From Pseudopyrenochaeta lycopersici (taxonomy: Eukaryota; Ascomycota; Dothideomycetes; Pleosporales; Pseudopyrenochaetaceae), in contig NHZP01000031.1 of NCBI GenBank assembly GCA_003313425.1, forward strand, positions 186,001 through 250,000: a stretch of 64,000 bases of DNA, read 5' to 3'. The position numbers and the translations under genes are program-made. Numbering within the stretch: the stretch's first letter is position 1; each line of letters opens with the position of its first letter. The notes under the pieces were generated by a model, which did not search any database, was not told the DNA's origin, and saw nothing but the letters and a program-made list of their open reading frames with translations. Below, piece by piece: positions 1 to 64,000 of this stretch.

Positions 1-856
1 AGGCCGAATTACCTACTTATGGTGAGGGCTATGGCCAGGGGGCTAAATGAGGAGAGGAAGAAGGGAGGCATAGGCCTAGCATGGATCATGATGCATACGC
101 TGAAGCATCCCAGTTGTAAATAGGTCCTGAAATAATAATTCACAAAGTTACCAGTTAAACTTGGCTTCAGTATTTGTGTATGAATCTTTGTATGCTTTTG
201 CATGAGGCTAAGCGCCCTGGGAACGCTTTGGTGCTGACGCAGCATTTTCAACAAGCATGAAAATATCACACCATAGCTAAGTATGGGGGTACTAACTCTC
301 ACCTTGAAGATAGAAAACTATGTGGCTCTTTTCCCACTGGCCTGTTTCACGCCATGAAGCTTTATAGCCAGTTGCGAAACGGAATCATGAGCATAGAGAG
401 ATCGTACTCCAGATTCACTTCGTTTCCCTCAATTTCGGTCTTCGCGCATATACTATTTGATTTATCATTTCCCATTGAAATTTATATACTGACTCTCCAG
501 TGGAATGCAAAGAAATTGATACAAGAAAGCGAAAATAGTGGTTACAATACCTTTCACAACGTCCCCCACCATGTAGTAGTTCTCATACCTAAGAATGAAC
601 ACTCCATTCATTCAGACTGATTTGAAAAAGTTGAAAACCACAAAAAAAAATCACGAATAAACAATACACAAGAAGTTAGAAATGTTGAAAATCAAAATTA
701 AAAGAGCAGCGCAATCCTCACAAAGTCCAGCACCAAAGGTTGCCCATTTCAGGCCACCAGCCTCACCTTCGCCCGAGAATCACCACCGCCGCACGACATC
801 AAACAAGCAAAAAAACAAGAACCCCCTGGGGCACAACCAAAAAAAAAGCTGGTTAT
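1..856. other. no gene recognised
   Basis: Only short open frames without recognisable motifs occur here. The stretch next to the tRNA is A-rich on the plus strand, which gives the T-run that ends the tRNA transcript. Confidence 0.5.
839..847 (-). terminator. Pol III T-run terminator of the tRNA gene
   Basis: Nine consecutive A on the plus strand are nine T on the minus strand. The run starts 9 nt after the discriminator base of the tRNA-Tyr gene, where a Pol III terminator is expected. It supports the tRNA being transcribed from the minus strand. Confidence 0.75.
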
Positions 857-1018
857 TCTCCTCTCCCAGAATCGAACTAGGGACCTTTCGATAGCAGAAT
901 AAACTATTACAGTCGAACGTGATCTAAGCAAAGTCAGCAAACTCCACATGCACATGCCACAGCGTGACAACTTTTGGGGGAGCAAGGACGACGTACAAAC
1001 CAACTACACCAAGAGGAG
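857..1018 (-). tRNA. tRNA-Tyr (GTA anticodon), interrupted in both the anticodon loop and the D-loop
   Basis: The 5' acceptor strand CTCCTCT (1018-1012) pairs perfectly with AGAGGAG (864-858), followed by discriminator A at 857. C1-G72 is the eukaryotic tRNA-Tyr identity pair. An A box TGGTGTAGTTGG spans 1011-1000. After the interruption come D-stem closure CAC and G26. The anticodon stem is TTCGA/TCGAA and the loop C-T-G-T-A-A-A has GTA at 910-908. The variable loop is AGGTC; the T-arm CCTAG-TTCGATT-CTGGG includes the B box. A normal-looking 14-nt intron lies at 906-893, as in all eukaryotic tRNA-Tyr genes; its UUAU can pair with GUAA of the anticodon loop. Without both insertions the molecule is exactly 75 nt. 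Flanking T9 supports Pol III transcription. The second insertion (924-996) is abnormal, so the gene could be functional, spliced by an unusual route, or dead. Confidence 0.8.
924..996 (-). other. 73-nt GT-AG, intron-like insertion inside the tRNA-Tyr D-loop
   Basis: On the minus strand it begins GTACGT and ends TTTGCTTAG. A GCTGAC branch-like motif lies about a dozen nt before the end. These are the signals of the short pre-mRNA introns in this window; esa1 and the aldo-keto reductase also use GTACGT donors. It separates the A box and GG of the D-loop from the rest of the D-arm. Its exact removal restores a D-arm of normal size. Known tRNA introns in fungi sit one base 3' of the anticodon, so this is not a standard endonuclease-type intron. 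I see no clear bulge-helix-bulge at its borders. Confidence 0.65.
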
Positions 1019-1557
1019 GCATGCGCTCGTATACGAGGCGCTTGGTACGTGTTTTGTTGATGAATGCATGATGATGTGAAAATACTATGTACCCGAGCAT
1101 TATTGGGAGGTGAGATGCTGTCTTGCTGGGGGATGGGATGGTGGGGCTGAATCTGAGGCTGACATCTTGGGAGCTGAGAATGGTCGGTGAGATGGTATGG
1201 TGTGGAGCTATGCGGGCTCGGCTGGGAAGCGAGGCGTCCAGGAGCGGGCTGAGAGTCGACATTATGCATGCATGATCGGCTAATGAGTTCTTGGAGATGG
1301 GGAATCGACTCCGCAATGGCTTCTAGGCCATGTCAGCACCATGTGAGGTCTCACGGATATGGAAGGAAAGCCTAGTGCGAGAACTTTGCTCGTTTCTTGG
1401 ATATATGACATGGTATCGATATTGGTGTCTATACAGGAGGAGCAGGTGCTTTGTACTGTAGCTTTAATATAATGGTGTACATAAGGAACAAGAAGAGTTG
1501 AACCAGGGGAAGACCAGTCTATCCCTGAATGCTTTATGGCCGCACGCCATGCATGGC
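1019..1557. other. intergenic: 5' flank of tRNA and 3' flank of the NDE gene
   Basis: Short frames on the minus strand show no family signal. The region most likely holds the 3' UTR of the dehydrogenase gene and the upstream flank of the tRNA gene. Confidence 0.4.
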
Positions 1558-3676
1558 TCAAAAGTTCATCAGATCTGGCAAACGTTAGCAAGTTCTTCAA
1601 GTCTCTCACATGAGTAGATGGAGAGTTGGACTCACCTCGCCCAAAAAGGGCCCTCTTGGTCCAATCCATCGCCAATAAACATCGGGTCCTGAAGCTTACG
1701 CTTTGCGCAAAATATACACCTCTCCACAGGTACACCGCTAGTAATCCTCCACTCAATCCATATCCGTTGTAATCGAAGATGGCTGCGTTGCCAATGTAGG
1801 CCAGACTGCCGAGATGCTTGTATTCAAACGCCTTGTACACGGCATCATCAAGGTCGCCATAGTCCATGTTGTTGAGCGCCATGCCGGGTGCGGCTTGAGC
1901 AATCTTGTTGAACTTGCGACCTAGGTACTGGCCTTGTTGATTAGCGCGCTGTGCAGTCGCGGGGAGTGAGGTGAGTTTGGAGTCAATTTGGAAAAGGAGC
2001 TCCCTAAGCTCGCCGAAGTCGAGGGTACCAGAGTTATCTTTATCGTATTGCTCGAACAGTTTGTCTAGACGTTTGAGATGATTTGCCGATTGGGGAAAAC
2101 GCTGCTTCACCCGTTTGGCGACGCCACGCCAGTCCTGGTACGAAATATGTAGTGATTCGGGGTCCTTGCCCTTCTCCCAGGCTGTAGTGCGCAGAAAGTT
2201 TACAATGTGATCCGAGACATTGTTCTGAACAGTGGCGCAGTCGCCGATAGCATAGACGTCACCTAATGGTGAGCCATTCAGGCGCAGGTGAGTGTCGGTT
2301 TCGAGAGCATGCTTATTGTTTTGACCGTCCAATTTGGCGGCGAGGCGCTTGCAGAAGTCGGTCTGGGAAACGCCAGTGGACCAGAGGCAGAAGCCCATGG
2401 GGATCTCCTTGGTGATGACCTTGTCATTGTCGTCCTTTTGCGAGTAGAGAATTCTGTCTGCTTGAATCTCTTTGACACGGGAGTTGGTCTGGATGTCAAC
2501 CTCGTCGTGCGCAAATCGTTTTTCCGCATACTCGGACAAGGCCTCATCATAGGTGTTGAGAATGTGGCTGCGGGATTGAATGACGTGCACCGAGATTTCG
2601 TTGCGCAAAATCTTGGGGTAGAGCTTGCAAAGGTCCTCGTTGAGCATATCAAAGAGTTCTGCAGCAAACTCGACGCCAGTCGGTCCACCACCACAAATGA
2701 CAAAAGACAGCAACCTGCGCCTTTCCTCGTCAGAAGTAGTGGGTAGACAGGCGCTCTCAAGATTTCGAACGACTTGATTTCGGATCAATCGGGCGTCACT
2801 GATGTCCTTTAGGAAGTGACAGTACTCAAGGCCCTTCACACCATGAGGGTTTGTGACGGAGCCAACGCCAACTACCAGCTTGTCGTATGGAACATAGAAT
2901 CGTTGCTCCTGGCCATTGGAATCGACGGCTGAGCACTCGATGAGCTTCTCTGACAACTCGACATCCTCAGCCTTTGCCTTGAGGAAATGCCCATGTACTC
3001 TCCTCACAATCTTGCGGACAGGCTCCACGAGCGATCTCAGCTCCAGTGTTCCTACGGTCGCTGACGGCAGCATGGGCGTGAACAGGAACGTGTTGGACGG
3101 CGATATGACGGTGACGTGGTAGTCGTCTGGGTTCAGCTGCTTCAGAAGCGCCACGCTACCCCATCCGGTGCCCAGTATGACCAGCTTCGGCTTGTGCTTG
3201 CAGGCCTTGTTCTCTGGGCTGTCATCGTCGTCCACGAAGTGATTTGCAATAGGCAAGTTCTTGGGTCCGCCTCGCTGGGGGTTCAATGCGAGCTCTGACA
3301 CGGGTATGTCTGTTGCAATGGGATCATCGTTGTATGTGCTGGCATCGTAGACGAAGAAGGCTACCACCAAGCCGCCCGTCACCGCGACAAAGGTGCCGAG
3401 TATGGCGACTGTCCTGTATGCATATCGTATGAAGCGTGATCTGGTCACTGGGGGCGGCGCCGTCGAGACGGATCGTATTATCGGCGACCTGGACTTGTTG
3501 AATTGTGACGTTCGCAAGCCAGCTGAGCCTGCCAGCGATATGCGCGTTGCAGGAGTTCCATGGCTAAAGGGTGCGCAGAATGGTGTTGATGATCGGGGAA
3601 GACTTCTGCAAAGTGTAGAGGCTCTTATCGGACTGCTATATACACGCGCCAGCGATGCAGTCTGTCGTGGTAGCAT
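1558..3676 (-). CDS. External alternative NAD(P)H:ubiquinone oxidoreductase with EF-hand (NDE type)
   Basis: A rotenone-insensitive type II dehydrogenase that oxidises cytosolic NAD(P)H and reduces ubiquinone at the inner mitochondrial membrane. There are two exons, 3676-1636 and 1574-1558. The 61-nt GTGAGT...CAG intron restores the family C-terminus FGRDLMNF; reading through it would add a spurious tail. The product is 685 aa, with an Arg/Ser-rich presequence and one membrane segment at about 88-110. The FAD-binding GxGxxG is at 168-173 and the pyridine-nucleotide GxGxxG at 329-334. AIGD lies near 476-479. An EF-hand loop (D545, D547, S549, E556) sits in the usual insertion of Ca2+-regulated members. 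The residue ending the second beta strand is Gln367, not Glu, which in this family is associated with NADPH use. Function is confident; substrate choice is inference. Confidence 0.93.
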
Positions 3677-4213
3677 GGCGGCGGGTCGACGGGGGGCGAC
3701 AGACCAGAACGCGACGCCGGAAGAGCAGCTAACAATTGAGGAGCAATTACTAGACGAACATGAGCAAGTGGTAAGGACAAGGACAAGGACAAACGAGTGT
3801 TTTTAGAGGTTCGTAAAGATGTAGAGGGTATGAGAGCTGAAGGTTTCACAAAAGAGAAATGTTTATCGGTGCTCAGCTTTACGTCACCAAGCCATAGGGA
3901 TCGGTGGGACCTGGGAGCTGAGGAACCTTGCCACGAGGCTTACAACACACACATCCGCACGTTCCCCTTGGGCTTAGTGGTGCGACCATCGCTGGTGCTA
4001 GCGAGACGCTTGTGAAGCGAACATGTATTATCCCTGCAGATTTTGAGAGTCGCATGCTTGGGCTTCTGAGCATCTAGGCCAAAAGGCTGTCGAAATGACG
4101 ATCATTTGACATTGCGAATGTGTATTCCTACTGGTACAAAGCGTTGCCCAGGATCTAGATCTAGTCTTGTACACAACATGAGAGGCACCTCTCCTCTCAA
4201 GTGCTGTTGCTTG
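3677..4213. other. intergenic: NDE promoter and MDV1 3' flank
   Basis: No gene seen. A short AAGGAC direct repeat (three units plus a partial one, 3773-3794) lies about 100 bp upstream of the NDE start codon. Confidence 0.4.
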
Positions 4214-6338
4214 CTAGCAGGACCATACACCAACAGTACCGTCCCTGCGGCCCTCCACCATGTACCCATCTTTTATCCGTACGCGCTCGATGATTGAATG
4301 TGTTTCACCATCGGACTCATCAACGCCTACACCGGGGCCACAGTTCCAGTGCCGACCATCTGTCTTGTCATATACCTTCACCACATCTTCGCCAGCAGCA
4401 GAAACGATGCGGCGCGCATCAAACATGACGCTGGTTACAGGGTTGTCATAAGCGTAGGCATCGTGTATGGAGCCTGTACGGAGGTCCCAGATCTGTATAC
4501 ATTAGCTTCTTGCACCTCTTTACGCGGCGTAGGCCAACTTACGCGAATACTCCTGTCCACGCTCCCTGTGACAAGATGGACATCGTCAAACTGAAGAGCA
4601 GTAACTGGACCTGTGTGACCGACCAAACTACGATGCACCTGTCCGCTTCGCAAATCCCAAAGCCGTACCATGCCGTCTGCGGTACCACAGGCCAATGCAG
4701 CGTCGAAGACTTGTATAGCCCCTACGAAGTCAGCAGAGGTATCTGCAACGCGTCCAGTCTGCCGCCATGTGCTGTTTGTCGTGCTTGTCGCTGTTGCTTG
4801 TGCGGCCGCCCATAGCACATCTAGAGTTTGCACACAACGTCCTTTGACGAGATCCCATTGTCTTAAAGTCTTGTCTGCAGAACCTGACACCAAAGTATCG
4901 CCGCGGAAATGTAAAGCCGTGACCTCGTCCACGTGTGATGCGAGTGAGAAAAGAGGGCAATCTTGCATGATAGTGGGCGGTGGCGCAGGAGGCGCATCGG
5001 CCGAGTTTTCAAATGCCAATCCATCATCCTCTTCTTCCTCGTCGTCCTCATGCTTATTTATCCGATTGTCCATAGGTGCGTATTCCGCCTTGCTCAGGTC
5101 CCACAGTCGTATGGAAGCATCCTTGGACCCAGTCGCAACAATGTTCTCTTCTACCTGCAAGCAGCGCACCGAGGATAAGTGGCCCTCGAGCATGCCTATA
5201 CACCGCCCAGCATTCAGGTCCCACACTCTGACAGTGTCATCCAAAGCTGCAGTGACCAGTGTACCCCAAGGTGCATCAAAGTCCAAGGCTGTGATTGTGT
5301 CGTTGTGCGCTGGCAGTTGCTTGATTTTGGAGCCTGATCCCAGGTGCTCATGCAGTACAGGTATGGACATCCGCCGTGTTAGCCTCCGTGGCTTGTGCTT
5401 CGACTTGGGCGAGGATATTTTCTGGTATATGGACTCGGACATGAAGTCTCCCGAGGCTCCATCGTGCTCTGCATTCGTAGGCGAGTCTGGTGGTTTTGGA
5501 GCCAAGGCCGCTTCATCATCCAACTCTTCTTGCAGATCTTCAATCTGGTTGTCCACGCCTAACAGGTCCTGCTCTAGTTCCGCCTCCTCGATTTCCAATC
5601 CTGCTAGGCGATCCAGCACCATCTTGCGCATTGTGTTGAGGTTTGCGATCTTGTTGTCAATCTCGTGTATCTCGGCTACGCACATGTGCTTCCGCACGCC
5701 CATCATCTCTAACCGATGGTCCATGCTATGTTTTTGGTTCCGCAATTTCTGCATCGAAGGCGGGACATTTGTGTCATCCTCTTCCATTCCGCTGCCTATC
5801 AGCCTCTGTCCTCGGGCATTGTACTTTCCATGCGTCGTTTGGTGGCTTCCAGGCTCGTCTGGCAGCGAAGCCTGAAACCCTTGAAATAGCGAGAACTCAT
5901 TGTTGTCTTCGGGTATGTTTGCGAGGAAGTCGTCTGGTATGTATGCCAGCGCTCGTTGCTGTATCTCGGGCACGGATATTCGTGAGCGCACAAGTTCGCG
6001 AGGTGTGGTCTGGGCGAAGGAAAAGACCGATCGCTGCAGCATTGGCCGCCGAAGCTCACGGTGGAGCTCTCCCAGAGCATTCTGATAGTGCTGACTGACA
6101 CCTTCAGCACCTATCAAGCTCCCAGCGGTAGCTGTTACTTTCTTGCCAAATGCCTGCAGGTGGCGCGTCTGGCGCAATGTTTTAGCATCACCGCATCTTA
6201 GAAAGGGACTTGTGGGAAAACTACATCAGGCAGCGCATCCAACAGGCTCACATCATCGTCGTCGTCTAGCAGTCTGGGCCGTGGACTCGTTGACCGTCCT
6301 CGCGACGGCGAGCCATCGCGGACAGGGGACGAGGCCAT
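4214..6338 (-). CDS. MDV1: Mitochondrial division protein 1 (Mdv1/Caf4 family WD40 adaptor)
   Basis: An adaptor that links Fis1 to the dynamin Dnm1 during mitochondrial fission on the outer membrane. There are three exons: 6338-6225, 6168-4543 and 4492-4214, with 56- and 50-nt introns. The long central frame has no ATG near its start. The upstream ATG at 6338 opens a 38-residue exon ([10 protein letters not shown]..., with an Asp run) that joins in frame to [11 protein letters not shown], the conserved Mdv1 N-region. Product 672 aa. An N-terminal helical Fis1-binding region is followed by a coiled coil rich in Glu/Asp/Leu at about 200-260, then C-terminal WD40 repeats with repeated [V/I]RxWDL ends ([28 protein letters not shown]). 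The 3' exon supplies the last blade, ending GTVGVWSC. It is divergent from ARO7. Confidence 0.93.
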
Positions 6339-6657
6339 GCGCGCAGCTGTACAGGGCAACGCAGGGACAGAACAAGGTGAGAGCGTATCTCAGGTCATCA
6401 TGTTTCTTCGGATCCGGGCAGAGGTCAAAAGAAACAGGCGAAGAGGCCAATGAGCGGTGAGGTTGGCGGAGAAAGTGCTGGCCTGGTCAGATTCGTGCAG
6501 CTCAGACGTCGGCAATGCACCTGCGTCATCCGCCGACAGCTCACATTTCCGGAAGCCGATGCTCGGGCATCTACTCTAACGTGCTCCAGCTGAATCGCAA
6601 TGGCTTCAGTTACGCTTCACCTCTTCACACACACAATTTTGATTTACTGGAGACAAG
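6339..6657. promoter_or_regulatory. divergent promoter region MDV1 / ARO7
   Basis: The 319 bp between the two start codons hold no supported gene. It is presumed to contain both promoters and 5' UTRs; no specific motif was identified. Confidence 0.4.
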
Positions 6658-7555
6658 ATGGATGCTGCGATTGACCTGTCTGACGCCTCCAAGGCTCTTG
6701 ACCTTGCAAACATTCGCTTCCAGCTCATGTACTGTCTTTGTCAAGAAGTGAAGAAAGCAGCACTGACAGTAGTAGACGACTGGAAGACACAATCACTTTC
6801 CACCTGATCGAGCGCGTACAGTTTCCGCTGAACAAGACCATTTACATACCTGGTGGGGTAGACATTGGCAACAGCGACCTGAGTCTCTTCGATTGGATGC
6901 TGCGCGAGCAGGAACGCTTGCAGTCCCTCGTACGCCGCTACCAGTCCCCCGACGAGTACCCCTTCTTCCCCGATGCGCTCCAAGAACCCATTCTAGCTCC
7001 TCTCGAATACCCCAAGATATTATGGGAGAACGATGTCGTGGTCAACAATCAGCTCAAAGATTGCTACGTCAACCATATCCTACCCGCTGTATGCATGCAG
7101 ACGGGGCGTGAAGATAGAGGAGAATCACAAGAAAACTATGGATCAGCAGCAACGTGCGATGTTCTGGCAATCCAGGCCCTGTCGCGCAGGATACACTTTG
7201 GAAAATTCGTAGCAGAGGCAAAATTCCAAAAGGAACCGGAGCGCTTTGCGAAGCTAATCAAGGATGAGGACCGCAAAGGCATCGATGAGGCCATCACCAA
7301 TGCTGCGGTAGAAAAGAAAGTACTGGAGAGACTGCGGCTCAAGGCGAAGACTTACGGTACGGATCCTGATCTGGGCGCCAATGGCTCCTCCAAAGTCAAC
7401 GCGGATGCCGTAGTCGCCATGTACAAGGCAAGTCTACCCTTTCCACTAGACATACACTGACTAACTAACATTTGCAGGACTGGGTCATTCCGCTCACCAA
7501 GGAAGTTGAGGTTGAGTATCTTATGCAGCGATTGAAGGGGACTCAGTGGGAGTAG
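6658..7555 (+). CDS. ARO7: Chorismate mutase (AroQ eukaryotic type)
   Basis: Converts chorismate to prephenate, the branch to Phe and Tyr. There are three exons: 6658-6728, 6776-7427 and 7478-7555. Intron 1 (47 nt) splits an Ile codon and yields [19 protein letters not shown], the classic N-terminal helix of Aro7. Intron 2 (50 nt) has a GC donor: AAG/GCAAGT...TTGCAG/GAC. Only this choice gives the conserved end [19 protein letters not shown]; the nearby GT would frameshift to a stop. Product 266 aa, the usual size. Family features include [22 protein letters not shown] and the C-terminal helix. In this family Trp activates and Tyr inhibits. It lies 0.8 kb from the 3' end of qutR but belongs to the anabolic side of aromatic metabolism. 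Confidence 0.95.
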
Positions 7556-8385
7556 TAGATTTTTGTGTGCCTGTCATAGACGAGTAACCATATCATGAGC
7601 ATTGGCCAATATAGACTAGACAGGTGACATGATCAATGAAGCCAAGTGCATCAAACCTTCCATTGATGTTTCGCCTATTACGGCACACTCTTACAAAAAT
7701 TTATTCATCCAAGCTCGCACTACGTGGGACTTCATAATAGCCCAGCACAATTTGCTTTAGTAGTTGGAATAAACTTGCAGCTCTTTTTCCTCTTCTTCCG
7801 TTGCCCGACACGCTCATCCTCCGTGCAGCCATTAACTAATAAATATGGGTCTTGTTATTCTGTACTCCTCATTCTTCAGCCCTGAGTGTCATAAAGTGTT
7901 CGATTCTTTCGAGTATAGATTCAAGAACGACATGCGTTTCATCAAAATAAGCATGCATTGTGAAGCCAGGGTTCTTTCGTGTGAAGCTCAAGGGTACGGA
8001 AATATTTGCGTTGAGGATTGTATGTAGCATTGACTTGGCTGAGCTTATAGCCGCATCGCGGTTGCACACCGGCTTGAGATGCTGACACCAGAGATTGTAC
8101 ACCGAAACTTAATGTACCGGGCTGCAGGAATCTAGAGTGAATATACGGTATGGCCTAAAGTCGCGAGGCAATTTGGGCCATCATTGTGAAATCCACTTCA
8201 ATTCCACAGTGCAAGTTTCGTCGATGGAGATAGTAGAACGGTGATAAGATCTCTTTTTCCGCCTTGTCTACTGCGCCGCAAGACTGGCTCTTGGTTCTTG
8301 TCGTCAGATGCTTCATATTCAACTTTGAAGAGCAGCTTGACTTCGAGCAGACCGACCCTGTGGTTTGCTCAATACGGCAATCTTC
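7556..8385. other. intergenic between convergent ARO7 and qutR
   Basis: AT-leaning sequence with only short frames. It presumably contains the two 3' UTRs; nothing else was recognised. Confidence 0.4.
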
Positions 8386-11064
8386 TCACGGCTCCTGCTC
8401 GTCCATCGCTTCCAGCCTGGTCTGCACCATGCTTGGGTTTGACCGGCCCTGCTCGTCAGTCCAACACCGAAGTACTTCTTCTCGCATGATCCTGCGCGGC
8501 GCTCGTTTTCCTGTGAAGAGTTCGAATTGAGCGAACCCTTGCTCAGGCAGGAGATCTAGGCCATCTAGACAAATCCATAATTCCGACGCTTCTTCACGAA
8601 CCTGTTTTGTCAATGGGGTGTTCAGCGTTCGATAGGCTAGCTCAACTACAACGCCACCGGTAGGAGACTGCATCCACTCTGTTGGAAGTTTGAATTCAGG
8701 AGAAGGATGGTCGCCTACGGGGTGTGTAGGTATCGCAGACACGATAACGGTAGGGGGACGGAGATCTTTTGGCCAGGGGTCATTTCGATCCTGAAGAACC
8801 CGGAATGTTGTTTTAGATCCTTGAACAAAGGATGGGAAAAGTTTGACTGCAGACGGACTGGAAGTCAATTGGGAGAAATATGTGGCGAGCTTTCTGGCAT
8901 TCTCGAGGGTTCGGTTGAAAATAACAATGTTCTTTATGCCAAGTTGCAACATTGCGTATATGGCTGCTCTCGCCATACCTCCTGATCCAATAACGAGTCC
9001 AGACGTAGTCGTCGGCCGGATAGCATTTGCCGGTGACAAGCCTCGTCGAATACAAGACCGAATGCCTATCCAGTCAGTATTATCCCCATACAGTGCTTTG
9101 ACAGGCCCAGATTGATTGCGTTCTTGGAAAAGGTCGACATCATCAGCATCAGGGATGCTGCCATCCTCGTTGACATGGCGAACAGGGATTAATGTGTTTA
9201 TTGCCCCAATCGCCCTAGCGTGTCGACTTAATGAATGTGTGAGAGCGATGGCATCGATCTTGAAGGGTTGACTGACGGCAGTTCCCCCGAAATTGGGTCT
9301 GCATAGAAGCTCTCGTAGACTGCTATCCAAAATTGTGGTTTGAACCCGATTGAAATGATGTGGCATACCGCATGCACGATATGCTGCTTCATGCATTGCA
9401 GGAGACAAACTATACCCAGCAGCGGCACCCATGACATAAAATTCCATCGGATCGTACGTAAAAGAGGCGTACAATATGTGCGTGGCCTCCTGCACTGTGA
9501 GCCAGGAAGTTTCGGGGTTTCGTTGTGCCTTCAATTCAAAACTAGCGCTCTTTCTCAATGTCTCTGGAATGACAGGAGTAAGGACCTGATTAAAGCAGGC
9601 CGAGCGACGTCCCGCGCGCCCAGTATTATAGCAGATCATCGGTATTCGCCGAGATTTCGCATAGATCGTGTTCCTGAAGCTTTGGATAGCAGCGTTGTCG
9701 TCCATAAAATTCGCGGGCCGTGTAAAGCGTACAAGACTACATCCTAGGCGCATTGCAGAGTCATATTTTTCCAGCCAGAACGCATCGTACCAATCTACAG
9801 CTGCATGGAGATGACCGATAATCTTGGTAGATCCCCGCGATGAGACAATGGCGCGTATCAGCTCTTCGTCCATGGTCAAATCAACGGTCGCAAACTCGGG
9901 CGCCATACGCAAACCATGCCAGAGATTGGCCAGGTAAGATGTGTCGGTGTAACTTGAGTCCGTCGAAGCGGGCATAACGTGATAGATGATTGGCGTCACC
10001 GTACTTCTCCGAACCCTAGATATGCTTTTGCTTATATCCTCGGCTTGATCAATTGTAAGCTGCACAGGCTCAATGACTATCTCGAATGCGTCACACCCAA
10101 ATTCAAGCTCCTCAATATCGACATCCTTCGCAGTCAAGTCTGAGAGCAGCACCTGTACAGCGCAAGTATAATTTCTCAACTCGAGAGCAATATACGAAAG
10201 CGGGAAATGACCAGGATCCAGCACAGGAGTCAGGCCTTTGACGTTGCTATGCGTGTTATGAGGAGACAATATTAAAGACAAGAATTTGAAGAAATTTCTT
10301 TCTGCTCTTTTCAGTGTCAGAAATGCTGGAACAGAGGATTGATGCGCGGGCGCCACAGAGAGATGAGTCGCGGTTGTCTCGGAAAGGTTGTAGAATTCGT
10401 AATTTGAGCACCGGCGGAACACAGGGGTACTGAGGGCTGAAAGTTCACGGAGTTTGGACTCCTCGGCAGTATCAAGGTATTGATACACACTGCGGAGGTC
10501 GCGCGTTATATGAACCACTGGATGCGTGATTGCAAACTCGCGCAACAGGGACTGGCAGCTCATGTCCAAGGGAAAGCCTCCATTACAGACAATTATTGCG
10601 CCTTTGTCGTAAGTTTGCAGGGCGTTGCGCAAGACTTCCTCTTGTCGAAGGGTGCGGTTAGAAGATCCAAACTGTTTTCGATATGCTGCTGTAGAGTAAC
10701 CCGTTGTGTTAGAGAAAAGAGTCTCAATATCGACGACCCTTCTCCTACAAGCGACTGAAGCCATCATAGCTAGCGTTGCTTTGCCCGTCCCATGCATTCC
10801 AATGAGGACGATTGAAGCGCTAGAGTCGAAGATGCGACGACATTCATATGGTGAGGTCGGCGCGGCTGCCCCGGGTGTCGAGCGCCTCGAATTCGTTACA
10901 CTCCGTTGCTTCGGCGCAGGCGACGGTGGCAGTGAAGCATAGCCATTTGTCGCCAGCGCCTCCTCACTCATAGTTGCGAAGGACCGTTTTGTCCCGATTG
11001 AAACAGAAGCCATGGCATATGGAGTCCGGACCTGGATTGCAGCTTGCGAAAAGGTAGGCAGCAT
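8386..11064 (-). CDS. qutR: Quinate repressor QutR (QA-1S type), AROM-derived
   Basis: Cytoplasmic/nuclear negative regulator of quinate catabolism that binds and inhibits the activator QutA. A single exon encodes 892 aa from the ATG at 11064; an ATG at about residue 18 (MASVSIG) is an alternative. It is homologous to the C-terminal three domains of the pentafunctional AROM protein: shikimate-kinase-like (about 80-250), type I dehydroquinase-like (about 270-510) and shikimate-dehydrogenase-like (about 535-890). The P-loop reads GMHGTGKA, with Ala in place of the usual Thr/Ser. In the dehydroquinase-like domain the HHDP and IIKLV catalytic segments are replaced by GHLHAAVD and SLVRF, so the Schiff-base Lys is absent. 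The last domain keeps GYSLSPAMHEAAY, QPFK, GDNTDW and GSGGMARAA. Degenerate enzymology with preserved folds is the mark of QutR rather than AROM. It is divergent from qutA, 287 bp apart. Confidence 0.94.
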   Translation of the reverse strand: MLPTFSQAAIQVRTPYAMASVSIGTKRSFATMSEEALATNGYASLPPSPAPKQRSVTNSRRSTPGAAAPTSPYECRRIFDSSASIVLIGMHGTGKATLAMMASVACRRRVVDIETLFSNTTGYSTAAYRKQFGSSNRTLRQEEVLRNALQTYDKGAIIVCNGGFPLDMSCQSLLREFAITHPVVHITRDLRSVYQYLDTAEESKLRELSALSTPVFRRCSNYEFYNLSETTATHLSVAPAHQSSVPAFLTLKRAERNFFKFLSLILSPHNTHSNVKGLTPVLDPGHFPLSYIALELRNYTCAVQVLLSDLTAKDVDIEELEFGCDAFEIVIEPVQLTIDQAEDISKSISRVRRSTVTPIIYHVMPASTDSSYTDTSYLANLWHGLRMAPEFATVDLTMDEELIRAIVSSRGSTKIIGHLHAAVDWYDAFWLEKYDSAMRLGCSLVRFTRPANFMDDNAAIQSFRNTIYAKSRRIPMICYNTGRAGRRSACFNQVLTPVIPETLRKSASFELKAQRNPETSWLTVQEATHILYASFTYDPMEFYVMGAAAGYSLSPAMHEAAYRACGMPHHFNRVQTTILDSSLRELLCRPNFGGTAVSQPFKIDAIALTHSLSRHARAIGAINTLIPVRHVNEDGSIPDADDVDLFQERNQSGPVKALYGDNTDWIGIRSCIRRGLSPANAIRPTTTSGLVIGSGGMARAAIYAMLQLGIKNIVIFNRTLENARKLATYFSQLTSSPSAVKLFPSFVQGSKTTFRVLQDRNDPWPKDLRPPTVIVSAIPTHPVGDHPSPEFKLPTEWMQSPTGGVVVELAYRTLNTPLTKQVREEASELWICLDGLDLLPEQGFAQFELFTGKRAPRRIMREEVLRCWTDEQGRSNPSMVQTRLEAMDEQEP

Positions 11065-11351
11065 GGATTCAAGCACAGCATTCGCAACAATCCGTAGTGG
11101 CTTAGCCAGTCACGTGCGAGGGGCAAGAGCCGCCTTTCCTGGGGAATAAGTCCTTACCCGGCCAGCACGGACCCTTACCCCAACTTTCGATCTCCTCACG
11201 TCACAGCCGCAACCGCATAGCACTTTCGGTAATCAACATAGATGAAGAATGTTTGCGTGCCCGACTCTCACGTTTCCGTCAAATTTCTTCTGTTGGTCGG
11301 GCTTGTCTTGATGAAGCCGTGGGCTGTCCATGTTGAATTGCAACAATACCA
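11065..11351. promoter_or_regulatory. qutR / qutA divergent promoter
   Basis: A shared 287-bp intergenic region for repressor and activator. It contains a near-palindromic candidate activator site at 11144-11159 and a second CTTACCCC half-site just downstream (about 11174). Confidence 0.6.
11144..11159. promoter_or_regulatory. candidate QutA/QA-1F operator
   Basis: GAATAAGTCCTTACCC matches 13 of 16 positions of GGRTAARYRYTTATCC, the Neurospora QA-1F site as I recall it. The dyad and its position between qutR and qutA support autoregulation. Confidence 0.5.
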
Positions 11352-13654
11352 ATGCCTTCCCAAAGTGAAGGGAAACGCCGTCTAGCCACACAGGAAGTTC
11401 CCACCAAGCGTTTCCGTGTATCAAGAGCGTGCGATCAGTGCCGTACTGCCCGCGAAAAGTGCGACGGAAATCAACCAACATGTATGCCTTGCTTCGAGTT
11501 GAAGCGGTCGTGCACCTATACTTCCAACCCCAGGAAAAGAGGTTTGCAACCAGGCTACATACGCAGTCTAGAAACAACCCTCGCTTTCATTTTCCAACAA
11601 AGTTCGGAGATTGAAGCGCTTGTGAACAGGCAATTGGCCCAAGAAAATACTGTCTTACTAGCAAGGGGTACCAAGGAGTCAAACCAGTTACATAAAAGCT
11701 GGAGAAAAAGCAGGTTTTGTAGGGATGTCACCAAGGCATTAGCTGGGGAACAGATTAGCCTCAAGGAAGAAAGACTGCCAAGTTCTGACGACGAAAGCGA
11801 AGTCGATGTCGAGGACGCAAGTCTTTTTCACACTCTACCAAGTGGTCAACCCCAGGAAGAGGTCAGTTACTCATCCGAAGTGGTCTAGCGCACTCTAACA
11901 ATGCATCGGAGTAGACTTCATGGGCTGGCGATTCAAGTCTTATCCCACAGCAGCTGACAGCGCCCCCTCTTCCGGACCGTCGCCGTCCAATCCCACAGCA
12001 ACCGGTGGGCTCTCCTGAGCTCACTCCATTGCCTGTTGACTGCTGGAAGCTTCTCGAAACATATTCGTCATATACGCAAAGTTGGCTTCCCATATGCGAA
12101 AAGCTCGATGTCCTGAAGTTGTCATACTCCTATCCAGAGGAAGGCCTTGCTTTGTCTCACGACATGCCTGGCTCTGGACATCATGCCGAGATGTGGAGTA
12201 TTTTCGCGGTTGGATGTACTCAAGACTCACCTTGCACTATCGGGAACGGGGAACGCCACCGTGTTTTGACCCCAAGAAAGCTTTACGATATTTCCAGATT
12301 GCTAATCCCAGATGAGCTGGGTAAATTTGACCTCAACCATGTAAAAGCACTTCTCAATTTAGCAGTGTTTAACATCAAAAGGTCGCTATTAAATGCTGCG
12401 TGGCTTCTTGTTGGGGCTGCTTCTCGCATTTTCCTAACGATCAATCCTATGTCGGAGGCAGCCAATCCCCGGCGAAGAAATGTTCTAGCAAGCTGTTTTT
12501 TGCTTGACAACCTACTTGCATTGCACTTGAAACGACGACCGTACCTTGATAAGTCTGACCTTGCTTGGGTGGGAAAGATAGAGGAGGACGGCATGGAAGA
12601 ATGGCAACCTTGGGGCGGGGAGCTCAGTCTGGAACCATTTTCCCAGTCGAGATTGCCAACGCTAGCACTGAGTAGCTTCAACAACCTCCTGGAAATAGTC
12701 GATATCCTCGTAAGCACCACACAGAAACCGACTGCAAGGAACTTTTTGCACGAAATGATTGGGCGGCTTGAAATGTGGAAATCTTCACTACCTCCGAAAC
12801 TCGACTACATCCGATCAGACACTACGTCAACTCCTTTGACGCCACCTGCAGCGCTACTTCAGTTGACGTATCTCGCTACTGCCTTCGCATTGGTTCCGTC
12901 TCAAGCCTGGCTGCAGCGAATACTAGAACTACTAGAAGTACTCCGGACCAAGCTTGGATTCGCTAAGCTGCCATCAATCGTCATTTGCTTGTTGCAAAGC
13001 ATCAAGAGATGTAGTGCCAACCTGAATATGGACCAAGTAACGCGCATTCGAATGCACAAACTGTTCACAGGGTTTGACCAGGCATGCTCAATCTCTTCAG
13101 AAGAAAATCTCCAGGACCCACAAGGTACTCCGAATGCCCTTGTAGGTACTTCTCCCGGTATTGCATATGTACGGAACCAAGAAGGGGTGCCGATTTCTCC
13201 TCAGTCCTTTTCTTCTCATATTGGCGAGCGCATGCCGGAGCAATATCAGCCGCCACTCGGCTCTACTTCGCTGCTCGATGACTTGTTGCCAGATATGAAT
13301 CCGAATCGACAAGAACACACAATGCAGCCTCTAAACTCTCACACGTTCGGTGTCTCGACCAATGGTCCAGCGATTGAACCACAAACATTTGACCCTCATG
13401 ATCCCTACAGTGCTTTCGTTTCAGGCGACTTGGAAAGCTTCTTTGATGAGCTTTCCTCCCTCCATGGTGCCAAAAAGCTACAAAACCAGCCTCAGTTCAT
13501 GCAAAATTTGGGATTCTCCTCAGAAGCCAGTATGGCTGACCTGCTGGCGGCGGACCCAGGTCGGTTTATGCCGCTACCGTCATCAAATCTTGGCCCAGAG
13601 AACAACGGCAAATCTCCACATTTCTCACTTAATAATTTCTACGACAATGGATGA
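11352..13654 (+). CDS. qutA: Quinate pathway activator QutA (QA-1F type), Zn2Cys6 transcription factor
   Basis: Nuclear activator of the qut genes when quinate is present; inhibited by QutR. Exons are 11352-11861 and 11915-13654. The 53-nt intron (GTCAGT...CTCTAAC...TAG) removes an in-frame stop and joins QPQEE to TSWAGDSSLIP. Product 749 aa. The N-terminal binuclear cluster has Cys spacing C-x2-C-x6-C-x6-C-x2-C-x6-C (RACDQCRTAREKCDG...), followed by a basic linker NPRKRGLQPGYIRSLE and a dimerisation helix. The middle region is the fungal-specific transcription factor domain. The Ser/Asp/Gln-rich tail, ending SLNNFYDNG, is likely the activation region. Placement beside qutR matches the Aspergillus and Neurospora clusters. 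Confidence 0.93.
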
Positions 13655-13867
13655 ATCACAAGGAATATTGCTCTGAAAATCTCCCAGTCCGGGACAATAC
13701 CTCTTACATTTTTTTAAGAAGCTTCACGGCCATGGCGTTCTCAAAAGCGTTGCATGTGCCGGCTTGTACATAACTTGTAGGTCCATTTTGGGTATCTAAA
13801 TCCTAAATAAATGTACAATGTGCGAATAGAATATTTGGTAGTGCTCTGAGTTACATGCTTCTGTACT

Positions 13868-14977
13868 CTATAAGCGTGCCAGCCCAGACTCCCTCGATAT
13901 GACGTCACTACCAATTTCCTTCTCCAGCTTCGCTGTCCTAGTTCGTCGATGATCATAATTCGTGCTAGTATCAAGCTGCAAGTCATATAGCATCTTCTCC
14001 CACGCAATTGCAGCCCGCTTAGCCAACTCTTCTGGTATACTCTTGTCTGTCTTATTCATGACTCGATTAAACAATTCCATACTCACCCAGCCGTCGTAAC
14101 CGATCTCCTTAAGGATGGCATGTGCAACCTGCTTAACAGGCAAGTATGCACCGAGCTCACTTTCGCCATAGAAAAGCCTGCAGTTCCTGCTCCAGGACAT
14201 GCGAGCTGGCTGTTCGGCGTTGTAAAACGGGTGTCCGGGCAGTAGCGGCTGGTCCAGACGTTCCGCGTCAACAATTTGAATGAAGAAGATCTTCTCCCTA
14301 TGTGGTTTTATTCGCTCGACGAGTCGCTGTACCGAGTCGCGGACGACCTGCTCGGCCTGTGGGTTCATTCCCGTCTCTGAAGTTGGGTCTGCGTATATTC
14401 TGCCCAGGATGTTGAAACTGTCAAGACATATTCCAAAATTCGACCGATCAACACGCTGTACAATATCCCAACACATTTCCCACTTGTCCACATATGTCCC
14501 CCAAGAGAGACTTTCATATGCAAACCGGATGGTAGGCGATTGTTGGAGCCCAAGGTCTGCGAGCTCACGAAGGTCGTCGACGATCAGGTTGACATCTGAA
14601 GAGATCTGATCGCGCGACAAGAAGGAAGAAGGTACTTGAATGACATCTGTATGTAGGACAGAGGCGAGTTTCATCCATAGCTTTACCTCCTGTATCCTCT
14701 CGCTATGTCTTTGCCTATCCAAAAGGCCCTCGTAATGCATAAACGGTTGAAGACATATAATTTCGAGACCCAGGGAATTGCAGATATCTCGAACAGAGGC
14801 AGCGGCTGCAATCAGATCCGCAGTGGACTCGGAATTGGCGTGGCCGGCTAAATCTTCGAAAAAGAGTTCGATCCCTTCTAGGCCATGCTTTGCGGCCATG
14901 AATAGCTTATGCTCGAGACTATGGCCGGCATAGCACCGGCCCAAAGACATAGAGGAGATGGCTGGACGGCACGGCAT
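13868..14977 (-). CDS. qutC: 3-Dehydroshikimate dehydratase (QutC / QA-4 type)
   Basis: Converts 3-dehydroshikimate to protocatechuate, the last step before ring cleavage. Intronless, 369 aa, from the ATG at 14977. It has a xylose-isomerase-like TIM barrel (sugar phosphate isomerase/epimerase superfamily): MSLGRCYAGHSLEHKLFMA at the first strand, GLEGIELFFEDL, IRFAYESLSWG, FGICLDSFNILGR, FFIQIVDAERL and YDGWVSMELFNR. The conserved acidic and His residues on these strands are expected to hold the divalent metal. The tail is basic and carries no targeting signal I can see. It is convergent with qutA and divergent from qutB. Confidence 0.94.
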   Translation of the reverse strand: MPCRPAISSMSLGRCYAGHSLEHKLFMAAKHGLEGIELFFEDLAGHANSESTADLIAAAASVRDICNSLGLEIICLQPFMHYEGLLDRQRHSERIQEVKLWMKLASVLHTDVIQVPSSFLSRDQISSDVNLIVDDLRELADLGLQQSPTIRFAYESLSWGTYVDKWEMCWDIVQRVDRSNFGICLDSFNILGRIYADPTSETGMNPQAEQVVRDSVQRLVERIKPHREKIFFIQIVDAERLDQPLLPGHPFYNAEQPARMSWSRNCRLFYGESELGAYLPVKQVAHAILKEIGYDGWVSMELFNRVMNKTDKSIPEELAKRAAIAWEKMLYDLQLDTSTNYDHRRTRTAKLEKEIGSDVISRESGLARL

Positions 14978-15755
14978 CCTCGCGACGATGGTGGTTTAGG
15001 GCAAGTGTATGCAGGAAGGGATGATGAAGATAACGCGAAGTGTCACCAATATGGCTTCGGCGTTAAAAGGTTGAGATGTACTTATTCTGTACGGTATTTT
15101 GATGGATGATTGGAGTGTCTTCAGGTAATAACTTAAGAGGCAAAAGGAAGACCTCGATCAATGTTCCATATGTTATCCAGCCTGTGCCTGATGAGCACTA
15201 GCGCTTCTGTTTCCTTGACGCAGCGGATTAATTCAAAAGAGCGCTTGGATTTCCTTCTGCATCCGTCCTATACCGTCGCGAATAGCCGTGCAGAACAATC
15301 CTGGGCTCTTTCCTCAAGCTTGAATGTTCAAGTCGTCAACACCCGATTCTAGACGTGATCATCATACCAATGGCGCGCGCTAGTCGCAATACGGCAGGGG
15401 CCGGATACGCATTTTTACGCGAGGAAAGTCGAAGAATAAGCTTATGATACTGATTGGGTAGGATAGCTAATAAAGTCATGAGCTCTCGGGCCGCGGCCTA
15501 CGATGAAATCGGCATGACTCGCGTAAGCCGCAATGTTCGTAAGATCTTTTCCACTCCTCTGCTTGACGAATATGGGGCATGGAAATATGCGGAAAAGGCA
15601 ATAACGAGGACAAAAGCCTACTTGAGAACTGTGATATAGCATTGAGATAGATAAAAAATTACCATACCCACTATTTGGATTTGAAGCATCTGAGTATTGA
15701 AGACACCAGACAGTCAAATTTTTGACGAGACTTTGGCACACTGCAATCTATCACA
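14978..15755. promoter_or_regulatory. qutC / qutB divergent promoter
   Basis: The 778 bp contain no supported gene. It holds a candidate activator site at 15403-15418 and a TAAGCTTA dyad around 15437-15444 that resembles a shortened version of it. Confidence 0.5.
15403..15418. promoter_or_regulatory. candidate QutA/QA-1F operator
   Basis: GGATACGCATTTTTAC matches 13 of 16 positions of the recalled consensus GGRTAARYRYTTATCC. It lies about 350 bp upstream of qutB and 425 bp upstream of qutC. Confidence 0.4.
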
Positions 15756-16867
15756 ATGTCGACCGAGACAAGAATACCAGAGGTATCGCAAGTCGAACGC
15801 CATGGTTATCTGTTTGGGAATCCCATCGCTCACTCCATGTCACCTCTACTACATCAGACTGTATACGATAATTTGGGGTTGAACTGGTCGCAATATCCTT
15901 TGGACTCGAGAGATATGAATCTCTTCCTTCAACTGATTCAACACCCACAATTTTATGGTATGTATAGTCCGAAATATTTATCAAATGTTGAAATAGAGTC
16001 TCTTGGTTGACACATAAACAGGAGCATCAGTAACTATGCCTCACAAAGTCGCAATTCTGCAGCACCTGGATGGGCTCACCCCTGAAGGCGCATCTGTGGG
16101 TGCGGTTAATACAATTTTCCTCAGAAATGATTCGACAGGAAAGCGGTGTCTCATAGGGACAAATACGGATGTTATTGGAATCAGAGACGCATTCGCATAC
16201 AATGCCGAACCAGAGAAGTTTCAAAATCGGCCTGCACTAGTAATTGGCGGAGGTTAGTAAACAAAGTACTCGGAGTATTGATGCCACATCTGACAAGTCT
16301 CTCAACTTAGGTGGTGCAGCAAGAAGTGCAATTTACGCGTTGAGAACGTGGATGAAAGCCAGCACAATATACCTCGTAAGAATCCGCGCATACAAAAATA
16401 CACTGAGGTTACATACTAACTTTACCATTTAGGTCAATAGGGACGCGGATGAAGTACGTGCTGTCATCGACGAATGCACAGCTCAAGGCTTTGGTGACTC
16501 GTTAGTTCACGTGGCAACAGTCTCGCAAGCCGAGCAATTAGAAGGAGTTGGCGCCATTGTAGCCTGTGTTCCAAACTTCAGTCCAGTATCGCCATCCGAA
16601 AAAGAAGCACGAGAGGTTCTCGAGTGTTTCTTGCAAAGAAAGACTCACAAAGGCGCTATCCTAGAAATGTGTTACCACCCGACACCCTGGACTGAGATCG
16701 CAGAGATCAGTCAAGCTGCTGGATGGCAAGTTATCCTTGGAACCGAGGCATTAATATATCAAGGATTAGAGCAAGACAGGTATTGGACAGGAAAAGAGGT
16801 CTGTCAATTACCAGTGGACAAAGTCCAACAAGCAATCGCAATGAAATTGAGCGAAGCAAGACTGTGA
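15756..16867 (+). CDS. qutB: Quinate/shikimate 5-dehydrogenase (QutB / QA-3 type)
   Basis: NAD-dependent oxidation of quinate to 3-dehydroquinate and of shikimate to 3-dehydroshikimate. There are four exons: 15756-15957, 16022-16252, 16311-16375 and 16433-16867, with introns of 64, 58 and 57 nt. Product 310 aa. The substrate site is [19 protein letters not shown], and the catalytic Lys is in TMPHK, formed just after the first junction. The paired Asp is in GTNTDVIGI. The Rossmann glycine motif GGGGAARSA is created across intron 2, which is strong support for that junction. The end, [19 protein letters not shown], is the usual C-terminal helix. It is a monofunctional enzyme, unlike the fused domain in QutR. 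Confidence 0.94.
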
Positions 16868-16996
16868 AAAAAATGTAATATTAGAGTGTTTGAGCAAGAA
16901 AAATAAGGAATTTCATGAGGATGGGCTGTGCCTTTCTATAGATTTATGGGAATACGTTGATAGAATAAATAGAGATTCATCCGAGTCTTTGCTCCG

Positions 16997-18454
16997 CTAT
17001 GCTCCAGGACGTGAGTAGTCTAGGTTTCGTACCCTTCGCCATACTTCCCGAACTGTTCGCTCTTGGCCTTGTCGGCCTGTTTCACTCGGCGATGATCCTG
17101 CAGGTCTATATGACGAAGCAATTAGCATAACTGTTCTAGCCTGTTCACAACGCAGCACAACTTACCGGACAGCCAGATACAATCGACTCCCTAGCCGAAC
17201 ATCCTCTATCGGTGCTGTCGTATGATCCTCAGGTGGGTTCGCCGTTGTAACTAAGCCGCCCGCTTCTTGTAGAATCGCAATACCAGCTGCGACATCCCTG
17301 TTTGTTCATGAGCGACCGTTTGTTAATACAAGGAAAGGGGTTGGGTACCATTCCCAGCAACCTCCTTCCCACCAAATATCGAAAGCTCCCATCGCAACAT
17401 ATGCCAGATCTAACGTTGCGCTTCCCAGACTCCTCACTCCATGTACCATCCCACCTCTTCCGTTTCTTCCTCCTATCTCCGATGCCATGTTCACAAAGCT
17501 CTCAATCTTCCTATGCAGGTTGCTATCGGGGCTGTCTCTTCTATCTTTTCCCCATTCGCAGGAAAAAATGCAACCGCTGGGCGCGTTTGCGGGTAGTGGT
17601 GGTACGGGTGAGCGGACGAGGGGAAGCTGCTGCGTCTCATTCAAGAAAGCACCACGGCCAGCGCATGATGAGAAGAACTGGCTAATAAACGGAGCATTGA
17701 TGACGCCTATCAATGGTTTTCCCCGATAAATAAATCCAATGGATACACAGAACATTGGGAAGAGGTGGATATAGTTTACAGTTCCTGTGAAGGGCGTCAG
17801 AGAATGTTTGGATCCGAGAAGGGTGTCTTCTACCATCAAGAGGATCGACACACCAGGTCATATCATCATCGATCAGATAGTCCCGTGTTGCACCTTTGCT
17901 GTATGATTCTTCCCCAACAAATCTGAAACAGTGTCAGCGGTGACACCTTTAAGATAAACGACCCGCTTACTTATGGGAAGGGTACTTCTCCATGATACTC
18001 CGCTTGATGTATGCTTCGACATCTACATATTATTAGCTTCATGCTTGAATGTATCTCAAGAGGTGAATTTGAAAGAAAGCAGAAGGGAGCTGTCCAGCTA
18101 CAGAATTGTTCCAGACTTCGACCAACATGACGCCTGTCGTCGACTATATTGAGGTTTCCTGCGGAGGACCCAAGCTCGGACATGTTTTGATGAGGCTGCA
18201 AGCTAATAAGAATTTCCAAAGCTTGTCATATATCCAGTGGCAGTGACGAGATTCCATGCATATGGCTTACCTTCGTCGGTCTCAGTCACCAAATCGACAG
18301 CGTTCATCTTCTGAACATGTTCCTTCTCTTCTCGTGACACGCTCCCATTTATCCTCAATTGTGCTGCATCGGTGAGCATCTTCCCCGCTCCCTTGCCCAG
18401 CTCAACGGCAAATGCGTAAATCTCATCCAACTCATCTCTTGAAATATCGTTCAT
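16997..18454 (-). CDS. qutG: QutG-like inositol monophosphatase family protein
   Basis: A member of the lithium-sensitive phosphatase superfamily found in quinate clusters (QutG / QA-X); its exact substrate there is unsettled. There are six exons: 18454-18271, 18022-17971, 17922-17834, 17784-17349, 17297-17166 and 17105-16997, giving 333 aa. All junctions restore family motifs. DLVTETDEDVEAYIK spans intron 1. GEES supplies the metal-binding Glu. WCVDPLDGTVNY (motif A) spans intron 3, and WEWDVAAG (motif B) spans intron 4. RTVREVWRRVRNLDYSRP ends the protein. Intron 1 is 248 nt, far longer than any other splice interval in this window. It is divergent from qutE. Confidence 0.9.
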
Positions 18455-18965
18455 TGTGTGATTGTGTGTGTTCGGGAAGCAAGTGCTCGTAGTACTGAAA
18501 CGCCGGGTTTACTTGCAACTTAGTTATGGGGCTGATCGCGTCTCCAATCCCGTTTAGAGCCGTCGACAGAAAACTCCGGCTAGTCGCGGAATCGGTCCGG
18601 CCCTCGATATGGTCAAGATCCACCCGTGCAACGCATTTACAGTGTCGAGCATCAGCATGCGATCCCTCAAGCCTGCATGACGCCACTTATCACGCGTCGC
18701 GACATCGGAACCTTGCCTTAGTGCTGAGGGCGAAGATAGTCCCGTTGGTCAAGACACTGAAGCAAGATCCAGCCTGTGGATTGATTTGTCGGCTAGCCAA
18801 GGCCAGGGGGTTAAGGACTTTTCCGAGCCCTTCGGAACAAGACTCCACGAACTGTGTGCAAGAATGCGATATATGCATTCATCTACAGTTGCCTTAAACT
18901 AATCGCAACCTCATTCACCATTTGAAAATCCATTCTGAATTGTTCTTTACCCTCCAATTCACAAT
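18455..18965. promoter_or_regulatory. qutG / qutE divergent promoter
   Basis: The 511 bp contain no supported gene and include a candidate activator site at 18809-18824, about 140 bp upstream of the qutE start. Confidence 0.5.
18809..18824. promoter_or_regulatory. candidate QutA/QA-1F operator
   Basis: GGTTAAGGACTTTTCC matches 13 of 16 positions of the recalled consensus GGRTAARYRYTTATCC. Confidence 0.45.
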
Positions 18966-19424
18966 ATGGCCAAATCAATTCTCCTCATCAACGGCCCGAA
19001 CCTCAACTTGCTAGGAACGCGAGAACCATCTATTTATGGGAGTACAACACTACCAGAAGTCGTAGCTGCAGCATCGGAGCAATGCAGTAGTCTCTCAATA
19101 AGCTTCGCGCACATTCAATCAAACCACGAGGGCGTGCTGATTGACCGAATACATGAAGCACGTGGGAATGTCGACGCCATCATTATCAATCCTGGAGCAT
19201 TCACGCACACTAGCGTGGCAATAAGGGACGCATTGGTGGGAGTAGAGATACCGTTTGTCGAAGTACATATCAGTAACGTCCATAAACGGGAGCCATTTCG
19301 ACATCATAGTTATTTGAGCGATAAGGCCGAAGCTGTGATTTGTGGCCTAGGAACATATGGATATGAGGCCGCGATTGCATTTGCCACAAAATACATCCCA
19401 TCAAAAGAGAAGGCTCAGTTATAG
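18966..19424 (+). CDS. qutE: Catabolic 3-dehydroquinase, type II (QutE / QA-2)
   Basis: Dehydrates 3-dehydroquinate to 3-dehydroshikimate by the type II (trans, dodecameric) mechanism. Intronless, 152 aa, the expected length. Motifs run in order: [20 protein letters not shown] with catalytic Tyr24, [35 protein letters not shown], and [20 protein letters not shown], which carries the catalytic His. It is unrelated in fold to the type I domain in QutR/AROM. It closes the set quinate to protocatechuate together with qutB and qutC. Confidence 0.96.
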
Positions 19425-19628
19425 GCAAAGGGCGAAAATCATTTGGTTGTACTTGTGTTTATAAAAGGACTTTCCATCTTGCCGATGAGCGTGGGAATGA
19501 AAAACTGAAAACGGCCAGGCATTGTAATGATTCAAATAAGAAAATTTCTGTATCATTGACTGTAAAGCAATTTTCTACTATATCGCGCTATGCTAATCAT
19601 ATTGCCAAAAGTAAATTTCTATCAGGTC

Positions 19629-20166
19629 CTACTCAAGCTTGCCTGGATATTGGACCAAAGTGATATATGCAGGAGACACGCCCTGGCAGACAAAGTCATT
19701 AGGACCGTTGCCTCCAGCGTGGCAGTAGTTTGGCAGTGTTGTGGTAGCGACATATTGGATACTACACGAACAATTAGCACTCTGTCAATTCACAATTAAA
19801 ATAGCGGTTGGGAACATACTCATCAGAGACATCCTGCCTCAGCAACAATCCACTACGATCTTGCTGGAACGCAAAGTAGATGAAAGAGTTCTCGCCGCAC
19901 TGATAGAACTTTCCATCCTCAATTGTATCGGCAGAAGCTGAGCAGTTGAAGTCTAGGGTTCCCTCGTTTGTGGCCTTGATGTTGAAGCCGATGGAGTTGA
20001 TCTTCTTGCCGTCGGGTTTGCGAGCGTAGAAGTTGTCGATCTTCCAGACGTAGTCGCCTTGTTGGACGACGGGACAGGTTGTGGTGTCTTGACGGGTATC
20101 GAGAGGGGCGGCAGTGGAGATGCCAGCAGCAGCAAGGAGAGAAAGGGCGGCAACGGTGAACTGCAT
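19629..20166 (-). CDS. Alt a 1 family secreted protein (allergen homologue)
   Basis: A small secreted beta-barrel protein of a family restricted to Dothideomycetes and related fungi. Alt a 1 is the major Alternaria allergen, and homologues have been linked to plant infection. Exons are 20166-19820 and 19761-19629 with a 58-nt intron (GTATGT...GTGTAG), giving 159 aa. A signal peptide MQFTVAALSLLAAAG... is followed by a TRQDTTTCPV start, GDYVWKI, GFNIKATNEGTLDFNC and CGENSF. The second exon continues TTTLPNYCHAGGNGPNDF and FVCQGVSPAYITLV. The paired Cys residues of the family are present. Reading through the intron would give a wrong 130-residue product. Role in this organism unknown. Confidence 0.93.
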
Positions 20167-21644
20167 TTTGATGATAGTGGTTGTGGTGGCTGTCTGATCG
20201 GAGGTAGGTGGTAGATATGCGAAGGCTCAAGTGAAAGGTTGTTTGTAGTAGGTTTATGTAGTTGTTCGTTGATGATGAAAATGCCAGAGATGGAGACATT
20301 TTACATCTTTATATACATGATGAACTTACGTATTTGAGGCAACATCTCATTGCCACAATGACAGTGTTTCTATCATATACGAACGGTTTGACGTCAAGTA
20401 ACGGTACCCACGGATGAAGTAGCTATCAAGAAAGCTCCAGCAGCAACACGAAGAAGTACATGTAACGCAAGGCTGAAAGTCTCAATTTTAGAAACCCTTT
20501 AACCTTACGAGACCTAGTGATATAGTATGTGGAGGTGGTTAGAGGAGCAGAGTCACTGACCTAACGATGGTCGCAATGGGATCAGCACAACTTACCAAAC
20601 GTCGGAGACATTGATGCGTATGACAGCCCTTGAAGTGCCGAGTATACGGGAAGTGACGTCCTTGCTGCTATTCGGGTAGCATCGCGCAGTGGTAGATCGT
20701 CCGTACACTTAGCGTTTACTCGGAGGTACCTCCGGATATTGTGTGACGTGACTTTCAACTAGTCTTCGCCGTCAGAGCCTCATGTCACCCAGCGTGTGAT
20801 TTTGCAAAATTATGGGCACCAGTATCACTCGTTGGTAACCATATATATTGGTTCCACGAAGATACCTATGGATCTGGCCTTGGATTGATCGCGGCCGGGA
20901 AGCACGGAGCGAAGGGGGTTGGACAAAACTATAGCGTGTGAGGCTGTGTTTCCACGATGCTGCCTCGCACAAAGTTTAGGCCGAGGTGGTGGCGGAATGT
21001 TCCCTCTTGTCTGGAAACATGAAGTCATCCGCCGGGTCGCTCGGGTGTGGCTGTCGATCATCAGGGTCCTTCGTTGGCCATACTAGTTAGTTAGTGTGAG
21101 AAAGTGCTTCTCCACCAGAACAATGTGGAGCGTCCTCCAAATTTGAGAGTTTTCGAAGAAGTCGAGGTTTTTGACGAATAAAATGCAAGAGTGCCGCAAG
21201 CATCGCGCTTGTCACCGTGCTCTATCCTATACATCAGCTTCGCACTTTGAGGCTGGCGCAGCGACACTTCGCTCCCTCCTTGACCTCAAAAAACATTGTT
21301 GCAAAGCTACACCTATCTGTAACCCCACGGTCAGCACGAAGATATTATCAACTGCAATTGTATCCTTTCCAAAATGCATCTCGCAACAATCGCTGCCTGT
21401 AGTCGGCACGCAAAATGTTCGAAAATAGACTCTCCGTATTTAGACGAGATAACAAGCTGCCATTGAGCAGAAGCGTCAAACCACCACGAGAAGCTTCGTA
21501 CGAACCGTTGCTGGCTGAAACACTCCCTGATTGAAAGTGTGCTGGACTTCACATCTTGAAACTCCAAAGCCCCGTGACCACGTGATTGCGGCGTGTCCTA
21601 TAACATCAGCGCTAACCCTGACCACAACCATCAACACCGTCGCC
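20167..21644. promoter_or_regulatory. Alt a 1-like / ALG3 divergent intergenic region
   Basis: No gene recognised in 1.48 kb; only short frames occur. It contains a 14-bp perfect palindrome at 20721-20734 of CGG-N8-CCG form. It presumably carries both promoters. Confidence 0.45.
20721..20734. promoter_or_regulatory. CGGAGGTACCTCCG palindrome, possible Zn2Cys6 factor site
   Basis: A perfect inverted repeat with CGG and CCG ends, 555 bp upstream of the Alt a 1-like start codon. The architecture is typical of zinc-cluster factor sites; the binding protein is unknown. Confidence 0.3.
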
Positions 21645-23078
21645 ATGTCGCTCATCAGCCAAGCGCTGGACATCGCATACAACCCAGAGCATATGAAATG
21701 GATGACACCGCTCCTCTTGATTGCAGATGCAGCGCTCTGCGGAGTAATAATAGACAAGGTTCCCTGTACGAACATCTTTCTCGACGCGAGCGCGCGAACA
21801 CGTGTTCAACCTCCCCAACTAACGACTTTTTTCCACAGACACAGAAATTGACTGGACGACGTATATGCAGCAAATTGAGATTTATCTCAAGGGTGAAAGA
21901 GATTATAGGAATATTGAGGGGTCGACGGGCCCGCTTGTGTATCCTGGCGCCCATGTCTGGATATACAAGTATTTGTACAAAATCACGGATGAAGGGCGCA
22001 ACATACAGCTTGCGCAGTATATCTTTGCGCTAGTGTATCTTTCTACACTTGCGATTGTGTTTCAATGCTATCGGAAAGCCAAGGTCCGTCTCCATGATTG
22101 CACTAGGTTTAATGAACGTGCTGATGGTTGTAGGTTCCTCCATATGTCTTTCCATTACTTGTCATGTCGAAGCGTTTACACAGCATTTTCATGTTGCGCT
22201 GTTTCAATGACTGTTTTGCGGTTCTGGGCCTGTGGGCGGCAATTTTCTGCTACCAGCGGAACCAATGGCATATTGGAAGCTTTTTCTACAGCACCGGGCT
22301 GAACGTTAAGATGAGCTTGCTCTTGCCACTACCTGCGATGGGAATTCTCATGGTGCAAAAGCTGGGTGGAAGGGAAGCGTTGACGCAAGCCATGATCATT
22401 TTTCAGGTCTCAGTATGTCTTTCTCGTCATGTTCAGGTGTTTTGATCTAACGATGTCAAGGTTCTATATGGATATCCATTCCGAAAGCGAGCACCCTCGT
22501 ACTTCTCAAGAGCCTTCGAGCTTAGTAGAGTCTTCCTCTACAAGTGGACTGTGAACTGGCGCTTCGTCCCGGAATCCATCTTTCTCTCCAAATCCTTTGC
22601 CCTCGGCCTCCTCGCCGTTCATGTTGGCTTGCTTCTCTGGTTCGCCAAAACGCGTTGGATGAAGCCATCGAAACGCAATTTCCGCGGATTTCTCAAACTT
22701 GCTATTCCAGCAGCGGAGCCCAGGGACCAGGACGAAATGGCGCTCAGGATCACGCCTGATTTTATTATGACGACAATCCTTAGTGCAACAACGATTGGTG
22801 TGTTGTGCGGAAGGTCGTTGCATTACCAATTCTTTGCGTACATTGCCTGGACCACGCCGTTCCTGCTGTGGAAAGCGGGCTTCCATCCCATTGTCCAATA
22901 TGCATTATGGGGCGCGCAGGAGTGGGCGTGGAATGTGTATCCGAGCACACCAGCCAGCTCGGCGACTGTGGTAGGAGTACTGGCGGTGACAGTTGCAGGC
23001 GCGTGGTGGGGAACGCGGAACGAGTATGAGGGCGCAATCAAGGGTATTATCGAAGAGGATCATGAACACAAAGAGTGA
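21645..23078 (+). CDS. ALG3: Dol-P-Man:Man5GlcNAc2-PP-dolichol alpha-1,3-mannosyltransferase
   Basis: An ER-luminal enzyme (GT58) that adds the sixth mannose to the lipid-linked N-glycan precursor. There are four exons: 21645-21765, 21839-22083, 22134-22406 and 22461-23078. Junction 1 gives [17 protein letters not shown], the conserved luminal motif. The next region includes [16 protein letters not shown], and [14 protein letters not shown] follows junction 2. The third donor is uncertain: GTCTCA at 22407 matches homologues, while the stronger-looking GTATGT at 22413 would add two residues. Product 418 or 420 aa, hydrophobic with about ten membrane segments. An acidic/His tail EEDHEHKE is present instead of an obvious KKxx signal. 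The stop codon lies 23 nt from that of the convergent EIF1AD-like gene. Confidence 0.92.
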
Positions 23079-23101
23079 GGTGACGAAGGCTCTTTGAGCA
23101 T

Positions 23102-23579
23102 TCACTCGTCGTCCGAATCCGCAGGCGGCATCTTTCCGACGGTAGATTCCTCTTCGTCGCTGTCCTCGATGTACGTCTGCTTCTTTGCGAATTCCTCGGG
23201 CCTGTAGAACGTCAGTATATTGTATAGAGACTCACGATACCCCTGTACTATGAAGTAGATCTGCTTACCAGTATGCCATCTTCCTCCACGCTTTCTCGTC
23301 CCTTACCACATTTACAATCTCGCCGTCAAGTTTGTTGTCCCTGTCCGCCATGGCCGACATATCCACAACCACATAGCTGCCCCGCTTTATCCAAACTGTG
23401 GAGCGAAACTTTGGCTCCAGCTCTGCTAGAACCGACTTGCCGTCTGGTAGCTCGGCATTGTACAGATTCTTGCCTTCCGCCTTCGTGACGCGAGCGATAA
23501 CGTGCGTTGTTGGGAGCGTGTCCGGAGGCGTAATGGTATCTTCAATGGTCGCAAGGACATTTCGCTTCGGCCGCGGCAT
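23102..23579 (-). CDS. EIF1AD-like S1/IF1A-domain protein
   Basis: A small OB-fold protein related to eIF1A and to human EIF1AD (Obelix). Exons are 23579-23269 and 23201-23102 with a 67-nt intron that splits a Trp codon (AYW/PEEF), giving 136 aa. A basic N-terminus MPRPKRNVL precedes the S1-like fold: HVIARVTKAEGKNLYNAELP, VWIKRGSYVVVD and GEIVNVV. The acidic tail EDSDEEES...DSDDE is typical of the family. It probably binds RNA or acts in 40S maturation; the precise role in fungi is not settled. Confidence 0.88.
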
Positions 23580-24334
23580 CCTGGGTGTTGGGAGGGTCGA
23601 GAATATGGGTGTGTGGTAAGGGTGGGTTTATTTTGGTGACGCTTGGAATTATTTTGGAGGGGTCAAATGGGCGCCCGCGCTTTCGGGGCAAGAGCCCGCG
23701 GCGCCAAGAAGGGGAATTCTCCCCGCTGACATTTTGGCATCCCAAGTACTCTTCAGGAAATGCATCCTGATCTACCAATGGATGTCCCGCCATCTTCACC
23801 TTCGGGGAAACGCTGGGTGCAATGACGCGGTTAACTTTCTGTAAAAGTAAAAGGGCGCTTCTACTTGCGTCAAGGGCGCTCGGAAGATCCATTCCAGCCC
23901 AGAACTCATAGCGAACTTCGCAACAAGTCACCTTCTCCACAGTCATGCAGTGCGATGTCGAAATACTTGCTCGAAGCCATTCATAGGCTTGTAGTCGGAG
24001 CCTGCATTTCCCTATCTGCACGGATCGGGTTAAAAGGACCAGTGTTAGGCCTTTACGCGTGTATAATTATTCAGCAATGACACCCGTGGCGGTTGTTCTA
24101 CTAGTCAGAATTCTCGTTGACTTCCGTTTTAAGAATTTCCGGACACCCCACATAGCTTATCAACGTTTTCTTGTTTCTCTATATGATTGACCGTGTCTTT
24201 CAAACTTGCATGTGGTCCTGCTCTTCAGGCACTTTCGATTTGACTAGTAAAACCTAGTCAATTGACTCCAGAAGTCTTTGAAAACCTTTTCACCATTACT
24301 GGCCGCTGAAGCCTTTTCATTCAACGAAGCTAGA
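23580..24334. other. divergent intergenic region EIF1AD-like / MFS gene
   Basis: A 159-codon open frame on the minus strand starts from a non-ATG codon and matches nothing I know. I treat the 755 bp as promoter and UTR sequence. Confidence 0.4.
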
Positions 24335-26036
24335 ATGTCGTCCTCCGCCTTCCACGGCTTGTTCGACATTCACCCCGTTTCCAAAGTTGCGAGTCCGGAA
24401 CCCACGTACCAAAAGAACAACAGTAGGGCACCACAACATCCTCGTGATATCGGTGTCCTGCCAGATCTAGAACTCGATGAAATTCCTTCAAAGAAGAACT
24501 ACAACCGAAATTCACCTGGCACACAAACACCAGTAGAAGAAGAAGCCACGGGAGCCCAAACTCCAAAGACTCCCAATGATCTCGAACTGAGTCGCCCACC
24601 GACGCCTAGGAGAGATGAAGCCGTCGGGTTGATGCGCACCTGGAACAGCCCACCAATGACCAAGTGGAGGATCTTGTGCTGCTGTTTAATTTACTTCTCA
24701 AATGGAATAAACGATTCAGGTATGTCACTCCAGTCTTGCACTTGTCCCCGTCCAATTCTCAACAGAGCGAACACTAATAGTTTGCAGTTGTTGGAGCTTT
24801 GATTCCTTACATGGAGGCCTACTACCATATTTCTTACTCAGTCATGTCGCTAGTCTTCGTTGGCACCGCCGTCGGATTCATCATTGCAGCCTTCTTCACA
24901 GACATTATTCTGGGCAAGATCGGAAGAGCAAAGACGTTGATTCTTGCTGAGATGATTCAGCTCTCTGCATATATCATTCTTGTCTGCACGCCCCCGTATC
25001 CTCTCGTGGTTGTAGCGTAAGTCCTTCCGCTCTCCACTCTCTATTCAGCTCCAATCTAATTCGATCAGTTTCTTCTTATTAGGCTACGGCGCTGCAATAA
25101 ATCTGGCTTTGAATAATGTCTATTGTGCAAATACACACCCGCCAAGCGTTATCCTTGGTCTAGCACACGGGTCCTACGGAGTAGGCGGAATCGTCGCCCC
25201 AATTATCGGCACAGCTATTGTCTCTCAAGGAATTTTATGGTCCCGCTTCTACTTTCTCACGGTAGGACTGCGCCTCTGCTGCATTGCCTTCTCAGCCTTC
25301 GCTTTCTGGTCTTACAAGGAAGACTCAGAGGAAACGCTTTTGACTGCGCTTGAAATCACAGCGAGTAGACAAACAGCCGCTGAGGGGGCGGCGTCGAAGC
25401 TGAAAGATTTGAAGCTTGCTCTGAAAAACAGGGTGACTATCTTTGGGGCGCTATTCATTTTCGCGTACCAGGGAGCCGAAGTCAGTATCTCTGGATGGAT
25501 CATTTCGTACTTGATCAATTACCGTGACGGTGACCCAGCGAAAGTTGGTTATGTCACAGCCGGTTTCTGGGTATGTATACCTTTCTCGAGTTCTGGGGCA
25601 GCCACTAACTTTGAATGAACAGGGCGGTATCACTCTGGGTCGGTTCGTTCTTACACATGCTGCACCAAAGATAGGCGAGAAGAAATTCGTAGTCATTCTC
25701 ACTCTTGGAACTCTAGTCTTGCAGCTCCTGGCCTGGCTGACACCTAACCTCATCGGCAATGCTGTTGCAGTCTGCCTCCTAGGTCTCCTACTCGGGCCTG
25801 TCTATCCATGTGCGCAAACTATCTTTTCACGCCTCATGCCGCGTCACATTCAGACCACTGCGATTGGTTTCATCGGTGGAGCCGGCAGCTCAGGTGGTGC
25901 AGTGGCTCCTTTCACTACTGGTATACTTGCTCAAGCTGCCGGAACTTGGGTGCTGCACCCTGTTTGTATTGGGTTATACGGAGCAATGCTGGCTTGTTGG
26001 TTTGTGTTGCCAAAGGTCCACAAGAGGACCGAGTAG
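24335..26036 (+). CDS. MFS transporter, Bsc6/FucP-like
   Basis: Major facilitator with an unknown substrate. There are four exons: 24335-24719, 24788-25016, 25069-25570 and 25623-26036, with introns of 68, 52 and 52 nt. Product 509 aa. The cytosolic N-terminal 110 residues are rich in Ser/Pro/Thr (TQTPVEEE, PPTPRRDEA). Twelve predicted membrane segments follow, starting at RILCCCLIYFSNGINDSVVGALIP and ending before PKVHKRTE. Family marks are DIILGKIGRAK in the loop 2-3 position and GHGSYGVGG-like LAHGSYGVGGIVAPIIG. The ATG at 24335 is preferred because the frame upstream begins with a TTG. There is no biosynthetic context nearby, so the substrate cannot be guessed. Confidence 0.87.
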
Positions 26037-26310
26037 AGATCCGACCTTACGGAGATATCGGACTGTTCAATCTCCGCCTGCGAGAGATCGATTCTTCCAG
26101 TAGCAGACTCTCTGATGGTGTTGTACATCAAGCAGACAGACTATCGCTAAGGATGACATCATGTATAATACTAGTGGAATCCGCGCACGCCGTACCTACA
26201 TCATCAGAGAAAGCAAGCAGAAGAAGAAAGGATAAAGTCAAGCCGTTTTTCATAAATTAAACTAAGCACTATTATAATTTTCTCGAATGCTCAGCATCTA
26301 ATCTTCTATA

Positions 26311-26961
26311 ATGTCCTCAATACAAGCCATTCAAATCTTTAGCATCTCTACCGCATTTGTCGCCTCGGGTGGAATAGCAGCACTGTCTCTTTTCGACGTT
26401 CCTCTCCTAAAATCACAACCTGCATCTCGATCATTACCTCTAACGCGTTTTCTCTTCAGCCGTGGCTCTCACATTTTCCCTACAGCCGCCATTCTATCAT
26501 CATCCGGCTTCGCCTATCTGGCGTACTCCTCCCTACCTCCCACAGACCGCACTATATCAGCACTCCTCCGATATGCAACCCAAGGAAAGCCAGGGTTTTA
26601 TCTCGCAGCAGCTGCCTTGACCCTCTCGATTGCTCCATTTACATCAATCATGATTCCCGTCAATTTCACGCTCATCAATATGAATGAAGAGAAAGGCGGA
26701 TCGAGAAGCGCTGCATCCGCGGAGTTCAGACAGGAAAAGCGCCTCGAGGCACGCACGGCTGAAGCTTCTACGAATGGTGATGATGATGTTAGTCAGTGGA
26801 CGGATTTGACCGGACCACAGGAGCAAACGCCGAGGGATAGCACAAAAGAGGAGGATGAAGAGACTAGGCGGCTACTTGATAAGTTTGGAAAACTAAATGC
26901 TGTAAGAGCTGTGCTGATGAGCGCTGGCGGTATTGTTGGGTTAATGGGTGCTCTGTCGTAA
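26311..26961 (+). CDS. DUF1772 (anthrone oxygenase-like) membrane protein
   Basis: Intronless, 216 aa. Four hydrophobic segments match the DUF1772 layout: an N-terminal helix, ILSSSGFAYLAYSS, a long AAAALTLSIAPFTSIMIPVNFTLI region and a C-terminal VLMSAGGIVGLMGAL. The TSIMIPVNFTLINMN segment is the family signature near the active-site region of anthrone oxygenases. An inserted acidic hydrophilic stretch (about residues 125-185) precedes the last helix. Related proteins in polyketide clusters oxidise anthrones, but no polyketide synthase lies in this window, so enzymatic function is unproven. Confidence 0.75.
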   Translation: MSSIQAIQIFSISTAFVASGGIAALSLFDVPLLKSQPASRSLPLTRFLFSRGSHIFPTAAILSSSGFAYLAYSSLPPTDRTISALLRYATQGKPGFYLAAAALTLSIAPFTSIMIPVNFTLINMNEEKGGSRSAASAEFRQEKRLEARTAEASTNGDDDVSQWTDLTGPQEQTPRDSTKEEDEETRRLLDKFGKLNAVRAVLMSAGGIVGLMGALS

Positions 26962-27196
26962 GCAGAATTGTATTATGCAAGCCAGCCTGCTCTCAGCGGA
27001 TAACAATCTTGGAATTACTTCAAAGGGAAATATATGCACATTTCCCTTTCTCTCACTTTTTCAGCTCCCGATTTAGATTTCATCGGCCGGCTGACGTGAG
27101 CTACTACTCAAACACCCTTCGCATATCAGAATGCTTTCTAGAAGCTGTAATCCTTCTTGATTTCGTGTTGAAACTTGACATCCGCGCTGTTTGACA

Positions 27197-27928
27197 ATGC
27201 ATCGAATATGGCGCCTTCCCGAGATCCTCCTTCACATTGTATCGTTCCTCGCACCCAGTGACCTGGCGCCTTGCTTCCTCGTTTCCCAGCACTTCCGCGG
27301 GACGCTCAAGAACAACTTACCGCCCCATCGCCGCCCACTGCCTGATGGTAGCACCCAGAAGCCGGACTGGACTCACCTTCCCGAGTCCGTGCGCAGCCTA
27401 GCCTTGCAAGCCCGCGCCCTGGATAATGCAACAGCGATCTTACCAGACCAGTGGGACGACTACCACTTTCGGCGGGAAGCCGTATATCGGCAGCTTCTGG
27501 AAAGCTTGGGGCCTCATCTCCACCCGTTCCTGTTGAAGCATGCTAGCGAGCTTGCGGTTGAGACTAATGCCATAACTGATGGACAAGTGCGCATCTTCTT
27601 ACAAACAGAATGCTCTGCGAGGAATTACATTGCATTTGATAGCGATGATACACCATTTGGCGACCAACATGTGTACCTGACCCAACCACCGTCTACAGGG
27701 GTTGGGGTGTCCTGTCTCAGGGGCGCTAAATTGGATCTATCGTATGCCAATATGTTGCACCAGAAGAGCGATGGAAGGCGAGGGTTGTTTGTGAGGATAG
27801 AGCGGGAAGAGGGTGTACGAATGAGCGACGTGGTTGATGAGTTGAGGGGTATCTTGATACCGGATATGGGCTGGAATACTGATGGAGATATATTGCTTGA
27901 ATGGCACTTCGGCGAGGCTGCGCCGTGA
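27197..27928 (+). CDS. F-box domain protein, uncharacterised
   Basis: Intronless, 243 aa from the ATG at 27197; an in-frame TTG two codons upstream is not a likely start. The F-box spans residues 4-40: IWRLPEILLHIVSFLAPSDL then FLVSQHFRG. It should bind Skp1 and act as a substrate receptor or scaffold. The remainder (HRRPLPDGSTQK..., VYLTQPPST, EWHFGEAAP) has no repeat domain I recognise. This form is common among fungal hypothetical proteins. Confidence 0.75.
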   Translation: MHRIWRLPEILLHIVSFLAPSDLAPCFLVSQHFRGTLKNNLPPHRRPLPDGSTQKPDWTHLPESVRSLALQARALDNATAILPDQWDDYHFRREAVYRQLLESLGPHLHPFLLKHASELAVETNAITDGQVRIFLQTECSARNYIAFDSDDTPFGDQHVYLTQPPSTGVGVSCLRGAKLDLSYANMLHQKSDGRRGLFVRIEREEGVRMSDVVDELRGILIPDMGWNTDGDILLEWHFGEAAP

Positions 27929-28206
27929 ATGGATTGAAGAAAAGGAAGAATATCCAAGCGGTGAGGTTGCTATCACATCGTCTGCCAGAAGCGAAATACT
28001 TGTCTCATACACTTTTGGGTTTAGCTGTCTATGCAGGAGTAAAATAGCATTGCTACAATTGGGGTATACTAAAGTTCCTTAAACACCACGCTCTTCCTCA
28101 AACCATATATAAACGTACATTTTGTCATGATGACCAGACTGAGAGAAGTAAGATAGGAACCAACATAAGTTCAAAAAGGGACCTAAAAGAAAGAAGCACA
28201 CCAACT

Positions 28207-29986
28207 TCACCAATTCCACGTCCGACTTGCGGCCGAAAAAACAGGCGGCTTCCAGATCAGTCGATCTGGGTCGATACTTCTCTTTCCCTTCAACTTCTCC
28301 TTCGCCTTCTGCGCTTCTCGTTGTGCAATCACTGCATCCGTCAAAACTACCACATGCTGATTCTTGCTGTACCGCAGCATATTCAAATTCTGTAATGTAT
28401 GCAACACATCGTTCGTCGTCATGGCTGTCGCCGCCCCGAGGTCCTCGATATTCGCTTCGACTCTGCCGTCCATCAGGTGATCGACTAATATCTCTTGCCA
28501 GTACGCCCGATAACCGAGTAGACCAAGATCTGAGAGGGGCTTTTCGGGAGAGCCAAGTTTGCCTTCGCGTTTGGAAAGAAGGTAGGAGAAATCGATCAGA
28601 AGCTTGCCGAAACCCTTGCGTTGGTATTGGGGCAGGGTGAGGATACAAGCGACGTTATAGCCTTCTGCTGATTCCTTTTCTTTGGAGAAGTAGCCAACGA
28701 AGTGGCAACCGTGTTCGTCGCGTGTACACATGCAGTAGAAAAGAAAGGGGTCAACGTCGTAGTACAGTGTCTTATGATCCAAAAAGAGCTTAGAAAGGAG
28801 ACAGAGGTTTCGACACCAAGTTCTTTGTCTTCGCCCGTCAATCTCGAAGAAGGAAACGTAGTCGTCACGGTATATTTCGTTGCCTGGTGGGTGGAGCAAC
28901 GTGCATTTGGTGCGATGGCGCTCGAACTGGGTTACTTCGCCGTAGTATCCTAGACAGAATTCGCAAATGTAGACAACGTCCGAGTCTACAAAGTCGATGG
29001 GATAAGGTGAAAAGTACCACGGCTCTACTTCAAATTTACCCATTTGTATCTTTTCAAGATTTCGTACTCGGGAGATCTCGGTCTGGTTCTGGGTCATGGA
29101 CCCGGAGGTGCGCAGCTTCTCAATCTCATCTTCGCGGGAGTAGTTCTGATCAGGCATGGCCTTTGCGGCGGCCGCTGCATCTTGGACATCCACGAGGTCA
29201 ATGTCCTCGTCTTCGGGTTTTGGTGTGCCATCTGTAACTTCGCTGGTGACTACGACATCTTGGTTTTCCTTACCACCTGCCCTGGAAGGCCGCGGCGCCT
29301 TGCCTGGTAGATTGCTAGATGACGACTCTGGGGTGCCCGAGATCTCTCGGTCGAGCTTGCTACGCGAGCGTTTGAGATTTTTCTGGTCAGATTTTGAAGG
29401 CGCCTTGTCGTTCTTGACAGCAACACTCTTCTTCTTGTCTGGTTTCTCTGGGGCTGGCCACTCGACTTCGCGTGATAGGTCGATGCGGTCTGCCTCAATC
29501 CATTCATCAAGACGCTTGTTGAACTCCTCATAGTGAACGTAGAACTTGGGCCTGCCCTGCCGTGTTTGTATTGACAGAATCTCAGCTTTGCGCTTCTCGC
29601 CATCCTGTAGGACTTTAGTGCAAGAACATTATATGTATGCTATGAAAATAGACTAGGGGAGAAAACCATAGGTGAAGAAGTAATAAATCGGAATGGAAGG
29701 AGATGTATGCCGTTTAGACAAGCCGGCTGCAGGTGCATGTTCGATGCTGGGCGTCTTGATGTTCCTGCAGCGGGTCGAGTCGCGTCGTGCATGGCGAGGT
29801 TGAGCCTCGTTCAACGTACCTTTTCAACCCATGCTTTTACGCCCACTCTGCACGCAGCGCATCAGTATGCATCTCCAACGTTTGCGCATGGTGTCGCACA
29901 TACCTGAGCTGGGCCAGAGTGGAAAATCCTGTTTCCACCGGCACCGGCGTGCCAGAAGGCTCGTGAGAATTTTCCCGAGGCGCCAT
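28207..29986 (-). CDS. ESA1: MYST histone acetyltransferase Esa1 (NuA4 catalytic subunit)
   Basis: Acetylates histone H4 and H2A in the nucleus. There are three exons: 29986-29904, 29847-29820 (only 28 nt) and 29604-28207, with introns of 56 and 215 nt, giving 502 aa. The splice joins build the chromo barrel continuously: [29 protein letters not shown], then [16 protein letters not shown] linker with basic and acidic stretches follows. The MYST zinc finger is CEFC...HRTKC. The catalytic core has [18 protein letters not shown] (catalytic Cys and the acetyl-CoA loop), [18 protein letters not shown] with the general-base Glu, and a C-terminal [12 protein letters not shown]. The length equals that of other Ascomycete Esa1 proteins. 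It is divergent from REX4. Confidence 0.95.
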
Positions 29987-30259
29987 GAGTCTGCGCCACC
30001 CTTGACCTGATTATTGCAAGTTGTGAAGCGTGTTGTGGTTGGTATTGTCGTGAAGAAGTCGGCGATGGCGACCTTTCTTTGTCGCAATGTTGCCGCCTGT
30101 CATCGGCGCAGGCAGCGCAGAAATGCCGATGGCGCTTGGCACCTTGAACTTTTTGTTAGCTATTTGCGGGGACAGCGCGCATTGTTGAACCCAGGTTCCT
30201 TTCGACAACCACGCAGAGGAGGCTAATTTCACCGCTATGCCTCGTAGGTGACATCAAAA

Positions 30260-31336
30260 ATGGCCGGAATCGACGTTGGCAGCTTGTCTAGCAATTGGAA
30301 GCGCTTGCAGGCGAGGTTGAAGCCCTCGACACCGACTGCACCTCCGAAACCCAGCAAAGCGAACGAGGAGCCACAGAGCTCACTCAAGCGCAAGCGATCT
30401 CACAAGATCAATGGAGAGCGTGCAACTGCTGCTCCCATATCAGTGAACGGCACAGGCAAGAGCACACCGCAAAGACCGATTTCTTCGAGGAAGCGACTCA
30501 AGATGGACGAGCCTGCCTCAGTCGGCGCCTCAATCAAGCAACATGACACCAAGACCCTCTCCAGAAGCGTCTCGATGCCGTCGCTGAAGAAGTCGCCGCT
30601 TTTGTCTTCCTCCAAAGACGCCAATATAGCCGCCTCCGTACTCGAATCGCACCCTGACTTTCCCGACATTGAGAACGAGGGCGTCTCCGAAGTCGTGCTG
30701 CCTGGCAAATACATCGCATTGGATTGTGAAATGGTTGGCGTAGGCCCAGAGCCCGATCGCGACTCTGCGCTGGCAAGGGTGTCACTGGTCAACTTTCACG
30801 GCCATCAGGTCTACGATTCCTACGTCCAGGTGCCGCGACACATTGAAATCACAGACTACCGAACAAAAGTCTCCGGCATCGAGCCTAAGCATCTTCGACC
30901 AGATGTCGCAAGGGCCTTCGACGAAGTCCGAAGCGACCTCAAGATCCTTCTTGGAGGGCGCATTCTCGTTGGTCACGCTGTGAAGAACGATCTCGATGTG
31001 CTGATCTTGAAGCACGATAGGCGCTTCATTCGCGATACATCCAAGTTTTCAAAGTTTCGAGCACTTGCAGCTAGACCAGGATGGACACCAGGCTTGAAGT
31101 TGCTAGCAGAAAAATTGCTTGGTGTGGAGATACAAGTCGGTGCACACAGCTCAGTCGAAGACGCGCGGGCTACCATGGCGCTCTACAGGCTTGAGAAAGA
31201 CGACTTTGAGCAGGAGATACGACAAAAATATGGAAACATCCGATTGGAAGCTGCTGGACCGGAAGTCGACACCGGTGGCGGCGAAGAGGCCAAGAAGAAG
31301 AACAGGAACAGGAAAAAGAAAAAGAAGAAGAATTGA
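30260..31336 (+). CDS. REX4: RNA exonuclease 4 (DEDDh family)
   Basis: 3'-5' exonuclease linked to pre-rRNA processing in the nucleolus. Intronless, 358 aa; the ATG at 30260 is used because the frame upstream starts with GTG. The N-terminal 150 residues are basic and Ser/Pro-rich with nuclear signals (KRKRSHK, SSRKRLKMD). The ExoN domain shows YIALDCEMVGVG (Exo I), VGHAVKNDLDVL (Exo II) and HSSVEDARATMALY (Exo III), giving the full D-E-D-D-h set. The C-terminus ends in a long Lys/Asn/Arg run, probably a nucleolar signal. Confidence 0.92.
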   Translation: MAGIDVGSLSSNWKRLQARLKPSTPTAPPKPSKANEEPQSSLKRKRSHKINGERATAAPISVNGTGKSTPQRPISSRKRLKMDEPASVGASIKQHDTKTLSRSVSMPSLKKSPLLSSSKDANIAASVLESHPDFPDIENEGVSEVVLPGKYIALDCEMVGVGPEPDRDSALARVSLVNFHGHQVYDSYVQVPRHIEITDYRTKVSGIEPKHLRPDVARAFDEVRSDLKILLGGRILVGHAVKNDLDVLILKHDRRFIRDTSKFSKFRALAARPGWTPGLKLLAEKLLGVEIQVGAHSSVEDARATMALYRLEKDDFEQEIRQKYGNIRLEAAGPEVDTGGGEEAKKKNRNRKKKKKKN

Positions 31337-32119
31337 AGAAATCCATAGGGATGGTGGTATCAATTGCCGTTCTGCACATATAAAGATAGGCATACAAGAA
31401 CATACAGGGGGCATTTACAGGGAGTTTTGCATGGCATGGATACCCATAAAAGCTTGTATATTACGGTCATGACGCATTCAGATGTTCAATGCCATCTTGC
31501 ATTGGCTTGAAAGTCTGTACAGCATGCGTTTTCAGGTGTCTACAATGTAGCTCGAACCAAACCTGGCTGCCAATAAACTGCTAGACAGAAGTTGCTTATT
31601 TAATGCTAAGCCGAGTGCATAGACTTATGACGACAGCTGACGGCTAATACATGCTGCTGACTGTCTAAATACTTATGTCCGAGCAGTACTCGTTATGTCC
31701 GCCAAGCATTCATCGCATCCCCCTAACTCCATCTCTTATGTCTGATATAGTGCAGATCTCCTCAGCCTCAAATTTGCGTCGCAAGAGACATAAATACTCA
31801 ACTGATTTCATCGGAGTTTAGACGGACGATACGGATTTACCACCACATTCAACCAACAGGCCCCACAATGAACCTACCCCTCCGAAGTCTGAAGCCATCC
31901 GACCTTCGGCGGCATGTCTCCAGGACGGATAAAAGATCGTAAACCCTGGACAGCAATGGGCCCGGCTGGACCGAAAAGTCATGGACGCCTCGATGCCATC
32001 TCTATAAGAAGGTGCTGCATTCCGCTACGATCTACCCCTCTCACCCCACAGTACTCCCCCAAAAGCATTCTACCATTTCCTACCGATTCCAAAACTCCAA
32101 TTGATTCACGTCTGCAAAC
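31337..32119. other. intergenic REX4 / aldo-keto reductase
   Basis: No gene recognised. The last ~300 bp are pyrimidine-rich in places, as expected for the promoter and leader of the aldo-keto reductase gene. Confidence 0.4.
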
Positions 32120-33384
32120 ATGGGTTCCCTATTCGGCGAAATTCCCAAAGCCGCGTCGCTTCTTGACTTCCACCGCGTCCTGTCCCCCTCTGCAGGCGTT
32201 CGTGTCTCACCGCTATGCCTCGGAGCTATGAACTTCGGTGACGCATGGACGAGCGCAATGGGCAAATGCGACAAGAAGACGGTGTTCGAGATTCTGGACT
32301 TCTTCCACAAGGAGGGCGGAAACTTCATTGATACGTACGTCTCGCTACTTCAACAAGAAGGGCGTCGTGGCTAATGCTGAAAATAGTGCAAATAACTACC
32401 AAAATGAAGAATCCGAGACTTGGATCGGCGAGTGGATGAAAGAGCGTAATGTTCGCGACCAAATCATTCTCGCGACCAAGTTCACCACGTGCTTCCCTGA
32501 CCCAAACAACACGCCCCGTCAGCGTAGTAACTATGCCGGTAACAGCACCAAAAGTTTGCGCGTCTCGGTCGAGGCGTCTCTTAAGAAACTACAGACTGAT
32601 TACATTGACCTGCTCTACGTACACTGGTGGGACTTCACAACAAGCATTCCGGAGCTCATGCAAAGCTTGAATGCGCTGGTACAAGCTGGCAAAGTCTTGT
32701 ATCTTGGAATCAGTGATACACCGGCTTGGGTGGTAAGCAAGGCGAATGAATGTAAGTGATTCTGTTCTTTCCTCGTGCTGTGGATATTGTGCTAATACGT
32801 CGTAATTAGACGCCCGCAACCACGGCCTCCGCGGATTCTCCGTCTACCAAGGGCGATGGAGCGCGGCTGAACGTGACTTTGAGCGTGAAATCATCCCTAT
32901 GGCACGCGAGGAGGGTATGGCACTTTGCCCATGGGGTGCCCTCGGCGGCGGAAACTTCACCACGGAGGAGAAACGCAAGAACAACGAGCAGGGCCGCAAC
33001 TTCACTCCCGCTTCAGAAAAGCACATTGCTGTATCCAAGGTCCTCGAATCCATTGCTCAAAAGAAATCTACAAACATCACAAGCGTGGCGCTGGCTTACG
33101 TACGACACAAGTATCCATATGTGTATCCAATTGTTGGAGGAAGGAAGATCGAACATCTGAAGGGTAATATTGAGGCTCTGGGACTCGAGCTTAGCGATGA
33201 AGAAATCGACGAACTGGAGTCCGCTGTACCCTTCGACGTCGGTTTCCCCATGAGCTTTTTGTTCGGATTTGGCGGCACCAAGTACAGTACAAACTTGACG
33301 AGTTCAGATGTTGGCCTTATGAAGTTTGCTGGGCCGCTGGATAGTTTGCCTGTGCCAAGGGGCCCGAAGCCGCGGCAATTGTAA
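32120..33384 (+). CDS. Aldo-keto reductase, aryl-alcohol dehydrogenase (AAD) type
   Basis: NADPH-dependent reductase of the AKR9-like aryl-alcohol dehydrogenase group. There are three exons: 32120-32334, 32387-32751 and 32810-33384, with introns of 52 and 58 nt, giving 384 aa. Junction 1 makes the conserved FIDTANNYQN with the catalytic Tyr; junction 2 gives KANEYARNHGL. Others are LATKF with the catalytic Lys, [12 protein letters not shown] with the catalytic His, [11 protein letters not shown], and a C-terminal [20 protein letters not shown] cofactor motif. The physiological substrate is unknown; no neighbouring pathway genes suggest one. Confidence 0.92.
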
Positions 33385-33769
33385 ATTGCGGGATGATCTA
33401 GAAATTTAGAGAGTTAAAGGAATAGATGATGCTGCATGACCTGTTACTCAAAATGGGCGTAGTCCTCGCATAGTTTAAGAAGTAGGATATTGGAAGCTGA
33501 ATGAGATATTTTCATCCCATGCTGAAAGGGGCCAATACATGCATTAACAAATGTACAAAACGAACTCTGTATACGCCTTCGATGTCAACAATTCAACAGG
33601 TGCATAGAAATTTTAGGATTCAACTTTTTCTCTCGCAACACTACTGCTGAAGGACGAAAGTCAGAACCCTTGCCGCCAATCACGAGGTGGTCGCAAGCCC
33701 CACTAGCACATCTTTTTACACTTTTACCTCTTTCTCTTCTCGACAAGCATTACGCCAACGACTTTGACC
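33385..33769. other. intergenic aldo-keto reductase / MYND gene
   Basis: 385 bp of AT-leaning sequence with no supported gene; a C/T-rich tract directly precedes the MYND gene start. Confidence 0.4.
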
Positions 33770-34699
33770 ATGGAAACAAGATTGACATATCTAAATGATT
33801 TCAGGTTACCCGATCATCCTGAATGTCGTATAAATCTCAATGGCTCTCCGCTTTGCATTGTCGACACGGAACACTTCACCGAGGACTCCAATACCAGCAG
33901 CCTAAACGTTCCAATTGGGCTAGCCACCGTTCTGTACAAATGGTGTCCAGAAGCCCTTGCCGCCTTTCTTGACCTCGACGCCTGGTTCTCATTCACCTGG
34001 ATACTGACGATCCAAGAAGGCCAACCTGACGAGATCAGAATCGAGATCGGGCGCATTGGGAACCAGATCACGTTTGGCACCTTGGATAAAGATGGAGATA
34101 ACTGGTCCTTGATGATTACATACAACATCGCCATGGACGGTGCCGATCGGGGGAAATGGGTCTCGAATCCCAAGGAAAGTATGCAAGGCGAAGAAGACGT
34201 CACGGATCCCGAAGAAATCGATAGACTAGGGAGAGAACTAGTCAAGGAGCTCGTGCTCAAGAAGAGATGGGACACAGGGAAAAAGATGAGACACAGATTC
34301 TTCATCGAATACGCGCCAATGGACGTCTGGGGCGATGGCATCGCCATGAATCCACACTGGCTCTACCAACCCCTCAGCCTGGATCAATGCACCACCTGTG
34401 GATCCAAACCCACCGCACCCGCTACATTGCAGCGGTGCGGGAGGTGCGGCACGGCAACATACTGCACCGACACGTGCCAGCGCAGAGACTGGGCCGTCCA
34501 CAAGAACACGTGCAATATGAGCATGGAGGACCGGGGCCAGGCGCTGAAGATAACGCAGAATGGAGGATTAATCAATTGGGATACTGACAAGACGTTCGCT
34601 GTAGCGGGGAGCGGAGAAAAATCGAAGAATCCGAATTTCGCTGAGCCGCAACGTAAGCGGTCCAAGGAGGGGGTGGTGGGAATGGAAAGCACTGGGTGA
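33770..34699 (+). CDS. MYND zinc-finger protein, uncharacterised
   Basis: Intronless, 309 aa from the ATG at 33770. A C-terminal MYND finger starts near residue 207: CTTCGSKPTA, then CGRCGTATYCTDTCQRRDW and HKNTCN. All zinc ligands (C-x2-C, C-x2-C, YC-x3-C, H-x3-C) are present. MYND fingers mediate protein contacts. The N-terminal 200 residues have no domain I recognise. The tail is basic (EPQRKRSKEG). It is not a SET-domain protein, since no SET motifs flank the finger. Confidence 0.78.
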   Translation: METRLTYLNDFRLPDHPECRINLNGSPLCIVDTEHFTEDSNTSSLNVPIGLATVLYKWCPEALAAFLDLDAWFSFTWILTIQEGQPDEIRIEIGRIGNQITFGTLDKDGDNWSLMITYNIAMDGADRGKWVSNPKESMQGEEDVTDPEEIDRLGRELVKELVLKKRWDTGKKMRHRFFIEYAPMDVWGDGIAMNPHWLYQPLSLDQCTTCGSKPTAPATLQRCGRCGTATYCTDTCQRRDWAVHKNTCNMSMEDRGQALKITQNGGLINWDTDKTFAVAGSGEKSKNPNFAEPQRKRSKEGVVGMESTG

Positions 34700-35622
34700 T
34701 TGGTTTGTAAGAGCTGGGTCATGTGGAGTATCTTTGGTCATAGGTTCTGTTAGAACGATTATTGTTAGTGCTCAGAGTACTGCTCAATATCTTGAATCTG
34801 GGAAGTGGAGGCCAGCCACTCCAGATCAAGATCGCTCCCGATACCCAAAGTCATCCCCGCGCACGCTTCCAAGTCTTCGACGCAGACACATGTGTAGATA
34901 TGTCATTCGACGAGTTGAAGGCATATCTACGGGATATAGCGGACTTCCCGATGATGAACTCGCTCGACGAGATGACGCACAAACGCGATCTAGTTAGACC
35001 ATACCCTTCGAATGAGGACTTCGTGGCTATGGTATTAGTCGCGATGAGCCGAACAAGCGATCGTGCTGATCTGAGTTTATAAGAGATTATGAGGATTGTG
35101 GGACCTAGTTCGATTATGGCTACAAGATTTCGTCGTGCTGATTTAAGGGGTCGGGAGGATTGACGTTGTGGTGCGGGAAGCTGGTCGGTGAGGGACATGA
35201 AAGTAGTGGAACTTAATAGTTGTCAGTCACGTATAAGAGATCATCACATCACTGTGCTTGTTACGGGATTCGTCTTGTTCAAAGTCTCGACCATGTCCCC
35301 CTCCCATAGTGTCCGGGATGAACAGTCAGTGAAGTTCTGAACCTAGTATTCCTTATAGTAAGCGCGTCATTTGTCCAACCATCAATAAAAATGTCAAGGC
35401 GAAGAGCTGCGGTTCAGATTGTTATGTTTGGGTATCCGTATATCGATAGCAGTACTATCTCTTTGGTCTAACGCCATGCCTGTTTCCATCAACACCTAAA
35501 CTCCTAAGCTGTTTTCAAGAAACGCCCACAGCTATATCATACAACGCACCTCTTGACGTTGGGTAATTGACTATACCTAGCTTGCGTATTTTCCCATTCC
35601 CTTGCAACTTTCATTATCAAAC
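34700..35622. other. intergenic MYND gene / PPG1
   Basis: Contains one doubtful open frame (34762-35082), listed separately. The rest has no recognisable gene and includes the 3' flank of PPG1. Confidence 0.4.
34762..35082 (+). pseudogene. possible gene remnant, 106 codons without ATG start
   Basis: The frame starts at a TTG and reads like protein in its middle (FQVFDADTCVDMSFDELKAY, then PMMNSLDEMTHKRDL). Its composition is sensible, but there is no start codon, no clear upstream exon and no family I know. It could be the 3' exon of a gene that has lost its 5' part, or chance. Confidence 0.2.
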
Positions 35623-37183
35623 CTAAAGAAAGTAATCCGCGACCGGCTTCTTCGCAGGCATACCCCTTGAATCCTGTGGGGCGGCTTCGAAAACCCTGTA
35701 TCGCCGTCCTGGGCCGTCCCTGTTCTTCTGCAAGCTGTCGCCAAGAACTGAGCTTAGTCGTCGTTCCCCGTTGGGACCAGCATTTGAACCTAGAACCCAG
35801 CCTCCGCCGCCGCCGCCCCTATCCCCGTTCGACCTTCGCTGGAAGCCTGCGTTTGATCCATCTTCGCCGAGCTCAAGGATCGCCGCCACGTTGCCGCAAC
35901 GGTAGCAGTAGTTTGGTGCTGACCAGACTGTGACAATGGTTGAGTCGAACATCTCCTTGAATCCTTCCATGACCAGTTGATGTGCGCGCGCGATGAGACT
36001 GAGGTCATTCTTGTGGTTGAATGTCTTGACAATGTCCGCACCAAAGAGGAACCCAGCTCCTCGTGGAGATAGACCCCAGCCATCGATTTCGTCTGGATCT
36101 GACCAGAGAAGATCGCACATGGCTCCTTCGTGTGGCACCTCCTGCTTCCGGTCCAGTAATCTAATCTTGTCCACCGAGTCGACAAGAGGTGACAGACCGC
36201 CGTGGACGCAGAGGATGGCTCCTGTGTCATTCCTACTTGATCCGTTGGCGGAAGATGTAGCGCCTGTGCCAGCAGGACCCACTCGTCCTGGTGTAGGAGC
36301 GACTGGTGATGAAGAACCCATATTAGCGCTGGCTTGCGAGGCAACGCTTGATTGAGAATCCGAGTTGCGTGCGTAACGATACATAATCTCGCCGTTAGCG
36401 TTCAGCGTCTCGATCTCGATGTCTTGATCAAGGTCTGGCATGCTGTCCATATTGCTGCCGTCGGCTATGGGCCCGTCGGTGGGCTGGAGAGATGTGGCAG
36501 CACCTTGTACCAGAGCACCGAGCGCTAGGTAGTCGAAAACCTCGCAACAGTATCTGCGAAATTAGCAAATTTTATATGGTAGTAGTCGGTAGCCTTACCT
36601 CCACACATTTGCGCTGCCATACTTGCGCAAGCACTCATCGTAAAATCCGTACACGGTCGTGATCTGCCTCGATTCATGGTTGCCCCGAATCAGGGTTATT
36701 CGGTCCGGATAGCGAACTTTGAGGCAGAGAAGCAGGAGGAACGACTCTAGAGAGTAGAAACCGCGGTCAACGAAATCGCCTACAGACTGATTAGCAAGGT
36801 GATTTTGGCGGCTGACATATTTTCATACCCATGAAGAGATAATTGGTGTCAGGGACATCTCCGCCTACACGAAACAGCTCCATGAGGTCGTGGAATTGGC
36901 CATGAATGTCACCGCATATCTGTTTCGCATCGCAATCAGCCTTGTCCATGGCAAATAAGCTATGACAACATACCGTCACTGGTGCATCAACTCCCACAAC
37001 ATTGCCCTCTTCGATCAGCAGCTCGCGTGCCTTGTAGCATAGCTCTCGAACCTGGTTTTCGGGTATTGGGCGACATGCACGGAGTTGCTGGATAGCCCTG
37101 CCATGTGTGTCAATACCATGGCTTAGGGTGCGCCAGCAGCTGGGTAATGCTCACTTATCGAGGTCGCTACCACCAGCACTCAT
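35623..37183 (-). CDS. PPG1: PP2A-like Ser/Thr phosphatase catalytic subunit Ppg1
   Basis: PPP-family phosphatase; in yeast Ppg1 is the catalytic subunit of the Far complex. There are five exons: 37183-37155, 37097-36974, 36919-36829, 36779-36599 and 36553-35623, with introns of 45-57 nt, giving 451 aa. All PPP motifs are rebuilt: [12 protein letters not shown] (just after junction 2), GDFVDRG (made by junction 3), [18 protein letters not shown], and [12 protein letters not shown]. The C-terminus ends DYFL, like PP2A. An insert of roughly 90 residues, rich in Ser, Gly and Asp ([12 protein letters not shown]...), separates [10 protein letters not shown] from CVHGG. A second Gly-rich insert ([10 protein letters not shown]) lies near the C-terminus. 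These make it larger than PP2A (about 310 aa). Confidence 0.92.
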
Positions 37184-37751
37184 GGCTAAGACGATGCGCT
37201 GCTTCTGCCCGCGCAGGGGCTATTGGGTTAAGGAAGGTCGTGGTGTTGTGGCTCAATGCGCAGTTACTTCTTGCCTCTGCAAGAGCTGTATGGAAAAAGT
37301 GGCGGGCGACGTGCGGTATTGTCAGTGGCGGGACGCGTAGACGGGTGTAGGCAGCGTCCAAGACAACGTCAAATATAGTTTCACTTCTCGTTCGACGTGT
37401 TTGGCTAGAGATTGACCGTACGTGACCAGATACGGCGCTCTATTCGGTTTGCGGGTGGAATTGCGATGTCGAGGTCAAGGTCCAGAGCGGGATCCCGATG
37501 TGCAGGGATCATCGGCTGGCTAGTCTAGCTCGGAGTGGTCAATCTTCACTCCACCAAAAGTCCATCACCACCTCCCACCCCGCGCCCCGCGCCCTCTCAC
37601 CCCTCTACGCGCATTCGAGGCATCTCAATTGGCTTGGTACGGGCTTTCTCAATACTTTCCAGGCATCCGACAGCTGTTGACTCCCCTGCAGCACCCAGTG
37701 ATGCCTCCGCAAAGCCCTTACTAGCTCCTCAAACCGCCGACACACCACACA
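37184..37751. promoter_or_regulatory. divergent region PPG1 / small hypothetical gene
   Basis: 568 bp without a convincing gene. A C-rich tract around 37560-37610 could be the leader of the small downstream gene; frames across it are spurious-looking. Confidence 0.4.
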
Positions 37752-38171
37752 ATGCCACCACACCTCCATCCGCGGTCGCGCATGACCACTTCGCTCTTCA
37801 CCACTACACTCATGGTGTCCTTCCTTGTTGTCGCCGCGCCACATCTCATACCGTGTCCGGTCGACCCACGCCTGCTTGCCGAGTCTGCAGACCCAACAGG
37901 AGAGAATAGAAGAAGGCGGAGACGGAGAGTACCGGAGGACGAGACTTGCAATGATATCATGAGCGAGCAAAGGACGAAGCAGAAGCAGATTGAGGAACGA
38001 CTGGCGCCGAAGAGGGAGTGCCCGGTGCCGAAGCCGGGTGGGCTGATTGGGCAGGTGCTTGGCATGAAAGAGAACGAAAGAGACGTTGAGGAGGAGCAAT
38101 TGTCAATTCTGAAGAGGGTCGAGAGGGCCATGTGCAAGCCGCAGTCAAGGTCGAGAAATGATGAACAATAA
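37752..38171 (+). CDS. small hypothetical membrane-anchored protein
   Basis: 139 aa, intronless; an internal ATG at 37782 is an equally good start and would put a hydrophobic segment (TTTLMVSFLVVAAPHLI) at the N-terminus as a signal anchor. A run of eight Arg residues follows shortly after it. The middle is charged (EQRTKQKQIEERL), and the motif CPVPKPGGLIGQVLGM with a Cys and GG looks conserved in character. I do not recognise a named family. It may be a small fungal organelle-membrane protein; that is a guess from layout only. Confidence 0.5.
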   Translation: MPPHLHPRSRMTTSLFTTTLMVSFLVVAAPHLIPCPVDPRLLAESADPTGENRRRRRRRVPEDETCNDIMSEQRTKQKQIEERLAPKRECPVPKPGGLIGQVLGMKENERDVEEEQLSILKRVERAMCKPQSRSRNDEQ

Positions 38172-38790
38172 CGGGACCCAGCCTAAAAGGCGGCCGAGAG
38201 AGCTTGATTCAAGTAAATGGAATGGCCTAGCGGATGCCCAAGAATGCATCCGGGGCATGAAGGAACGATACCAGATGTAACATATGTATATACTCCGTAT
38301 ACCACAGGGGTGGCGGCATCAGCACGTATACATGCGTATTATTGAACTCACATGTTCACTTACCATCGAGTCAGACTTGCGCAGTGCAATCATGTCCAGA
38401 TGTGCTTGGGTGCATCATAGACTTCACCACACATCTGGATTTAACTGTTCGCCTCTCGTTAAAAGCATTCGCACATTTACAACCCCAAGGTTGATCATGA
38501 TCGTTACATGGACAGCCGCGAACTTGACCATACTCAAAGCATACACACTTCTCGAATACAGATAAAGCAGACTGTGGAAACGCAAAACCTCGAACAAATT
38601 TATTATGCACATAGAGAATACAATATTGCACTGCCGACGAAGAACGTGATCGCGTGTCGCGTCCGAGAATGCACTACGTCATCCAGACCCTACCACAAAC
38701 ATTGGCCCCAACCTAAACATCTGTATCCTACCACGACCAAATTGCCCGATCCATCCGAAAGTTACCCCAGTTCAAACAAGTAACACCAAA
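38172..38790. other. intergenic region before the DUF4385 gene
   Basis: 619 bp with only short overlapping frames; nothing recognised. The end is C/A-rich, as in fungal leaders. Confidence 0.4.
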
Positions 38791-39303
38791 ATGCCATCAG
38801 AACCGCTCTCTAAAGCTCAGCGCATGAGCTACCGCATCGGCCGCGGTGAACAGGGCGTCCTAACATTCGAACCCTACAAATCCGAGATCCTCCCCCTCTG
38901 GCGATTCAAGACACCCGCCATCGCGCAAAAGAGCTCCCAGCAAATCTACTCCAAATTCCTAGAATACCACAGAGACGATGATTTCATCGGAATGGACATG
39001 AGCCGCAAGTTTCTCCAGATGGGCATGACGAGAGCCAAGAGATATGCCAATCATGCCGGTGGACGGAAGTATGATGAAAAGACTGGAGAGCAGTTGGAGA
39101 AGAGCACAGGTCATGAGGGCATGGAAGAGAAGTTGGAGGCTAGCTTGATTTTTAGAAAGGTGTGGGAGAAGGCGAAGGTGCATGGGGTGTATTTGGAGAG
39201 GAAGGAGCGGTTTATCGCTGAGCAGAATGAGTGGGATAAGGAGCAGAAGAGAGAGATCATTACTTCTGAGACACATCACAACAAACAAGGCACTCCTGGT
39301 TGA
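38791..39303 (+). CDS. DUF4385 family protein
   Basis: Intronless, 170 aa. It carries the hallmarks of DUF4385: RIGRGEQGVLTFEPYKSEIL, PLWRFKTPAIA, DDFIGMDMSRKFLQMGMTRAKR and YANHAGGRKYDE. The family occurs in fungi, bacteria and phages and has no assigned function. The C-terminal part is strongly charged with a helix-forming pattern (YLERKERFIAEQNEWDKEQK). Confidence 0.82.
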   Translation: MPSEPLSKAQRMSYRIGRGEQGVLTFEPYKSEILPLWRFKTPAIAQKSSQQIYSKFLEYHRDDDFIGMDMSRKFLQMGMTRAKRYANHAGGRKYDEKTGEQLEKSTGHEGMEEKLEASLIFRKVWEKAKVHGVYLERKERFIAEQNEWDKEQKREIITSETHHNKQGTPG

Positions 39304-42020
39304 AGAGGGCACCAGGATAGGGCATTGGAGTATTCAGAGTGACGCTTCGAGTTGAACTTCACAAGTTTCTCCTTCAACGATTAATATAGCCCAGAGGATC
39401 ACAGAATGAGACAGCAGAGGGGCCAAAAGAAGTAGGTGGGCTCTCCACGAATCAAAGGTGGATTACTCACAAGAACTACAGAGCAGGGGACCCTCACAGA
39501 CACTGCCAGCCCCAAGGACGACATATGATGGCATATGATGGCTCGGTAGACTCTTCTCGCGAGCGGTTTACCACTGAACCAAGAGAACTCGACGCCCTTC
39601 TGAGGAGATGGAATGCTGCAAACCTACTTTGTATGTTGAGGCAAATAAGGCGAAGTGAAAGCCGCGAAGTAGAAGCCGCGAAGTCAAAGCCGCGGAGTCA
39701 AAGCCGCGATGGGAAGCCGAGACAAGCAGCGATAATATGGACTGACGATCAACAACACCAGCTAGCGCTGCAGCTCCTCCTGCAGCACCAAGCATGCATC
39801 TTATCACTAAACCGGATGCTTGTTCGGTCGTATCAAACAGGTAGCAAATTAGTTGGTAGAGAATGAATCACACACGAGAAGCGAAATGCATACTCTTGAA
39901 GACCAAGATCAAGATCAAGATTGTGTTGAGTTTACGAGGACCCAAATTGCACTTGACGTAACTTCGAATCTACAATACGACTTGTTAATCATCATGACTT
40001 ACAGATGCTTTAGTAATTTAATTTATTCGATCTCCCCAGCATCGGTGAAATGAGATTGATTAAAATCTAGGTTCTGCTGTCCATTGAATATTGTAACTGT
40101 ACCATTGAAACACGAGGCCTCAAAGACTATCACACTGGAAGCGGCATACAGAGAGCCAGACCTAGGATGGAGCGGTGTAGGAGCAGTGCAAGGATATGGT
40201 AGATATGCGGGGGACTTAATGATGAGGAGGTAAATCCTAGGAGAGTTTCAAGATAGCGTAGCCAATAGACATTCACATTGATGTAGATACCCTCCATCTC
40301 AATCCCCACCTTACTCAACTACACCCAAACGTCTCATCCAGTCCCCAAGCGTGCAAACACACCCAAAGCAGTTTAAACCTTTACAAACATGTCACCAGAC
40401 TGAATCCACATCTCGGTTCACATCTCCTCATTTGTATCTCAGTATGATCCAACGAACACCTTACTTATATACACCCCACCATGCTTCTCACATGCAATGA
40501 CTCCGACTCCGCAACTCACCAACGACCCAAAGCTCTCCCGTCACGGCACGTGCGCCAATCTGGTGTTTTGCAAGTGCACGAGAACAGGAAACACACGACA
40601 CCACATCACATCACACCACACGACAATGCATCACATCAGATAATGCAACCAGTGCATTACCCCCCTCCCGCAACCGAGCTACACAACCCAGTCGCCCCGT
40701 GAAGGTAACCTCACGTCCGACAATCCGCATGCTAGTCTCGGACCCCGGTACGCAAGGAGATGGGCGCGGACGGAGTGACCGCCAAGTGTAGCATCGTCGC
40801 CCGGCTTCCCCGCGAACCGGTCGTGGGGTTTTCACATGGGAGGCCGGAAATTATGCGAGTGTTGGGGAAAGGGATTAACGGGGGGGCGTAATACGAGGTT
40901 TGGCGATGCGGACCACGTCGACGGTGGTGGTGATGGAATGTTGAGGATTTCCACCAGCCTGGTGTCGGTGTTTGAATGTGAGGAAGTTGGTGGAAACGCT
41001 GATCGCGCTGTGGGTCCGGGTATGTATCTGTCGGAGCCAGCCCAAGTGGGCGCGAGGAAAATGATGTGACGGCCCTATAATAATAACGCTATGGATCACC
41101 TGCATCGAGCGTGGTGTGTGTGCAGGTTAGTCACGTCTGCAGAGCCTCTAGCAGCGCAGCCTCACTTGATCGATGTCATAAAAAACAAAGTACGTACCAG
41201 ACCTTGTACCTGGTACCTAGTAGCTGCTGTGCACGTCCGTTAAAGCAGCGGCGCAAACGCCCAAAAAGAGCACAGACACACTCATACGCACCCACACAGA
41301 CACACACTTCAAATCGTCTGGAAGATTAAAAGAGAAATGGCTCTCTATGCCGACTCAGTGGCCCAGTGAACATGTTCAGTTCACATCGGCGAATTTGTGA
41401 CGTGGGGCCGGGGTAGGCGAGCGTTGATTGGACATGGTGCTGACGATAATTAACGGGATTATTAGCTTGGTTAAAAAGGGAGAGAACTTGGACCCTTGGG
41501 GGGGGCGAAAGGAAAGCCCATCAGATTATGCAATTGGGCGACAATGCCCACAATTTCTTGGCTGAAAAGAGAAGGTGCCTTTGAAGGGTAATGTCACTAT
41601 CGTGGTCAAAGATTTCTTGGAGATGGTTTCGTTCGATTGTTGAGGTGGTGATAAGCTACTATACGACAAGGGGCAAACCCTCCCAGATGTGGCGCTGTCC
41701 CCGAGCCTGGCATCGCGATGATCACTATCTGCGACTCCTTTAGCAGCCGTGATGATCAATGTACCTGAAACATTAGCATACTGGTCAAGGGTGGCTACAT
41801 AGTGGTGGAAGACGCGTAGAAGAATCAAGAGGGGTCCGAGCTGGTAAGCACTTCCGACAGAGCCATAAAGCGGTAATTTGGTACGCGTTGCGGCGGCACG
41901 ATGCCGACGGAAATGATGTGCTAGGGGCTGTCCTGAAATTGCCCGACTTCAGCAAACGGCTTCCTTGCCGCTCCTGCTTCCCTGCATGGTTCGTGCTATG
42001 CTGTTCTTGACCAGTTCCTA
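39304..42020. other. 2.7-kb gene-poor interval
   Basis: No gene recognised on either strand. It contains a 14-bp-period tandem repeat (39651-39716), short AAGATC repeats near 39905, a CACATCACACC-rich low-complexity tract around 40590-40640 and several GTAC-rich inverted repeats near 41195-41220. The 3' UTRs of the DUF4385 gene and of the GMF gene should lie at its two ends. Confidence 0.4.
39651..39716. repeat. 14-bp-period tandem repeat (GCCGCGAAGTCAAA-like), about 4.5 copies
   Basis: Units start at 39661, 39675, 39689 and 39703 with one or a few changes each. The period is not a multiple of three and it lies within a 113-codon frame, which argues that the frame is not coding. Confidence 0.75.
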
Positions 42021-42669
42021 TCATGAATGCTCCTTTAGCTTCTGCTCAATCTCCTCCAGATCCTCTGCACTATCAATCTCAATGATCCGGTTGACCTCGC
42101 TTGTATTTCTCATGAGCTCCTTTGCACTAGCATACAGCATCTTCACCTCGCTGTTACACGTTATGGGGAGGTAGTACAGCATGACGTACGGGACCGACAG
42201 CCGACCAGAGTCCTACGAGGCATTAGCCACTGTCCTGATGGTGTACGCCGTGTTTGCAGGTCGTGTTGGAGAGCTCACCAGAGTCAACGGGTAGCTCAGG
42301 AGGACGAATCGTGGCGCATGGTCAGGCAGCTCGTCGGCGAGGCTTGGTACGTCAGAGTATACTTCGTCGTCTACAGGACGGATCTCAAGGGTCTTCTTGT
42401 CGATTTCGTCTGCCGTAACATGGCATCAGCCTCGTTCGCAATCGTGGCGGTGCCCCGCCATTGCGCAGCAGCGACATAGGGGAGTTACAATAGCGTACAA
42501 ATGACGGCCTGCGGGTCTTTGGCTCTGGAGGTGCCCAGGCGGAACTTCCGTAGCTTCGTCTTCGTCTCTTCGGAAAAAGTGTAGAGCCGCGCCTCGGAAG
42601 ACTACGCGGTGTCATCGTTAGCCCATCGCCCCTCAGACTCCTATGCAGCAAATGGCCGGAACTTGCCAT
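42021..42669 (-). CDS. GMF1: Glia maturation factor homologue (GMF / Aim7), ADF-homology domain
   Basis: An ADF-H protein that binds Arp2/3, debranches actin and inhibits nucleation. There are four exons: 42669-42667, 42601-42499, 42409-42279 and 42212-42021, giving 142 aa, the usual length. The first coding exon is just the ATG. The intron after it is GC-AG (ATG/GCAAGT...GGGCTAAC...GTAG), the only arrangement that keeps frame with SSEARLYTFSEETKTKLRKF. Later joins give AVIYEIDKKTLEIRPVD and LSYPLTLDSGRLSVPYVMLY. The conserved ELMRNTSEVNRIIEI segment forms the C-terminal actin/Arp-binding helix. It is divergent from the next gene, 239 bp apart. Confidence 0.9.
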
Positions 42670-42908
42670 GATGTTTGGCGATGCTAAGGTTCACAGCGGC
42701 GTTTCACGCGACCGGTCGTGATGTAGGGCTGAGGGGAGGTTGATGGCGCGAGACATGCTTAGTGGGGTTGGCGGGGACTCTGGAATTGGCGCTAGTGGGA
42801 TAGCCCGACCACTCGTCATGTCCAGTTGCACCCTCCTTTCTGGAAACCCTTCCCTTCACATGCGTCTGGCTGCCGGGTGACATTGCGTAACATTCTCTGT
42901 GGCGATCA

Positions 42909-44064
42909 ATGTTTGGGAGACTCAACCAAGTTGTTAGGCATCTCTCGCGCCCTCTACCTAATTTTGCGCACAGTTCCGCGTCCAGTTTGCGCCCATCGAT
43001 AACGTCATCAGTCATGGCCGGGACGGCTTCGACTCAGCAAAAGAGTCTTATCCACACAGCGGCATGCTTAATTATCGGAGATGAGGTTTTGGGAGGCAAG
43101 GTATGCAGGAGAATTACTCATGTTGTACTTGGTTTGGAGGCAATGAATGCTGACTTGAAACTAAGACAGTTGACACAAACTCGGCAAGTTACACGACTAC
43201 CAAGACAATTGCCTCGCAGCTAATGTTTCGCAGGCATACTTTGCTAAATTCTGCTTCTCATTGGGCATAAACCTACGCCGAATAGAAGTCATTGCAGATG
43301 ACGAGGGCGAGATTGTTGAAGCTGTGCGACGCATGTCCAAGAACTACGACTTGGTGGTGACTTCCGGAGGAATCGGCCCTACGTGAGCTGAGCGCCCCCT
43401 TTCGCTACACAATAGCCACTGACATGTGTGGTGTCCCAGGCACGACGACATCACCTACCAGTCCATAGCCAATGCGTTTGGACTGCAATTGCAGCTGCAT
43501 GAGGCTGCCTATGAGCGCATGAAGCGGCTTTCCAAGCCGCACAAGTCACAGCCAAACTTTGACTGGAATGTCGAGTCTGCAGCGCTCACGGCAAAGAAGC
43601 GCATGGTTGAGTTGCCGTTGGACAAGTCAGTTGCTGATGAGGATCAAGTCATTTTTGTCAGCGATGCACTCTGGGTTCCAGTTAGCTGTGTGAATGGAAA
43701 CGTGCATATCCTTCCAGGGGTGCCTCGGCTCTTTGAGGCGATGCTGGACGGCCTCAAACCCCGCATCTTACCACGGTTGACGGATCCAGAGGGCAAAGGA
43801 GTGCTGCGCATCCTCATTTCAACACCATTGGCGGAGAGTGCCGTGGCTGGGTACCTTACTGAGCTTGCCGCCAAAGCAGAGCCAAAGGGTGTGAAGGTGG
43901 GCAGCTACCCCAGGTGGGGAAAGGATCACAATACAGTCACGCTCGTTGGCCGAGATGGCGAGTTCATGGAGAGCTTGGTGCCTGAGGTTGAAGCGGCGGT
44001 TCAGGGGCGGCGCGTAGCTGTCGAAGGGGAAGACGACGGAGAGACGTCTGACAAAGACACGTAG
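42909..44064 (+). CDS. MoaB/Mog (molybdopterin-binding, CinA N-terminal-like) domain protein
   Basis: There are four exons: 42909-43100, 43166-43183 (18 nt), 43234-43382 and 43440-44064, giving 327 aa. Exon 2 encodes only TVDTNS. The intron after it is GC-AG (TCG/GCAAGT...TTTCGCAG/GCA), the only frame-keeping choice. Joined motifs: CLIIGDEVLGGKTVDTNS, then AYFAKFCFSLG, TSGGIGPTHDDITYQSIA, and VHILPGVPRLFEAML. These are the MoCF-binding fold marks shared with CinA and the N-terminal part of human FLAD1. The N-terminal ~40 residues are basic and Ser-rich, possibly a mitochondrial presequence. Members act on FAD or nucleotide pyrophosphates; the activity here is inference. Confidence 0.85.
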
Positions 44065-45240
44065 CGAGCGGCTGAGATGTGATTATTTTGTCTCGCATGG
44101 CGCTGCTGTATATATTGAACGGACTAGAGGGCACGATGCAGGAGAAGACATGTGGTCAGAATAGCAAAGGGAGAGGACGGTGTTGGGGAGCTCTAATAGG
44201 TGTTTTTGGCATTGGTGGCATGCTTCTAGGGTGCTTCTCGAAAGCGCGCCGTGTCCCACAAGCCTAATCCTCGTCGGGCAATATGCGGACGGGATAACGC
44301 GATTGCTGGAGGAGTGGCTCTGGAGGTGAGACGTGCATGAGGGGGGATTGCTTTTTTTGACATTTCCAATTGAAGCACTGTCACTGCGTATTCGTCCCGT
44401 CTGGTGGGCGCCCTATCCATATTGGACGGTGGCGTGGGCTCCGTGGCATCCAATACTGCGGCGAGGCGAGGTGCCAGGCTGCGCGCACCCGCATGCGAAA
44501 GGGCAGCAAAGGCATCGGCCCAGCGGTTTGCAGTGGACGCTGCAGGATGCACTCCGTGCCACATGGGAGCGGGCGCTGGGATCGCAGAGAGAGCGCCCGA
44601 GAATGGCCGGGCATGCGGTGCAGAATATCCTCGCACGCCGCTTTAACCGCTCGGGGGGGGGGGAGGTGGGCAGGTCGCGGTTTGCATGGCCAGGAGCAGC
44701 GGGCAGCGTGTCAGCGGCCGCAACGTCTCAATGCACGCGGGCGACCTGGCCTCGCAGCGGACAGACGCCGGGCGTCGCCCAGGGTGGTGGGGACGGCTGC
44801 TGTTCGTGGGCAGACGTCTTTCGATGGGAGCCGTGGCCGCATAATGCACAGCGCTAACAACCAGTGGGTGCGCCGAATCAGAGCCCTTGCTAGCCCTGAG
44901 CGCCCCCAGACAAGCTAGACAGGCGTTTTTGCTTGCCAAAGATGAACCTTCTCCCATCCGCTTCTATCTCAACGTCTCTCTCCTGGCCCAACTGTTCTGC
45001 GTCTGCCAACCTGCCCGTCTTCACCATCACCGCGACCTGCAATTGCGCATTCTGCACCGCGCGTCGCATCGCCACCGGCCTGCCTCCCTTGTTCGCCGCC
45101 TTCGACCGCCCCGTCGCCCTTCCGCCGCCACCCTCCCACAACCCCCCCAGTCGCCCTTGTCTGGAGGAGCTCGTCTGTAGCAAGACACCAAGCACCCATC
45201 CATCGCCCATCACGCTTCCGGGCCCTCCCTCGCATCCACA
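44065..45240. other. GC-rich intergenic / RAS 5' region
   Basis: Open frames of 70-180 codons overlap on both strands because the sequence is GC-rich, but none shows a family signal. An 11-G tract occurs at 44653-44663. The last 250 bp are very C-rich with CCATC/CCACC stretches, typical of a strong fungal promoter and leader. Confidence 0.45.
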
Positions 45241-46040
45241 ATGGCATCCAAGGTGCGTCCCCGCCCTGGGCCTGCCCGCTGCCTCTGCTAACCCGCTGCA
45301 GTTCCTTCGAGAGTACAAGCTAGTCGTAGTCGGCGGCGGCGGAGTTGGAAAGTCGTGCCTGACCATCCAGCTGATCCAGAGCCACTTCGTCGACGAGTAC
45401 GACCCGACTATTGAGGGTGAGTTTCCTGCCCCGACGTTTGCTGTACCACGGCCTAACCGCGGCTAGACTCGTACCGCAAGCAGTGTGTCATCGACGACGA
45501 GGTCGCCCTGCTCGATGTCCTCGATACCGCGGGCCAGGAGGAGTACTCGGCGATGCGCGAGCAGTACATGCGGACCGGCGAGGGCTTCCTGCTCGTCTAC
45601 TCAATAACCGACAGGCAGAGCTTCGAGGAGATTATGACCTTCCAGCAGCAGATTCTCAGAGTCAAGGACAAGGACTACTTCCCCATGATTGTCGTTGGCA
45701 ACAAGTGCGATCTCGATGGCGAGAGGCAAGTGTCGACACAAGGTGCGTCAACTGTCTCAATCCCGTGCCCCTTGTGCCCCCCCATGCTAATTCGCCGCCG
45801 ACAGAGGGCCAGAACCTCGCACGACAGTTTGACTGCAAATTCATCGAGACATCCGCCAAGTCGCGCATCAACGTCGACAACGCCTTCTACGATATTGTCC
45901 GGGAGATCCGCAGATACAACAAGGAGATGTCATCATACACAGGCGCCCCTTCGGGCGACCGAGGCCAAAATGGCATCGGCAAGATGGGCGTCGAGGAAGA
46001 TTCAGAGAAGAAGGGCTGCTGTGGCTGCGTAGTAATGTAA
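45241..46040 (+). CDS. RAS1: Ras small GTPase
   Basis: Plasma-membrane GTP switch controlling growth, polarity and cAMP/MAPK signalling. There are four exons: 45241-45252 (12 nt), 45302-45416, 45467-45742 and 45805-46040, with introns of 49, 50 and 62 nt, giving 212 aa. The G boxes are complete: GGGGVGKS (15-22), YDPTIEDSYRKQ effector loop (completed by junction 2), [19 protein letters not shown] and ETSAK. Position 16, equivalent to mammalian Gly12, is Gly. The hypervariable tail ends CCGCVVM, a CaaX box with upstream Cys residues for palmitoylation. This is a true Ras rather than Rheb, Rap or Rho. Confidence 0.97.
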
Positions 46041-48801
46041 AGAGCTGGCCCCACCTGTTGTCGCTGTTGTGCACGCTATGAGGACAAAAAGATACCTATT
46101 TTAACACTCCACATCTACCTTCACACCGCTCGATTTCGGTACCGGTAACCCCCCGCCCGCCCTGGCCATTGGCGGTGCCGCCGAGGGCCAAGAAGAGACG
46201 GCATGCGATACCATTGGCATGCACTTCTTTTGTTTTTAAAACTTTGCTCTCGGTCTGCCAATCCGACCGCTCTTTCCCTTCGACAACTTTCGTTTGGGCT
46301 CGCCTCTGAGGCTCGGTGTTGATCAACGGATTTATTTCTGCTGGACGCGCCTCGGAACAAATCTTCTTTACTACTCCCCGGTATCGATCCAAGTTTTTCC
46401 CTATTTTTGGCGGCGCTGCTCCATATCCGCGTATCTATCTAGACTCATCTCTTTGTGGCATATCGATCGGTACATTGTATTTCCTTGCCGCCAGCGATCT
46501 CTGGCATGCCATACGAGGTAGCATGTGGCATGTTTTTCAGGAATGTCAAAAGATCTCATTTTTCTCCTATCTTTGCTAGGCTTTCTTTTTTTTTTGTTTC
46601 ACGACTTATTCTAACCCTATTTAACTTCTATGAACATAATTCATCTCTCCTCTTACCACGCTACTATAATACTTGTCCCTTTCTTGATACTTCGTAAGAC
46701 TTGAACAGTACGGTTAGCAGTATGGTCAACAGCATGATCATCAGTACGATTGACAGAACGATCAACAGCACGATTAACAGTATTGCAAATACAACCCGCG
46801 CTTCGAAATCAAGAATGCATCAGACCCCGCATTAGCACCTCCAGCCAAGTCGACCTGATGCAATTCGGTCCCGGCACCGGCAATGCATTTTGACCGAGCC
46901 AAGCTAGAGCGATTGACTTACAATGATCGCCAGATCTGAAGTCGTATGGGCGACCATTTTCCATGCATACTTTGAGCCCGCCAACTGCAATTGGACGCAG
47001 CTACTAATAACATTACGCTACGCATGCACGGCCCTTTAGATACGTACCTTCGGTAGGGTGTGAAAGTGGGGAAATCGGGTGCAAGAAGAAAAACCGGCAT
47101 TGGCGTACATTTTGCACGCATGTGTAACTGATACAACGCTAAAGTAGGAGACCCAATGACCGTATAAAAGCCGGAATATTCAAATAATGAAACAGACTTG
47201 TCGATCTTGTGGTTTGCTGCACTCCCGAGCAAGGTACCGGAGCCCGATGGGCCGTTCTTGCCGTTCGATGACACGTGCGGCCCGAACTGGGAGTTGCACA
47301 TCAACACTACATTTGACAATTCTCCCTTTGTCCTCTGGCGATCCTTTCGCCTCATCTTGCCTGGATGCCACTAACCTCACCTTTTTACACATTTCTGAAC
47401 CAGAAAGCCTCTCCAAATCGTATCCTATTGCTGGAAATCAAATGATGCACCAATCCGCTGCAGTTTAGGCTATTCGAGACATTCGGTCGAATGAGATGCA
47501 TTCGTCTTCGCTTACCCACACAATGTGTTATTACGACGGGAGCGAATTACTGATCGGTATGGCGCACTGCTCGTCTGCTGTCGCTGTGTGCGTCTGGATG
47601 GCTGTTGCGGCCCGTGACATTATCGCATGCATATGGTTATGCAGAGGAGGCCGAATATGCGGCCGCACCCAATTCTACCTTGCTGTTGGGCGATCCCCGC
47701 GCTGGAAAAAGATAATTTCAAGTCTATGGATGTTGTTTTTTCGGTTCCATCGTCTGATCAACTGCCAGCATTCGATTTATCAGATGCAATGCGACGTGGA
47801 AACGACCCACTGGTTGAAACATTGGATTGCTGCGCACTATGGCGCTAGCTGACCGTTTCCCCATCCGTGCGCTTTCCGCGCGTGAAGGTCCACATGTTCG
47901 CACCTTCTCGCAACCACAAAGAACGCTCCAATTTGCCGTCTTTTCATTTTACCCGCGTCAGGAGGGCATCTTGGTGGCTACACGAGCGCGAAGCGGTGTA
48001 GGGCTGACATCCATTCCATTGGGATAAAACGCTGGACCATATGCATGGTCGCGTACCCTGGATAAATTCCGAATAAAGAGCAACAAGCCTGGCGAGGAGG
48101 TCTGGACAAAGACTAGCATAAAGATCGGCATTGCCTGCGTTGGTTTCGCAACGCGAACAGGCGATTATCGAACCATCTTCTGGACTCACACACGTCGCCT
48201 TTCTGCACATGGACATGCTGCAAGTGTTTCAAGGTTGATCCCGAACCAATGTCCTTAACCGCAGTTCTGCCAGCTTGCAACCTTCTTCGTTCAGTATCAA
48301 ATCCGAAACCTCACTGCCGACGTTAAGGCGACGCCGATACGGACGCTGATCAGAAACACTGCAATACATCTGAGGCGTTAGCCTCCTGCCCGCCCCATAC
48401 CACCGGCGTCCAAGTGGTGGCAAACGGCTGCAGGTCCTGCGAAAGAAAACGTGGCAGCCTCCCGTTACCCTGCAGTTTTATCGGTCGGCTTAACGCTGTT
48501 CTCCACGTTCTTTAAAGTGGAGAATCGACGTGGCGACGAGCGGGAACATGGTTTGGGGCCGAAAGAACGGCTGAGATCTGCAGCTCACGTGGTATCAGTA
48601 CGGCTGAGGGTAGGTATGGCTGATGACGTGCATTTTATGCATGACAAAGGTACCCTTGTACTTAGGAACATCAACTTGCATTCATCATCAGGCTGAAAAT
48701 AGGAGGAAGTTACAGTCATTATTTTTGTCTGCTCATTCTGAGATTGCAACGCCGTGTTTATTTCCACTCGCAAATCGTTATGCCTCTTCATCTGGCATCT
48801 T
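46041..48801. other. 2.8-kb gene-poor interval downstream of RAS
   Basis: No gene recognised. It contains a T-run (about 46588-46600), the 12-bp minisatellite at 46706-46789 and scattered short frames of up to 145 codons without family signal. The RAS 3' UTR lies at its left end. Confidence 0.4.
46706..46789. repeat. 12-bp minisatellite, seven degenerate CAGnACGnTnAn units
   Basis: Seven consecutive 12-mers start with CAG (CAGTACGGTTAG, CAGTATGGTCAA, CAGCATGATCAT, CAGTACGATTGA and so on). The divergence between units is mostly transitions. No coding frame is evident. Confidence 0.75.
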
Positions 48802-50130
48802 TCAACGCCGGCGTCCCATTTCACAATAGGCCACTACAGGACCAATCGGTGGAGAAGGCTGCGGTGGATGCGGTTCTTGAAGAAACAGTTTCTGCTGCTG
48901 TCCTTTTTCATCGTTGCGCATATACCCAGTCACGCCCTTCTCTCCATCCTCGACCCAAACTACTTCGCCCGTGTCCTCGCAGAACCATGACTTCTCCCCA
49001 ATTCTGGCAACCTCATCACGATTGAAGTCCCGCTGTCCCATAGAATCTTGTCTTCCCCCAGAATCTTGTCCTGGTATTGGCACACTCCAATATCTCAGCC
49101 CTGTATGCTCCAATACTATCCCCTCATCCTCCTTTCCCTTCCCTAGCCTCTCTTCAACCTCCAAATGCCACTCCCCCTTCTCCTCGTCCATCCAATCCCC
49201 AACTTTGAACCAATTCTCTTCTTCCCTCCCTTCTGACTCGTACTCTCCACACGGATGCATCGTGTGCTCACTAACCCACCAATACTGACTTTCCCGATAC
49301 TGTTCACTCGGCCACTGCTCCCCTGGCTTCGGTGGCGCCAGTACGCCCAGCCGTCTGCACATATGCCAACAAAGAAACACCAACGCCCGCTGCAGCCGCG
49401 GGTACATGCGAAACATCGGCGCTATATACGGCAGCTTGCTCTCCTCCGCCCCATGCGCTACAGTTAGCTTCAATCGCGGAACAGAAATATGCACCCGTTT
49501 GAACGCCGTGCCCAACGTCCGCAGAGACACTGCCCCGAGGCTAATCAACACCGGCCTCGCGCACCGCTCCAGCCCCGTCACATCGAGCTTCAAGTACAGA
49601 CTCTCTACCGCTGGCAAGAACTCGCACACCTTGACCTTCGCATCCTGCGGCAACACAGCCTCGTCGTGCCGGCCCAGCCCTTCCGTCAACTTCATGCACA
49701 GATTCGCGCCCCCGATGCTGTTTTCGAGCTTGTTGCTCGTCTGCGCGAGTCGCAGGTGGAAACTCAGATGCCGGATCCGCGGCACGAGTAGAGCTTCCCG
49801 CGTGATAGCCAGCGGAGCTTTTGCGCTTGTCCAGCAGGAATAATGGGTAGCGATGCGTGTGCATATTCCGCGTTTCGAGAACTGATCCAGGCCTTCTGCT
49901 AGGATTTGTTTGCACGCCAGGAGCCAGCGGGTGCGAGTGGTGGGAGTCGCTGTGCTGGGGTCCGGGGTGCTGGTTTTGATGGCGTCGTCCGGGTGGTACT
50001 GGTTCGCTTCTAGATAGGCTACCGTGATGACGTGGTTATATTTCAAGACATGTAACTCTGTGCCTTCTAATGCTAAATCCCATATGCGATCGCGCAGCTC
50101 ACGGGGTAGGTTGAGGAGGGGGGAGTTCAT
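48802..50130 (-). CDS. fungal hypothetical protein with LPRELRDRIW N-terminal motif
   Basis: Intronless, 442 aa from the ATG at 50130; an upstream in-frame GTG is not used. The N-terminus NSPLLNLPRELRDRIWDLAL is the F-box-like / 2EXR-type motif at the start of many expanded fungal proteins of unknown function. It is followed by RWLLACKQILAEGLDQF, a leucine-rich middle part (IRHLSFHLRL, VESLYLKLDV) and an acidic, low-complexity C-terminal third. It is probably a scaffold or ubiquitin-ligase-related protein; no enzymatic motif is seen. Confidence 0.72.
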   Translation of the reverse strand: MNSPLLNLPRELRDRIWDLALEGTELHVLKYNHVITVAYLEANQYHPDDAIKTSTPDPSTATPTTRTRWLLACKQILAEGLDQFSKRGICTRIATHYSCWTSAKAPLAITREALLVPRIRHLSFHLRLAQTSNKLENSIGGANLCMKLTEGLGRHDEAVLPQDAKVKVCEFLPAVESLYLKLDVTGLERCARPVLISLGAVSLRTLGTAFKRVHISVPRLKLTVAHGAEESKLPYIAPMFRMYPRLQRALVFLCWHMCRRLGVLAPPKPGEQWPSEQYRESQYWWVSEHTMHPCGEYESEGREEENWFKVGDWMDEEKGEWHLEVEERLGKGKEDEGIVLEHTGLRYWSVPIPGQDSGGRQDSMGQRDFNRDEVARIGEKSWFCEDTGEVVWVEDGEKGVTGYMRNDEKGQQQKLFLQEPHPPQPSPPIGPVVAYCEMGRRR

Positions 50131-51358
50131 GGTTGGTTTGACCAGGATTTCTGCACAGCTCGTGCTGGATTCGTGTGACGTTAAGTACACGAGAGATTTC
50201 GAAATGTGTCCAGATATTTGTTGAGTGGATGTGATGCCTGGACTTGCGAAGGAAGATGCGATGTAAGCATAGTAAGGCGACCAATTTCTCGCCTAGTTTA
50301 GCGTGACAACATAGGTAATTTTTCCTGTCTATGCTCAACCAGGTTTCAAACTGTTGCCTTGTATCTTTTTCTGGGTCAGAGGCCGAAAGGGTAAATGCTA
50401 GATCTGTTGATTTGAAGAATTGAGTCCGTTTCAGTCCTCACGTTGTAGTTCTCGACGTTGTGCTTCTTCTAACATTTCCCATCCTAGTCTAGTCCAACGT
50501 CGCGCTCTAGTATACACAACACCCCGTCCCAACCCGATCCAGGATTCCGAGAGCAAATTCTGTCAATGATTACTAGTTGCATCATCCCCGTCCTTCGCAA
50601 TCAAAGACACTGCTCTACCGAGATCCTCCACGCGATTCATGAAGGCTTCCACTGAATTCCGTGCAACGTATCATCTTGCAACGGCTATTCGCATTTGGCA
50701 TCGAGTGTAGTTAGGTTCCATTTCCTGGGCCAAATTGAAAGGCTTTCCAATTCTGTCTGTTGACATCCTGCAAACTGGCCCCACAGTATTCTGTAGTGTA
50801 AGACTGCAGGATTGTGTCTATGCTGCGAGGCTAGATTGGTTACGTCACCTCTTCGAGCATCATTCAATGTTTTCAATGGCCAGTATAAAATAAATGACAT
50901 TTCAGTCTTAGGGTCCATTGATTCGGTCGTCGTATCATGCACATCGATCCGAATAGCCATATTCAAATGTTCGAAATGGGTCAAACGATATCATTCATGC
51001 TGATTAAACCCGTTTGCGATATGATGAATTTTTATCGAATTGAAAGGTACAAACGGGTACCTCCGTAGTCATTCTTGGGGTATAGGTGAAAATCTTGAGG
51101 CTGAGCAAACGCTTCAGAGCACAGAGGACTCTCGAAAAGATGCAAAGAACTACTATAGAATCATGGATATCAGATAAATTCAGAGAAGATACAGTAAGAA
51201 ACATTAGCGAGAACTCCGACATTTGCTAAAGATTGCATCACATGTGGAAAGTTCCGCGCGAATCTTTCGTTCATATTAATGAGAGAATTGGCAAGACAGG
51301 AACGAGGCAGACAGAATTGTGCGATACACACCATCGGCTCTTGTGCAGTAGCATAAAC
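50131..51358. other. intergenic region, no gene recognised
   Basis: 1.2 kb with frames up to 99 codons only, none with a family signal; it ends in the 3' flank of the PTR2 gene. Confidence 0.4.
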
Positions 51359-53298
51359 CTAGGCCCTCTCCATAGGATCAGTCTTTGCTGCAGCATACTC
51401 GGCGTTTGACTGGAAGCCACCCTCTGGCAATTTATCAAGTGCATCATTCTCTCTGTCCAATGCTCTGAAGCTCCACCAGAACCCAAGCCAGCCGAAGAAA
51501 GTAAGAATAGCAATGCCAGTATAGAGCCACACCAACAGAGGATCATCAGCCAAAGGTACAAAGGCCTGCGCCAGTGCCGCGGAAAATGCGTGCGTGAACC
51601 AAAACATACCAGTCACTAGGGACCGCATGTTCTTTGGAGCTTTGGTATACGCATACTCAAGACCAGTGATGGAGGCAAAAATCTCCGAAAAGGCGATCAA
51701 GACATAAGCCGGGACTTGAGCCCAAACTAAGAGGTTCGGGGGATCGTCGCAAGAGTTGGCATATTTTCCACAGGGTGACAAGTTGTAGATGTAGTGTTGG
51801 ATAACTGCAGCGACAACCATACTGAGCATGGCGCAGATAAATCCAGCTTGAATCTTCTTCAGTGGCGTGAAGTTGATACCGAAGCGTGCCAGTGCAGGAT
51901 ACAGAAACTTGTCGAAGATCGGAATGAATATGATTAGCGTGAAGGGATTCAGGTTGTGTACAACGTCGTTGGGTACGCCGTTCAACTTCATCGAAGCAGC
52001 CTGTGAAACCAAGTTGCTTGTCATCTGTCCGTATGGCAGCCAAAAGATAGGTAGCCAAAAGAACACATAACAAGCCTTAACTCCACGACGCAGCTCATCT
52101 ACCCAAGCATCATCGAAAGTCATCCAATTCGGCTTGTCGGCAAGGTTGCTTGGTTTAGCACTATCCCAGATGTTTGGCGCCGCGAGGTTCTTCCAAGTAC
52201 GGACTGGGTTGAGCGAAAGCCGACCCCTCAGTACCAGACCATATGTTCTCAACGATTTCACGAGGACGTCTCCTTTTGGTGGCTTCTTGACGTAGTGCTT
52301 GCTGAAGGTGACCATCAAGATCGGGCACAACACGAATAGAATCGTGGGAAGGGTAAAGGATAGCCAAAACCCTACGTACTTCTCGGCGTATACCATGGAG
52401 ATTTGACCTACAAGAGCGCCAACGTTGATCAGAAGGTAGTAGCGCATATAAATCCGCGAGTAGGTGATTCCTGGGTCAACGATGACGCGTTCCCCGTTTG
52501 GCTCAGTACGAATGTACGCTCTGGGATGGCTAGCCTCATACTGTTCTGCGATGAGTGGGGAAATGCAGCATTTGAAGAAACCGACGCCAGTGCCGAACAA
52601 GATCAATCCCAAGATGAAGCTAGCGAGAGCCCCGTTTGGGTTTGACCCCATAATCTGAGGTATGGCGGCAATGATGATGAGGATATGGCCAAGCGTGGCC
52701 ACAGCAATCGCAACGTAGATGGTCTTGAACTTGCCCCAGTACTCGTCAGCAAGCCACCCACCTAGATAGTGTGTTAGTGTGATGCTGTACTTGAGCATAC
52801 TATTGAACTCACCAACTAGCGGCATAATGTAGGAGAAGAACTGATTGAATTGGACTAGACCAGTGGATGCTCTTTGCCCCATCCCCAAAGCGCCCGGTTG
52901 CCCATCTGTGCCCGCGGCACCAGCGTTGGGGAACGGCCCTTCTGTAGGGAGGGGCTTCTGAATGAAGTTTACAACTACATTTTATCAGCGACTAACTTGA
53001 CAGTTTTGATGAAACCCGACTCACAAACAGCAGTAGTGCCATAGTAGGCAAATCGCTCACACATCTCTACAACACCAATAACATAGATCATCCAGTTGAC
53101 CTTGCCGTATACGCGCCGAAGCGTTCTCCACTCGTCCGCGCTGGGGTATTGTTCGCCATTAGGGCCTATTAGGTCCTTATCGGTCAGATCGAAAGACTCA
53201 TGTTTTTCATCAACCTTCTCATCCAGAATGTCTTTCTCGCGTGCAGGGACATGCGCAGTAGCGACATCCACTACGTCGAGAGCAGCGCCTGAGGACAT
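51359..53298 (-). CDS. PTR2: PTR2-type proton-coupled di/tripeptide transporter
   Basis: POT family importer of small peptides in the plasma membrane. There are three exons: 53298-53025, 52974-52813 and 52761-51359, with 50- and 51-nt introns, giving 612 aa. The soluble N-terminus (about 90 residues) is acidic. Membrane segments start at VNWMIYVIGVVEMCERFAYY, which contains the ERFxYY proton-coupling motif. Joins give YGTTAVFVNFIQKPLP and SYIMPLVGGWLADEYWGKF, the PTR2 signature. FKCCISPLIAEQ is the second family signature. A long loop follows between helices 6 and 7 (PPKGDVLVKS..., NWMTFDDAWVDE). The tail is EYAAAKTDPMERA. The start at 53298 is preferred over a possible one 12 codons upstream. 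Confidence 0.94.
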
Positions 53299-54444
53299 GG
53301 TGGTTGTGGGGAGATGGCGAGAGCTAGTGATCACACGCCCACCGATTGCCTGGGGTATTTAAATCCATGCGAGCTGTTCACTTGCATTCCCAGCTGCCTG
53401 ATCGAGCAACTTCGTGGTGCCATGTGGATCAAGAGACCACACACGGTCTTCTCGGCGCCAAACAGCGCCTCTGAGGTGGCGTACCGAAGCTTAGAGATAA
53501 ACGCCCTCCACCCGCGGCTTGCATCAGCCATGTTGCACTTTGTGTTCTTGGGTCACCGCAGAATGCGGAGTTGCGGGTTGGCGCCGAGTGATACCAGACG
53601 GCAACCTACGCCCATTAGAGCCTGAAGTTGTCCTTGCCAAGCACTGCCGTGGTCGGCCAAGCGACGCTCAAATATGACATCCAATAAGATCGTTGTCAGA
53701 CCATGAAGTTGATGCTAGCAACCCAGTCAAACAACGATAAATATGTGAGTAATGTAAACTTGAAGGGGTGGGAATGACATGTCTTGACAAGATAAAGACC
53801 TACACCTTCCTTATCAAGCCCATCAAACTTTGCTTACCGTGGCGACAAGCCGGGAAAAGGCTTCCCAAGCCATCATGGCACCAACAATATCTTCTGAGAA
53901 TCGTAACACATACGAGCTACCCATCCTGCAAGCTTGTCGTCGCCTCTATCGATCGGTTTAGTATGGATACCATCGGGGTCGAATTCATAGCCGAGGATCT
54001 GGTGAGCAGGTCGATTTGCCTTTGAATACTACACTCGGCCCATTAGGCGGGTGGTTCGTACTCGCATGGGCGAGCACTGCCTATCAGTATGTGAAATGGA
54101 TGGACGTTGGTGGTGTTGTAGCGAACAACCCTTGACGCGCCAAGCTACCCCACCTCGCATCTCAGAAATGAAGGTCGTGCCCTACAATTTTGCTAGTCTC
54201 CAAGAATTATGTTCTGCGATAGAGCATGTATGAAATGCGAGGGAAAAGGCGACGGAACTCGTTGTTTCACTATCGCCCCGTCTGGTTGTTGTAGCATTAG
54301 CTAATTGCCTGAAGCATGTGTGAATAGCGACCGTCACGGCAAGTCGGAACAGTTGCTTCGTATCTCAGGCGTGCCATCGAGATCCCTCCAGGATCTGGCC
54401 TCGATTTGCGAACATATCATGAATTTGCTACCAACTGCGGCAGG
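53299..54444. promoter_or_regulatory. divergent region PTR2 / HET gene
   Basis: 1.15 kb without recognisable coding sequence; presumed promoters of both genes. An in-frame non-ATG extension precedes the HET start. Confidence 0.4.
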
Positions 54445-56599
54445 ATGTCCAAGACATCATCAGTTACCCACACAGAATTGCGCTTGACTCTGCGTAGGCA
54501 TGTGCAAATCCGGAGAGCAGAACTATTGGAGCTGGAGACTTTTGTGCCGCATTCCTGCGAGCACTGTTCGCAATTGATTATTAGAATCTCTGAACCTGCC
54601 CATCCAGCGTCTTCACAAGGCTTCGCAGCTCAAGACTTTCCAATCGATGGACTGACTGAACAGTTATTCCGAACTGCTGCTCAGAGCGAGTGCACGTTAT
54701 TCAGACGAGCGCGACCTGAGGACTATGAACAACTGGTTGGCACTCACCCTGAACAAATCCTTGGCCAGATCTTAGATAAAGCCATCTTGCCAAAGAAAAC
54801 GTTCTACTTAAGAGTCGAGAAACGAACAGATAAAGAAGCCGGGCGAAGACCCGCTACAGACCTCTACCAGGCACGAATTGCTCCATCGCATTATTGGGAC
54901 AAAACGGGGCTAAGGATTGCGTTTACCTCCAATGACCTCTTTATAGACGAAAGTACGTTGATTCAATTGTAGACGTGATAGAGCTGTGTTGACGACAAAA
55001 GCAGATTCAAAGCACCCGAAATGGTTATCAGCCCGTTGGAGGGGCTTTTCATCAGCAGCAACAGAAGAGTCGTTCACACAAGCAAAGAATTGGCTTCATG
55101 AATGCACCAGGTCTGACACTGACCATGATTGTAGTTTGCCACCAAAAGATTTTGTTCCTACTAGACTCATCAAGATTCCTACGTTGGAAAACGTTACATC
55201 TGTGAGGATAGTGGAAACGAACGGTGTGTACGTGTCATGGTGTGCTTTAAGCTACTGCTGGGGTGGACCTCAACTCATGCGGACGACGAAGGCCAACCTG
55301 AAAGACGGAACTCGATCGATATCGCTATCTAAATTACCAGCAACGATCCTGGACGCAATCCTGGTCACTAGCAGGCTGAAAATCCCGTATCTTTGGGTCG
55401 ACAGCTTGTGCATCGTCCAGGATGATGCTCATGATTTATCGCAGGAGCTAGCTCATATGCCCAAGATATATAAGAATTCAACATTAACCATTGTAGCAGC
55501 TTCAGCTACCGCATGTACCGATGGCTTTCTGCATCCTCGAGTCCCCCGGCTTGATCCTACGTACGGCCCACCAATCAGCCTGCGATGCGAAGATGAGCTG
55601 GGTGTGCAAGGGACCATCATTCTTCATGGAACGTTTAGACCAAGTGAACCAATTCATGATCGAGCATGGACAATGCAAGAGCAATTGCTGTCCCCAAGAA
55701 TGCTTCTATACAACACCTCAACTCTTGCATGGCTCTGTAAATCACAAAATTACACAGATTCACCTCAATCGGCTCCTATAAATGATCCATCAATCAACAA
55801 ATTCTTTTCCGACTTCGCGAAAAGCTTTAACAGGCAAGATATTACTGTTGGAGATGGTGTAAAACTTTGGCTGAGCATATTGAAGCATTACGGCCAGCGC
55901 AAGCTGGGATTCGAGCAAGACAGACTCATTGCTCTCAGTGCGATAGCTTCAGAATTTGGCGCAAAAACAAAATGGCAGTATGCTGCGGGCCTCTGGACGA
56001 GTTACCTCAACCTGATGCTTGGATGGTGGTGCGAGAATAACAACGGACACCGCCGGCCAGCCAAATATCGAGCTCCCTCGTGGTCTTGGGCTAGTATTAA
56101 TGGAATCGAGAGCTTTGAGACGGATTACCGGGACAACATCGTTCCCTTCAGGGCTCCACTAGAGGTCGAGGTGCAGCCAACCCGAGCCGAACTGCCATTT
56201 GGCGATGCACAGTCTGCACATATCTCGACAAGCTGTATGTCAGTTCGTGCCGTGCTCCGCAAGTATTTGGAAATTCCGTACCTGGTCATAGATAGAGCGG
56301 TTTTTGGGAAACCAAAGGATGAACTTGCCGCAGCTACCCCTTCCACTACAGTCTTACTTGATGCGCCGGTGGACGACTTTGCAGATTGGTGTGGAGGGAA
56401 CCGGTGGGATGTTTATCTGTTACCGTTCGACGCCTTTTCTAAATCCTATCCGTATCTCAGTCTTATCATCAAGCGGCTGCCAGGTTACCCGAGAAGGTAT
56501 CAGCGAGTGGGAATTTTTCTCTTGGGCCATGTTCCTGACATTGAAATGTTTCATGGGCTCTTGGAGTCGGTGAAACTGCAGAGATACTTCATTATCTAA
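54445..56599 (+). CDS. HET domain (heterokaryon incompatibility-type) protein
   Basis: HET proteins mediate non-self recognition and cell death after hyphal fusion. Exons are 54445-54952 and 55005-56599; the 52-nt intron (GTACGT...GCAG) gives a 700-aa protein. The N-terminal region has a Cys pair (SCEHC) typical of long HET proteins. The HET domain spans about 250-390: WCALSYCWGGPQLM, YLWVDSLCIVQDD, MPKIYKNSTLTIVAASA, then DRAWTMQEQLLSPRML. The C-terminal half includes YRAPSWSWASING, a typical second motif. There is no NACHT, WD40 or ankyrin tail. Its 3' end lies 160 bp from the MULE insertion. Confidence 0.88.
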
Positions 56600-56759
56600 C
56601 GAATGATTATTTACTCAAAGTACGCGATGATACTCAAATTTTGGTCCGTGTCCCAGAAGCCTGAGACAGGCATTACTGGATGTTTTGGGTTGAACTACGA
56701 TCTGTTGCTTAGGTCAGGTTTCAGAAATCTCGGGAGTAATTATTTTTGATTGGTCATTG

Positions 56760-56827
56760 GGCTAGTGAGATTTGTCCCCCCGTTTTTGAGATTTGTCCCC
56801 CCTTTGAGATTTGTCCCCCGCGCTAGT
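56760..56827 (+). repeat. MULE left terminal inverted repeat
   Basis: 68 bp, starting GGCTAGTGAGATTTGTCC. Perfect inverted match to 59570-59637; three internal iterons. Confidence 0.93.
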
Positions 56828-56936
56828 CTCAAAACCAATCAATGTAATAATAGATTACGGCTAATCAAAGTGCACCAATTCTAGATGTCTAAGGGGAGTG
56901 CTAATGCTAGATTATTCATATGATAAAATTTATTTT

Positions 56937-59457
56937 CTATTGATGTCGTTGTCTTTTACGTGGGCCAAGAGCCTTCCACGCCTCTGGAGCTGCCACTGCT
57001 GCAGCACGCTTAGGCCGCGGTGGAGGAATATCATGAGACTTAATAAGTGCATTCTGAGCATCAACTTGCGCAAATCTCTCGGCATAGAAAGCTTCTATAT
57101 CTCTAAAGTGATAGTTCCAGGCCATAGTGGGAGTACAAGAAGTAAAAAGCCCTTCTGTAGCAAGAGCCATATTCCGCGCTTCAACTAACTCTACAGGGTC
57201 ATCTTCCTGCCCTGTCTCTGTCAAGAAGTTGGTCGCTGAGATCATGTCGTTGCATTTATATAGGACGGGCTGAGACCGTTGACTCTTAATATTGGCTAGG
57301 AACTCTTGCAACGACGGGGGTCGCTAGGCAGGAGGTGAAGCCACTGTAACGGACACAGCAACAGCAACAGGCGGAGACGAACGAGGGGAGGCAAGAGTAG
57401 GTATAGGAGCGGGCGCAGGGATTGATACAGACACACAGGTGGTTACAGGATTTGCACTTGCTGTAGATGTGGGAATCGACACGGTTACAGAGGCATTCAC
57501 TTGTCGTAGGACTTCAGCAAGGGTTTGACCATGGGGTTGATGTTGAGGTTGGAAGTGAGGAATAGAAGGTGGCACGCGTCGTTCGAAAGCTGATGGGTCT
57601 CGCCGAGTTGATGCCTCGTTTCTCCTTAGTCTACCTCTTGTCTGCGCAGTGAGCGGCTCCAGAACAGAATGATGTGGCCTTGGAGACAAGTGGATAGACG
57701 GTCCTTGCTCGCGCTGATAGCGCTAATGGTCGTCGTAGAGATGATTTAGTCGTAATGTTAATCTAGCCCTTGTTACTTCTTGCAGCGTATGGCGACATGG
57801 AAGACCGTTCGTTTTCTCGAAAAGGCCTGAACAAGGATGTCCGCCGCGACGCTGTCTCTGCTCTTTCTGGCGCAGTAGATCCTGTTGCCTGATCCGCTCG
57901 ATTGCTGGTGGCGTTAAGATATTATGGATGCCGGGAGGCAGGAATGGCATCGACTCTAGTCTGTGCCTGAACTTGACGCTATGCCTGGAAGAGGCTATTT
58001 CTTTCCTATATTTGTTGTGTTGACTCTTAACTATTTGCCTAATCCTCTCTATAACGCGCAGCAAGTCGCCTCGGGAGGTCATGAGGTAGTCCTTTAAGAC
58101 TTTGTGCATTCCTTTAACAGGCGAGCTTGTAATTGTATTATAGTGTCGGTGATGAGAAGTCTACGCTGCTGCCCACTCGGTGCGCGTAAGGTATTGGTTC
58201 TCTCTTAGGTATCTGCAGAGCTCTTGCTGGTGGCTGTAGTCTTTAAGTAGTTCGTCCCACTTGAACTGGAACTCTAGTGGTCTTTTTGCGTAGATAAGCT
58301 GCTCTAGTTAGTTCTAGGAGTGATTTGGTCACAGAAACGCTTCGTCCAACGTATTCTGGCCGCTGGGGCGGGCATACCTGAGTCTAACGCTTTATGAAAG
58401 CAGTCCTGTGTTTAGCGATCTTCTGCTTCTCCTCTTTCGTCCTACCGTCGGCGTCTCGCCAGGTCTGTTGGGCCTTCGTCTGGACGTTCTTGTTGATATG
58501 CCACACGCACAAGAGTTGAGGAACTCCTGGGAGTAGCGAGCGAGCTGCCGTCTTTAATGCTTCCTCCTGATCGCTGATAAATACACGTGGTCGTTGTATC
58601 CCTGTCTTGAGGAGGAAGTTCGCGATTGCCTAATGGTAGTCTGCTTGCGTCTCGTTGCTGAGGAAGCAGAAGCCTGCAGAGAAGAAGGTCTGTAGATTGG
58701 TACAGCTAAGTATGTGCAACAGTGGGAGCTTATACTTGTTCGTTCGGTAGGTGCAATCCATCAAGAGTACATCTGGGTTAGCGAGAAGCAGCTCGACCTG
58801 CTTCTGGTGGGCGAAGAAGAGCTTTTGTACGTGGTTATTATCGTCCTTCTTAACAGCGAAGATCCAGTCTGCCGTAGATAAGTCGTCTAGCAATGTCTCT
58901 ATTAGACTTCTTCTATTTAAGTGTTTCTCCCGAATTGCCTTCCTCTCGCCCCGGATATCGGTTGCAGAGACTAGTGTGTCTTAGTCTTCCCTTTGAATTG
59001 CAGCTAGTATTTGCATCGGCCGCGCCCCAGCATGGGTTATTGGCTCAATCACTTCCTTCTGTGCTGATGTACGCTTACGATAAACATTGTGCGCGCTAGG
59101 GTTGATAGATTGGGGGTGATTGTGATGCTTGTCCTGAACCTCTAGCTTCCACTGGTCGTTGTGCTTTACCTTGAAGATGACAAGCTTGAAGGGGCATCCT
59201 GTTGACCGTGTGCTCGTGCTTAGTATCTTTGCACTTGACTGGTAGTTTCTGAAACGATCACAGTGATAGTAATATCGTGTTTTGACATTAGAATTGTGAG
59301 GTTTACTCCGCTTAAGGACAAACCCGTAGCCATGCTGCATGCCATGTGTCTTGAGGGCTTCGTATGCTTCTTCATAAGGAGCCGTAAATGAGATTTGGAG
59401 GAGGTGCGATATCTTCCATATTGAGATATGGACAACTGATAATAACCTCAATACCAC
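56937..59457 (-). pseudogene. MULE transposase pseudogene (FAR1 DNA-binding + MULE catalytic domain)
   Basis: Reading leftwards on the minus strand, the fragments come in transposase order. First is a FAR1-type DNA-binding region (YEEAYEALKTHGMQHGYGF, then RSTGCPFKLVIFK and HNHPQSINPSAHN). Next is the catalytic domain (LLLANPDVLLMDCTYRTNKYK, with the first catalytic Asp region, and FISDQEEALKAA-like sequence after a stop). Then come a zinc-knuckle-like C-x2-H piece (LPCRHTLQEV) and a Pro/Arg-rich tail. Several in-frame TAG/TAA codons and at least one frameshift interrupt it; some stops sit where Trp or Gln would be expected, consistent with C-to-T or G-to-A changes. No intact product can be made. 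Confidence 0.85.
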
Positions 59458-59569
59458 AGTCGCCTCTGCATGATCCTGCGTGCTACGAAGACGCGCTGTT
59501 TTCGTGCCGACGGTGTCGCGTTCATAGATTACGCGCTAGGCTAGGTTGAGTGAATAATTTCCGCTAAGC

Positions 59570-59637
59570 ACTAGCGCGGGGGACAAATCTCAAAGGGGGG
59601 ACAAATCTCAAAAACGGGGGGACAAATCTCACTAGCC
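59570..59637 (-). repeat. MULE right terminal inverted repeat
   Basis: 68 bp, perfect inverted copy of 56760-56827. Confidence 0.93.
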
Positions 59638-60228
59638 TGGTCATTGTTCTTGATTGGTACCAAATTCAGTATGCTACGATTTTGCACGCTCACACCTTGT
59701 TTTATCTCCGCAACCCTCGCTCTCGTGCAGTGTTTATTTGTGTCAGATAGAATCTTAATGCCATTTTTGGTCAGTTGTAATCATTTTCCATACTGTATCA
59801 TCTCCTCAAGGATAATAGTTTTTCCCGTAGAACAGCGACCTCCCATCATGCCCTATGCAACGCGCGCGGGCACAATTCTTGGTAGCGGCAGTGTAAAGAA
59901 GCTTGCAAGTCTGTTAAATCCATCTCTCAACTTCCAATACATCTGATTTATAGTCAAGATTTGTATAGAGTCGGCGGATAGTGTTGCTAAGAGCCTGGAG
60001 AAAACACCTAAACGGTCGATTCATGTATTAAAAAGGTACACGACGGGGAGCAGGAATCAATGAGCATACTTCCAATCAAGGTCGCTCTGATGAAGAGCAT
60101 GAATTTTCAGTACTCTATGGACCGAGGACACAAGGTCCCGCTATGGGTAACGCGAACAGAACTCTTGGAGGCGTGGACCTTAGATCAGTGGGAACGAAAG
60201 GAAGTCTTTCGTATCGAGATCGACAGAA
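59638..60228. other. intergenic between MULE and second HET gene
   Basis: 591 bp, AT-rich, with frames up to 100 codons and no family signal. A short ATG frame (60060-60242) overlaps the end of the HET gene and is not supported. Confidence 0.4.
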
Positions 60229-62310
60229 TCAAATTAAGTTGATCCTTAACCAAGGTAACTGGGTCACATTTTCAAAATCCAATCCGTGCACATATGCTTC
60301 TCCAACAAAATGAAATCCAGGACTGGATGATCTGATGGCGAAAGGGGTCTGCGCGATGTTACCATTTGTACTCATTATAACAATCTGATCTCCGGGTATT
60401 GTAGTCATAATACCAAGACCCATATAGCCCTTCTTAGTAACAAACATACGCCTCCCAGCCCCCCAATGGGCTACAGCACTGAGATACGCCACCATGGTCG
60501 CAATCTTTCTGGTGAGAGGCTGTGTAGTGACGTCCGGCGCAAGACCACAGCTGGGCGAGCTCTTGGATGACTGGTCAGAATATTGTGTGAATTCATGTCG
60601 TTTCCGGATATTAATCTTCTCACTTGACCTTGGGGACAACGCTCGTTCTGGAGCTGAAACTTGAACGATATTTATTAAGTCGGGGTCATTTGTTGTCACG
60701 TTGAAGATTTCCCAAAAGTGGTCTTCGCCATCGTTGATTAGCTGGCCGAGGCCTAGTATTTCGACGTTTGTGATAAGTGTGAGGATAAAACTCCCAAAAA
60801 GTGACTCTCGAGTTGAGTGACGTCGGTTTCGTTGGTATCTACTCGTTTCAGTCGCGTCCATGTCCACCCCGGAATCGTCTGCATGTGACTGATCTTCTTG
60901 TCCACGTTCAAGAGCAGAGGTTTGATTTTTCTGTTTCCGGTATGGAGGCTCCTCGTCTTCATGATTTTTGTTGGCTGCCTTTTTCCAGAAAATAAACGAT
61001 CGCCAGAGCTCGTCAAGCCACGACTTGCTGAGATCTCCAATAAACACAACCTCATCCACTATGACGCCGTTTAGACAGAGAGTCTCAGCTTTTGATGTGG
61101 TATTAACATCGGTTAGAAATACAGTTTCTTGGGACCGGAAGACCCCAGTAAGCTTTGACACAGCTCTCGATCGAAAGAAAGATCTCCCCATTTGTACATG
61201 CCAGTCAGGCACCCAAGAAGGTAAACATATATCAGAAGATATGAACCTGACCTCGACTTGATTCAGTATATCTAAGGATCGTGTGGTCTTAATCACTTCG
61301 ATCACGAATCTTCGGTACACATCTGACGTGCTTAACGTGTAGTCTGGCAATGGCTGCGGTAAAATGTGGCAGAGCCCATACAAAGCAAATATCCTATCGC
61401 GAGGATCGGTGCACTTCTTGTCACGAACTCTCGGAAGTGTCGCTACTAGCCATCGCAACCAATCATCTTCAGTCTGATGGCTTGTATATGGGTATTTTGC
61501 CATATCATGTAGAAGCCTCACCATCCTAACTTTTCGGAGAAGAGACAAAGTATTTGAAATCTCACCAGTATCCAGGACTTCAACATTCTTTGAAGACAGT
61601 GCTATACAATGGTTCTCTATCCATTGGCAGCAGCGGGCCAGATTCGTCCAGGTAACCGAAAAATGCCCAGATAAGACCTCTGTGGCAAAAGGGCCATCAG
61701 GTCGGAGCCCTAAAGCCAATTCTTGAATGACCCACATTCTTTGGAACCAAGCTGAACCGAGATAATGCTTCAGAGCCTCACAATCTTGAGCGCTGATCTG
61801 AGGGGGTTCGTTTGTGGTTGTATGTTGCTCTAGCTCATACCCTGGAAGCCCCGCAAGGGAAGTGATCAGTGTTACAGCCGCCGATTCGTTACCCCTCACA
61901 CCAAGCCATATTAAAAGCTTCTTTGCTCGAGTATAAACTTTCGTCATCTGAGCCACTTGGTGGTTACGCTCAAAAACATTACTCTGATTGATACAAATAG
62001 CATCGACCCACAGAGTTTTTGGCTTGCCAGGATGACGAATATGCCAGAGAGCTTGGTAAAGATTTGAACGCACGGTGAGATAGTGTGTGCCAAAGCAGAC
62101 TATGGTCTTTGGATCCATATCCGGACCCCAAGCATACGACAATGCTGTGTATGGGACATGGTCTTCGGTACTCGCTTCGAAGATTTCGCAATAAATATCA
62201 CCACCAGAACCAGGGAGAAGGCTGAGGTATCGAACAGAAGTCGCCGAAGTTAATGGAGGATATACATATTCGCTCAAAAAAGAAGCTGATGATGGAATAT
62301 ACGCCGACAT
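60229..62310 (-). CDS. HET domain (heterokaryon incompatibility-type) protein
   Basis: Intronless, 693 aa from the ATG at 62310. Here the HET domain is near the N-terminus (about 55-215): PYTALSYAWGPDMDP, TLWVDAICINQ, RNHQVAQMTKVYTRAKKLLIWLG and WFQRMWVIQELAL. The middle carries LPRVRDKKCTDPRDRIFALYGLCH, common to the het-6-like group, and PSWVPDW. The C-terminal part has ARRMFVTKKGYMGLG-like sequence (GAGRRMFVTKKGYMGLGI) and PGDQIVIM, also het-6-like. A charged, Ser-rich insert lies at about 440-500. It differs from the HET gene at 54.4 kb in domain placement, so the two are not recent duplicates. Confidence 0.9.
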   Translation of the reverse strand: MSAYIPSSASFLSEYVYPPLTSATSVRYLSLLPGSGGDIYCEIFEASTEDHVPYTALSYAWGPDMDPKTIVCFGTHYLTVRSNLYQALWHIRHPGKPKTLWVDAICINQSNVFERNHQVAQMTKVYTRAKKLLIWLGVRGNESAAVTLITSLAGLPGYELEQHTTTNEPPQISAQDCEALKHYLGSAWFQRMWVIQELALGLRPDGPFATEVLSGHFSVTWTNLARCCQWIENHCIALSSKNVEVLDTGEISNTLSLLRKVRMVRLLHDMAKYPYTSHQTEDDWLRWLVATLPRVRDKKCTDPRDRIFALYGLCHILPQPLPDYTLSTSDVYRRFVIEVIKTTRSLDILNQVEVRFISSDICLPSWVPDWHVQMGRSFFRSRAVSKLTGVFRSQETVFLTDVNTTSKAETLCLNGVIVDEVVFIGDLSKSWLDELWRSFIFWKKAANKNHEDEEPPYRKQKNQTSALERGQEDQSHADDSGVDMDATETSRYQRNRRHSTRESLFGSFILTLITNVEILGLGQLINDGEDHFWEIFNVTTNDPDLINIVQVSAPERALSPRSSEKINIRKRHEFTQYSDQSSKSSPSCGLAPDVTTQPLTRKIATMVAYLSAVAHWGAGRRMFVTKKGYMGLGIMTTIPGDQIVIMSTNGNIAQTPFAIRSSSPGFHFVGEAYVHGLDFENVTQLPWLRINLI

Positions 62311-64000
62311 ATTGGGGTAGGGACAACTTGGAGCAAAAGTGTCATAGTAATACTAAATGATGATTCGTAACGTACTGCAACTTTGACAAAAATGACTGAA
62401 TACGCATGGAGGGGGCTTTTTCACATACCCAAATCTTTTATAAATGGATTGGGTGAATGTTCAGCCTCGCGCCCCTATTAATCCTTTCGGAGGCGTTGCA
62501 GGCCAGAGAACGAAGCGTGGGGCTGTGTGTGGGGGACGAACCCACCAAAGCATCAGTACGTATATAAGCTTTTCAATATGCACTTATCGCTGAGAGATAG
62601 TCGACACTATAAAGAACGAGGAGGAAGTATCGACGACCTATGAAATAATCTCTGTTATGGTTGCCTTGCCATTTGAGCTCTATAGTTTAGCCCTAAGGTG
62701 ACATAAAATTGTATGCCGACTGAATTACAACAGACAAGGTGTTGAAGTGGTGGTCAGACTGTCTTCATACCTGCATTGAGAACGTAATGCAGACTTTCTG
62801 AACTATTAGTGTCTCAGGCTAAGTTCTGACAGCTCCAAAGCTCTCCAATAAGCAACAAAAGCTTGCACAGCAGTAGTCAGCCTTCCTCTACACCTGCGTC
62901 ATATTATTAATACAAACTTACTAGTTCGTACTCACTCATGCCTTACATTAGGCATCCGCAAGGCTGAGTATCTCTATTTCTACCTCTAAGCTTCAACTCT
63001 GTTGCTCCCCGATAATCTTTGTACACACAGCCTCATGGCCCTTTCGATCCACTCACAATCCCCGCATCTTCGCCACCAATGATTCCTCCTAAATTTTCTT
63101 TTTCTACTGCTCGCTGTTTATCGATTCTGCCTTGTGTTGTGTGTGGGGGTGTGATTCTGTCTCCCAACTCCCGGCCCCCAGTTCTTGCCTGCCCAAATCC
63201 TGTTTTCCGTCACTTCCTTCAATCCTAGCCGCTTATTGCAATCATAGAATCTCACAAGTTCCCATATTACTTGCGCCATGCGACATTTGCTTCATTCGGA
63301 CTGCCTCGCACTGTATCAACTTCACAGGTCTTACCGCATGCTTTATTTTGTTGAATGAATCAACATCCTCAAAGGCACTATCCCCTAGAACTTGAATGAG
63401 AAACCAAATGACAGCACAAAAGGTGTAGTCGTGCCATGCTTTGCGTGTAAGTGGGCAAACCATGAGAATGCTGGCGTGATCTCAGATTTGCGCCTAATTC
63501 TTGTTTCTCCGATGTTCTCTGCGATGACGTAGGCACATTTAGAGTACATCTTCAGTATAATTATCGTGTACCTTATATCTAGTCGTGACATTATCATATA
63601 GCCATCCGTACATCCAAAAACTTCTACAGGAATGCTACCCGTGAATTTAACGAGGAGCAACGCGGAAATAAGTCTGGTGATTATCCGGGGGATATGGGGC
63701 TCATCTTCGGACTCTAATGACACCACTGCAAATATCTATGACCGCAATTGGTGCGACAGGCTTCTTGTATGCGATTGTGGAAACACCTCTAGCCCTTGGA
63801 AGGCCGAACTCGAAGTATTGGTAAAGTGAGCATCGATTTGAACACGTGCTCTTGAGTTAAGCTTATGGCTACGAATTTGTTGTTCTGCGCTCTGTCATGG
63901 TATATAGTTTAAGTGTTCTTTTCAAGGCTGCCAGATAGTCTCCGGCTGCGGTTCCCATCGTGGCACGTCTCGTGAAGCAACTGGACCGAGCATCTTATCG
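62311..64000. other. no gene recognised
   Basis: 1.7 kb holding the upstream region of the HET gene and further sequence with frames up to 113 codons. No family signal is seen; a gene crossing the window edge cannot be excluded. Confidence 0.4.

Follow-up and report, generated by a model that had tools for sequence, protein, structure and literature searches.

The interrupted tRNA-Tyr gene and its surroundings

The window considered here, a 64,000-nt stretch of the genome of Pseudopyrenochaeta lycopersici, contains on its minus strand a nuclear tRNA-Tyr(GUA) gene (1018-857) whose D-loop is split by a 73-nt piece, and every part of the gene that the initial annotation had claimed lies where it was said to lie. 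All features of the gene given below are on this strand. The 5' exon (997-1018) comprises the 5' strand of the acceptor stem, positions 8-9, the 5' strand of the D-stem and the D-loop as far as position 20b, and the 3' part (857-923), delimited by BLAST, ARAGORN and alignment, runs from the 3' strand of the D-stem to the discriminator A73 and includes an anticodon intron. Read directly from the sequence, the two acceptor halves pair at 7/7 positions, and the gene has C1-G72 together with A73, a tRNA-Tyr identity feature. The A box, placed by eye against its consensus, is complete from T8 to G19 (1000-1011) and lies upstream of the insert, the B box AGTTCGATTCT (868-878) was positioned from the paralogue alignment, and a run of nine T (839-847) forms the Pol III terminator; all three were judged against the general consensus. 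The anticodon GTA, evident in the sequence and called by ARAGORN, is at 908-910 and is followed at 893-906 by an ordinary anticodon-loop intron, which by alignment is 14 nt long here and 12, 13, 13 and 10 nt long in the paralogues.

Exact removal of the 73 nt restores a 75-nt tRNA-Tyr, as had been proposed, though not a ‘perfect’ one, because the D-stem consists of three Watson-Crick pairs and a T.T at 13:22, the latter common to three near-identical paralogues. With the insert removed, the cloverleaf and the GTA anticodon are recovered both by ARAGORN and by alignment to the paralogues, and ARAGORN then reports tRNA-Tyr(gta), 75 nt long and with 14 nt of intron in its anticodon loop. On the intact window ARAGORN calls no tRNA, and Rfam at gathering score, run on the whole window, gives no match and misses the gene as well.

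A count of the tRNA-Tyr genes had been called for, and whole-genome BLAST of the 3' half (857-930) against the assembly (62.7 Mb, 188 contigs) finds five loci, the window's included. The D-loop is uninterrupted in the remaining four, and ARAGORN calls tRNA-Tyr in each; when the genome was searched for tRNAs with Rfam and 63 of 2106 candidates were scored, these four intact genes were not among the matches listed. Of the 22 bases of 997-1018, 20 match three of the paralogues (L002-L004). Compared with L003 or L004, the exons of the window gene differ at 3/75 positions, namely 5, 20b and 68, and the first and last of these form a compensatory pair, 5:68 being T-A in the window gene and, in the four paralogues, G-C three times and C-G once. 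The anticodon intron is far more diverged than are the exons. The exons have thus been constrained since the paralogues split, perhaps only until the insertion, and comparison with the four paralogues reveals neither a stem-breaking exon change nor a signal lost beyond the insert itself.

The upstream neighbour, identified by homology, is an external NADH dehydrogenase with an EF hand (1558-3676, minus strand), closest to proteins of Setomelanomma holmii, Ophiobolus disseminans and Alternaria metachromatica; among the best 120 of 2781 matches, these are 85% identical across 86% of the query, which suggests a host in or near the Pleosporales. The last intron of the dehydrogenase gene (1635-1575; GTGAGT...GCTAAC...CAG) serves as a local control for mRNA introns, and once it is spliced out the protein ends in FGRDLMNF, as do four of the five homologues compared, the fifth having FGRDIMNF. 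Elsewhere in the window, the ORFs at 60229-62310 and 54986-56599 look by eye as though they encode HET-domain (heterokaryon incompatibility) proteins.

Other tRNA genes of the same genome were surveyed for comparable interruptions. A pattern joining an A box to a donor site occurs at 26 genome sites against 56 for its backwards control, and 383 GT..AG excisions over 27 loci give a tRNA only from the two copies of the window's gene, with the A-box pattern itself fitting only 5/40 tRNA genes found in the genome, so that this survey has little power. Searches with the 3' halves of tRNA-Gly-GCC, Asp-GTC, Lys-CTT and Val-CAC lead to 14 places, with an ARAGORN tRNA in 14/14, so that with tRNA-Tyr as the fifth query 18 of the 19 tRNA places are called, the exception being the window's. 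One of the 14, L100, carries the ARAGORN label Ser and reads in its sequence as Asp. Among all 41 loci scanned by ARAGORN, L001 and L087 are without a call; the latter (G000:C8:1070135-1070239) is an Rfam tRNA match of 38 bits and by eye resembles tRNA-Ile(TAT), the acceptor stem being imperfect and the anticodon loop holding a long intron. The tRNA-Tyr 3'-half pattern has no match in collections of viral or of bacterial and archaeal contigs, which, being non-fungal, are uninformative on conservation.

Intron signals and origin of the D-loop insert

The insert (924-996) lies between positions 20b and 21 and is absent from 4/4 paralogues found. The empty site reads GGTTC/ATCAC in three of them and GGTTT/AGCGC in the fourth; their D-arm is GTGTAGTTGGTTCATCAC in three and GTGCAGTTGGTTTAGCGC in one, and the window has GTGTAGTTGGTTT, then the 73 nt, then ATCAC. 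Borders set in this way by alignment, at 996 and 924, coincide with GT...AG, and because the empty-site paralogues alone fix them, the splice motifs found there constitute an independent match. The description of the piece as one with mRNA-intron signals is borne out at these borders by a donor GTACGT (991-996), a branch-site motif GCTGAC (933-938), with the branch A at 934, and an acceptor TAG (924-926). Fungal introns have, according to PMC5832005, an RCTRAY branch, a YAG acceptor and 6-36 nt between the two, and the GCTGAC, the TAG and the 10 nt from branch A to the end of the insert all fall within this consensus. The donor fits GTRNGT and misses the W of GTRWGT, having C where A or T is favoured in the donors of U3 introns (PMC5832005).

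How often such an arrangement occurs by chance was estimated with a strict regular expression for donor, branch and acceptor together, with 20 dinucleotide-shuffled windows as the control. The real window has 20 matches; shuffled sequence averages 7.35 per 128 kb, with a range of 3-13, and the chance of a match is approximately 6e-5 per given start site, the fit of the end not yet being demanded. The placement of GT, branch motif and AG at the insert is more than chance. This leaves little room for the view that random DNA entered the D-loop and resembles an intron by coincidence; the expression does also match shuffled sequence about seven times per 128 kb, yet the figure of 6e-5 holds for the start site alone and is lower once the end is fixed, and we regard coincidence as very improbable.

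The longest T run within the insert is three, with no internal run of four or more. Such freedom from T runs is common across the window, being seen in 2777 of 3456 sampled 73-mers and in 19 of the 20 regex candidates, and the short runs are for this reason permissive only and not a signal. For a group I or II catalytic core there is no Rfam match at gathering score within the window, and 73 nt is too short for an intron of either group. Taken as a whole, the insert is very probably best described as an intron of spliceosomal type that lies in the D-loop of a tRNA.

Its source was sought in the same genome. The initial annotation had brought in the spread of introner-like elements, and this found no echo, as a seeded genome search at E<=10, which diverged copies could escape, matches the insert only to itself. 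Introners of the transposon type have short direct repeats at their borders. At the borders of the insert there are no exact repeats of 2-7 nt, and the longest repeats nearby, 4 nt within 10 nt and 5 nt within 20 nt, are equalled by 1298 and 1395, respectively, of 2000 random pairs; a short repeat that most random pairs match is indistinguishable from chance. In PMC11782384 every intron examined is described as having direct repeats close to its borders. The insert as a recent introner copy was set aside, with no second copy found and border repeats not beyond chance, and so was kinship with the U6 intron of the same genome, for which the local score is reached by 226/1000 shuffles. Gain by reverse splicing into the tRNA, followed by reverse transcription and recombination, would fit, because the border repeats are not notable.

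Proposed splicing of a Pol III transcript and the alternatives

The U6 gene had been offered as a precedent for spliceosomal introns in Pol III genes, and an intron-bearing U6 gene is indeed present in the same genome. Scoring 47 of 4276 candidates gave at least two matches to U6: one, L063 (C14:415719-415826), has no interruption and is followed, beyond its terminator, by a GTTCGA motif, and the other, L064, has a 52-nt mRNA-type intron (1576-1627; G000:C19:201303-201354) of the form GTTCGT...GACTAAC...CAG, after removal of which its U6 sequence aligns with the uninterrupted copy. At least one U3 match was also found (24 of 633 candidates scored), and in this gene, L090, a 57-nt GT-AG intron (1458-1514; G000:C7:1164571-1164627; GTGAGC...GCTAAC...CAG) appears to lie just before box A, the 5' exon having been read by eye. 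The two introns have in common a B-box-like motif, GTTCGANNC, in the form AGTTCGAGACC in U6 and AGTTCGATTCA / GTTCGATTC in U3, with a chance of approximately 0.003 per intron as judged from the frequency of the motif in the window, and each of the two intron-bearing genes has a TATA-like stretch upstream and a run of eight T downstream. In fission yeast U6 the B box lies in the intron. If both genes are Pol III units, as the intronic B-box-like motifs point to, then their transcripts must be spliced, with no other U3 gene detected among the candidates scored, and in P. lycopersici U3 may be made by Pol III. The presence of the U6 and apparent U3 introns in the same genome makes splicing of Pol III-type transcripts plausible in this host.

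Our preferred reading, to which we would give a probability of roughly 0.5 on sequence evidence, is that the insert is spliced by the spliceosome from a Pol III transcript to yield a working tRNA. The tRNA-Tyr(GUA) gene would have gained a spliceosomal-type intron at 20b/21 of its D-loop, Pol III would transcribe the whole 162-nt unit, the major spliceosome would remove the 73-nt intron, as for U6, and, with the tRNA fold thus restored, endonuclease and ligase would then take out the 14-nt anticodon intron. That the gene is functional through the successive action of two unrelated machineries, spliceosome and tRNA endonuclease, on one 162-nt Pol III transcript is a fuller claim, for which we would put the odds just short of even. 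Splicing is supported by the four uninterrupted paralogues, the exact motifs at the borders, the undamaged exons, the intact A and B boxes and T9 run, and the U6 and U3 introns. Against it count the C in the donor and the work of the 1980s in which mammalian Pol III transcripts were reportedly unspliced, and only 1/5 of the tRNA-Tyr genes is interrupted, which counts against function.

The loss of one copy out of five would be tolerated, which makes an inactivated gene a serious rival: the spliceosomal-type intron would be poorly spliced from a Pol III transcript, and the gene would be a recently inactivated, tolerated copy. Four intact tRNA-Tyr genes remain to the cell, and short insertions in the D- or T-arm, which mostly affect one of many synonymous genes, are generally supposed to mark pseudogenes, as stated in PMC4090602. 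The predicted ensemble of the unspliced RNA is also in keeping with inactivation, in that the branch motif is paired, the unpaired probability of its GAC being only 0.03-0.06; the donor is partly paired (unpaired 0.52-0.81), and the last acceptor base mostly so (unpaired 0.2). In the minimum-energy fold, the D-loop AGTTGGT pairs with the GCTGACT around the branch site, with a pair probability of only approximately 0.29; this modelled helix could hinder splicing or could be a chance pairing. On the other side stand exons without structure-breaking change, the compensatory change at 5:68, and intact boxes and T run. Were the insertion very recent, a similar source intron might be expected, and none was found in the genome; the source may have been lost, may be foreign or may be too diverged for a seeded search. 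We consider inactivation quite possible, if rather less than an even bet.

Two further routes appear improbable to us. By the first, the insert would be a 3'-UTR intron, spliced only within Pol II read-through from the upstream NADH dehydrogenase and irrelevant to the tRNA. The two genes are on the same strand, with the stop codon ending at 1558 and the tRNA starting at 1018, 540 nt apart, which is long for a fungal 3' UTR, and a UTR intron has no reason to restore a tRNA exactly; the chance of this is slim. By the second, the tRNA splicing endonuclease would excise the insert as a non-canonical tRNA intron; the removal of such introns is ascribed to this enzyme in PMC4090602, where archaeal introns at 20/21 are likewise recorded, and in the tRNA-Ile of Cyanidioschyzon merolae an intron interrupts the D-arm at 12/13 (PMC9602550). 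The bulge-helix-bulge score at the D-loop borders, 2.67, is the same as that of the gene's own anticodon intron, the expected endonuclease substrate, and so does not separate the two introns; among 500 pairs of borders placed at random in the same RNA, 17.8% score as high or higher, and so the value constitutes no positive signal. The score having little power, it is the spliceosomal motifs that speak against this route, for GT, branch motif and AG would all be coincidence, and endonuclease cleavage seems about as slim a prospect as read-through.

Significance and comparison with known systems

If the preferred reading of spliceosomal removal is right, the spliceosome would be shown able to process a tRNA precursor, intron gain would be possible in a wider set of Pol III RNAs, and to U6 and U3, as structured RNAs that can acquire spliceosomal introns, tRNA would be added. 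The intron would be of a kind not usually expected in tRNA genes, and its insertion would have been caught in a structured RNA that is short and constrained at nearly every base. Even a dead gene would document the entry of a spliceosomal-type intron into a tRNA gene, with a bearing on the origin of new introns. A gene finder that allows for tRNA introns in the anticodon loop alone can overlook genes of this kind, as ARAGORN did, and since it missed the window's gene, more interrupted tRNA genes may have gone unnoticed. Among the matches listed in the literature searched (titles and abstract openings, most subscription journals lying outside it), there is no report of a spliceosomal intron in a tRNA gene, and passages of PMC8476143, PMC13148404 and PMC8450103 contain nothing on the subject. 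As of 2017, according to PMC5832005, frequent interruption by an intron was known among small structured RNAs for U3 and U6 only.

The introner-like elements of the Dothideomycetes resemble the insert in that they are spliceosomal introns of new origin and occur within the same class of fungi (PMC4457414); unlike it, they are multi-copy, no second copy of the insert having been found in the genome. Archaea, nucleomorphs and C. merolae share with the window gene a second intron outside the anticodon loop, including one at the archaeal 20/21 site (PMC4090602). The window insert differs from these in its spliceosomal border motifs, and its bulge-helix-bulge is not above chance by a score of low power.

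Further parallels come from mRNA-type introns in non-coding RNAs, among them 18S rRNA, whose genes are transcribed by Pol I. The 18S rRNA introns of ascomycetes are, like the insert, mRNA-type introns in a non-coding RNA that is not made by Pol II (PMC11889510), although they are often at conserved sites and their host is not a tRNA. Fungal U3 snoRNA introns again place a normal spliceosomal intron in a structured RNA gene (PMC5832005); these lie mostly in the 5' stem-loop of U3, whereas the window insert is in a tRNA D-loop. The mRNA-type introns of fungal U6 share with the insert a short GT-AG form with a branch motif, inside a small-RNA gene of Pol III, but the host in the window is a tRNA, which has its A and B boxes inside the gene and contains a second, endonuclease-type intron.
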